From Candidatus Fonsibacter sp. (GTDB taxonomy: Bacteria; Pseudomonadota; Alphaproteobacteria; Pelagibacterales; Pelagibacteraceae): a stretch of 40,797 nt of DNA. Below, piece by piece: positions 1 through 40,797 of the stretch. The number at the start of each line of letters is the position of its first letter. Position 1 is the first letter of the stretch. A program made the translations under genes and the position numbers. The DNA lies in contig VERQ01000004.1 in NCBI GenBank assembly GCA_018882565.1, positions 1 through 40,797 on the forward strand. Reading direction: 5' to 3'. A model generated the notes under the pieces. That model was not told the origin of the DNA and ran no database searches. It saw only the letters and a program-made list of their open reading frames with translations.

Positions 1-913
1 GCGTTTGTTGTTTTTTAGCAAGCGAGTATTGAGAAAAATTTTTTAAAAATGGATAAAATACTTTTTCAATTTTTGAGTGTTTATGCAAAAAATTAGCAAT
101 CTCAAAAGCAGTATTAGACTGCGCCTCTACTCTAATTTTAATAGTTTCTAAACCTTTTAGCAAAACCCAAGCATTGAATGGACTAATGGAAGGACCTGTG
201 TGTCTTAAGTAAGGTTTTAAAATATTTTCTTTAAATTTTGTCGAAGATAGTATTGCTCCACCTAAAACTCTTCCTTGTCCATCGATATGTTTTGTTCCAG
301 AATAAACAACAATATCGGCACCTAACAAAACTGGTTTTTGCAGCACAGGACTTGCAATAATATTATCTACAACAGTTTTAATTTTATATTTTCTTGCGAT
401 ATTGCAAACGGCTTTAATATCAATTAATTCTAAAAGTGGATTTGAAGGAGTTTCAAAGAAAAAAATCTTTGTATTTTTTTTAACAGCCTTTTTCCATTCG
501 TTTATATTTTTTCCATCTACAAATGTCACTTCAATCTCATATCTAGGCAGAATATTTTTGATAATTTCTTTGCAAGATCCAAATAAAGCAGAAGATGAAA
601 CTAAATGATCTCCAGCCTTTAATTGACACATTAATGAAAAGAAAACAGCAGCCATTCCGCTTGCTGTTGCAAAACAGTCCTCGGAACCATCGAGCAACGC
701 TAATCTTTTTTCGAATGTTTCAATAGTAGGATTTGAGTAACGAGTATACTGAAAACCTTTTTTAGTACCTTTAAAAATAGCTTCAGCTTGTTCAGCGCTA
801 TCGTAAACAAATCCTGATGTTAGAAACAACGCTTCAGAAGTCTCATTAAACTGACTTCTGTTTAATCCTCCTCGGATTAAATTAGTGTTAGTTCCAAGTT
901 TTTTTTTTTTCAT
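1..913 (-). CDS. metZ: O-succinylhomoserine sulfhydrylase, 3' part missing
   Basis: This is a PLP-dependent Cys/Met-metabolism transsulfuration enzyme that should make homocysteine from an activated homoserine and sulfide. The gene starts at 913 with ATG and stays open to the window edge, giving about 304 residues of an expected ~390. Visible family marks are YTRYSNPT near residue 55, the ATASGMAAV segment that follows, and SGTKHIDGQGRVLGG, whose Lys should carry PLP. SGTKHIDGQGR fits MetZ-type sulfhydrylases better than classic MetB cystathionine gamma-synthases. The start overlaps the metE stop as ATGA, so the gene is translationally coupled as the last seen member of metF-metE-metZ. It is therefore probably under the upstream SAM-II riboswitch. 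MetY or MetB activity cannot be excluded without the C-terminus. Confidence 0.87.
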   Translation of the reverse strand, partial: MKKKKLGTNTNLIRGGLNRSQFNETSEALFLTSGFVYDSAEQAEAIFKGTKKGFQYTRYSNPTIETFEKRLALLDGSEDCFATASGMAAVFFSLMCQLKAGDHLVSSSALFGSCKEIIKNILPRYEIEVTFVDGKNINEWKKAVKKNTKIFFFETPSNPLLELIDIKAVCNIARKYKIKTVVDNIIASPVLQKPVLLGADIVVYSGTKHIDGQGRVLGGAILSSTKFKENILKPYLRHTGPSISPFNAWVLLKGLETIKIRVEAQSNTAFEIANFLHKHSKIEKVFYPFLKNFSQYSLAKKQQT

Positions 914-3189
914 TTCTCGGTTCTTAATTCCTTCGCTGCTTGCACCATAGTTTCAAGTGCACTTATTGTTTCAGGCCAGCCTCTAGTTTTAAGTCCGCAA
1001 TCTGGATTTACCCAAATTCTTTTCTTATCAATTAACTTAGAAGCTTTTTGAATAAGTTCTTTCATCTCATTTTTATTTGGAACCCTAGGAGAATGAATGT
1101 CATAAACACCTGGTCCTACTTCATTTGGATATTTGAACTTTTCAAATGTTTTTAATAATTCCATTCTAGATCTAGATGTTTCTATGGAGATAACATCAGC
1201 ATCTAAAGCAGCAATAGCATCAATAATATCTTCAAATTCAGCGTAACACATATGTGTGTGAATTTGAGTTTCATCTTTTGCAACAGCGGCAGAAATTTGG
1301 AAAGCTTTAACAGCCCAATCTAAATATTGCTTCCAATCGCTTTTCTTCAGAGGCAAACCTTCTCTTAAAGCTGGCTCATCAATCTGAATCATTTTAATTC
1401 CATTGTTCTCAAGATCTTCAACCTCATCTCTTATTGCAAAAGCAATTTGTAACGCCGTATCTTTTCTTGGTTGATCATCTCTAACAAAAGACCATTGTAA
1501 AATTGTTATTGGACCAGTTAACATTCCTTTAACAATTTTCTTAGTTTGGTCTTGAGCAAATTTTGACCATTGAACCGTCATAGATTCTGGACGAGAAACA
1601 TCTCCAAAAATAATTGGGGGTTTTACGCATCGTGAACCATAACTTTGTACCCAACCACTAGATGTAAATGTAAATCCTTTAAGTTGCTCACCAAAGTATT
1701 CAACCATGTCATTTCTCTCAAATTCTCCATGAACAATAACGTCGATATCTATTTGTTCTTGTTTTTTAATAGCATCGATTGTTTTTGTTTTAAGAAAATC
1801 CTCATATTCTTTTAAGCTTAATTCATTTTTCTTAAATTTAGCTCTGGCATTTCTTACATCAGATGTTTGAGGAAAAGATCCAATAGTTGTTGTTGGATAT
1901 AAAGGTAATTTAAATACCTTAGTTTGTATTTCAGATCTTTTAACAAAGTTAGATTTTCTATTTAAAATCTGCGTTGTAATATTTTTAGCTCTTTGTTTAA
2001 CTTTATCATCATGAATTAATTCAGATGTTGCTCTGCTTGTGATATCTTTTTTATTTTCATCTAAGTAATTTTTGATTTCATTGTTACCTTTGTTTAATGA
2101 AATTTTAATATGATTAAGTTCAATAAGTTTTTGCTTAGAAAATGACAGCCACTTTCTAATTTTTTCAGGAACCTTAGTCTCCAAGCCTAAGTCATAAGGG
2201 GTATGCAGTAATGGACAAGAAGAAGAGATCCATAAGTTTTTAATATTTTTTGAATACTCTGTTACTTGCTCAATTTTTTTATTAACATCAGATTTCCAAA
2301 TATTTCTTCCGTCAATAATTCCAATAGAAATTGTTTTATTAGTATTTTTTAAAGAATCTATATTTGAGATTTTTCCGCGAATTAAATCAAAATGAACACC
2401 ATCTACATCACTTTCTAAAATTTCTTTTTCAACTTCAGAATCTAGTTTTTCAAAGTAAGTTGTTAAAATAATTTTAGACGAACCAGCAAATTTCTTTAAT
2501 TGGTTTAAAGTTTTTTTGATTAGTTTAGTAAAATCAGCATTTTGGTTTTTTACCAAAATAGGTTCATCAATTTGAATCCACTCAGCACCCTTTTTATTTA
2601 AACCAGATAAAATCTCAGCATAAACTGGAAGTAAATTATCTAATAAATCAATGCTTTTGAAAGATTCATCTGTAGTTTTACCTAGGCTTAAAAAAGTAAG
2701 AGGACCCAGAATAATTGGTTTGGTATTAAAGCCTAATTTTTTTGCCTCATCAAATTCATCAAATGGTTTGTTTGAACTCAACTTAAATTTTTGATTTTTT
2801 GAAAATTCTGGCACTAAGTAATGGTAGTTAGTGTCAAACCATTTTGTCATTTCAAGCGCAGGTACATCTAAATCTTTTGTTTGAGAGCCACGCGCCATTG
2901 CAAAATAAGTTTTAAAAGAAATTTTATCGTCTTTATGTTTGTATCTTTCAGGAATTGAACCTACCAAACAAATTGTATCTAGAACTTGATCGTAAAAAGA
3001 AAAATCATTTGAACAAATATAATCAACACCATTGTCTTTTTGTGTTTGCCAATTATTTTTTTTTAATTCACTAGCGCACTTAAGCAAATCATTCTCAGAA
3101 ATTTCAGATTTCCAATATTTTTCAAGAGCATTCTTTAATTCTCTTTTTGGACCTATTCTCGGGTAGCCAATGCAGTTTATTTTTATCAT
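910..3189 (-). CDS. metE: Cobalamin-independent methionine synthase
   Basis: MetE transfers the methyl group of 5-methyl-tetrahydropteroyl-glutamate to homocysteine without B12. The product has 759 residues, the normal length for a two-barrel MetE. The N-terminal barrel opens with GYPRIGPKRELK. The C-terminal barrel begins near TTTIGSFPQT and carries VHGEFERNDMVEYFGEQ, WVQSYGSRCVKPP and IDEPALREGLPL. Zinc ligands are present: His646 and Cys648 in THMCYAEF, and Cys731 in NPDCGLKTRGW, matching His641, Cys643 and Cys726 of the E. coli enzyme. The ATG start overlaps the metF stop by one base (TAATG) and the TGA stop overlaps the metZ start. MetF supplies its methyl donor and MetZ its homocysteine, so the three genes form a complete terminal pathway. 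Confidence 0.97.
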   Translation of the reverse strand: MIKINCIGYPRIGPKRELKNALEKYWKSEISENDLLKCASELKKNNWQTQKDNGVDYICSNDFSFYDQVLDTICLVGSIPERYKHKDDKISFKTYFAMARGSQTKDLDVPALEMTKWFDTNYHYLVPEFSKNQKFKLSSNKPFDEFDEAKKLGFNTKPIILGPLTFLSLGKTTDESFKSIDLLDNLLPVYAEILSGLNKKGAEWIQIDEPILVKNQNADFTKLIKKTLNQLKKFAGSSKIILTTYFEKLDSEVEKEILESDVDGVHFDLIRGKISNIDSLKNTNKTISIGIIDGRNIWKSDVNKKIEQVTEYSKNIKNLWISSSCPLLHTPYDLGLETKVPEKIRKWLSFSKQKLIELNHIKISLNKGNNEIKNYLDENKKDITSRATSELIHDDKVKQRAKNITTQILNRKSNFVKRSEIQTKVFKLPLYPTTTIGSFPQTSDVRNARAKFKKNELSLKEYEDFLKTKTIDAIKKQEQIDIDVIVHGEFERNDMVEYFGEQLKGFTFTSSGWVQSYGSRCVKPPIIFGDVSRPESMTVQWSKFAQDQTKKIVKGMLTGPITILQWSFVRDDQPRKDTALQIAFAIRDEVEDLENNGIKMIQIDEPALREGLPLKKSDWKQYLDWAVKAFQISAAVAKDETQIHTHMCYAEFEDIIDAIAALDADVISIETSRSRMELLKTFEKFKYPNEVGPGVYDIHSPRVPNKNEMKELIQKASKLIDKKRIWVNPDCGLKTRGWPETISALETMVQAAKELRTEK

Positions 3190-4094
3190 TATATATATAT
3201 CTCCTTTTGGTTAAAAAATTGGTTTATGTTTTTATTGTATTCTTTTTGCTCTATTTTTTTTTCGTTTAATAAATTTTTACAAACTGCATATGTTAATTCA
3301 TATTTATTAAGAGTGTAAAAATGAAATTCGTTAACACCTTCAGCTTGTAGTTTATTTACCAAGTTACTAGCTATATCTATGCCAACAAATTTTTCTTCTT
3401 CTTTTAAATTAGAGAATTTATCTTCAATCCATTTAGGAATAATGGTTCCGCACTTTAAACTAAAATCTTTTACTTTCTTGAAGTTATCAATAGGTAAAAT
3501 TCCAGGAATAATAGGTGCTTTAATACCTAGTGCGATTGATTTGTCTCTAAATCTTAAAAATTTTTCGTGATCAAAGAAAAATTGTGTTATGATTTTATCA
3601 GCGCCTTGATCTACTTTAATTTTTAAATTTTCTAAATCTTCGTTTTCATTTTTAGATTCCGGGTGTTTGTCTGGGTAACCAGCTACTGCAATTTCAAAAT
3701 TACCTAATTTTTTTAAACCTCTAACCATATCGGCTGCATTGATATAGCCTTTCTCATGGGGTTTATATTTTGAATCTTTTTTTCTTACATCACCACGTAA
3801 TGCTACAATTTTATTAATTCCATTATTTAACCAATCAAGAGCAATATTGTTTATTTCTTCTTTGCTCATATCAACGCAAGTAAGATGACCAGCAACTGGC
3901 GTGTTTGAATTTTTTTTTATTTTTTTTACTAAATAATCACTTTTATCTCTTGCTCCACCTCCAGCACCAAAAGTCACAGATACAAACTTTGGATTAAACT
4001 CTTCAAGTTTAATAAAGCTTCTCCATAGAGTTTCATCAGCTGTTTGATCCTTGGCTGGAAAGAACTCAAAACTAATATTTAAATCTTTGCTCAC
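3189..4094 (-). CDS. metF: Methylenetetrahydrofolate reductase
   Basis: The enzyme reduces 5,10-methylene-THF to 5-methyl-THF with FAD and NAD(P)H. The 301-residue length is typical of bacterial MetF. Motifs in order are SFEFFPAK at the N-terminus, VTFGAGGG, HLTCVD, ALRGD, TQFFFD and IPGILPI. The start at 4094 is GTG; an in-frame TGA two codons upstream excludes a longer form, and no strong Shine-Dalgarno is visible. It is the first gene of metF-metE-metZ and lies directly behind a SAM-II-type riboswitch with an intrinsic terminator, so the whole operon should be shut off when S-adenosylmethionine is plentiful. Confidence 0.95.
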   Translation of the reverse strand: MSKDLNISFEFFPAKDQTADETLWRSFIKLEEFNPKFVSVTFGAGGGARDKSDYLVKKIKKNSNTPVAGHLTCVDMSKEEINNIALDWLNNGINKIVALRGDVRKKDSKYKPHEKGYINAADMVRGLKKLGNFEIAVAGYPDKHPESKNENEDLENLKIKVDQGADKIITQFFFDHEKFLRFRDKSIALGIKAPIIPGILPIDNFKKVKDFSLKCGTIIPKWIEDKFSNLKEEEKFVGIDIASNLVNKLQAEGVNEFHFYTLNKYELTYAVCKNLLNEKKIEQKEYNKNINQFFNQKEIYI

Positions 4095-4130
4095 AATTCA
4101 TTCTAAATAAAGGTTTTTTTGGAATTTTTC

Positions 4131-4181
4131 GAAAAAAACCACCAGGCAAAGCGGCGGTTATAATTGCATCGCTTTAGCTGG
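4131..4181 (-). terminator. Intrinsic terminator with competing antiterminator
   Basis: On the minus strand, AACCGCC (4159-4153) pairs with GGTGGTT (4143-4137) and runs into seven Ts (4138-4132), a rho-independent terminator just after the aptamer. A mutually exclusive fold pairs CCAG..AAAGCG (4181-4170) with CGCTTT..CTGG (4153-4142). It uses the conserved GCUAAAG strand of the aptamer and the 3' half of the terminator. SAM binding would hold GCUAAAG in the pseudoknot and let the terminator form; without SAM the antiterminator would form and metF would be transcribed. Confidence 0.75.
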
Positions 4182-4220
4182 ATTTATATAGCGCCCGCAA
4201 TTTGAAATAACTCGGCGCAG
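4171..4220 (-). promoter_or_regulatory. SAM-II-type riboswitch aptamer, metFEZ leader
   Basis: Read on the minus strand, the leader has GCGCC (4218-4214) pairing with GGCGC (4195-4191) as P1. The loop contains UUAUUU and UUGCG. After P1 come AUAAAU and then CCAGCUAAAG (4181-4172). The spacing and the AUAAAU..AGCUAAA signature are those of the SAM-II/SAM-V pseudoknot clan, known on methionine genes of alphaproteobacteria and marine bacteria. The downstream metF-metE-metZ genes fit a SAM sensor exactly. I favour SAM-II over SAM-V, but only a covariance-model score would separate them firmly. Confidence 0.85.
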
Positions 4221-4225
4221 AAAAT

Positions 4226-4254
4226 TAAATAACTTTATTAAGATAATTAGTCAA
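4226..4254 (-). promoter_or_regulatory. Candidate sigma-70-type promoter for metFEZ
   Basis: Minus strand TTGACT (4254-4249) is a near-perfect -35 box, followed after 17 bases by TATTTA (4231-4226), a weak -10. Initiation would fall next to base 4219, the first base of the SAM-II P1 stem, which supports the assignment. It overlaps the upstream region of the divergent lysE-like gene. Confidence 0.5.
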
Positions 4255-4273
4255 TATAGATCTAGATTTATCA

Positions 4274-4891
4274 ATGATACCAAACAATTACTTACTATTT
4301 GTTCAGTTAGTTACCATACTTTTTATCACTCCTGGACCACAAAGAATTCTAATTATTACTAATTCAATGAATTATGGTTTTCCAAAAAGTTTATGGACGG
4401 GCTTAGGAGATGTTTCCGCCAATGCAATTCAAATGATATGCGCAACATTTGGAGTTTATGCGCTAATGAAACCTCATCCGCAAATTTTAGATATTTTCAA
4501 ATGGATTGGTGGATTATATTTAATTTATTTAGCAATAAAGTTTTTAGGAAGAAAAACGAGCGTTACAATAGATAAAACATTTAATACTCGATCAGCATTT
4601 GATTTATTTAAAGATGGATTTATTTCTGCTTTGTTCAGTCCGGGTGCTATAGTTTTTTTTGTAGTTATGTTTCCTACTTTTTTAGATCCTAATAATAATT
4701 TTATAATTCATTTTACTATTTTAATGACAACTCATGTATTTTTAGATTTTTTCTTTCTGACAATTTATGCTGGTGTTTCAAGTAGAATTGCAATTTTTCT
4801 AAAAAATTATCCAAATTTAATAAGTAGATTATCCGGATGCGCTTTGTTATTTCTAGCTTATAGAATTTTAAGCACCAAAATTAATTTATGA
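4274..4891 (+). CDS. LysE/RhtB-family amino acid exporter
   Basis: A 205-residue inner-membrane protein of the LysE/RhtB family, which export amino acids such as lysine, threonine or homoserine. The first membrane segment carries the family's proline-glycine motif (TPGPQ near residue 20), followed by the amphipathic SLWTGLGDVSANAIQM stretch and about five further hydrophobic helices. Length is normal. Its stop overlaps the azlC start as ATGA, so the two are coupled. The substrate cannot be read from sequence. Divergence from a SAM-controlled methionine operon and co-transcription with azlCD suggest methionine, homoserine or branched-chain amino acids, as inference. Confidence 0.85.
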   Translation: MIPNNYLLFVQLVTILFITPGPQRILIITNSMNYGFPKSLWTGLGDVSANAIQMICATFGVYALMKPHPQILDIFKWIGGLYLIYLAIKFLGRKTSVTIDKTFNTRSAFDLFKDGFISALFSPGAIVFFVVMFPTFLDPNNNFIIHFTILMTTHVFLDFFFLTIYAGVSSRIAIFLKNYPNLISRLSGCALLFLAYRILSTKINL

Positions 4892-5583
4892 ACAAAACAT
4901 TTGATCAACATTTTAGACAAGGATGCATTGTTGGAATGGGAATTCCAGGAATTAGTTTAGCAGCAAGTTTTTTTGCATTAGGAGCTCTTTTTAAAAATAC
5001 AGGTCTAGATGCTACACAAAGTTTTCTATCAACTCTAATTAGTTTTGCATTACCGGGTCAGGTAGTAATGGCAGAGACATTAATTGTACATGGAACCTTT
5101 TTAAATATTTTCCTATCAGTGTTTTTGACCAATGCCAGATTATACCCAATGACTATAAATTTAATTCCGGTTATTAGAGAGCAAAATAGACCAAGATGGC
5201 ATTATTATATAGTTGCGCACTTTATAGCTGTGACAAGCTGGGTTCATATGCTTAACAATTATAAAACAGTTGAAAAGGAAAATCGTTTTAGTTTTTTTTT
5301 AGGTCTTAGTGCAACACTTTGGATTATGTCAACCATCACAACAGTCATTGGTTTTTATACTGCAGGAGTTATTAGCAAAAATATTTTTATAGCAATTATT
5401 TATTTAAATCCGATTTATTTTATGTGCATGATCGTTGCAGGTCTTAATAAAAATTATATTATTTTAACAGTTGTTTTATCGGTAATTTTATCGCCACTTC
5501 TGTTTTTAGTGACGCCAAGTTGGTCAGTGTTAATTGCGGGAATAATTGCAGGAATAACCTCTTATTTAATTTTCATAAGGTAA
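4888..5583 (+). CDS. azlC: AzlC-family branched-chain amino acid exporter, large subunit
   Basis: A 231-residue polytopic membrane protein of the AzlC family, the large subunit of two-component branched-chain amino acid (and in some bacteria methionine) exporters. The start GMGIPGISLAASFFALGALFKNTGL and the ALPGQVVMAETL segment match the family's conserved first helices, and TNARLYPMTINLIP corresponds to the conserved N-A-R-x-x segment. It begins inside the stop of the lysE-like gene and is followed three bases later by azlD. The pair is almost always encoded together, supporting the call. Confidence 0.88.
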   Translation: MNKTFDQHFRQGCIVGMGIPGISLAASFFALGALFKNTGLDATQSFLSTLISFALPGQVVMAETLIVHGTFLNIFLSVFLTNARLYPMTINLIPVIREQNRPRWHYYIVAHFIAVTSWVHMLNNYKTVEKENRFSFFLGLSATLWIMSTITTVIGFYTAGVISKNIFIAIIYLNPIYFMCMIVAGLNKNYIILTVVLSVILSPLLFLVTPSWSVLIAGIIAGITSYLIFIR

Positions 5584-5586
5584 AGC

Positions 5587-5916
5587 ATGTCAGCAAATTA
5601 TATTTATATAGCAATTCTACTCTCAGCTGTTGCAACTTATATGTCTAGATTTTTAGGCGTATTATCTGCAAAATATGTAAATGAAGAAGGCAAGTTATTT
5701 AAATTTGTTTCGTGCATTTCTTATGGAATTTTAAGTGCATTAATTGCTAGAATTTTTATTCATCCAGTTGGAGCTTTAGAGCAAACATCAACATTTATTA
5801 GAATTTTTGTAGCAGGACTTACTATTGTTGTTCTTTTTCTCTCGAAAAAAAATGTTTTGTTATCATCATTTTTTGGGATTATTTTATTTGGTATTTTAAA
5901 TTTTTACATTCATTAG
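5587..5916 (+). CDS. azlD: AzlD-family branched-chain amino acid exporter, small subunit
   Basis: A 109-residue protein with about four hydrophobic segments, the size and topology of AzlD, the small partner of AzlC. The ATYMSRFLGVLSA stretch near the N-terminus fits the family (usually T-x-x-x-R near the first helix), as do the conserved charged or polar residues before the second helix. It lies between azlC and msrA with one- to three-base gaps, so it is part of the same transcript. Confidence 0.82.
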   Translation: MSANYIYIAILLSAVATYMSRFLGVLSAKYVNEEGKLFKFVSCISYGILSALIARIFIHPVGALEQTSTFIRIFVAGLTIVVLFLSKKNVLLSSFFGIILFGILNFYIH

Positions 5917-5917
5917 A

Positions 5918-6490
5918 ATGAAAAAATTATTAATTTTATTTATCATTTTATTTTTTTCATCAGTTTCTTACTCGCAAGATAAAAAATATGCATATTTTGC
6001 TGGAGGCTGCTTTTGGTGCATGGAAGCTGCCTTTGAAAAAATTGATGGAGTAACCGATGTTGTTTCTGGTTATAGTGGAGGCACAAAAGCAAACCCAACA
6101 TATGAAGAAGTTTTAAGAGGTCGAACAGGACATATTGAAACTGTCAAAATAACCTATGATCCGAAAATAATCTCATATTTAGAATTGCTTAAGAATTTTT
6201 GGATTAATATTGATCCATATGATGGAAAAGGACAGTTTTGCGACAAAGGTAATAGCTATACTTCAGTAATATTTTACCAAAACAATGAAGAAAACAAATT
6301 AATAGATCAATCTATTAATGAAATGAAATCACTAAATAGAAAAAAAATTAAAACAGCCTTTGTTGAATTCAAGAATTTTTACCCAGCAGAAGATTATCAT
6401 CAAAATTATTATAAAGAAAATGCAACGCATTATTATTCTTATTTACTTGGCTGCGGAAGACCAGCTAGATTAAAAGAAATTTGGAAATAG
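5918..6490 (+). CDS. msrA: Exported peptide-methionine (S)-S-oxide reductase
   Basis: MsrA reduces the S-epimer of methionine sulfoxide in proteins. The first ~19 residues form a classic signal peptide (MKK, hydrophobic run, then SVSYS|Q), so the enzyme should act in the periplasm. Catalytic Cys31 sits in the GGCFWC motif. GYSGGTKANPTYEEVLRGRTGHIETVKITYDP and the NIDPYD(G)KGQFCDKGNSYTS region follow the family pattern. A C-terminal Cys in LLGCGRPARL is a likely resolving cysteine. It is one base downstream of azlD and converges with the PaaI-msrB pair two bases away. The S-form only is expected; the R-form partner MsrB is encoded nearby on the other strand. Confidence 0.94.
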   Translation: MKKLLILFIILFFSSVSYSQDKKYAYFAGGCFWCMEAAFEKIDGVTDVVSGYSGGTKANPTYEEVLRGRTGHIETVKITYDPKIISYLELLKNFWINIDPYDGKGQFCDKGNSYTSVIFYQNNEENKLIDQSINEMKSLNRKKIKTAFVEFKNFYPAEDYHQNYYKENATHYYSYLLGCGRPARLKEIWK

Positions 6491-6492
6491 TA

Positions 6493-6888
6493 TTATATAA
6501 TTTTCCAAGTCCCAGAAGCTGTTGCAATCAAAATATTTTTCTCAAATAATTCAGCAACTACAAAAACCAATGAATTAGTTTTTTTTGATATTTTCACTTT
6601 ACCAACCAAAGTATCACCTTCTTTTGATGCCGAGATAAATTTTATATCTAATGCAATAGTTACGCATCTTTTTCCGTCAATTACATGATAAGCAGCTGAA
6701 CCCATACCATTATCAAGTATTGCAGCTATATATCCCCCATGACTAATACCACCTGAATTAAGATTATAATTTTTTACTATTGCACTAAATTCAAAAGAGT
6801 CTTCTGAAACTTTTTTAAAATCAATTCCACCAATGTGATTAATAAATCCTTTTTTACTAACTTCAGAAGCAAAATTAGAATTATTCAT
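6493..6888 (-). CDS. PaaI-like hotdog-fold thioesterase
   Basis: A 131-residue single hotdog-domain protein. The SHGGYIAAILDNGMGSAAYHV segment has the HGG turn and long central helix typical of PaaI/YbgC-class acyl-CoA thioesterases; the following TIALDIKFISAS strand and the GKVKI, AELFEKNILIATASGTWKI strands complete the fold. Natural acyl-CoA substrate is unknown. It lies one base after msrB in the same direction, so the two may share a transcript, and it meets msrA tail to tail. Confidence 0.82.
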   Translation of the reverse strand: MNNSNFASEVSKKGFINHIGGIDFKKVSEDSFEFSAIVKNYNLNSGGISHGGYIAAILDNGMGSAAYHVIDGKRCVTIALDIKFISASKEGDTLVGKVKISKKTNSLVFVVAELFEKNILIATASGTWKII

Positions 6889-6889
6889 A

Positions 6890-7279
6890 TTAACTAATTT
6901 TTTCTGGAATAAATTTTAAAACTATTCCATTGTTACAATATCTTTTACCTGTAGGTTCTGGACCATCATCAAATAAATGTCCATGATGACCTTCGCATTT
7001 TGCGCAATGATATTCTGTTCTTGGATAAACTAATTTAAAATCAGTACTTGTTTCAAATGCCCCAGGATAACTTTCAAAGAAAGAAGGCCATCCTGTGCCG
7101 CTATCAAATTTCATTTTTGAACTAAAAAGTTTATTATTGCAGCCAACGCAGTAGTAATTTCCTTCTCTTTTTTCTTCATTTAATGTACTTGTGTAAGCTC
7201 TTTCCGTGCCTTCATCTCTAAGCACATTATATTCCGTTTCTGAAAGAATTTTTTTCCAGTCTTCTTTGCTTTTGGTCAT
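6890..7279 (-). CDS. msrB: Peptide-methionine (R)-S-oxide reductase
   Basis: MsrB reduces the R-epimer of methionine sulfoxide. I place the start at ATG 7279 (MTKSKEDWKKIL), giving 129 residues, because an upstream GTG at 7330 would add 17 residues with no family counterpart and the ATG has a purine-rich AAAAGAAAA just ahead. Zinc-binding pairs CVGC and CAKC are present, as are FDSGTGWPSF, HHGHLFDDGPEPTGKRYCNNG with the expected catalytic Cys in RYC. No signal peptide is visible, so it should be cytoplasmic, unlike the exported MsrA of this window. Confidence 0.93.
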   Translation of the reverse strand: MTKSKEDWKKILSETEYNVLRDEGTERAYTSTLNEEKREGNYYCVGCNNKLFSSKMKFDSGTGWPSFFESYPGAFETSTDFKLVYPRTEYHCAKCEGHHGHLFDDGPEPTGKRYCNNGIVLKFIPEKIS

Positions 7280-7477
7280 TTTTTCTTTTGCTAATGTTAT
7301 TTTAGTTTTAAAAAAATTAATTAGTAACACTACTGTAAATATATTTTTTTAAAAAAACTCTTTTATTAATAAACTGATTAGAATCATACAATCCAAAGTA
7401 GAATATTATATTACATCTAGTTTAGCTTTTTTTTTAATCTATAATTTAAAAATATAAACAATTTAAAAAGGATTAAT

Positions 7478-8419
7478 ATGTTTAAAAAAATAACATCAAT
7501 TTTAGCAGCGCTACTGTTTACAGTCAGCACTTCTAATTCAGCCGAGTTTATAAACATTTTAACTGGTGGAACATCAGGTGTTTATTACCCACTTGGATCG
7601 GCGCTTACAAAAATTTATGGAGACAATATTAAAGGCTCTAAAGTTCAAGTTCAGGTAACAAAAGCTTCTGTAGAAAATTTAGTTCTTCTTCAAGAAGGAA
7701 AAGGTGAAATAGCTTTTGTTCTTGGTGATTCAGCAAAAGATGCTTGGGAAGGTAAAGAAGATGCAGGTTTCAAAGGCAAACTTGATAAATTAAGAATTAT
7801 TGGAGCAATTTATCCAAACTATATTCAAGTCGTAGCTTCTAAAGACTCTAAAATTAAAACTTTAGCAGATCTTAAAGGAAAAGGACTTTCAGTGGGCGCA
7901 GCAAAATCTGGAACTGAATTAAATTCTAGAGCTCTTTTTGCAGCAGCTGGTATGACTTATAAAGATTTAGGAAAGATTGAATATCTTCCATATCAAGAGT
8001 CTGTTGAGCTAATTAAAAATAGACAGTTAGATGCTACATTGCAATCAGCTGGTCTTGGTGTTGCTTCATTAAAAGATCTTGCTAACTCATTAGACATAAC
8101 AGTTGTTTCTGTTCCAGATGCAGTTGTTAAAAAAATGGGAGCTCCTTTCGTTTCTGGAAAAATTCCAGCTAACACATATAAAGGACAAACTGAAGACGTT
8201 AATACTGCAGCTGTAGTTAATTATTTAGTTACACGTAAAGATGTTTCAGATGCAACAGCTTATCAAATGACAAAGTTGTTTTATGAAAATCTTCCAGCAT
8301 TAGTGGCGGCGCACTCAGCGGCTCAAGCTATTAATGTAAATGATGCGGCTAAAAACCCGCCATTACCAATTCACCCTGGTGCTATTAAATATTACAAAGA
8401 AAAAGGTTTAATTAAGTAA
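7478..8419 (+). CDS. TAXI-family TRAP transporter solute-binding protein
   Basis: A periplasmic substrate-binding protein of 313 residues. A signal peptide (MFKKITSILAALLFTVSTSNSA|E) precedes INILTGGTSGVYYPLG, the motif that marks the TAXI (TRAP-associated extracytoplasmic immunogenic) group. KDLKGKGLSVGAAKSGTELNSRALFAAAGM and the second-lobe region are also typical. A good AAGGA lies just before the ATG. Family members studied elsewhere bind glutamate or 2-oxoglutarate; which ligand is used here is unknown. The fused permease and DUF1850 gene follow, completing the system. Confidence 0.93.
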   Translation: MFKKITSILAALLFTVSTSNSAEFINILTGGTSGVYYPLGSALTKIYGDNIKGSKVQVQVTKASVENLVLLQEGKGEIAFVLGDSAKDAWEGKEDAGFKGKLDKLRIIGAIYPNYIQVVASKDSKIKTLADLKGKGLSVGAAKSGTELNSRALFAAAGMTYKDLGKIEYLPYQESVELIKNRQLDATLQSAGLGVASLKDLANSLDITVVSVPDAVVKKMGAPFVSGKIPANTYKGQTEDVNTAAVVNYLVTRKDVSDATAYQMTKLFYENLPALVAAHSAAQAINVNDAAKNPPLPIHPGAIKYYKEKGLIK

Positions 8420-8432
8420 TATTTAAAAATGA

Positions 8433-8458
8433 AAACTAATTATTTATTTAATTAGTTT
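8433..8458 (+). terminator. Intercistronic hairpin, 10-bp perfect stem
   Basis: AAACTAATTA (8433-8442) pairs perfectly with TAATTAGTTT (8449-8458) around the six-base loop TTTATT. It lies in the 50-base gap between the binding-protein gene and the permease gene and has no T-tract after it. It is better read as a 3'-end stabiliser or partial attenuator that lets the binding protein be made in excess over the permease than as a full stop. Confidence 0.6.
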
Positions 8459-8469
8459 AGATTGGGAAA

Positions 8470-10572
8470 GTGAATATTAATCAAAATATTTCAAATAATC
8501 CAGCCGAGAAAGACTCGGCTGGATTTTATGATCCTTCGACAGAAAGTTTTCCAACTTCTTTAGAGGGAAAAGTTTTGTTTTATATTGCTATCGCATTCTC
8601 TGTATTTCAAGTTATTACCGCTGCTCATTTATTAGATTTACCAAGTCAGATCTTAAGAGCAGTGCATGTCGGGTTTTTAGGATTGTTAGGTTTTCCATTA
8701 GTTTGTGCATTAAAAAAACAAAATAGTTTATTTAAAATCCTATCTTGGTGTGCTGGAATTTTAAGTTTTGTAATCGCAATCTATCAAACAATTGAATATA
8801 CGCCGCTTATTACTCGTTATGGAGATTTATTGCCAACGGATATTTTTTTTGGAGTTATTGCTCTTATATTAGTTTTAGCTGCTGCCTGGATCGTAATGGG
8901 TTATGCGCTTACATTAATTGCATCTATCTTCTTATTATATTGTTTTTTTGGAAAATATCTTTCAGGCATATTTCAGCATCGTGGTTACGATTTTAGACAA
9001 ATTATCGAACACATGAGCTACGGAACTGAAGGGATTTATGGAATTCCCATTTATGTTTCTTGTACATTTGTTTTTTTATTTATTTTATTTGGTTCATTCT
9101 TAGAGCGAGCAGGAATGATCAAACTTTTTAATGACGTTGCACTAGGCCTTTTTGGTCATACAAGAGGAGGTCCAGCACAAGTTTGTGTTGCTTCATCTGC
9201 ATTAATGGGAACTATTTCAGGATCAGGAATTGCAAACGTTGTGACCTCGGGACAGTTCACAATTCCTCTAATGAAGAAATATGGTTATTCACCAGCTTTT
9301 GCGGGCGGTGTCGAAGCGACCTCGTCTATGGGAGGTCAGATTATGCCTCCAGTTATGGGAGCAGTTGCTTTTATTATGGCTGAAACACTAGGGGTTAAAT
9401 ATTTTGAAATTGTTAAAGCCGCAATCATACCAGCGATACTTTATTATCTTTCATGTTGGTGGATGGTTTATTTGGAAGCTGGAAAAAGAAATTTACTAGG
9501 AATGTCAAAAGATGAGCTACCTTCAGTTATAAACGCTATAAAAAAAGGTTGGTATCTAATTTTGCCACTTGCCGTATTAGTCTATTTGCTTTTCTCTGGA
9601 TACACTCCTTTATATGCAGGAACTATTGGTTTAGCATTTATAGTATTTCTAATTTTAGGTGCGCCAATTGCAGGAAGTTTATCAAAATATAAAAGAGTCG
9701 TATTTTGGATTTTTCTCGGATTAGTTTCTGCTTCTTTCTTTGAAATGGGAATAAAAGTTATTGTAATTTCAATATCAATTTTAGTTGCTATCAATTTTGT
9801 ATTTAAAGGTGGAAGAGAAACATTACTTTCTTGCAGAGATGCGCTTGCAGAGGGTGGAAAAGCTTCTTTGCCAGTTGGCGTTGCTTGTGCAGTTGTTGGA
9901 ATTGTAATCGGTACACTTACCTTAACGGGTGCTGCAAATACATTTGGACAGTTTGTAATTAAAGTTGGTGAAAATAGTTTATTTTTATCTTTATTATTAA
10001 CAATGGTAATTTGTCTTATTCTTGGAATGGGAATTCCAACAATTCCTAATTATATAATTACATCTGCAATTGCAGGTCCTGCTCTTTTAAAATTAGGCGT
10101 ACCATTAATTGTAAGTCATATGTTCGTTTTTTATTTTGGTATTATGGCAGACTTAACACCACCTGTTGCTCTTGCTTGTTTTGCAGCAGCACCATTTGCA
10201 AAGGAAAGTGGATTTAAAATTTCTTTAGAGGCTGTAAAATTAGCTGTAGCAGGATTTGTTGTGCCATTTATGGCTGTTTATAGTCCAGAATTAATGCTTC
10301 AGGGACTTGCAAACAAAGACATTTCAACAATTATTATTTCTGTTGGTTACATTTGTATAAAAGCAGTAATTGCTCTTTTATTTTTAGGTATCGCGGCGGT
10401 TGGATATATGAATGCACGATTAAACATTTTTGAGAGAATTATTTGCATGGGGGTTGCCTTCTTATTGATAGCAGCTATTCCACTAACTGATGAATTGGGC
10501 TTTGGGCTAATGTTCTTATTTATTATTTATAGATGGTTTAAATTTAGAAATAAAAATTCTATCTCCGCATGA
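8470..10572 (+). CDS. TRAP transporter fused permease (small + large subunit)
   Basis: A 700-residue membrane protein in which the DctQ-like four-helix domain (roughly residues 30-160) is fused to the DctM-like large transport domain, as usual in TAXI-TRAP systems. In the M domain the two half-repeats show GGPAQVCVASSALMGTISGSGIANV, SSMGGQIMPPVMGAVAFIMAE and GMGIPTIPNYI. It starts with GTG at 8470, with GGGAAAG directly adjacent. TRAP permeases use Na+ or proton gradients to import carboxylates or amino acids. Its last bases overlap the start of the DUF1850 gene as ATGA. Confidence 0.93.
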   Translation: MNINQNISNNPAEKDSAGFYDPSTESFPTSLEGKVLFYIAIAFSVFQVITAAHLLDLPSQILRAVHVGFLGLLGFPLVCALKKQNSLFKILSWCAGILSFVIAIYQTIEYTPLITRYGDLLPTDIFFGVIALILVLAAAWIVMGYALTLIASIFLLYCFFGKYLSGIFQHRGYDFRQIIEHMSYGTEGIYGIPIYVSCTFVFLFILFGSFLERAGMIKLFNDVALGLFGHTRGGPAQVCVASSALMGTISGSGIANVVTSGQFTIPLMKKYGYSPAFAGGVEATSSMGGQIMPPVMGAVAFIMAETLGVKYFEIVKAAIIPAILYYLSCWWMVYLEAGKRNLLGMSKDELPSVINAIKKGWYLILPLAVLVYLLFSGYTPLYAGTIGLAFIVFLILGAPIAGSLSKYKRVVFWIFLGLVSASFFEMGIKVIVISISILVAINFVFKGGRETLLSCRDALAEGGKASLPVGVACAVVGIVIGTLTLTGAANTFGQFVIKVGENSLFLSLLLTMVICLILGMGIPTIPNYIITSAIAGPALLKLGVPLIVSHMFVFYFGIMADLTPPVALACFAAAPFAKESGFKISLEAVKLAVAGFVVPFMAVYSPELMLQGLANKDISTIIISVGYICIKAVIALLFLGIAAVGYMNARLNIFERIICMGVAFLLIAAIPLTDELGFGLMFLFIIYRWFKFRNKNSISA

Positions 10573-10934
10573 GCCTGTGCGTTTTAACAGGAACTAAAGT
10601 TACAACTTTTGCAATTTCATTTTTTACCTTAGTATGGACTCATTCTGTTGAGAAAGTTGAATGGCAGGAAGATTGGAAAATTATTAATTCTAAACTTAAA
10701 ATTGTTGAATCGAGAGTAAAAGGATCAGGTGCTGGAATGGAGCCTCCAGCAGATTCAAAGTTAATAAAGGGTTGGTGGGTTTATAAACCCAAAGTTAGCG
10801 CTAAAGATGAATTGATTCTAGCAACATCTGAGACCAATATTAAAAATTGGAACATATGTTTTAATGGTAAGTGTGAAGAACTTCCAAAAAATGAAAATAA
10901 ACCGTTGAAGTTATATGCCTGCGATAGTAAATAA
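10569..10934 (+). CDS. DUF1850 protein, TAXI-TRAP accessory
   Basis: A 121-residue protein with a hydrophobic N-terminus (export signal or anchor) and the DUF1850 marks THSVEKVEWQEDW near residue 24 and a GSGAGMEPP segment about 25 residues later. Genes of this family travel with TAXI-type TRAP permeases; the role is unknown. Two cysteines near the end (CFNGKCEE) could form a disulfide if the domain is periplasmic. The start is coupled to the permease stop by ATGA, placing it firmly in the transporter operon. Confidence 0.78.
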   Translation: MSLCVLTGTKVTTFAISFFTLVWTHSVEKVEWQEDWKIINSKLKIVESRVKGSGAGMEPPADSKLIKGWWVYKPKVSAKDELILATSETNIKNWNICFNGKCEELPKNENKPLKLYACDSK

Positions 10935-10949
10935 ATCTCGAATTTCTTT

Positions 10950-13613
10950 ATGAGTAAAATTAATTCTTTTAAATCTAAAAAAACAATTCAAGTTAACGGT
11001 AAAGATTACGTTATTTATAGCTTAACAGAAGCTGAGAAGAATGGTCTTAAAGATATAAGCAAACTTCCAAAGTCTCTAAAAGTTTTATTAGAAAATTTAC
11101 TTCGTTACGAAGACAATAGTACGGTTGATAAAAATCAAATCAATGCCCTTCAGAGTTGGTTAAAAACTAAAACTTCAGACACTGAAATTGCATATCGTCC
11201 AGCTCGAGTTTTAATGCAGGACTACACAGGAATTCCAGCGGTTGCAGATTTAGCTGCAATGCGTGATGCAGTAAAAGCAAAAAATAAAGATCCAAAAAAA
11301 ATTAATCCATTATCACAAGTAGATTTAGTCATCGATCACTCAGTGATGGTTGATAATTACGCAAATAAAGATTCATTTGATTTAAATGTTGAAAAAGAAT
11401 TCTCAAGAAATGGTGAAAGATATTCGTTTTTAAAATGGGGTCAGCAAGCATTTGATAATTTTAAAGTAGTTCCTCCAGGAACAGGAATTTGTCACCAGGT
11501 TAACTTAGAATATTTATCAAAAGTAGTTTGGTCTTCAGAAGTAAACGGAGAATTAACTGTTTATCCAGATACTTTAGTTGGCACTGACAGTCACACAACA
11601 ATGGTGAACGGTCTTGCAGTTCTTGGTTGGGGAGTTGGTGGAATTGAAGCTGAGGCCGTGATGCTAGGTCAGCCTATCTCTATGTTAATTCCAGAAGTTG
11701 TTGGCTTTGAAGTTAAAGGAAAATTACCAGAAGGCACAACTGCAACGGATTTAGTTTTAACAGTTACACAAATGTTAAGAAAAAAAGGAGTAGTTGGAAA
11801 ATTTGTAGAATTTTATGGCGAAGGTTTGAAAAATCTATCCCTTGCAGACAGAGCAACTATTGCAAACATGGCGCCAGAATATGGAGCGACATGCGGATTT
11901 TTTCCAATTGATGAAGAGACATTAAAATATTTAGAATTTACTGGAAGAGATAAAGACTTAATTAAACTTATAGAAGTTTATGCGAAAGAGCAGGGACTAT
12001 GGACAAGCTCAGGCATGGTATTTACTGATACTTTAAGTTTAGATGTAAGCACAGTAGTTCCAACAATTGCTGGACCAAAGCGTCCACAAGATAAAGTTTT
12101 ATTAACGGATGCTGCAAAAGATTTTGATAAAAACTTTAAAGAAACAATCAAAAGAACCGCGTTAAAAGAATATGCAGTTGAAAATGCAAATTATAAATTA
12201 AAAGATGGAAATATTGTAATCGCTGCAATTACATCTTGCACAAATACTTCCAATCCTAGCGTTTTAATTGCTGCAGGACTTCTTGCTAAAAAAGCAATTG
12301 AAAAGGGATTGTCTTCTAAGCCTTGGGTTAAAACTTCACTAGCGCCTGGTTCAAAAGTTGTAACAGATTATTTAGAAAAAGCAGGACTAGATACTTATCT
12401 TAATCAATTAGGTTTTAATTTAGTCGGCTATGGCTGCACGACTTGTATTGGAAACTCTGGACCCTTGAACGACAATATTAACAATGCAATTACAAAAGGA
12501 GAACTGTACGTAGCATCAGTTCTTTCAGGAAATAGAAATTTTGAAGGTCGAGTTCATCCACAAGTTAAAGCAAATTATTTAGCATCTCCTCCACTTGTTG
12601 TAGCTTATGCCATCGCAGGTTCAATGATGGTTGATCTTTATAAAGATTCACTTGGGAAAGATAAGAGTGGAAAAGATGTATTCTTAAAAGATATTTGGCC
12701 ATCTAATAAAGAGATTGCAGATACAATCTTAACTTCAATCACTGCGCAGATGTATAGATCTCGTTATGATAATGTATCAGAAGGTCCTACTAGCTGGCAG
12801 AAAATTAAAACAGTTGCGAGTAGCATTTATGATTGGGATCAAAAATCAACATATGTTAAACGACCGCCGTTCTTTGAAAATTTACCTGATAAGCCAGAGG
12901 GATTTAAAGCAATTAAAAACGCAAGACCACTTCTTATTTTAGCTGATTCAATAACTACGGATCATATTTCTCCAGCAGGATCTATTCAAAAGTCTGGACC
13001 AACGGGCGATTATTTTATGCAACATCAAGTATTGCAAAAAGATTTTAACTCTTATGGAGCAAGAAGAGGAAATCATGAAGTGATGATGCGCGGAACATTT
13101 GCAAACATTAGAATTAAAAATGAAATGGCACCAGGAACAGAAGGCGGAGTTACAATGCTTCACCCTGATAAAAAAGTAATGCCAGTATTTGACGCTTCTA
13201 TGGAGTATCAAAAAAGAAAAATAGATCTTATTGTAATTGCAGGAAAAGAGTATGGAACAGGATCATCCCGTGATTGGGCTGCAAAAGGCACAAAACTTTT
13301 GGGAGTTAAAGCTGTTATAGCGGAAAGTTTTGAGAGAATTCATAGATCTAATTTAGTTGGGATGGGAATTTTGCCTCTTCAATTTAAAGAAGGTTTTTCT
13401 AGAAAAACTTTAAATCTAAAAGGATCAGAAATTATAAATATTTTAAACGTTGAAAAAGGTTTAAAACCTAGAGAAGAAGTAACTGTTGAATTCTTATTTG
13501 AGGATGGAAGTTCTAAAAAAATAAATGTTCTTTCTAGAATCGATACTGATAATGAAACTGAATACTACAAGCACGGCGGGATTCTTCAGTACGTTCTAAG
13601 AAATATGGCTTAA
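10950..13613 (+). CDS. acnA: Aconitate hydratase A
   Basis: AcnA interconverts citrate and isocitrate in the TCA cycle using a [4Fe-4S] cluster. The 887-residue length and domain order match AcnA/IRP1-type aconitases. Cluster ligands are Cys430 in SCTNTSNPS and Cys496 and Cys499 in GCTTCIGN. Other marks are TDSHTTMVNGLAVLGWGVGGIEAE and, in the swivelling domain, GKEYGTGSSRDWAAKG. Only 15 bases separate it from the DUF1850 gene and no terminator is visible there, so read-through from the TRAP operon is possible. Placement next to a probable carboxylate or amino acid importer is suggestive but not proof of a link. Confidence 0.97.
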   Translation: MSKINSFKSKKTIQVNGKDYVIYSLTEAEKNGLKDISKLPKSLKVLLENLLRYEDNSTVDKNQINALQSWLKTKTSDTEIAYRPARVLMQDYTGIPAVADLAAMRDAVKAKNKDPKKINPLSQVDLVIDHSVMVDNYANKDSFDLNVEKEFSRNGERYSFLKWGQQAFDNFKVVPPGTGICHQVNLEYLSKVVWSSEVNGELTVYPDTLVGTDSHTTMVNGLAVLGWGVGGIEAEAVMLGQPISMLIPEVVGFEVKGKLPEGTTATDLVLTVTQMLRKKGVVGKFVEFYGEGLKNLSLADRATIANMAPEYGATCGFFPIDEETLKYLEFTGRDKDLIKLIEVYAKEQGLWTSSGMVFTDTLSLDVSTVVPTIAGPKRPQDKVLLTDAAKDFDKNFKETIKRTALKEYAVENANYKLKDGNIVIAAITSCTNTSNPSVLIAAGLLAKKAIEKGLSSKPWVKTSLAPGSKVVTDYLEKAGLDTYLNQLGFNLVGYGCTTCIGNSGPLNDNINNAITKGELYVASVLSGNRNFEGRVHPQVKANYLASPPLVVAYAIAGSMMVDLYKDSLGKDKSGKDVFLKDIWPSNKEIADTILTSITAQMYRSRYDNVSEGPTSWQKIKTVASSIYDWDQKSTYVKRPPFFENLPDKPEGFKAIKNARPLLILADSITTDHISPAGSIQKSGPTGDYFMQHQVLQKDFNSYGARRGNHEVMMRGTFANIRIKNEMAPGTEGGVTMLHPDKKVMPVFDASMEYQKRKIDLIVIAGKEYGTGSSRDWAAKGTKLLGVKAVIAESFERIHRSNLVGMGILPLQFKEGFSRKTLNLKGSEIINILNVEKGLKPREEVTVEFLFEDGSSKKINVLSRIDTDNETEYYKHGGILQYVLRNMA

Positions 13614-13622
13614 ATATTTTAA

Positions 13623-14579
13623 TTATATTTTTTCAATAATAGAAATTTTTCTTTTTATCTTTTCTATATAGAGTGCAAATTGTTGTTCGGCAGCTTCCAA
13701 TGTTACAAGTTGAAAGTAAATTTCTTTATTTGAGTTTTGTTGAATTAAATCATCATAATCTGATGAAATAATTGAACCAACTTTTGGGTATCCGCCTGTT
13801 GTTGGATGGTCTGACAGTAGTATAATAGGATTTCCATCACCAGGAACTTGAATAGCTCCCTTGATAATACCTTCTGAAGGAATATTAGAATTCACTAGGT
13901 TCTCCAGACTTTTGCCCACAACTCTCATTCCCATTCTGTCAGTTTGCTTTGTGATTAAATATGGAGTTGAAAAGAATTGTTTTTTAGAAGCTGTACTAAA
14001 ATAATGAAATTGAGGGCCAGGAAGTACACTGAAGATTCTTTTTTCTTCAAATTTTATATTTCTTATTATTTTATTTTCTTGAATTGTTGAGTTTTTAAAA
14101 ATTAGGATCTTATCTTTTAATTCAATCTTTTTACCATCATTAGGACCAATAAATGCTCGTGGCTGAGATGAAACCGACCCGCAAAATTTATCTAATTTAA
14201 AACCACCTTCAATACTTAAATAACCATACACAGATGCTTTAGTTGCAAGAATATCTAATTGATCGCCTTCATTTAGATCGTACGTGCGGTAAGGCTCACC
14301 ATTAACTTCGCCTTTTTGAGAATATATTTTAAAAAAAACATTACCTGTAATTGCAATTTTGGTTTTGCCTTTAGCTAATTTTAGCAAAGGTCCTTGGTAA
14401 GCAAATTCTATTGCTCCTGTATTTTTCTCATTGTTCAGCAAAACGTTAGAAAGTAGAAAAGATTGGTAATCCATAGCACCACCAGGAGCCAGCCCCATAT
14501 ATTGAACACCAAATCTTCCTTTATCTTGAAAAGTTGAATTGATACCAGGTCTTAAAACTTCAAAATAACTTTGTTCCAT
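13623..14579 (-). CDS. pxpC: 5-oxoprolinase subunit C (biotin-dependent carboxyltransferase-like)
   Basis: One of three subunits of the prokaryotic 5-oxoprolinase PxpABC, which opens 5-oxoproline to glutamate at the expense of ATP. The 318-residue protein shows the AHS2/KipA pattern: VLRPGINSTFQDKGRFGVQYMGLAPGGAMD at the N-terminus, RVLPGPQ-like FSVLPGPQFHYF, DRMGMRVVG, SEGIIKGAIQVPGDGNPIILLSDHPTTGGYPKVG. Older names such as KipA or urea amidolyase-related protein refer to the same fold. The start overlaps the pxpB stop by one base (TAATG). It converges with acnA. Confidence 0.92.
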   Translation of the reverse strand: MEQSYFEVLRPGINSTFQDKGRFGVQYMGLAPGGAMDYQSFLLSNVLLNNEKNTGAIEFAYQGPLLKLAKGKTKIAITGNVFFKIYSQKGEVNGEPYRTYDLNEGDQLDILATKASVYGYLSIEGGFKLDKFCGSVSSQPRAFIGPNDGKKIELKDKILIFKNSTIQENKIIRNIKFEEKRIFSVLPGPQFHYFSTASKKQFFSTPYLITKQTDRMGMRVVGKSLENLVNSNIPSEGIIKGAIQVPGDGNPIILLSDHPTTGGYPKVGSIISSDYDDLIQQNSNKEIYFQLVTLEAAEQQFALYIEKIKRKISIIEKI

Positions 14580-15256
14580 TATTTCAATTCTAATTTGTTA
14601 ACTTTTTTAAATTTTATTGTGTCTCCCGGCGAAACCAAACAAGGGTTTGTTAAATTTTTGGTATCAAATAATTTAACAGATGTTCTGCCAATAATATTCC
14701 ATCCACCAGGACTTAGATAAGGATAGATGATGCAAAATTTTTCAGCGATCGCAACAGAGCCTATAGGAACCTGAACTCTTGGTGATTGTAATCGACTTGT
14801 AAATAATTTCTTATCAAGATCACCCATATAAGGATGTCCCGGCATAAAACCTATCATGTACACATAAAACTCTGTCTCTAGATGTGTTTTAATAATTTCT
14901 TCTTTGGATAATTTTAGCGATTTAGTTAAATTCTCTAAATCAAGAGCAAATTCATCATCATAACAAACAGGAATAGTCCAAGTTTTGCTCGATTGAGATG
15001 TCGTTAATTTCTTAAGATCAATAGATGTAATTATTTCCTTAATTTTATGTGAGTTATTTTTTTCTAAATCGAAATGAACAACTAGCTTGTTGTAGGATGG
15101 AATAATATTGTAAATTCCTTTAATCTCATCATTATTACTCTTTTCTTTAAGGTAGTTAAAAAGACTAATAACTTTTTTGTTAATATCTTTATTTACCTCC
15201 CCTCCAAAATCGCAAATAATTCCTTGATCGCTGATATTAGTTATTTTTTTTATCAT
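14579..15256 (-). CDS. pxpB: 5-oxoprolinase subunit B
   Basis: A 225-residue AHS1/KipI-family protein. FYVYMIGFMPGHPYMGDLDKKLFTSRLQSPRVQVPIGSVAIAEKFCIIYPYLSPGGWNIIGRTSVKLFD-type motifs (GFMPGHPYMG, PRVQVP.GSVAIA, SPGGWNIIGRT) are the heart of this family. It should bind the ATP-dependent PxpBC catalytic face with PxpC. The gene is first in the leftward pxpB-pxpC pair and divergent, by 50 bases, from pxpA, so all three subunits can be controlled from one short region. The Bacillus name KipI (kinase inhibitor) describes a different assay, not a separate family. Confidence 0.93.
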   Translation of the reverse strand: MIKKITNISDQGIICDFGGEVNKDINKKVISLFNYLKEKSNNDEIKGIYNIIPSYNKLVVHFDLEKNNSHKIKEIITSIDLKKLTTSQSSKTWTIPVCYDDEFALDLENLTKSLKLSKEEIIKTHLETEFYVYMIGFMPGHPYMGDLDKKLFTSRLQSPRVQVPIGSVAIAEKFCIIYPYLSPGGWNIIGRTSVKLFDTKNLTNPCLVSPGDTIKFKKVNKLELK

Positions 15257-15306
15257 GGATATTGTATAAACTTTTAGAAATTTTAAATTAGCAAAAGCGA
15301 AATATA

Positions 15307-16080
15307 ATGGAAGTAAATATTAATAGTGATCTTGGAGAAAGTTCGAAATTTCATTCTACAGAAAACGATCCCGCTTTATTAAAAATAGTAAATTCTGCAA
15401 ACATTGCTTGCGGTTATCATGCGGGTGATGAAGAAACGATGGAAAAAACCATTCGTATATCCAAAGATAATGGAGTTAGCATTGGATCTCACCCTTCTTA
15501 TTTAGATAGAGAAAATTTTGGAAGAAAAAGAATGAATATTTCACCAGAGGAAGTTACTAAACTTGTAATTGATCAATGTGAAATCCTAAACAAAGTCGCT
15601 GATAAATTAAAAATGAAAGTAACTCATGTAAAGCCGCATGGCGCTTTAAGTAATATGGCTTGTGAGAATTATGAATTGTCTTTCACTATAGCTAAGGCCA
15701 TTAAACAATTTGATCCAAATATAATTTTTTTAGCTCATGCACAAACTGAGATGGAAAAGGCTGGTCGTGATTTAAAATTAAGAATTGCTTGCGAAGTGTT
15801 TGCAGATAGAAACTATGAAGATAACGGTTATCTTGTTGCAAGATCAAAACCTAATGCAATGATCTTAGGCAGAGAAGAATCTGCAAAACACGTTCTTAGG
15901 ATGTTAGAAAATCAGGCTTTAAATTGTTATTCTGGAAAACAAATTCCTTGTGATATTGATTCAATCTGCGTTCATGGTGATGAAAAAACTGCAGTGGAAA
16001 ATGCTCAATACTTGAGAGAAGTCTTAATTAAGAACGGTTTTCAATTAAAATCTTTAGATAAATTAAAAAAAATTAATTAA
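15307..16080 (+). CDS. pxpA: 5-oxoprolinase subunit A (LamB/YcsF family)
   Basis: A 257-residue cytoplasmic protein of the LamB/YcsF family, the third subunit of 5-oxoprolinase. Family motifs are NINSDLGESS at the N-terminus, SANIACGYHAGDEETM, GVSIGSHPSYLDRENFGR, HVKPHGALSNMA, EVFADRNY and ICVHGDEKTAV. The conserved Asp, Glu and His residues of these motifs are all intact. It is divergent from pxpB and ends just before a strong hairpin shared with the ABC-transporter binding protein. Confidence 0.95.
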   Translation: MEVNINSDLGESSKFHSTENDPALLKIVNSANIACGYHAGDEETMEKTIRISKDNGVSIGSHPSYLDRENFGRKRMNISPEEVTKLVIDQCEILNKVADKLKMKVTHVKPHGALSNMACENYELSFTIAKAIKQFDPNIIFLAHAQTEMEKAGRDLKLRIACEVFADRNYEDNGYLVARSKPNAMILGREESAKHVLRMLENQALNCYSGKQIPCDIDSICVHGDEKTAVENAQYLREVLIKNGFQLKSLDKLKKIN

Positions 16081-16084
16081 GTTC

Positions 16085-16120
16085 AAAAAAAAGGGACGGT
16101 TAATTAAAACCGTCCCTTAA
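16085..16120 (-). terminator. Rho-independent terminator, 11-bp stem
   Basis: AAGGGACGGTT (16091-16101) pairs perfectly with AACCGTCCCTT (16108-16118) around the loop AATTAA. Eight As at 16085-16092 read as a U-tract on the minus strand, so it is a strong terminator for the leftward binding-protein gene. On the plus strand the tract is weak (AATTTCTT), so it may end pxpA transcripts only partly. Confidence 0.88.
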
Positions 16121-16138
16121 TTTCTTAAAAATAATTAC

Positions 16139-17404
16139 TTATTTTTTTTGTGCCCAAGTTGGCATAGGATATTTCACTTCACAAGCCGCGAATTCAAATG
16201 GATAAACTGTACAGTATTGTCCATTTTGTACTTGCATTAAAATTCCTCTTTGCAACTCATTATGTCCATTTGCTGAAAATTTCACACCTTTATAAGGAAT
16301 GATTAAATTTTTAGCAGGAATATTCGTTTGCGTTAAAGCTACACGAATTTTCTCTGGATCAGTTGAGCCAGCTCTGTTGATTGCATCCATAAGAACCATA
16401 AACGCTGTAAATTCTCTTGCTGGAACATCAGATAAATCTCTTCCACCTGAGTTCTTTTTAAATAATTCATTCACCTTAGCAAGGTTAGGAATTTTTTTAG
16501 CAAGATCGGCATTAAATGGTGATCTTGTGATTACACCTTCAGCATCTTTACCCATTGTAGAGATAAAGCTTGGATCTGTGTAACCAGCGTTTTGAGCTAA
16601 TAATAATTTTGGATTGTAATCCAATTCTTTAGCTGTTTTTAAGAAAAGAAACGCATCAGATGTATATGATGATGGAAGTAAAACATCAGCGTTAGACGCT
16701 TTTAGTTTTTGAACTTCTGAAGTCAAAGAAGTTGCTTTTGCATTATATGCAATTTTGTCAGCAACTTTGTAACCTTTATCTTTTGCAAATTTTTCTTGTG
16801 TAGTTCCGCTGTCAGTTCCCCAAAGAGAATCTTCATGCAAAATGCTTACACTTGATAATTTGATATTTTTTTTCTTTTGTAAATCCGCCATGAAATCATA
16901 CATAACTTGTGTGAATTCACCGTCATGAGGCGTTACTCTAAAGAAATACTTTAGACCACGATCTGTAAGATTTGGTGCAGTTGATGCCCCGTTCACATAT
17001 GGAATTCCAGCTCTATCAGCAACTAAGCTTGAAGTTGCAGTTACTGCTGAAAAGTATGCTCCAAATAGAGCGTGAACTTTTTCATTGTTGATCAATCTCT
17101 CAGCTTCACCTTGGCCAATTTCTGGCTTTCCTTGGTGGTCAGCGATTACTAATCTAACTTTAGCACCTTTTAATCCTGGTAATCCTTTTCCTTTTGCAAA
17201 AGGCATATCAAGATTAACGTCTTCGTTAACAATTTCTACTGCTGTTTTAAGCGCAGCAATTGAATCAAGACCAATTTGAGCAACTGGGCCTGTTAATGGA
17301 TGTAGAACACCGATTACTACTTCGTTAACTTTTTGTTGTGAAACAGCAAATGAGTTAAATGAAAGAGAAAAGGCAGCTACGAAACATATTAGTTTTTTTT
17401 TCAT
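16139..17404 (-). CDS. ABC transporter periplasmic binding protein, LivJ/AmiC type
   Basis: A 421-residue type-I periplasmic binding protein (Peripla_BP_6) with a signal peptide (MKKKLICFVAAFSLSFNSFA|V). VVIGVLHPLTGPVAQIG starts the mature domain; NGASTAPNLTDRG.KYFFRVTPHDGEFT and AREFTAFMVLMDAINRAGSTDPEKIRVAL follow the family pattern. GGAG lies 4-7 bases upstream of the ATG. It is divergent from livH-livM-livG-livF and clearly their partner. The family binds branched-chain amino acids, amides, urea or other small organics; the flanking 5-oxoprolinase and D-glutamate-cyclase-like genes make 5-oxoproline or D-glutamate plausible ligands, by inference. Confidence 0.9.
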   Translation of the reverse strand: MKKKLICFVAAFSLSFNSFAVSQQKVNEVVIGVLHPLTGPVAQIGLDSIAALKTAVEIVNEDVNLDMPFAKGKGLPGLKGAKVRLVIADHQGKPEIGQGEAERLINNEKVHALFGAYFSAVTATSSLVADRAGIPYVNGASTAPNLTDRGLKYFFRVTPHDGEFTQVMYDFMADLQKKKNIKLSSVSILHEDSLWGTDSGTTQEKFAKDKGYKVADKIAYNAKATSLTSEVQKLKASNADVLLPSSYTSDAFLFLKTAKELDYNPKLLLAQNAGYTDPSFISTMGKDAEGVITRSPFNADLAKKIPNLAKVNELFKKNSGGRDLSDVPAREFTAFMVLMDAINRAGSTDPEKIRVALTQTNIPAKNLIIPYKGVKFSANGHNELQRGILMQVQNGQYCTVYPFEFAACEVKYPMPTWAQKK

Positions 17405-17470
17405 AGATCTCCGTTATTTTTTTAAATAGATTAGCCACAATTTAAAATATTGTAAACACAAGATTTGGGA
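17405..17470. promoter_or_regulatory. Divergent control region of the ABC transporter
   Basis: This 66-base gap separates the leftward binding-protein gene from the rightward permease genes and must hold both start signals. It contains ACAAT-N7-ATTGT, a short inverted repeat that could be an operator, and GGAG for the binding-protein start. No clear -10/-35 pair stands out. Confidence 0.35.
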
Positions 17471-18337
17471 ATGACATCACAAGTTGTATTGCAGGCAATT
17501 ATAAGCGGAATACTAATGGGCCTTATCTATGCATTAATTGCAGCGGGCCTGAGTTTGATTTTTGGTCTTATGGAAATTGTAAATTTTGCACATGGAGATC
17601 ATTTAATGGTTTCAATGTTTTCTGCTTTTTGGTTTTGGATGCTTTTTGGAATTGATCCAATTTACTCAATCCCACTTACCATTTTAGTAATGGCCACACT
17701 TGGTGTCGCAACACATTATTTTATTATTCGAAAAATTTTAAACTCAACAATGTTAGTTCAGATTTGTGCAACATTCGGTCTTGCCGTTGCTATTCGTGCT
17801 CTTGCACAATTTTTTTTCACACCAGATTTTAGAACAATTAAAAATCCAATTATCCAAGGGAAATTTGAAATTTCAGGAATTTTTATTGGCCAACCACAAT
17901 TATATGCAAGTTTAGTTTGTCTTATTGCATTTATTTTGCTTTATTTATTTGTAACAAAAACTGAAACAGGAACGGCATTACAAGCAACTGCACAAGATAG
18001 ACAAGCTGCAGAAATTTTAGGAATTCCATCAAATAAAATGTTCGCACTAGGCTGGGCAATAGGACTTAGCTGCGTTGCAGTTGCAGGTTCAATGCTTTCA
18101 AATTTTTATTATGTATTTCCAGATGTTGGAGTTAACTTTTCTTTATTTGCATTTGTTGCAGTTGCTCTTGGTGGATTTGGTAGTATCACAGGAAGTTTGA
18201 TTGCAGGAATTATTATTGGAATTGTCGAATCTGTTGGTGGACTATTAATTGATCCTTCATTTAAATTGCTTTACGTTTTTGCAGTTTATTTATTTGTGGT
18301 GATTGTACGGCCACAAGGAATTTTTGGAAGATATTAA
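17471..18337 (+). CDS. livH: Branched-chain-type ABC transporter permease LivH
   Basis: An inner-membrane permease of about 288 residues with eight or so hydrophobic helices. The N-terminal GILMGLIYALIAAGLSLIFGLMEIVNFAHGDHLM is the LivH signature, and ETGTALQATAQDRQAAEILGIPSNKMFALGWAIG holds the cytoplasmic EAA-type loop that contacts the ATPases. I start at ATG 17471; a TTG six bases upstream is also in frame. GGGA sits directly against the ATG, so ribosome binding looks weak. One base separates it from livM. Confidence 0.93.
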   Translation: MTSQVVLQAIISGILMGLIYALIAAGLSLIFGLMEIVNFAHGDHLMVSMFSAFWFWMLFGIDPIYSIPLTILVMATLGVATHYFIIRKILNSTMLVQICATFGLAVAIRALAQFFFTPDFRTIKNPIIQGKFEISGIFIGQPQLYASLVCLIAFILLYLFVTKTETGTALQATAQDRQAAEILGIPSNKMFALGWAIGLSCVAVAGSMLSNFYYVFPDVGVNFSLFAFVAVALGGFGSITGSLIAGIIIGIVESVGGLLIDPSFKLLYVFAVYLFVVIVRPQGIFGRY

Positions 18338-18338
18338 A

Positions 18339-19364
18339 ATGATAAATAATATTTCAGCAAAATTATTAGAAGCAAAAAATGAACCACTTTGGTATTTCAA
18401 TAAAAACTCTCTTATTATTATTGGTGTTATCGTTTTAAGTTTGCTTTTATTTCCTTTTGCTTCACCGTCCAAATTTGCAATTCACTTAATGATGATGATT
18501 TTTATGCATGCTGTGATGGCACAGTCTTGGAATGTACTTGCGGGTTTTTCAGGTCAAATAAGTTTAGGCCATGCAATATTTTATGGAATAGGAGCTTATG
18601 CAACTGCATATTTTTATGTCAAACTTCATATTACGCCTTGGATTGGAATTTTAATAGGAATAGGAATTTCAGGATTTGTTGCAATGTTAATTGGGATTCC
18701 AATCTTAAGATTAAAAGGACATTACTTTGCAATTGCAACTTTGTTAATTGGTATAAGTTTTCAAGTTGTTTTTCAAAGATGGCCTGAGGTTGGTTCGTCA
18801 TCTGGATTATGGATACCAATTAATAGAGACAGCCCTTGGACTTCAATGCAGTTTCATAAGAGTAAGGTTGCTTATTACTACATTTCTTTGATTTTTTTCA
18901 TCGGTACGTTCTTTTTAGTCTGGTTATTAAATAGATCTAAACTTGGATACAGACTTAGAGCTATTCGTGATCAATCGGATGCAGCTTCAAGTCTTGGTAT
19001 TCATGTATCAAAGTACAAAATTATTGCGTTTGTTATTTCAGCTATGATCATGGCGCCCATGGGAAGTATCTATGCTCAATATGTTTTAATTGTTGATCCT
19101 AATAACGCATTTAATGTGGATATATCAATTCTTGTTTTATTGATTTCTGTGATGGGGGGAGTTGGAAATATTTGGGGACCAATTATTGGCGCAGTAATTT
19201 TAATTCCAATATCAGAATTTTCTAGAATTTATTTCGGTGGAACGGGACATTCAATCGATTTAATTGTTTATGGAGTTTTAATTATTATCATTTGTATATT
19301 TAGACCCGCTGGAATTGTTTCTCTTATTCCAAGATCTTTTAGAGAAAGAGAAAAAGCAAAATGA
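18339..19364 (+). CDS. livM: Branched-chain-type ABC transporter permease LivM
   Basis: The second permease of the importer, 341 residues from ATG 18339. A longer in-frame version beginning with TTG inside livH is unlikely. QSWNVLAGFSGQISLGHAIFYGIGAY is the LivM hallmark; GIPILRLKGHYFAIATL and GYRLRAIRDQSDAASSLGIHVSKYKIIAFVISA contain the conserved coupling loop, and ISVMGGVGNIWGPIIGA closes the domain. Its stop overlaps the livG start as ATGA. Confidence 0.93.
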   Translation: MINNISAKLLEAKNEPLWYFNKNSLIIIGVIVLSLLLFPFASPSKFAIHLMMMIFMHAVMAQSWNVLAGFSGQISLGHAIFYGIGAYATAYFYVKLHITPWIGILIGIGISGFVAMLIGIPILRLKGHYFAIATLLIGISFQVVFQRWPEVGSSSGLWIPINRDSPWTSMQFHKSKVAYYYISLIFFIGTFFLVWLLNRSKLGYRLRAIRDQSDAASSLGIHVSKYKIIAFVISAMIMAPMGSIYAQYVLIVDPNNAFNVDISILVLLISVMGGVGNIWGPIIGAVILIPISEFSRIYFGGTGHSIDLIVYGVLIIIICIFRPAGIVSLIPRSFREREKAK

Positions 19365-20086
19365 GTATTTTATTAAAAGTTGAAAACTTAAGTAGATCAT
19401 TTGGAGGAATTCATGCGAATAGCGACATCTCCTTCGACGTTAAAGAAGGGGAAATTCTAGGAGTTATCGGACCTAATGGAGCAGGAAAATCTACATTATT
19501 CGATTTGATCACTGGATTTACTAAATCTGATAGAGGTCAAGTTATATTAAGAGATAAAAACATTACAAACATTAGACCTGATTTAATTTGCAGAATGGGA
19601 GTGGGCAGAACTTTTCAAAAGTTAAAACCTTTTGCAGATCAAACATTGTTAGAAAATGTAATTGTTGGCGCGCTAGTAAATGAAAAAAACTTAAAAGTTG
19701 CTCGTGATAAGGCTTTAGAAATTATTGATTTTGTAGATCTAATTGAGAAAAGACATCATTATGCAAAAGAACTTTCAACAGGACAACGTAAAAGATTAGA
19801 GCTGGCGCGTGCATTGGCCACCGATCCAAAATTATTACTTATGGATGAAGTAACAGGTGGAGTTGATCAAAGAACGATCCCAGGTCTTGTAGAGTTAGTT
19901 TTAAAATTAAAAAAGAATGGAATTACTGTTGTAACCATTGAACATAATATGAAAATTATCATGGATATTTCAGATCGAATTCTTGCTCTTAACCAAGGAA
20001 AAAGAATTGCTTTTGATATTCCAAAAAACATTAGTCAAAACTCACAAGTGATTGACGCTTACTTAGGAACAGTGGATGCTGCTTAA
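19361..20086 (+). CDS. livG: Branched-chain-type ABC transporter ATPase LivG
   Basis: A 241-residue ABC ATPase. Walker A is GPNGAGKST starting at residue 37; the signature is LSTGQRKRLELARALA, a TG-for-GG variant common in LivG; Walker B is LLLMDEVTGGVDQ, with E in the catalytic position and the D-loop shifted to GGVD. The H-loop His sits in VVTIEHNM. Start and stop overlap the neighbours livM (ATGA) and livF (11 bases). Confidence 0.93.
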   Translation: MSILLKVENLSRSFGGIHANSDISFDVKEGEILGVIGPNGAGKSTLFDLITGFTKSDRGQVILRDKNITNIRPDLICRMGVGRTFQKLKPFADQTLLENVIVGALVNEKNLKVARDKALEIIDFVDLIEKRHHYAKELSTGQRKRLELARALATDPKLLLMDEVTGGVDQRTIPGLVELVLKLKKNGITVVTIEHNMKIIMDISDRILALNQGKRIAFDIPKNISQNSQVIDAYLGTVDAA

Positions 20087-20783
20087 TATAAAAAACATAG
20101 ATGTTGCTTATGATGATTATCAAGTCATTTGGAATGTTTCATTGGGTGTTAAAGAAGGAGAAATTGTAGCTTTACTTGGACCAAATGGTTCTGGAAAAAG
20201 TACAATACTCAATAGTATTAGCGGTTTAATTAAAATTAAAACTGGTGAAATAAATTTTAATAACATTCCAATTCATAAATTTGAAACCTATCAAAGAGTT
20301 GGTGTTGGTATTTCTCACGTTCTTGAGAGAAGAAGGGTGTTCCCTTATTTAACAGTATTACAGAATTTATTATTAGGCGCTTATCATGAAAAGGCCAAGG
20401 CTGAGAGAGACAAGTCTTTACAAGATGTTTATAATTTTTTCCCAAAATTAAAAGATCGTTCAAGTCAAATTGCAAACACAATGTCAGGTGGTGAGCAGCA
20501 GATGCTTGCAATCGGTAGAGGATTAATGGGAATGCCAAAATTATTAATGGTAGATGAGCCTTTCCTTGGACTCGCACCATTAGTTATTGAAGATTTAAAA
20601 TTAATATTTAAAAAAATTGCAGAACGTGGAATTGCAATTTTATTTGTTGAACAGAACGTTAGACTTGCTTTAAGTATGGCAAATCGTGGTTATATTCTTG
20701 AGAGCGGCAGATTAGTAATCGATGGAGCTTCTAAAGATTTAGTAGATAGCAAAGAAGTTAAAAGAGTTTTTCTAGGATCTTAA
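20076..20783 (+). CDS. livF: Branched-chain-type ABC transporter ATPase LivF
   Basis: The second ATPase, 235 residues. Walker A is GPNGSGKST starting at residue 35; HVLERRRVFPYLTVLQNLLLGAY is the LivF-specific stretch; the signature is MSGGEQQMLAIGRGLM and Walker B is LLMVDEPFLGLAP, with the H-loop in ILFVEQNVRLAL. It begins inside livG and its stop overlaps by four bases the stop of the leftward DUF1445 gene, so no terminator can lie between them. Confidence 0.93.
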   Translation: MLLNIKNIDVAYDDYQVIWNVSLGVKEGEIVALLGPNGSGKSTILNSISGLIKIKTGEINFNNIPIHKFETYQRVGVGISHVLERRRVFPYLTVLQNLLLGAYHEKAKAERDKSLQDVYNFFPKLKDRSSQIANTMSGGEQQMLAIGRGLMGMPKLLMVDEPFLGLAPLVIEDLKLIFKKIAERGIAILFVEQNVRLALSMANRGYILESGRLVIDGASKDLVDSKEVKRVFLGS

Positions 20784-21568
20784 TTAATTGCAGCAAGACT
20801 GCTATTTAATTTATCAGTAATTAACATCGCTCCTGGTTTGTGAGTAATACAAAAATCAGGTTTGCAATTTTCAACAACGGACTGAGGCGTTACTCCACAA
20901 GCCCAAAATACTGGAATTTCATTATTTTTAATTACTCTTGGGGCGTCACCATATTCTGGCTTCATAATATCTTTTATTCCAATTTGAGCAGGATCGCCAA
21001 GATGAACAGGAGCTCCATGCACTGCTGGAAAACGAGAAGAGATTTGAATTGCTTTTATAGTGTCTTCCGCGTTCAACGGTCTCATTGATACAACTAGTTT
21101 TCCTTTAAAGGGTCCTGCGGGTTCACAATCGATATTTGTTTTGTACATTGGAACAGTTGTATTGTTTTTTATATGTTGCATTTCAATCCCAGCTTCCATT
21201 AATGGCAATTCGAATGACATCGAACAACCGAGAACAAAAGTTACCAAATCATCATTCCAATATTTTTTAATATTTGTAGGCTCATCTACTACTTTTCCAT
21301 TTTGCCAAATTCTATATTTTGGAACATCTGTTCTAATATCTATGTCTCCCAAATCTTTTAAGTGAGGATCACCTTTGATTCCAAAACCAATAAGCGGACA
21401 AGGTTTTGGATTTTTTTGGCAGAATGCAGCAAAATCAAGAGCGTATTTACTTGGTAATATACAAAGGTTTCCTTGTACATATTTTCCAGCAATACCTGCT
21501 GTTTGCTTATCGTATTTATCAGCTCTAATGATTTTTCTTGCTTCAGCTGGATCTGTGATATTTAACAT
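20780..21568 (-). CDS. D-glutamate cyclase / putative hydro-lyase (DUF1445, YcsI family)
   Basis: A 262-residue member of the DUF1445 family (Bacillus YcsI; related to the domain of mammalian D-glutamate cyclase that forms 5-oxo-D-proline). Typical stretches are YVQGNLCILPSKYALDFAAFCQKNPKPCPLIG, DIRTDVPKYRIWQNG, DLVTFVLGCSMSFELPLMEAGI, MYKTNIDCEPAGPFKGKLVVSMRPL, PAVHGAPVHLGDP, IPVFWACGVTPQ and ITHKPGAMLITD. In Bacillus the gene sits with ycsF (pxpA) and kipI-kipA (pxpB-pxpC), the same partners as here. A D-glutamate to 5-oxoproline role is known for the mammalian relative and inferred here; databases often say only putative hydro-lyase. Confidence 0.85.
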   Translation of the reverse strand: MLNITDPAEARKIIRADKYDKQTAGIAGKYVQGNLCILPSKYALDFAAFCQKNPKPCPLIGFGIKGDPHLKDLGDIDIRTDVPKYRIWQNGKVVDEPTNIKKYWNDDLVTFVLGCSMSFELPLMEAGIEMQHIKNNTTVPMYKTNIDCEPAGPFKGKLVVSMRPLNAEDTIKAIQISSRFPAVHGAPVHLGDPAQIGIKDIMKPEYGDAPRVIKNNEIPVFWACGVTPQSVVENCKPDFCITHKPGAMLITDKLNSSLAAIN

Positions 21569-21608
21569 TTAATTTTACAAAAATTTTTTAATATAAAATT
21601 TAATTTAA

Positions 21609-22352
21609 ATGAAAAGATTAGAAAATAAAAGCGTTATAATTACTGCCGCAGGACAGGGTATTGGCAAAGAAACAGCTATTCGTTTTTTTAAAGAAGGAGC
21701 TAATGTTATTGCAACAGACATTAATAGAACTAATAAATTAGAAGAACTTTCAAAAGAATATCCTAAAATTAAAACTTACACTTTAGACTCAACTAATGCT
21801 GCAGATATAAAAAAATTTGCAGATACTGTTTCTAAAGTTGATGTTCTTTTTAACTGTGTAGGGTTTGTTCATAATGGAACAATACTTGAGTGTGAAGAAA
21901 AAGATTGGGATTTTTCATTTAATGTAAATGTTAGATCTATGTATTTGATGATTAAAAATATTATTCCTAAAATGATAGATCAAAAATCAGGAGTTATAAT
22001 TAATATGGCTTCAGTTGTATCTAGCGTTAAAGGAGTTAAAGACAGATTTGTTTATGGTGCCACAAAAGCAGCAGTCATCGGTCTTACAAAATCTATCGCG
22101 GTTGATTTTTTAAAATACAATATTAGATGTAATGCTATTGCACCAGGAACAGTTCATACGCCTTCATGGGAAGATAGAGTTAACTCATTTAAAGATCCTG
22201 ACAAGGCAAGAAAAGATTTTATCGATAGACAGCCTATGGGAAGATTAGGAAAACCAGAAGAGGTCGCGGCACTTGCCACGTATTTAGCAACTGATGAATC
22301 AGCATTTTCTACTGGCGCCGTTTACCCATTAGATGGCGGAATGACGATTTAA
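21609..22352 (+). CDS. SDR oxidoreductase, BDH2/DHRS6-like
   Basis: A 247-residue classical short-chain dehydrogenase. The NAD-binding TAAGQGIG is near residue 12, and catalytic Ser135, Tyr149 and Lys153 (YGATK) are in place. It lacks a phosphate-binding Arg after strand 2 and has TDIN, suggesting NAD(H). Long stretches, for example CEEKDWDFS, NVRSMYLMIK and SSVKGV, recall from memory the human cytosolic BDH2/DHRS6, described as 3-hydroxybutyrate dehydrogenase type 2 and as a 4-oxo-L-proline reductase. Bacterial relatives are also annotated as sugar-acid dehydrogenases, so the substrate is open. It is divergent from the DUF1445 gene by 40 bases. Confidence 0.85.
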   Translation: MKRLENKSVIITAAGQGIGKETAIRFFKEGANVIATDINRTNKLEELSKEYPKIKTYTLDSTNAADIKKFADTVSKVDVLFNCVGFVHNGTILECEEKDWDFSFNVNVRSMYLMIKNIIPKMIDQKSGVIINMASVVSSVKGVKDRFVYGATKAAVIGLTKSIAVDFLKYNIRCNAIAPGTVHTPSWEDRVNSFKDPDKARKDFIDRQPMGRLGKPEEVAALATYLATDESAFSTGAVYPLDGGMTI

Positions 22353-22357
22353 ATAGA

Positions 22358-22463
22358 ATATCCACATACACTCTTAAAAGTAGAAAATTTGATTCAAAAT
22401 GGAATCAAAAGGGAATCAAAACGAGAACATCGGTCTGATTTTGCTGTTATTTTATGTGGGTAA
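22358..22463. repeat. Inverted repeat resembling two DnaA boxes
   Basis: TATCCACATA (22359-22368) and TATGTGGGTA (22453-22462) are inverted with one mismatch and frame the tandem 11-bp repeats. Read as DnaA boxes, 22358-22366 is ATATCCACA and the reverse strand of 22455-22463 is TTACCCACA, each one base from TTATCCACA. As RNA the arms could also close a terminator-like stem for either convergent gene. Confidence 0.5.
22391..22423. repeat. Three tandem 11-bp repeats
   Basis: GATTCAAAATG, GAATCAAAAGG and GAATCAAAACG follow one another with exact 11-base period, sharing GAATCAAAA with one mismatch in the first. They lie in the 112-base gap between two convergent genes. An 11-base period puts each copy on the same helix face, as in protein-binding iterons. 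Confidence 0.8.
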
Positions 22464-22464
22464 C

Positions 22465-23202
22465 TTAATCCTGTATCCAAGGATTTTTTTTCTTATCTTC
22501 TTTTTCATTAAGAGCTTTAAAGAACGCTTTTTGAGGAATTAAAAAATTACCAAAGAAAAACATCACAACTGCTCCAAATACAAATCCACCAATATGCGCC
22601 CCATATGCGACACCACCCTGACCAGAACTTCCACTCGAGCTAATAAATTGTAAGATAAACCAAAATCCTAAAACAAACATTGCAGGAATTCTCACCATTT
22701 GGGTAAAAAATCCAAAAGGTATTAAAACTAAAACTTTATTCCTTGGATATCTCACTAGATAAGCACCTAGCACGCCGCTAATTGCCCCGCTTGCTCCAAC
22801 CATTGGAATTGTTGAGTTCACATTTAGATAAACCTGAGTCATTGCAGCGGCAACACCAGATGCTAAATAAAATAAAATAAATTTTACTTTTCCAAGATCA
22901 TCTTCAATATTGTCAGCAAAAATCCACATATAAAGCATATTTCCAATCAAGTGCATAAAGCCTCCATGCATAAACATTGAAGTAATCAAAGTAAGATATG
23001 GATCAATTTTATTTAAATCATTTGGTAAAGATTCAGTGCCAAGAAGTGAAGCTGGAACTACTCCATAAGAGTAAAATAAACTTCCATTTTCAAAACCAGG
23101 AGAACTTATTTGTATTAAAAAAACCAAAATACAAATGCCTATGATTGTGTAACTAAGTATTGGAGTTGAGAGGGTGCTGTTTTCGTCTTTTAATGGGATC
23201 AC
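22465..23202 (-). CDS. Rhomboid-family intramembrane serine protease
   Basis: A 245-residue polytopic protein. The catalytic dyad is visible: Ser138 in GASGAISG and His203 in GAHIGGF. The HGGFMHLIGNMLYMWIF segment supplies the conserved HxxxN pattern before helix 3. It cleaves membrane proteins within or next to transmembrane helices; the substrate is unknown. The start is GTG at 23202, three bases after the aroC stop, so it is co-transcribed with aroC. A polar Lys-rich tail ends the protein. Confidence 0.92.
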   Translation of the reverse strand: MIPLKDENSTLSTPILSYTIIGICILVFLIQISSPGFENGSLFYSYGVVPASLLGTESLPNDLNKIDPYLTLITSMFMHGGFMHLIGNMLYMWIFADNIEDDLGKVKFILFYLASGVAAAMTQVYLNVNSTIPMVGASGAISGVLGAYLVRYPRNKVLVLIPFGFFTQMVRIPAMFVLGFWFILQFISSSGSSGQGGVAYGAHIGGFVFGAVVMFFFGNFLIPQKAFFKALNEKEDKKKNPWIQD

Positions 23203-23205
23203 AAA

Positions 23206-24291
23206 TTAGTTACCGCATTGTGCTCGGTGCATCATCAAATGATCTAGTAGAATGCATGCAAGCATAGCTTCTCCAATTGGAACGGCACGAATTCCAACGC
23301 AAGGATCATGTCTTCCACGAACAGAAATTTTTGTATTTTTTCCTTTAGTATCAATAGTGTCACGAGTATTTAAAATTGAAGATGTTGGTTTAACTGCAAA
23401 CGATGCAATAATTTCTTGTCCTGTAGAAATTCCACCTAAAATTCCACCTGCATTATTAGATAAGAATTTTGCTTTCCCGCCTTTAGCTCTTATTTCATCA
23501 GAATTAGTTTCTCCTGTTAAGCTAGCAGCACTCATACCAGCCCCAATGTTCACACCTTTAACTGCATTGATGCTCATAAGTCCTGCAGCAATATCTTGAT
23601 CAAGTTTTGAGTAAATAGGAGCGCCTAGTCCAACTGGAACTCCTCTTGCTCTAAGTTCGATAATTGCACCGCATGAACTTCCAGCTTTCCTAATATCTAA
23701 TAAATATTGCTCCCATACAGGCACAGTCTCTTTATCAGGACAAAAGAAAGGATTTTTTCTAATTTCATTATCATTCCAAAGATTGCTATCAATCATCAAC
23801 GGACCAATTTGCGTTACTCCACCAATGATGGAGAATTTTTTTCCAAGCAATTTTTTTAAAACAACTTTAGCAATAGCACCAGCTGCAACACGTGAAGCAG
23901 TTTCTCTGGCAGATTGTCTCCCGCCACCTCTAAAATCGCGGTTTCCATACTTCATAAAGTAAGTAAAATCAGCGTGTCCTGGTCTAAATTTATCTTTAAT
24001 ACTTTCATAATCTCTAGATTTTGTGTCCCCATTAAAGATGATCATTGAAATTGGAGTTCCGGTAGTTTTTCCCTGAAACACACCAGATAATATTTGCACC
24101 TGATCTTTCTCTTTTCTTTGAGTTACAAATTTTGACTGACCAGGTCTTCTTTTGTTTAATTCGATTTGAATATCTTTTTCAGAAATAGCAATATTAGGTG
24201 GGCAACCATCAACTACACAGCCGATTGCTGGACCATGAGATTCTCCCCATGTAGTAAATCTAAATAGCTTTCCAAAAGTATTAAATGACAT
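23206..24291 (-). CDS. aroC: Chorismate synthase
   Basis: AroC converts EPSP to chorismate, the last common step to aromatic amino acids, and needs reduced FMN. The 361-residue length is standard. The three family signatures are seen: [18 protein letters not shown] near the N-terminus, [30 protein letters not shown] around residues 105-130 and [19 protein letters not shown] near the C-terminus. It is divergent from pdxH by 33 bases and followed by the rhomboid gene. Confidence 0.97.
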
Positions 24292-24324
24292 TAAATATAT
24301 TTTATAGGGTATTTTTAGTTATTT

Positions 24325-24960
24325 ATGAATCAAAAAAAATATAAAACAAACAAACTTGGACTGAATACGTGTTTTCTTGATAAGAAAAATCCATTTGAGC
24401 TATTTAAAGTATGGATGAGTAAAGCCAAAAAAACAGAGATTAATGATCCAAATGCTCTAGCGCTTGCGACAGTAAATCGTAATAAACAACCATCTGTTCG
24501 TATGGTTCTTTTAAAGGGATTAACAAATACAGAGTTTGTTTTTTATACAAATTTAAAAAGCAAAAAAAGCAAAGAATTAAAAAGCAATCCAAAAGCATCC
24601 ATGTGTTTTCACTGGAAAAGTATAAGACGACAAATAAGAATTGATGGATCCATTAAAAAGGTTCCAAGCAAAGTTGCCGATCAATATTTTAATACAAGGC
24701 CTTATGGCAGTAGAATTGGCGCATGGGCATCGATACAATCAAGTCCTATGGAATCCAAATTAGATTTAATTAAAAGAATTCAAGAATACAAAAAAAAGTT
24801 TCCAATTCATAAAAAAGTTCCAAGGCCCCCTCATTGGTCAGGCTGGGCTTTAAAAGCAAATGAAGTTGAATTTTGGTTAGACGGTGATAGTAGAATTCAT
24901 GAAAGACTTAGATATAAAAAATCTGGTTCTAAATGGAAAAAAGAAATTTTATATCCTTAA
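24325..24960 (+). CDS. pdxH: Pyridoxine/pyridoxamine 5'-phosphate oxidase
   Basis: PdxH makes pyridoxal 5'-phosphate with FMN and O2. The 211-residue protein has NPFELFKVWMSKAKKTEINDPNALALATV at the start, RMVLLKG for FMN binding, FHWKSIRRQIRIDGSIKKV, YFNTRPYGSRIGAWAS and the C-terminal EFWLDGDSRIHERLRY signature. Several enzymes of this window need its product (MetZ, GcvP). The gene is followed 14 bases later by the sbtA-like gene. Confidence 0.96.
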   Translation: MNQKKYKTNKLGLNTCFLDKKNPFELFKVWMSKAKKTEINDPNALALATVNRNKQPSVRMVLLKGLTNTEFVFYTNLKSKKSKELKSNPKASMCFHWKSIRRQIRIDGSIKKVPSKVADQYFNTRPYGSRIGAWASIQSSPMESKLDLIKRIQEYKKKFPIHKKVPRPPHWSGWALKANEVEFWLDGDSRIHERLRYKKSGSKWKKEILYP

Positions 24961-24974
24961 ATTTTTATAGATAA

Positions 24975-25916
24975 ATGCAAAATATACTAGATCCAGCAAT
25001 TTTATTTTTTATCTTTGGAGTTTTTGCAGGCGCAGTTAGATCTAATTTAGAAATTCCTCCGGCAATTACAAAATTTTTATCTTTATATCTTTTAATGGCT
25101 CTAGGTTTAAAGGGGGGGTTTGCTTTACAAAAATCAGGATTAACAATTGATATAGCGAAAACTCTATCCATTGCTGTTATGCTTGCAATTGTAATTCCAA
25201 TTCTTGGATATTATTTTCTTAAAAAAAAATTAAATAGTTACGATTCAGCAGCAATTGCAGCAACGTATGGCTCAGTAAGTGCTGTTACCTTTATTACGGC
25301 CAGTCAATTTTTAGATCAAAACCAAATTACTTATGGAGGCCATATGGCGGCAGCGATGGCGCTAATGGAATCTCCAGCAATTATTCTTGCCGTTATTTTA
25401 GCAAGCGCTGCAAAATCTAATAAAAAACAAAGTTCTCTAAGTTTGTTGCACAAATCTTTTACTGATGGGGCGCAATTACTTTTAATTGGAGCAATGATTG
25501 TTGGTCTTTTTGCTGGCGCCACAGGAGAGAGAATTATGGCTCCTTTCTCAATTGATTTGTTTAAGGGTATGTTAGCATTCTTCCTGCTTGATATGGGATT
25601 GATGGTTGCTAAAAATTTTAAACAAGTTTTAAACAAACCTGCTTATGTTTTAATTTATGGAGTATTTGCCCCGCCTATTCATGCGTTACTAGCTTTATTA
25701 ATATGTAAGATTGCAGGAGTAGATTTGGGAGAAACTATTCTTTTAATGATATTATCTGCAAGTGCTTCATATATTGCGGTACCCGCAGCATTAAAATATG
25801 CATTACCACAGGCCAATCCATCACTTTACTTTGGAATGTCTCTAGGGTTAACTTTTCCAATAAATATTGTAATTGGAATTCCGCTTTATACCTATATTGC
25901 TAAATTATTTTTTTAG
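24975..25916 (+). CDS. SbtA-type sodium-dependent bicarbonate permease family
   Basis: A 313-residue membrane protein with about ten hydrophobic helices. LDPAILFFIFGVFAGAVRSNLEIPPAITKFLSLYLLMALGLKGG is the hallmark of the SbtA family, and YGSVSAVTFITA and SASASYIAVPAALKYALPQANPSLYFGMSLGLTFPINI are the conserved binding-site regions of the two half-repeats. Cyanobacterial SbtA imports bicarbonate with Na+. Here, in a heterotroph, the role would be supply for carboxylations, but substrate identity is not proven. No SbtB-like regulator gene is adjacent. Confidence 0.88.
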   Translation: MQNILDPAILFFIFGVFAGAVRSNLEIPPAITKFLSLYLLMALGLKGGFALQKSGLTIDIAKTLSIAVMLAIVIPILGYYFLKKKLNSYDSAAIAATYGSVSAVTFITASQFLDQNQITYGGHMAAAMALMESPAIILAVILASAAKSNKKQSSLSLLHKSFTDGAQLLLIGAMIVGLFAGATGERIMAPFSIDLFKGMLAFFLLDMGLMVAKNFKQVLNKPAYVLIYGVFAPPIHALLALLICKIAGVDLGETILLMILSASASYIAVPAALKYALPQANPSLYFGMSLGLTFPINIVIGIPLYTYIAKLFF

Positions 25917-25933
25917 AAGATAAAATTTTATAA

Positions 25934-26698
25934 TTATTTTACTCGGTTGTAAATTTTATCAAAACCTTTAATTAAATTTTTAAATACTCCAGATTTTTTC
26001 GCTCTCATTAAAAGTTCCTCGTTAATTCCACCTTTGGTTTGAAACTCTTTAACCATTTTGTCCATTGAATAGTTAGAGTTTTTTAAAAGCTCATTATTTA
26101 ACGCGCTAAATAAATGATTTATATATTGTCTAGATTTATTTTGATTGATACTATTTTTTACAAACCATTTATGAGCGGTATTAAATATCTCAAGATATGT
26201 TGCCATAAATGAAGTCATTACCCATAATTTTTTATTTTCTTTTTCATTGCTTGTTGAAACAACTTTCCCAAGCTTGTTAAAAAAGTTTTCAATGGTTTTA
26301 TTTTTTGGATATATAATAATAGGTCCAATATTGTATTTAATCATAGGAAGAGGAGCTATTTTAAATATTTGTCTAGCTGGAAATATTATTTTTTTTAGTT
26401 CTTGGTTATGAATGGTAGATATAAAGTTTAAAACTATATGTTTTTTTTTAAACTTTAATTTTTTTAATATTTGCTTTCCAACTTTTGGAGTGACAGAAAG
26501 CACAACCCAATTAGATTGGTCTAATACATCTTGATTAGATTTTGCAATTTTAATTTTTTTAAATTTTTTTCTTAAAGAATTAGTATTTTGTCTGTTTTTT
26601 GGAGAAAGAATAATCTCTTTAATGTTTATTTTTGCATTAAAAATTCCCTCAATAACTGAAGTTGCTATCTTTCCAACGCCAATGAAACCTAATTTCAT
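25934..26698 (-). CDS. Pyrroline-5-carboxylate reductase-like protein
   Basis: A 254-residue protein with an N-terminal Rossmann motif GFIGVGKIATSVIEGI and the P5C reductase layout: VVLSVTPKVGKQIL, then an all-helical C-terminal half ending in EFQTKGGINEELLMRAKKSGVF. In ProC the Rossmann end usually reads R.MPN.P; here it is KIAPLPMI, and the TPGG segment is TKGG. The protein is also unusually Lys- and Asn-rich. It may be a true but diverged ProC for proline synthesis or a related imino-acid reductase. It is divergent from the glycine-riboswitch operon. Confidence 0.7.
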   Translation of the reverse strand: MKLGFIGVGKIATSVIEGIFNAKINIKEIILSPKNRQNTNSLRKKFKKIKIAKSNQDVLDQSNWVVLSVTPKVGKQILKKLKFKKKHIVLNFISTIHNQELKKIIFPARQIFKIAPLPMIKYNIGPIIIYPKNKTIENFFNKLGKVVSTSNEKENKKLWVMTSFMATYLEIFNTAHKWFVKNSINQNKSRQYINHLFSALNNELLKNSNYSMDKMVKEFQTKGGINEELLMRAKKSGVFKNLIKGFDKIYNRVK

Positions 26699-26803
26699 AT
26701 TTTTAAAAAATTGTTTAAATTAGATATACCACTCTTAGGTGTAATTATATCATTAGTAAAACTTTTGTTTTCCACAGCATTATATTTATTACTATGATTC
26801 AAA

Positions 26804-26832
26804 TTGACTTTTAACGTTGCTTAAAGGAATAT
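26804..26832 (+). promoter_or_regulatory. Candidate promoter of the gcv operon
   Basis: TTGACT (26804-26809) followed after 17 bases by GAATAT (26827-26832) gives a good -35 and a modest -10. Transcription would begin near 26840, directly before the first glycine aptamer. The rest of the gap from 26699 shows an AT-rich stretch with a small GATATA..TATATC inverted repeat (26722-26750 region) and no gene. Confidence 0.5.
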
Positions 26833-26840
26833 TGGATTCG

Positions 26841-27009
26841 TAGGGAAGAGACCTCTCGTAGGCACCGAAGGAGCAACAGCCCAGGAAACTCTCAGGTAAA
26901 AGGACCTTACAATTATATAACTCTGGAAAGAAAGTTTAAAACTTCACCGACGGAGCAACACTCTCAGGTAAACATACAGATGGGCCGCTTAAAACAGGAG
27001 TTATATAAT
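26841..27009 (+). promoter_or_regulatory. Tandem glycine riboswitch
   Basis: Two glycine aptamers lie in tandem ahead of gcvT. The first (about 26841-26910) has GGAAGAGACC, CACCGAAGGAGCAA, CTCTCAGGTAAAAGGACC. The second (about 26918-26990) has CTCTGGAAAGA, CACCGACGGAGCAA, CTCTCAGGTAAA and CAGATGGG. Classical P1 of the second aptamer pairs 26922-26925 with 26977-26980. The linker plus P1 strand ATTATATAACTC (26912-26923) is also perfectly complementary to GAGTTATATAAT (26998-27009), which includes part of the AGGAG ribosome site of gcvT. That gives a likely translational switch. Confidence 0.95.
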
Positions 27010-27013
27010 ATTT

Positions 27014-28138
27014 ATGAGTGCGGCTAATACAGAATTAAAACAAACTGGTAAAACTTCGTTATATGAATTTCATAAAAGTTCTGGCGCTAAACTTGTAAAT
27101 TTTGCAGGTTATGAAATGCCCATTCAATATCAAGATGGGATTATTCAAGAGCATACACATACAAGAAATTCTATAGGAATTTTTGACGTTTCTCACATGG
27201 GTCAATTAAAGATAGAATGTAGTAGTAGCATTTTTCCTTATCTTGAAAAAATAATTCCATTAGACTTTTCAGCAATTGAAAATAATCAATCTAAATATTC
27301 ATTTCTACTAAATGACAAAGGTGGAATCGAAGATGATTTAATTGTAACCAAGGTTGATACAGGAATTAAGATTGTACTGAATGCAGCATGCAAAGATAAT
27401 GACGCGAAAATTATTAAAGATTCCATAGGCGAGGGTTTTACTGCCGTTCTAAGAGATGATTTGTCGTTAATTGCAATTCAAGGACCCAAAGCAGTAGATG
27501 CTATGGAAAAAATTTTTAAAGACATTTCAAAACTTAATTTTATGTACGGAAATTATTTTGAATATAATAAGAAAAAAATTTTTATAACAAGATCAGGATA
27601 TACAGGCGAGGATGGTTTTGAAGTTTCTATAAAAAATGAAGATGTTCAAGACTTAACCCAAGATATTATGAGAGTGTCTGATGCAAAACTTATAGGACTT
27701 GGTGCAAGAGACTCATTAAGATTAGAAGCCGGACTTTGTTTATATGGCCATGATATTGATACCAAAACTACCCCGGTTGAAGGTGCTTTGTCTTGGGCAA
27801 TTCCTAAAATAAAAAAAGAAAAAGGTGGATTTTTAGGAGATAAAATAATTTTAGATCAAATTAAAAATAAGCCTAAAAAAATTAGGGTTGGAATAAGACC
27901 AGAAGGTAAAATTATTGCAAGAGAAGGTACAAGGATTTTCTCAAACGATCAAAAAGAAATAGGACATGTGACTAGTGGAGGTTTCGGCCCAAGCGTGAAC
28001 GGACCGATTGCCATGGGATATGTTGATTACGATCAGTCAAAAGAGGGTACGAAAGTAATCTTGAAAGTTAGAGAAAATATGGTGCAAGGAGTTATTAGTA
28101 AACTTCCTTTTTATAAAAAAAGTTACGTAAAAAATTAA
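27014..28138 (+). CDS. gcvT: Glycine cleavage system T protein (aminomethyltransferase)
   Basis: GcvT transfers the aminomethyl carbon from H protein to THF, releasing ammonia and giving 5,10-methylene-THF. The 374-residue length is normal. LYEFHKSSGAKLVNFAGYEMPIQY, SIGIFDVSHMGQ, IAIQGPKA, TRSGYTGEDGFEVSI, GLGARDSLRLEAGLCLYGHDI and GHVTSGGFGPSVNGPIAMGYV are standard motifs. AGGAG lies 13 bases before the ATG, a long spacing, within the riboswitch's proposed masking helix. Two bases separate it from gcvH. Its product feeds MetF of the same window. Confidence 0.97.
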   Translation: MSAANTELKQTGKTSLYEFHKSSGAKLVNFAGYEMPIQYQDGIIQEHTHTRNSIGIFDVSHMGQLKIECSSSIFPYLEKIIPLDFSAIENNQSKYSFLLNDKGGIEDDLIVTKVDTGIKIVLNAACKDNDAKIIKDSIGEGFTAVLRDDLSLIAIQGPKAVDAMEKIFKDISKLNFMYGNYFEYNKKKIFITRSGYTGEDGFEVSIKNEDVQDLTQDIMRVSDAKLIGLGARDSLRLEAGLCLYGHDIDTKTTPVEGALSWAIPKIKKEKGGFLGDKIILDQIKNKPKKIRVGIRPEGKIIAREGTRIFSNDQKEIGHVTSGGFGPSVNGPIAMGYVDYDQSKEGTKVILKVRENMVQGVISKLPFYKKSYVKN

Positions 28139-28140
28139 AC

Positions 28141-28521
28141 ATGACTGAAAAAAAATACTCAAAGAAACATGAATGGCTGGAAGTAAATGGTAGCGTTGCA
28201 ACAGTTGGAATTACTGCGCATGCAGCCTCCCAGTTAGGAGATATTGTATTTGCTGAAGTACCTGCTGCAGGAAAATCTTTTAAAAAAGACGATCCAGCTG
28301 CAGTTGTTGAATCTGTAAAAGCCGCAAGTGATGTTTACTCGCCACTTACAGGAGATATCAAAGAGTCTAATCAGGCAATTGTTTCAGATCCATCACTTGT
28401 AAATAAAGATCCAGAGAATTTAGGTTGGTTTTTTAAAATTACGATCAAAGATCAGAATGAGCTTAAAGATCTAATGAATAAGAGTGATTATGAAAAATAT
28501 GCAACAGAAAACCCAAATTAA
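28141..28521 (+). CDS. gcvH: Glycine cleavage system H protein
   Basis: GcvH shuttles the aminomethyl group on lipoamide. The 126-residue protein shows KKHEWLEVNGSVATVGITAHAASQLGDIVFAEVPAAG, the lipoyl-attachment Lys60 in VESVKAASDVYSP, and PENLGWFFKI near the end. Size and order are standard. The TAA stop overlaps the gcvP ATG by one base, so H and P are translationally coupled. Confidence 0.97.
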   Translation: MTEKKYSKKHEWLEVNGSVATVGITAHAASQLGDIVFAEVPAAGKSFKKDDPAAVVESVKAASDVYSPLTGDIKESNQAIVSDPSLVNKDPENLGWFFKITIKDQNELKDLMNKSDYEKYATENPN

Positions 28522-31382
28522 TGAAAGATCTAACTAATTCTAAAGAATTTATAGGACGTCATATAGGTCCATCAGATGAGCATATCAAAACTATGCTTTC
28601 ATATTTACATGTTAAATCGCTAGAAGAGCTTATTCAGAAAATAGTTCCAGATAAAATTTTAGAAAAAGAAGAGTTAAAGTTAGATGATGCTATTTCAGAA
28701 GATAAAGCTCTTAAATTATTAAAGCAAATTGTTCAAAAGAATAAAATTTATAAAAATTATTTAGGAGCTGGGTACTATGGAACTATTACCCCAAATGTTA
28801 TTTTAAGAAATATTTTAGAGAATCCAGGTTGGTATACGGCCTATACTCCTTATCAGCCAGAAGTTGCTCAAGGAAGATTAGAGATGTTATTAAATTTTCA
28901 ACAGATGATTATTGATCTTACTAAAATGGATATTGCAAATGCGTCACTACTTGATGAAGGAACTGCAGCCGCTGAAGCTGTTGGTTTGTGTCAAAGAATT
29001 AATCCAGAAAATTTAAAAAAAATTTTTATTTCTAACAGATGCAATCTTCAAACAATCGATGTTGTAAAAACTAGAGCAGAACCATTTGGTCTTGAAATTA
29101 TTGTAGGAGATAACGATGAGGATCTTCCAAAATTAGACAATTTGCTATGTGCGATTGTTCAGTATCCAGACTCACTTGGTACTATTTATAACTTGAAGCA
29201 AATTATCGATATTATTCATAACAAAAAAGGCAAAGCGATTGTTGTAACTGATTTGCTTGCCTTAACCTTAATTAAGCCACCAGGAGAAATGGGCGCTGAT
29301 ATTGTGGTTGGAAATTCACAAAGGTTTGGTGTGCCTATGGGTTACGGAGGTCCACATGCTGCATTTTTTGCAACTAAAGATGAATTTAAAAGAGCGATGC
29401 CTGGAAGAATTATTGGTGTATCCGTTGATAGAAAAAATAAACAAGCTTTAAGAATGGCTCTACAAACTCGTGAGCAACATATTAGAAGAGAAAAAGCAAC
29501 TAGCAATATTTGTACCGCCCAAGCTCTACTTTCTATCATGGCTGTAGCATTTGCAATTTATCATGGACCAGAAGGTATAAAAAAAATAGCAGAACGTACG
29601 GCTGGAATTGCAAATTTATTTGCAGAAGCAATGCAGAAAAATAATTTTAAAATAATCTCTCAGCATTACTTTGATACTGTAACTATATTTACTGGAGATG
29701 AAACAGAAGACTTTTATAAAAAAGCTTTAGCTAAAAAAATCAACATTAGAAAATTAGAAGATTCAATTAGCATTTCTTTTGATGAAACTTCAGAAATTAT
29801 TGATCTAAAAGATTTATTTGATGTATTTGGTATTAATGAAAAAATATCTAGTGAGACTAAAATTGATCAGATTTCAAAAGAATTTTTAAGAACATCAAAA
29901 TACTTAACTCACGAAGTGTTTAATTCTTATCATTCAGAAACCGAAATGCTTCGTTACTTAAAACGTCTAGAGGATAAAGATATTGCATTAAATAAATCAA
30001 TGATTGCTTTAGGTTCTTGTACTATGAAATTAAATGCAGTTGCAGAGATGATACCGGTAACTTGGCCTGAATTTGGAGCACTTCATCCATTTGCTCCAGT
30101 AGATCAAGCAGAAGGTTATCATTTTATGTTTAATGATTTATCAAAAATGCTTTCCGAAATAACTGGATTTAGCGGAATTTCTCTTCAACCTAATGCTGGT
30201 GCACAAGGGGAGTACGCTGGTCTAATGGTTATTAGAAAATATCATTTATCTAGAGGTGATAAAAATAGAAACATTTGCCTTATTCCAAGTTCAGCACATG
30301 GTACAAATCCAGCGAGTGCACAAATGGCTGGAATGAAAGTTATAGTGATTAATTGCGATAAAGATGGAAATGTTGATTTTGAAGATCTGAAAAAGAAAGC
30401 CAATGAGTACTCAAAAGATTTAGCGGCTTTAATGGTAACATATCCATCAACACACGGAGTGTTCGAAGAACAAATTACGGATATTTGCAAAATCATTCAT
30501 GACAATGGTGGACAGGTTTACATGGATGGAGCAAATCTAAATGCTCTTGTTGGAATTGCAAAGCCTGGAAAATTTGGGCCTGATGTTTGTCATATGAATT
30601 TGCACAAAACATTTTGTATTCCTCATGGCGGTGGTGGGCCAGGAATGGGACCTATAGGAGTTTCTAAACATTTAGAAAAATTTTTACCAAATCACCAGGT
30701 TATAAAACAAAATTCAGGACCGAGCACAGGTATGGGCGCAGTTTCGGCTGCACCGTGGGGAAGCGCTAGCATTCTTCCAATCTCATGGATGTATATAAAA
30801 ATGATGGGAGCGGCAGGTCTTAAAAAAGCAACGCAAGTTGCAATTTTAAATGCAAATTACATGTCAAAAAAATTGTCAGAACAATTTAGTACTTTATATA
30901 AAGGAAAAAATGGATTTGTAGCTCATGAGTGCATTATTGATTTAAGATCTATTAAGACAGAAACAGGCGTGAGTGAAGAGGATATTGCTAAAAGATTAAT
31001 TGATTATGGTTTCCATGCTCCAACAATGTCTTGGCCAGTTGCTGGTACATTGATGGTTGAGCCTACTGAAAGTGAAAGTCTAAATGAATTAAATAGATTT
31101 TGTGATGCATTAATTAATATTAAAAAAGAAATTAATATGGTTAAAAATAAAGTGTTTGATACAAACGATAATCCACTTAAAAACGCTCCGCATCCATTCC
31201 TTGAACTTTCGGCAGATGTTTGGGAGCATAAGTATACAAGGGAACAAGCAGCATTTCCGCTACAGTATTTAAAGACAAATAAATATTGGTCTCCAGTTTC
31301 AAGAGTAGATAACGTTTATGGAGATAGAAATCTTGTTTGCAGTTGCCCAAGTTTAGATAGTTATAGAGAGGAAGCCGCCTAA
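28521..31382 (+). CDS. gcvP: Glycine dehydrogenase (decarboxylating), P protein
   Basis: GcvP decarboxylates glycine with PLP and loads the residue on GcvH. It is the single-chain form, 953 residues, with two homologous halves. FIGRHIGPSDEHIKTML starts the first half; YQPEVAQGRLEMLLNFQ and LDEGTAAAEA follow. In the second half SSAHGTNPASAQMAGMK and MNLHKTFCIPHGGGGPGMGP contain the PLP residues, Lys696 being the expected Schiff-base lysine. CSCPSLDSY closes the protein. The L protein (lipoamide dehydrogenase) is not in the window. Confidence 0.97.
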   Translation: MKDLTNSKEFIGRHIGPSDEHIKTMLSYLHVKSLEELIQKIVPDKILEKEELKLDDAISEDKALKLLKQIVQKNKIYKNYLGAGYYGTITPNVILRNILENPGWYTAYTPYQPEVAQGRLEMLLNFQQMIIDLTKMDIANASLLDEGTAAAEAVGLCQRINPENLKKIFISNRCNLQTIDVVKTRAEPFGLEIIVGDNDEDLPKLDNLLCAIVQYPDSLGTIYNLKQIIDIIHNKKGKAIVVTDLLALTLIKPPGEMGADIVVGNSQRFGVPMGYGGPHAAFFATKDEFKRAMPGRIIGVSVDRKNKQALRMALQTREQHIRREKATSNICTAQALLSIMAVAFAIYHGPEGIKKIAERTAGIANLFAEAMQKNNFKIISQHYFDTVTIFTGDETEDFYKKALAKKINIRKLEDSISISFDETSEIIDLKDLFDVFGINEKISSETKIDQISKEFLRTSKYLTHEVFNSYHSETEMLRYLKRLEDKDIALNKSMIALGSCTMKLNAVAEMIPVTWPEFGALHPFAPVDQAEGYHFMFNDLSKMLSEITGFSGISLQPNAGAQGEYAGLMVIRKYHLSRGDKNRNICLIPSSAHGTNPASAQMAGMKVIVINCDKDGNVDFEDLKKKANEYSKDLAALMVTYPSTHGVFEEQITDICKIIHDNGGQVYMDGANLNALVGIAKPGKFGPDVCHMNLHKTFCIPHGGGGPGMGPIGVSKHLEKFLPNHQVIKQNSGPSTGMGAVSAAPWGSASILPISWMYIKMMGAAGLKKATQVAILNANYMSKKLSEQFSTLYKGKNGFVAHECIIDLRSIKTETGVSEEDIAKRLIDYGFHAPTMSWPVAGTLMVEPTESESLNELNRFCDALINIKKEINMVKNKVFDTNDNPLKNAPHPFLELSADVWEHKYTREQAAFPLQYLKTNKYWSPVSRVDNVYGDRNLVCSCPSLDSYREEAA

Positions 31383-31541
31383 TTGAAGCTAGAATTGCTT
31401 TACAATCCTGGCAATGTTCTTTGTGATTTTCTTAAGATAAAAGATGATCATAAATTTATTTTAAGAGTTTTTGTTAACCTAACTTATTATGGACATATAT
31501 TGGCGGCCCTTGCGTTAATCTATGTTAAAGTAACAAGTTAA
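31383..31541 (+). CDS. Probable small membrane protein, 52 residues
   Basis: An open frame starts with TTG at 31383, immediately after the gcvP stop, and ends TAA at 31541, two bases before the tspO ATG, filling the gap almost exactly. A purine-rich GAGAGGAAG inside the end of gcvP lies at a workable distance. The predicted protein begins LKLELLYNPGNVLCDFLKI, continues with a charged stretch (KIKDDHKF) and ends in a hydrophobic helix (LTYYGHILAALALIYVKV). No family is recognised. The exact packing supports a real gene; the rare start codon and small size argue for caution. A second TTG four codons on is an alternative start. Confidence 0.5.
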   Translation: MKLELLYNPGNVLCDFLKIKDDHKFILRVFVNLTYYGHILAALALIYVKVTS

Positions 31542-31543
31542 TA

Positions 31544-32035
31544 ATGAAAAATTCTAAATCAAAATCACAAGGGTATTTAAGTTTATTTGCAATTGTTTTA
31601 GTTACTTTTTTAATAACTTTTCCTTCAGGATTTGTAACAAAAGCAGCATTAGATCCTTGGTATTTTAATTTAGTAAAACCAGCATTTAATCCTCCTAATT
31701 GGATTTTTGGACCAGTGTGGACATTACTTTATGCAATGATGTCAGTTGCAGCTTGGCTTGCTTATAAAAAAAGCAAACATTCAAATAAAATTTTAGCAGT
31801 ATATTTTATTCACTTGTTAATTAATGCAAGTTGGAGCTATGTATTTTTCTATTATAAAAAAATTTTTCTTGCGAGCTTTATAATCTCAATCATTATTTTT
31901 TTTATTTTGTACTTAATGGTTTTATATTCAAAATATAGCAAGCCTTCTGTTATATTAATGCTTCCTTATTTTGCTTGGTCAACGTTTGCACTATATTTAA
32001 ATAGCACAATTTATATTCTTAATTCGACCTATTGA
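31544..32035 (+). CDS. tspO: TspO/MBR-family tryptophan-rich membrane protein
   Basis: A 163-residue protein with five hydrophobic helices. WYFNLVKPAFNPPNWIFGPVWTLLYAMMSVAAWLAY contains the family's conserved KP.F.PP.W.F..VW...Y core, and INASWSYVFFYYK matches the LNxxW helix. Members bind porphyrins and related tetrapyrroles and act in stress or pigment regulation; the role here is unknown. Its last 17 bases overlap the 3' end of the leftward prenyl synthase gene. Confidence 0.92.
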   Translation: MKNSKSKSQGYLSLFAIVLVTFLITFPSGFVTKAALDPWYFNLVKPAFNPPNWIFGPVWTLLYAMMSVAAWLAYKKSKHSNKILAVYFIHLLINASWSYVFFYYKKIFLASFIISIIIFFILYLMVLYSKYSKPSVILMLPYFAWSTFALYLNSTIYILNSTY

Positions 32036-33032
32036 TCAAATAAAAAGATAGCTCTTGAAGATTTTTTCTAATAGCAGAGTCTTTAAATGTATTTAAAGAG
32101 TCCGAAGATACATTTGCAAAATGCTCCGCTCTTTTTTTGCAAATAGCAATTACATCATATTTTTGTATTAATAATAAAACTTTATCTAGTTCTTTTTCCG
32201 TTCTTGTTTCTTGAGTGAAATATTTTTTAATCTGCTGTCTTTCAGTTTCGTTTGATTTTTGGAATAAAATAATTACTGGTAAAGTAATTTTACCTTCATA
32301 AAAATCATTACCGATATCTTTGCCAAAAGCTTTAGTAGAATTATAATCTAAAATATCATCACTGATTTGAAATACGATTCCAAGATTAACTCCATAAGAT
32401 TGTAATGCTTTTTTTTCATTTTCTGATTTATTTGCAAGGCAACCACCCACTTTCATGGCCGCGCCAAATAATGAAGCTGTTTTTTGAGTTACGATGTTTA
32501 AATAAACTTGTTCAGTAATATCTACTTCATTTTTATGCTGTAGTTGCAGAACTTCACCTTGAGCAATTTCTGCAGATACATTTGATAATAATTTTAAAAC
32601 TTCTAAAGAACCAACATCAACCATAATTTCAAAACATCTACTTAAAAAATAATCGCCAACCAAAATAGAAGGCTGATTTCCCCAAATAATGTTTGAAGTT
32701 TTTTTACCTCTTCTTATTGAGCTGTTATCGATAACGTCATCATGAAGTAAAGTTGCGCTATGAATAAGCTCAACACAGGCAGCCAAATGAATATTGTGCT
32801 CACCTTTATATTCAGTAATTTTAGAGCTTGCCAAAGTCAGTATAGATCTTAGTCTTTTTCCGCCAGAGCCTAATTGATAGAGAGCCATTTTTCCAATTAG
32901 ATCTACTTCACTTGATAATTTTAATTTAGTAAATTCCTCTACTTTATCCAAGTCGTTGTTAAATATTTCCTTAAGAGAATCGTAAGGAGTTTTTTTCTGA
33001 AATTTTTCTAGTTGTACGATATTATTTTTCAC
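32019..33032 (-). CDS. ispB: Trans-polyprenyl (octaprenyl-type) diphosphate synthase
   Basis: The enzyme condenses isopentenyl diphosphate units to the long side chain of ubiquinone. The first Asp-rich motif is LLHDDVIDNSSIRRG (DDxxD), the second is FQISDDILDYN; GDYFLSRCFEIM and GKITLPVI are also typical. The 337-residue length fits long-chain synthases. GTG at 33032 is the start. IspB is the most likely class from overall pattern, but chain length (8 to 10 units) cannot be fixed by eye. Confidence 0.9.
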   Translation of the reverse strand: MKNNIVQLEKFQKKTPYDSLKEIFNNDLDKVEEFTKLKLSSEVDLIGKMALYQLGSGGKRLRSILTLASSKITEYKGEHNIHLAACVELIHSATLLHDDVIDNSSIRRGKKTSNIIWGNQPSILVGDYFLSRCFEIMVDVGSLEVLKLLSNVSAEIAQGEVLQLQHKNEVDITEQVYLNIVTQKTASLFGAAMKVGGCLANKSENEKKALQSYGVNLGIVFQISDDILDYNSTKAFGKDIGNDFYEGKITLPVIILFQKSNETERQQIKKYFTQETRTEKELDKVLLLIQKYDVIAICKKRAEHFANVSSDSLNTFKDSAIRKNLQELSFYLINRSN

Positions 33033-33122
33033 GATGCGTTTGTAGCATTAATAAATATAAAGTATTAATAAATTTTTATTCTGGAATACTGATAATAAAC
33101 GTTTAAAAGATATGAAATAAAT

Positions 33123-33935
33123 ATGTTTTCGTTTTTTAAATCAAAACCAACAGTTTCTCTAATCAGATTGAATGGAGTTATAGGCAATGTAGGCAGATTT
33201 AGCCAAGGCATGAGCTACGCTAGTCAAAGTGACATTATTAAAAAAGCCTTTGCTTTAAAGAATATTAAAGCTGTAGTTATCTCTATTAATTCTCCAGGAG
33301 GTTCGCCAGTTCAGTCTAATCTTTTGTATGATCTTATTCGATCTGAGGCTGATGATAAAAAAGTAAAAGTAATTACCTATGCAGAAGATGTAGCTGCTTC
33401 AGGCGGATATATGCTGATGTGCGCAGGAGATGAAATTTATGCAAACGCTAACTCAATCGTTGGATCAATTGGCGTTATTTATTCAGCATTTGGATTTCAA
33501 GAGTTAATTAAAAAAATTGGCGTACAAAGAAGAGTGCATACCGCAGGAGAGAGCAAAAGTATTTTAGATCCATTTTTAGAAGAAAAAAAAGAAGATGTAG
33601 AAAAGTTAAAATCTTTACAAAAAGATTTGCATGATGAATTCATTAGCTTAGTTAAAAACAGCAGAAAAGATAAGTTAAAATCTGAAAATTATTCGATGCT
33701 TTTTTCAGGAGAGTTTTGGTCTGGAAAAAAATCATTACAACTTGGTTTAATTGATGGAGTTGGAACTTTACAAGAAATTTTAAAACAAAAATTTGGTAAA
33801 GATCTCAAAATTAAAAAATTTGAAGCAGCTCAAAGCTGGTTAAAAAGAAAACTTTCCTCACAATTACCAGGATCGTATTCAGAAGTTATAAATGAACTGG
33901 AAGTAAGATCGATCTGGAACAAATATGGCTTATAG
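33123..33935 (+). CDS. S49-family signal peptide peptidase-like serine protease
   Basis: A 270-residue protein of the SppA/SohB family (S49). [12 protein letters not shown] forms the oxyanion region; catalytic Ser93 lies in [18 protein letters not shown], and Lys145 in [11 protein letters not shown] completes the Ser-Lys dyad. The short form has no long N-terminal domain and only a weak hydrophobic N-terminus, so it may be peripheral or cytoplasmic. It is followed two bases later by glyQ, so is the first gene of a run to ppdK. Confidence 0.9.
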
Positions 33936-33937
33936 AG

Positions 33938-34867
33938 ATGGTAGCTAAAAAGAAATTAAATAAAAAAAAAAATATAACGAAAAAAAAAGTTATAGCTAAA
34001 AATAAATCTAAACCACTAGATTTATCTTTTCAGGAAGTTATATTTAAATTACAAAAATTCTGGTCTGACTATGGTTGTGTAGTGATGCAGCCTTATGACA
34101 TGGAAGTTGGAGCTGGTACTTTTCATCCCGCAACAACATTAAGATCTTTAGGACCCAAACCTTGGAAAGCAGCTTACGTCCAACCTTCAAGAAGACCAAC
34201 AGATGGTCGTTATGGAGATAATCCAAATAGACTTCAGCATTATTATCAATTTCAAGTTATAATAAAACCATCACCAGAGAATGTTCAAAGTCTTTACCTT
34301 AAAAGCTTAAGCGCGCTTGGAATAAATTATAAAGAGCATGATATTCGCTTTGTAGAAGATGATTGGGAAAGTCCGACATTAGGAGCTTCGGGACTTGGAT
34401 GGGAAGTTTGGTGCGATGGAATGGAGATTACTCAATTTACTTACTTTCAACAAATGGCAGGGTTTGAATGTAAGCCAGTCTCTGCAGAAATTACTTATGG
34501 TCTTGAAAGAATTACAATGTTCATTCAAGGAGTGGACAGTGTATTTGACATAAGATGGAATAATGAAGGTGTTAAATATGGAGACGTTTATAAACGTAAT
34601 GAAAAAGAATTTTCAGCATACAATTTTGAATTTGCAAACACAGATAACCTTCTAAAATCTTTTGCGATGGCAGAAAGTGAGTGTCAGAATTTATTGTCTA
34701 AAAATTTAGCTCTTCCTGCCTATGATCAGTGTTTAAAAGCCAGTCATATCTTTAACACTTTAGACGCCAGAGGAGTTATATCAGTTACAGAAAGAGCTGG
34801 ATTTATTAACAAAATTAGAACCCTTGTTAAAAGCACAGCAGAAGTTTGGTTAAAGAACTCTGACTAA
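33938..34867 (+). CDS. glyQ: Glycyl-tRNA synthetase alpha subunit
   Basis: The alpha subunit of the bacterial alpha2-beta2 GlyRS, 309 residues. [63 protein letters not shown] and HHYQFQV-like [13 protein letters not shown] are highly conserved, as are [19 protein letters not shown] and ITYGLERI. The protein carries an unusual ~30-residue Lys-rich head before the conserved domain (12 Lys in the first 25 residues). No closer Met exists before the conserved block, so the head is likely real. AGAG precedes the ATG, and the stop overlaps glyS by one base. Confidence 0.97.
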
Positions 34868-36933
34868 TGTCTGATTTATTATTAGAATTATATTCTGAAG
34901 AAATACCACCCACTTTACAAGAAGATGCAAAAAATAACATTACTGCAAACTTTATATCGTTTTTTGAAAAATATGATTTTAAAAAAGTTGCAAGCGAAAT
35001 CTATTCAACACCAAAAAGATTAATTTTTTATTACAGTAATTTACCAACAAATATCAAAACTGAAGCTAAAGTTTTGCGAGGGCCAAAAGTTGGAGCTCCA
35101 GAACAAGCTATACAAGGTTTTATTAAATCTAATAATCTAGACCCAAAAGATATTTATGAAGAAGAAACTGACAAAGGAAAGTTTATTTTTGCAAAAACAC
35201 AAAAAAGAGAAATTCCAGTTGTTGAAGAAATTAAAAAAAATATTCCTTATTTTTTAAATGGCTTACAATGGAGAAAAAAAATGCGTTGGGGAAACCATGA
35301 TCTTTCTTGGGGTAGACCTTTAAAATCAATCTTATGTTTATTTGACAAACAAACCATTCCATTTAATTTTTATCATTTAACTTCAACAAATATCACTTAT
35401 GTGGATGGTCCATTAGAGGATAAAGCAGTTGTAATTAAAGATTATAGTCATTTTAAAAAAATATTAACTGATAAAAGAATTACTTTTGATAATACAGAGA
35501 GAGAAAAATTAATCACTAAAGATATTCAATCATTCTTTAAAAAAAATGATTGTGAATTAGAAATTAACAATAAATTACTTAAACAAGTTATTAATCTTGT
35601 TGAAGATCCAATTGTTTTAAAGGGTTCGTTTTTAAAAGATTTTTTAAAATTACCAGAAGAACTTCTTATTTTAACAATGCAGCATCATCAAAGATATTTT
35701 CCAATGCGCTCCATTAATAATCATAAATTAATTAATAATTTTATTGTAGTTGCAAATAAAGAAGATATTAAAAATAAAATTATAAAAGGAAACGAAAGAG
35801 TGCTTACAGCACGCTTGTCAGATGCAAAATTTTTCTGGGAAAAAAACAAAAGTCAAAATTTAGTAAAACAAGTAAGCAAACTAAAGGGCATTACTTTTTT
35901 TCATAGCCTTGGTTCACTTCATGATAAAACACAAAGAATAAGAGTTCTAGCGTCATTTATTGCAGATATTGTAAATTGTAAAAAAGATGATGCAGAAATA
36001 GCAGCTTCAATTTGTAAAGCAGATCTAGTTTCAGATTTAGTAGGAGAATATCCAGAGCTTCAGGGTGTGCTAGGAAAGTATTTTGCAATAGAACAAGGTT
36101 TTAGTAAAGAAATTGCAAATGCAATTTCTGATCATTATTTACCAGTTGGACCGGAAGATAGAGTTCCAAAAGAGAAAATTTCGATCGCCGTTGCTCTTGC
36201 TGATAAGATCGACAATTTAGTTGGATTCTTTGGTATCAATGAAAAACCAACAAGCTCAAAAGATCCTTACGCATTAAGAAGATCAGCGCTTGGTATTCTT
36301 AGAATATTAATAGAAAATAGAATTTCTCTTTCATTAAAAGAATTAATTAATAATTCGAAAAACTCATATCTTACTCAAAGAGTGAATATGCAAAACCTTA
36401 AGTTTACCGAGGAAATTTTAGCTTTTGTCTCAGATCGATTTAAAAACTTACTTAAAGATCAAAAAATCAGACCTGATGTTATTGAATCTGTTTTGTTTAA
36501 CAGTAGATCCGATGATTATTATTCATTGTTTAATAAAATTAAAAATTTAAATAAAGTTGTTAAAAGTGAAGATGGCCAAAATGTCATCGCGGTATATAAA
36601 AGATGCACAAATATTTTAGAGCAATCAAAGAAAGATCTTAAACAGGAATTTTTTGGAGATCCCGATACTGTTTTATTTAAACACAATGAAGAGAATTTTT
36701 TATTAGAAAAAATAAATGAAATAAGAGAACATTATACAACCCCTGCACGATTAAGAACCGTAGAGCAGACAATGGGATTGCTAGCTGGGACAAAAGGTTT
36801 TGTTGATAAGTTTTTTGATAACGTAAAAGTTAATGATGAAAATGAGCAGATCAAAAAAAACAGACTAGAGTTACTATTCCTATTGTGTAAAACTTTTGAT
36901 AGTTTTGCTGACTTTTCAAAATTTGAGGTTTAA
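34867..36933 (+). CDS. glyS: Glycyl-tRNA synthetase beta subunit
   Basis: The 688-residue beta subunit carries the tRNA-binding and HD-like domains of heterotetrameric GlyRS. LLLELYSEEIPPTLQ is the standard N-terminus, RGPKVGAPEQAIQGFIKSNN, MRWGNHDLSWGRPLKSI, LTMQHHQRYFPM and ARLSDAKFFWEKN follow, and ADLVSDLVGEYPELQGVLGKYFA and ADKIDNLVGFFGINEKPTSSKDPYALRRSALGILRI are the HD-domain region. TAATG coupling to glyQ ensures equal synthesis. ppdK starts five bases after its stop. Confidence 0.97.
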   Translation: MSDLLLELYSEEIPPTLQEDAKNNITANFISFFEKYDFKKVASEIYSTPKRLIFYYSNLPTNIKTEAKVLRGPKVGAPEQAIQGFIKSNNLDPKDIYEEETDKGKFIFAKTQKREIPVVEEIKKNIPYFLNGLQWRKKMRWGNHDLSWGRPLKSILCLFDKQTIPFNFYHLTSTNITYVDGPLEDKAVVIKDYSHFKKILTDKRITFDNTEREKLITKDIQSFFKKNDCELEINNKLLKQVINLVEDPIVLKGSFLKDFLKLPEELLILTMQHHQRYFPMRSINNHKLINNFIVVANKEDIKNKIIKGNERVLTARLSDAKFFWEKNKSQNLVKQVSKLKGITFFHSLGSLHDKTQRIRVLASFIADIVNCKKDDAEIAASICKADLVSDLVGEYPELQGVLGKYFAIEQGFSKEIANAISDHYLPVGPEDRVPKEKISIAVALADKIDNLVGFFGINEKPTSSKDPYALRRSALGILRILIENRISLSLKELINNSKNSYLTQRVNMQNLKFTEEILAFVSDRFKNLLKDQKIRPDVIESVLFNSRSDDYYSLFNKIKNLNKVVKSEDGQNVIAVYKRCTNILEQSKKDLKQEFFGDPDTVLFKHNEENFLLEKINEIREHYTTPARLRTVEQTMGLLAGTKGFVDKFFDNVKVNDENEQIKKNRLELLFLLCKTFDSFADFSKFEV

Positions 36934-36938
36934 AAAAA

Positions 36939-39605
36939 ATGCCAAAGTGGGTCTATCAGTTTAATAGTTCAAACTGCGAAGGAACTGTTTCGCAAAAACC
37001 TCTTCTAGGTGGAAAAGGCGCAAACCTTGCGGAGATGGGAAAATTAGGTCTTCCTGTTCCTCCAGGATTTACAATTACAACAGAAGTTTGCACTGAGTTT
37101 TATAAAAATAATCAAAAATATCCAGATGATCTTAAGATCCAAGTAGAAGACGCAATAAGAAACATAGAGAAAATTTTAGGAAAAAATTTTGGGGATGTTA
37201 ACAATCCTTTGTTAGTATCAGTTAGATCGGGCGCAAGAGTGTCTATGCCTGGAATGATGGACACCGTTTTAAATTTAGGACTAAACGATAAAACTGTTTT
37301 AGGATTAATTGCAAAAACTAATAACGAAACCTTTGCTTACGATAGCTATAGACGCTTTATTCAAATGTATAGCAATGTTGTTCTTGAAGTAGATCATCAT
37401 AATTTTGAGGACTTACTTGATAATTATAAACTAACAAAAGGTGTATTGTCGGATACAGATCTTAAAGCTGAAGACTGGAAAACAATAGTTGGTAATTATA
37501 AAGATATTGTAAAAAAACATACAAAAAAAGATTTTCCTCAAGATTCCCATGAACAATTATGGGGAGCAATTAGCGCTGTATTTAAGTCTTGGCATAACCA
37601 AAGAGCAAAAACTTACAGAAGATTAAATAATATTCCTGAAGAGTGGGGTACAGCAGTTAACATCCAATCCATGGTGTTTGGTAATATGGGTAATGATTGT
37701 GCAACGGGAGTTGCATTTACCAGAAACCCATCCACAGGAGAAAATAGTTTTTATGGAGAGTACTTAATTAATGCCCAAGGAGAAGATGTTGTCGCAGGAA
37801 TTAGAACGCCAAGAAATATTACTAAAAAAGCAAGACTTGAGTCATCTTCAGAAGATCTATCGCTAGAAGAAACAATGCCAGAAGCATTTGCTGAGCTCAC
37901 AAAAATTTACAAAAAGTTAGAAAGTCACTACCGAGACATGCAAGATATTGAATTTACAATTGAGAACAAGAAACTTTGGATGTTACAGACAAGATCAGGA
38001 AAAAGAACTGCAAAGGCTTCAATTAAGATTGCTGTAGATATGGTAAGTGAAAAATTGATTACAAAAGACGAGGCCTTGCTTAGAATTGATCCAAAAATTT
38101 TAGACACTCTACTTCATCCAACGCTAGATCCAAAAGCTACAAAAAATGTAATAGCAAAAGGACTTCCAGCATCACCAGGCGCTGCAACTGGAAAAGTTAC
38201 TTTTAATGCAGATGATGCTGAGCAAATGAAAGCTAACAATCAAAATACTATTTTAGTTCGAGTTGAAACATCACCGGAGGACATTCATGGAATGCACGCA
38301 GCTGTTGGAATTTTAACTTGCAGGGGAGGAATGACAAGTCATGCCGCTGTTGTTGCAAGAGGAATGGGAAGAGCCTGCGTTTCAGGCGCTGGAAATATAA
38401 AAATAGATTATGCGGCTAAGCTTTTTAAAGTAGATAACACTGAAGTCAAAGAAGGCGATATCATAACCATTGATGGCTCGACAGGAGAAGTCATGCTTGG
38501 AGAAGTTAAAACAATTAATCCTGATATTTCAGGAGATTTTTCTGAGATGATGAAATGGGCGGATGAAGTTAGAACTTTAAAAATTAGAGCAAACGCTGAA
38601 ACTCCATTAGATTCACGAACTGCAAGAGGATTTGGTGCGGAAGGAATCGGACTTTGCAGAACAGAACATATGTTTTTTGATGAAGAAAGAATTTTGTATG
38701 TAAGACAGATGATACTTTCAAAAACTAAAGAAGACCGTCTAAAAGCTTTAGATAAAATTTTACCATTTCAAAGAAAAGATTTTGTAGAAATTTTTACAAT
38801 TATGAAAGGTCTTCCCGTTACAGTCAGATTACTAGATCCACCTTTGCATGAATTTTTGCCAAAAACAGAAAAAGAAATTGATATTGTTGCAAAATCTTTA
38901 AAAATTCATTCAAGCGAAATTAAAAATAGAATTAATTATCTCCATGAAGAAAATCCTATGTTGGGTCACAGAGGTTGTCGTCTAGCAATTTCTTTCCCTG
39001 AAATTTATGAAATGCAATGTAGAGCGATTTTTGAAGCGTTGTGTGAATTGCAAAAACAAAAAGTTGAAGCTGTAATTCCAGAAATTATGATTCCACTTGT
39101 TGCAACAGAGAGAGAAATTGAAATTTTAAGAGCATTAGTTGATCGTATTGCGCAAGAAGTTCAAAAAAATAATAATTTTAAAGTAGATTATTTAGTAGGA
39201 ACTATGATTGAGCTTCCAAGAGCTGCTCTTAATGCAAAAAATATTGCAAAACATACAGACTTTTTTAGTTTTGGAACAAATGATTTAACACAGACAACAC
39301 TTGGTATATCTAGAGATGATTCCGGTAAATTTTTAGATGATTATGTTGAAAATAAAATATTTAAAATTGACCCATTTGTAAGTATCGATCAAGACGGAGT
39401 AGGTGAACTTATAAAACTTGCATGCTCACGAGGACTTGAAACAAAAAAAAATATAAAACTTGGAATTTGCGGTGAGCACGGTGGTGATCCAGATTCTATA
39501 GATTTTTGCCATAGAGCTGGATTGCATTATGTTTCTTGTTCACCATATAGAGTTCCAATTGCAAGATTATCTGCTGCGCAAGCAAGCATAAGGTCTAAAA
39601 AATAA
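36939..39605 (+). CDS. ppdK: Pyruvate, phosphate dikinase
   Basis: PPDK interconverts pyruvate + ATP + Pi and PEP + AMP + PPi. The 888 residues show all three domains: nucleotide-grasp (LLGGKGANLAEMGKLGLPVPPGFTITTE, SVRSGARVSMPGMMDTVLNLGLND), the phospho-His domain with His468 in GGMTSHAAVVARGMGRACVSG, and the PEP-binding barrel with FGAEGIGLCRTEHMFF, EIMIPLV, FFSFGTNDLTQTTLG and the Cys of GICGEHGGDP. It can serve gluconeogenic PEP supply or replace pyruvate kinase. It ends the S49-glyQ-glyS-ppdK run. Confidence 0.97.
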   Translation: MPKWVYQFNSSNCEGTVSQKPLLGGKGANLAEMGKLGLPVPPGFTITTEVCTEFYKNNQKYPDDLKIQVEDAIRNIEKILGKNFGDVNNPLLVSVRSGARVSMPGMMDTVLNLGLNDKTVLGLIAKTNNETFAYDSYRRFIQMYSNVVLEVDHHNFEDLLDNYKLTKGVLSDTDLKAEDWKTIVGNYKDIVKKHTKKDFPQDSHEQLWGAISAVFKSWHNQRAKTYRRLNNIPEEWGTAVNIQSMVFGNMGNDCATGVAFTRNPSTGENSFYGEYLINAQGEDVVAGIRTPRNITKKARLESSSEDLSLEETMPEAFAELTKIYKKLESHYRDMQDIEFTIENKKLWMLQTRSGKRTAKASIKIAVDMVSEKLITKDEALLRIDPKILDTLLHPTLDPKATKNVIAKGLPASPGAATGKVTFNADDAEQMKANNQNTILVRVETSPEDIHGMHAAVGILTCRGGMTSHAAVVARGMGRACVSGAGNIKIDYAAKLFKVDNTEVKEGDIITIDGSTGEVMLGEVKTINPDISGDFSEMMKWADEVRTLKIRANAETPLDSRTARGFGAEGIGLCRTEHMFFDEERILYVRQMILSKTKEDRLKALDKILPFQRKDFVEIFTIMKGLPVTVRLLDPPLHEFLPKTEKEIDIVAKSLKIHSSEIKNRINYLHEENPMLGHRGCRLAISFPEIYEMQCRAIFEALCELQKQKVEAVIPEIMIPLVATEREIEILRALVDRIAQEVQKNNNFKVDYLVGTMIELPRAALNAKNIAKHTDFFSFGTNDLTQTTLGISRDDSGKFLDDYVENKIFKIDPFVSIDQDGVGELIKLACSRGLETKKNIKLGICGEHGGDPDSIDFCHRAGLHYVSCSPYRVPIARLSAAQASIRSKK

Positions 39606-39820
39606 AAACGACTCTAAGTAAATTTAAGCTAATTTTTTTAGCCCTCTATAACCAATTATAAGCTTTGAAGGCATGTCGTTTATTAAAAATCATTGATTTA
39701 ATTGATTAATTTAAGAATTTTTCTTTAGAATATTGTCTTTTCCTTGTCAAAAAAACATTTACAGGAAAGCCTAAATTAAATAGTTTCGCCGCTAATTAAC
39801 TTAACAACAAGTAAAAACAA

Positions 39821-40075
39821 ATGAAAACTATACTAGCAACAATCGTAAGTATGTTCTTATTCGTATCTTTTGCAAACGCTCAAGCTAAATCTTGCGCTGA
39901 TTTAATCAAAGGTTACGATGCAGCAGTAAAAACAGCAAAATTAGATGCAGCAACTACAAAAAAAGCTGCTGATCTAAGAAAAGCAGCTGGTGATGCACTA
40001 GCAGCTAAAAAAGAAGCTGATTGCGTTAAATCAATCAACGCAGCTTCTGCTCTTTTAACTCCTGCTAAGAAGTAA
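39821..40075 (+). CDS. Small exported Ala/Lys-rich protein of unknown function
   Basis: An 84-residue protein with a clear signal peptide (MKTILATIVSMFLFVSFANA|Q). The mature part of about 64 residues is rich in Ala and Lys, predicted helical, and has two cysteines (SCADLIKGYD near its start, EADCVKSINA near its end) that could form one disulfide in the periplasm. It is preceded by a 215-base gap of its own and followed by a 17-bp perfect hairpin, so it looks like a single-gene transcript. Its base composition is richer in G/C than the neighbours, with many GCA/GCT/AAA codons, as often seen in highly expressed genes. No family recognised. Confidence 0.85.
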   Translation: MKTILATIVSMFLFVSFANAQAKSCADLIKGYDAAVKTAKLDAATTKKAADLRKAAGDALAAKKEADCVKSINAASALLTPAKK

Positions 40076-40082
40076 GCATTTT

Positions 40083-40119
40083 TTTTTAAAGTGCTAACTT
40101 ATAGTTAGCACTTTAAAAA
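40083..40119. terminator. 17-bp perfect hairpin after the small exported protein gene
   Basis: Bases 40083-40099 pair without mismatch with 40103-40119 around a three-base TAT loop; the core is AAAGTGCTAACT / AGTTAGCACTTT with five T-A pairs at the base. The run of nine Ts lies before the stem and As follow, so on neither strand does a U-tract come after the stem. It may be a bidirectional transcription stop or an mRNA 3'-end stabiliser. Confidence 0.75.
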
Positions 40120-40244
40120 TCTCCCTCCTCTTAAATTACTCAAAATAGAAGTTTTTTCATTAAGTTTTTAAAAAGATATTAAAAATTACAAATCAATTTC
40201 ATCTATAAGATAGTATTTTTTGTAGATTAGGTTAAATATATTTT

Positions 40245-40797
40245 ATGAGCCCTACGTTAGTTCAAAGTATAGCCTTAGTAATATTTGTTGTAGCAATTCT
40301 TCATACATTTTCTGTAAAATTTTTTAAATCTCTAGCTCAAAAATTTCCAAGACATCATAATATTTTTGATATGTTAGGAGAGGTTGAAATTGTTTTTGGA
40401 TTTTGGGCTATAGTTTTGGTTTTAATTATATTCTTTTTACTCGGAAAAACTGAAACAGTTAACTATTTAAACAACCAAAGTTATGTTGAGCCATTATTTG
40501 TTTTTGTAATAATGGTAATAGCAGCTAGTAAGCCGATTTTAGATTTTTCATTAACTTGTGTTAAAAAAATATCAGCATTGTTACCTGTTAATAAATCTTT
40601 AAGTCTTTTTTTAATTACAATGTCTTTTGTGCCTTTGTTGGGTTCATTTATAACAGAGCCGGCGGCAATGACTTTGGCTGCATTAATTTTAAGAGATCAT
40701 TTTTACTCAAAAAAAATTTCAAATAAATTTAAATATGGAATCATTGGAACTTTATTTGTAAATGTAAGCATAGGTGGAGCTATGACACCATTTGCTG
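40245..40797 (+). CDS. Putative Na+/H+ antiporter family protein, 3' part missing
   Basis: An open frame from ATG 40245 runs past the window edge (184 residues seen). It is a polytopic membrane protein with at least four hydrophobic helices. HNIFDMLGEVEIVFGFWA near residue 40 and FITEPAAMTLAALILRDHF near residue 140, followed by GTLFVNVSIGGAMTPFA, fit the Na_H_antiport_2 family (formerly DUF1504), which lies in the ion-transporter superfamily. The acidic-Pro pair EPAAMT is a likely ion-site element. Function within the family is weakly known. Confidence 0.72.
   Translation, partial: MSPTLVQSIALVIFVVAILHTFSVKFFKSLAQKFPRHHNIFDMLGEVEIVFGFWAIVLVLIIFFLLGKTETVNYLNNQSYVEPLFVFVIMVIAASKPILDFSLTCVKKISALLPVNKSLSLFLITMSFVPLLGSFITEPAAMTLAALILRDHFYSKKISNKFKYGIIGTLFVNVSIGGAMTPFA

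Follow-up and report, generated by a model that had tools for sequence, protein, structure and literature searches.

The closest described counterpart of the element studied here lies upstream of bhmT in the marine relative Ca. Pelagibacter ubique HTCC1062 (SAR11), where a SAM-II riboswitch is followed in tandem by a SAM-V riboswitch (PMC2704228, PMC9481103, PMC11508383). In this tandem, SAM-II is predicted to terminate transcription and SAM-V to block translation (PMC9481103, PMC5069961); a KD for SAM of 1.2 uM is quoted for the SAM-II in the part of PMC5069961 that cites Poiata 2009. In the refolded full-length tandem, the linker is reported to keep SAM-II from responding to SAM, and anti-linker oligonucleotides restore this response (PMC11508383). 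A more distant parallel is the SAM-II upstream of metZ in Sinorhizobium meliloti, in which an aptamer also precedes a terminator and termination is predicted on SAM binding; its gene order and lineage differ from those described below (PMC9373788).

Here we analyze a 40,797-nt stretch of Candidatus Fonsibacter sp. DNA (contig VERQ01000004.1, positions 1 to 40,797; the window), in which a metF-metE-metZ operon carries such an element in its leader. We assign a probability of about 0.93 to the reading of this element as a SAM-II riboswitch whose expression platform attenuates transcription and which serves as an OFF switch for the operon.

The metF operon and its leader

The operon proposed in an earlier note on this DNA is borne out by profile scores. 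On the minus strand, metF is the first gene (3189..4094; TIGR00676, 310.7 bits, above the cut-off) and starts with GUG here and AUG in relatives. It is followed by metE, encoding the B12-independent methionine synthase (910..3189; TIGR01371, 1096.7 bits), and by a metZ-like O-succinylhomoserine sulfhydrylase gene (2..913; TIGR01325, 423.8 bits), whose score falls below the full-length cut-off because the gene is cut by the contig end. A divergent gene on the plus strand (4274-4888) resembles homoserine/threonine efflux proteins of the LysE/RhtB type, below curated cut-offs; homoserine is a methionine precursor.

The whole element reads on the minus strand from 4219 to 4132, with P1, a pseudoknot-competent core, an antiterminator, and a terminator in that order. 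Just upstream is a putative promoter (4226..4254), with TTGACT at 4254-4249 and TATTTA at 4231-4226 separated by a 17-nt spacer; it would place the transcription start at about 4219, where P1 begins. TTGACT and its spacing are kept in most leaders of the same genus, and the HTCC1062 bhmT SAM-II likewise has TTGACA-N17 upstream of it; a consensus promoter scan of the leader made no call.

The aptamer and its pseudoknot

P1 is formed by GCGCC at 4218-4214 and GGCGC at 4195-4191 (4191..4218), and encloses the third strand, GAGUU (4213-4209), and the descending strand of P2 (4205-4197). In the P2 pseudoknot (4169..4205), UUGC at 4200-4197 pairs with GC(U)AA at 4178-4174, and the helix is extended by the outer pairs C4204-G4170 and U4205-A4169. 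The core strand GCUAAAG (4178-4172) is part of the longer strand that the pseudoknot uses, GCUAAAGCGA (4178-4169). The linker between P1 and P2 is 12 nt long, has no P3 hairpin, and contains AUAAAU (4182..4187), which is conserved with some variation. The P1 and AUAAAU..GCUAAA core that the earlier note had described are thus present, and they are kept in 16 distinct orthologous metF leaders from 17 genomes, as is every other element of the module.

We built a covariance model of P1 and the terminator, R1, from orthologous metF leaders and aligned 72 copies of the module, 71 of which score 78-109 bits. Across 70 distinct sequences, 98.8% of cells are paired in P1, where three pairs show compensatory changes on both sides. 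The same fraction (98.8%) is paired in P2, which was not used in fitting the alignment. The outer P2 pair U4205-A4169 is UA in 48, AU in 9, and GC in 8 of the 70 sequences, with 17 double changes; its covariation score was reached by none of 500 shuffles. UUGC is invariant in 71/71 copies and its partner GC(U)AA in 72/72. We also mapped the SAM-contact positions from SAM-II and SAM-V structures (PMC6061858) onto the alignment: the uridines facing the sulfonium (U4210 and U4199), U4176, and A4173 are all kept, and the two sulfonium-facing uridines are invariant across the family copies.

These data bear on the idea that the leader holds a plain intrinsic terminator or attenuator that senses no ligand and resembles SAM-II by chance. 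Such a reading would fit the weak Rfam score (below) and the folding energy of the single sequence, which is unremarkable (z of -0.4 to -1.1). It is hard to reconcile with the P2 covariation and invariant ligand-contact bases in 70 sequences, with an architecture nearly identical to that of a SAM-II reported to bind SAM, and with the next gene being a methionine gene in 29/29 loci where it was read (including bhmT and metY in relatives), and we consider it highly improbable. SAM is the predicted ligand of the metF copy.

Assignment to the SAM-II class

Searching the whole window against Rfam at the gathering score recovers only a glycine riboswitch, whose aptamer lies at 26833-26917 on the plus strand (59.9 bits). 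At the metF leader, RF00521 (SAM_alpha, the SAM-II model) scores 12.6 bits against a cut-off of 36, with an E-value of 3.4 over all families. The published SAR11 examples also fall short of this cut-off: the HTCC1062 bhmT SAM-II scores 15.5 bits and the HTCC1062 metX SAM-II 26.7 bits. Orthologous metF leaders reach up to 29.8 bits, and no copy in the 22 genomes searched reaches the cut-off. Because the bhmT SAM-II itself scores so low, we attribute the low metF score to a gap in the Rfam model; a cut-off that also excludes the published SAR11 SAM-IIs is not diagnostic here. The Rfam check proposed in the earlier note yields neither SAM-II nor SAM-V above the cut-off, but this does not count against the aptamer in substance. 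The window element shares with the RF00521 consensus its fold and the conserved GCUAAA and UUGC, and departs from it in the outer P2 pairs, which are UC/GA in place of a longer, G/C-rich helix.

Since SAM-V is common in the family and has a pseudoknot core in common with SAM-II (PMC6061858), we also weighed whether the leader could be a SAM-V riboswitch that acts on translation through occlusion of the ribosome-binding site. The RF01826 (SAM_V) fold is a related pseudoknot with related ligand-contact bases, yet SAM-V carries a P3 hairpin and sequesters a Shine-Dalgarno sequence. The window element has neither: in 4190-4094, P1 and P2 are not separated by a P3 hairpin, and GCUAAA is not followed by a Shine-Dalgarno. 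No RF01826 match was found at E up to 10 in 3900-4420, and the 37 nt from the U tract to the start codon are too short for a SAM-V. Nor was SAM-V called in any of the metF loci scanned, in contrast to most of the bhmT/metY-type loci. A SAM-V here is scarcely credible. We place the element in the SAM-II class because it has the outer 3' P2 pairing element, which is described as lacking in SAM-V (PMC2704228), together with a 12-nt linker without P3. Spermidine-sensing SAM variants were dropped as candidates because they derive from SAM-I (PMC10853860).

Position 4211 and the ligand

One base of the third strand departs from the classic SAM-II sequence: position 4211 is G rather than U. This change raises the question of whether the SAM-II-type aptamer has drifted in its ligand preference, for example toward SAH or another compound of the methionine cycle. 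The family copies are split about equally at this position (37 G and 34 U, n=71; column 9 of alignment A2), and since MetF makes methyl-THF, another folate- or methionine-related ligand is conceivable. On the other hand, the uridines beside the SAM sulfonium are invariant, and both the G and U forms are found before bhmT/metY genes. The HTCC1062 bhmT SAM-V reads G at what we take, by our own reading, to be the equivalent position (U8 of SAM-V), and it binds SAM at 0.5 uM without binding SAH (PMC6061858). We consider a drifted ligand very unlikely, and rejected G4211 as a sign of one: no strongly linked position was found elsewhere in the alignment, and the same base occurs at the apparent equivalent position of a SAM-V that binds SAM. 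The G/U split adjoins the SAM site in SAR11 SAM-II copies and could conceivably tune affinity.

Antiterminator and terminator

Two further structures, mutually exclusive, can form. The antiterminator (4142..4181) pairs CCAGCUAAAGCG at 4181-4170 with CGCUUUGCCUGG at 4153-4142. The earlier note had placed it at these positions; we find that 11 of the 12 pair, so that the helix is real but imperfect, with one C-C mismatch and one G-U pair. The intrinsic terminator (4132..4159) pairs AACCGCC at 4159-4153 with GGUGGUU at 4143-4137, including one G-U pair, and runs into the U tract at 4138-4132. Both the stem and the T7 run that had been proposed are present, but two of the seven T lie within the stem, leaving U5 beyond it. 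A terminator scan gave two overlapping matches at the leader, compared to 0.2 expected in shuffles.

The terminator is paired in 99.4% of cells across 70 sequences, and P1 and the terminator together in 99.1%, with four pairs changed on both sides. The antiterminator is paired in 90.2% of cells in register, compared to 20-55% when the strands are slid. The covariation sought across relatives is thus evident for P1 and the outer P2 pair, weak in the terminator, and slight in the antiterminator (4 double changes), the last because one of its strands is fixed by the aptamer. Complementarity of the antiterminator and the terminator is kept in relatives. Pairing between the aptamer strand and the terminator strand is stronger in the window than in 4961 of 5000 dinucleotide-type shuffles and is equalled by only 39. 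Taken on its own, the window sequence thus offers modest evidence, its folding z-scores being uninformative; conservation in relatives is overwhelming and decides the matter.

We then compared folds with the aptamer strand free or blocked in 17 sequences, comprising the 16 metF leaders and the HTCC1062 bhmT leader. From the 3' strand of P2 onward, every one of them folds most stably as the antiterminator (-12.2 to -15.6 kcal/mol); when GCUAAAGCGA is held unpaired in silico, the terminator forms instead (-7.1 to -12.4 kcal/mol). The antiterminator, which uses the aptamer strand, and the terminator exclude one another in these folds. The terminator loop is conserved (1.59 bits, compared to 0.41 bits in the spacer), as expected if the loop is an antiterminator strand. 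Because the terminator forms when GCUAAAGCGA is withheld and because its loop is conserved, high SAM should favor termination. Comparative evidence and the in silico block thus support the central proposal of the earlier note, in which a SAM-II-type aptamer is joined to an antiterminator and a terminator that exclude each other, and all three structures lie where it had put them on the minus strand.

The HTCC1062 bhmT leader, read from a genome (G036) that we take to be HTCC1062 since its SAM-V elements lie at the positions given in PMC2704228, is built in the same way and is homologous to the window element. It reads TGCGCTGATTTAAGTTAAATTGCAGAGCGCGTTACAAATCCTGCTAAAGCGACGCTTCAACCACCGCTTTAGACAGGTGGTTTTTTTTT, then SAM-V, and scores 78 bits with R1. 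It has the same P1, the same UUGC/GCUAAAGCG pseudoknot strands, an antiterminator of GCUAAAGCG with CGCUUUAGC, and a CCACC/GGUGG terminator followed by a U tract. The two differ in one outer antiterminator pair (U-A there, A-U in the window), in the G in place of U at 4211, and in context: the window copy stands alone, without SAM-V, on metF-metE-metZ.

A second hairpin, GGU7...A7CC (4112..4140, minus strand), overlaps the 3' arm and U tract of the terminator and is possible only in read-through transcripts. It folds in leaders of the same genus, with arms matched 7/7, 5/5, and 4/4, and is weak or absent in more distant leaders. We mention as an improbable further idea that the Fonsibacter metF attenuator gained this hairpin (4140-4112), which ends near the start codon, as a second layer of control. 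The hairpin might then hold the antiterminated state in place or adjust metF translation, in lieu of the translational SAM-V found behind the module at bhmT.

Distribution across the family

An R1 search of 397 genomes of the family gave a match at E <= 0.01 in 374, although some of these genomes are represented solely by a weaker, metX-type SAM-II match. The module occurs before metF, bhmT, and metY across the family (88-109 bits); the downstream gene was read at 29 loci, and each time it was a methionine gene. Identity of the module to the window copy holds at about 74-80% even in genomes whose MetF proteins share only 61-66%. In the metF loci scanned, the module is clearly used solo, without SAM-V. 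Phage records searched with the leader gave no match.

Several other copies were seen along the way. In a genome of the same genus (G011, locus L160, 130-221) SAM-V comes immediately after the module, which shows that this genus has the tandem form too. A divergent copy (G017, locus L172, 197-276; 43.9 bits) has an altered terminator and core (GCUAAAAUGA). The genome of the window itself has a second, canonical SAM-II directly upstream of metW (G000:C59:2560-2630, minus strand; about 1501-1571 of locus L001), which at 27.3 bits is still below the Rfam cut-off.

The assembly comprises 0.98 Mb in 101 contigs. The nearest named metF records come from Ca. Fonsibacter sp. Baikal-deep-G36 and from SCGC AAA028-C07, AAA280-P20, AAA280-B11, and AAA028-D10. 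We take Baikal-deep-G36 and the SCGC single cells to be members of LD12, the freshwater SAR11, and the genome analyzed here belongs with this Fonsibacter/LD12 group.

Discussion

In the mechanism that we propose, abundant SAM would stabilize the P1/P2 pseudoknot and so occupy GCUAAAGCGA at 4178-4169. The antiterminator would then be left without its partner, the 4159-4137 hairpin would form, and RNA polymerase would halt in the U tract. With little SAM present, the GCUAAAGCGA strand would instead pair with CGCUUUGCCUGG, which would cover the loop-side base of the terminator 5' arm, the loop, and the start of the 3' arm, and the operon would be transcribed. This direction of switching is a prediction for the metF copy. 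The behavior of the refolded HTCC1062 tandem would agree with a stable antiterminator, one that SAM has to outpace while the RNA is being made; given that the linker blocks SAM-II in the refolded RNA, we propose that switching must occur co-transcriptionally.

The earlier note had singled out a transcriptional design as unusual. This does not hold, since transcription control is the usual SAM-II mode (PMC2258182; PMC6061858) and a SAM-II with a terminator has already been described in SAR11 (PMC9481103, PMC5069961). What is modestly new is a solo SAM-II, without SAM-V, on metF-metE-metZ; otherwise it is the same switch as that of HTCC1062 bhmT. In the literature searched, we found no description of a SAM-II on metF-metE in SAR11; PMC10030771 notes metE in LD12 and IIIa without mention of a switch.

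With these findings, the range of a known SAR11 switch comes to include the B12-independent methionine operon in freshwater relatives. Because the Rfam cut-off misses the SAR11 form, automatic annotation under-counts SAM-II in SAR11, which ranks among the most abundant groups of bacteria. Found on metF, bhmT, and metY, with or without SAM-V behind it, this one module provides a natural series for the reuse of a switch.
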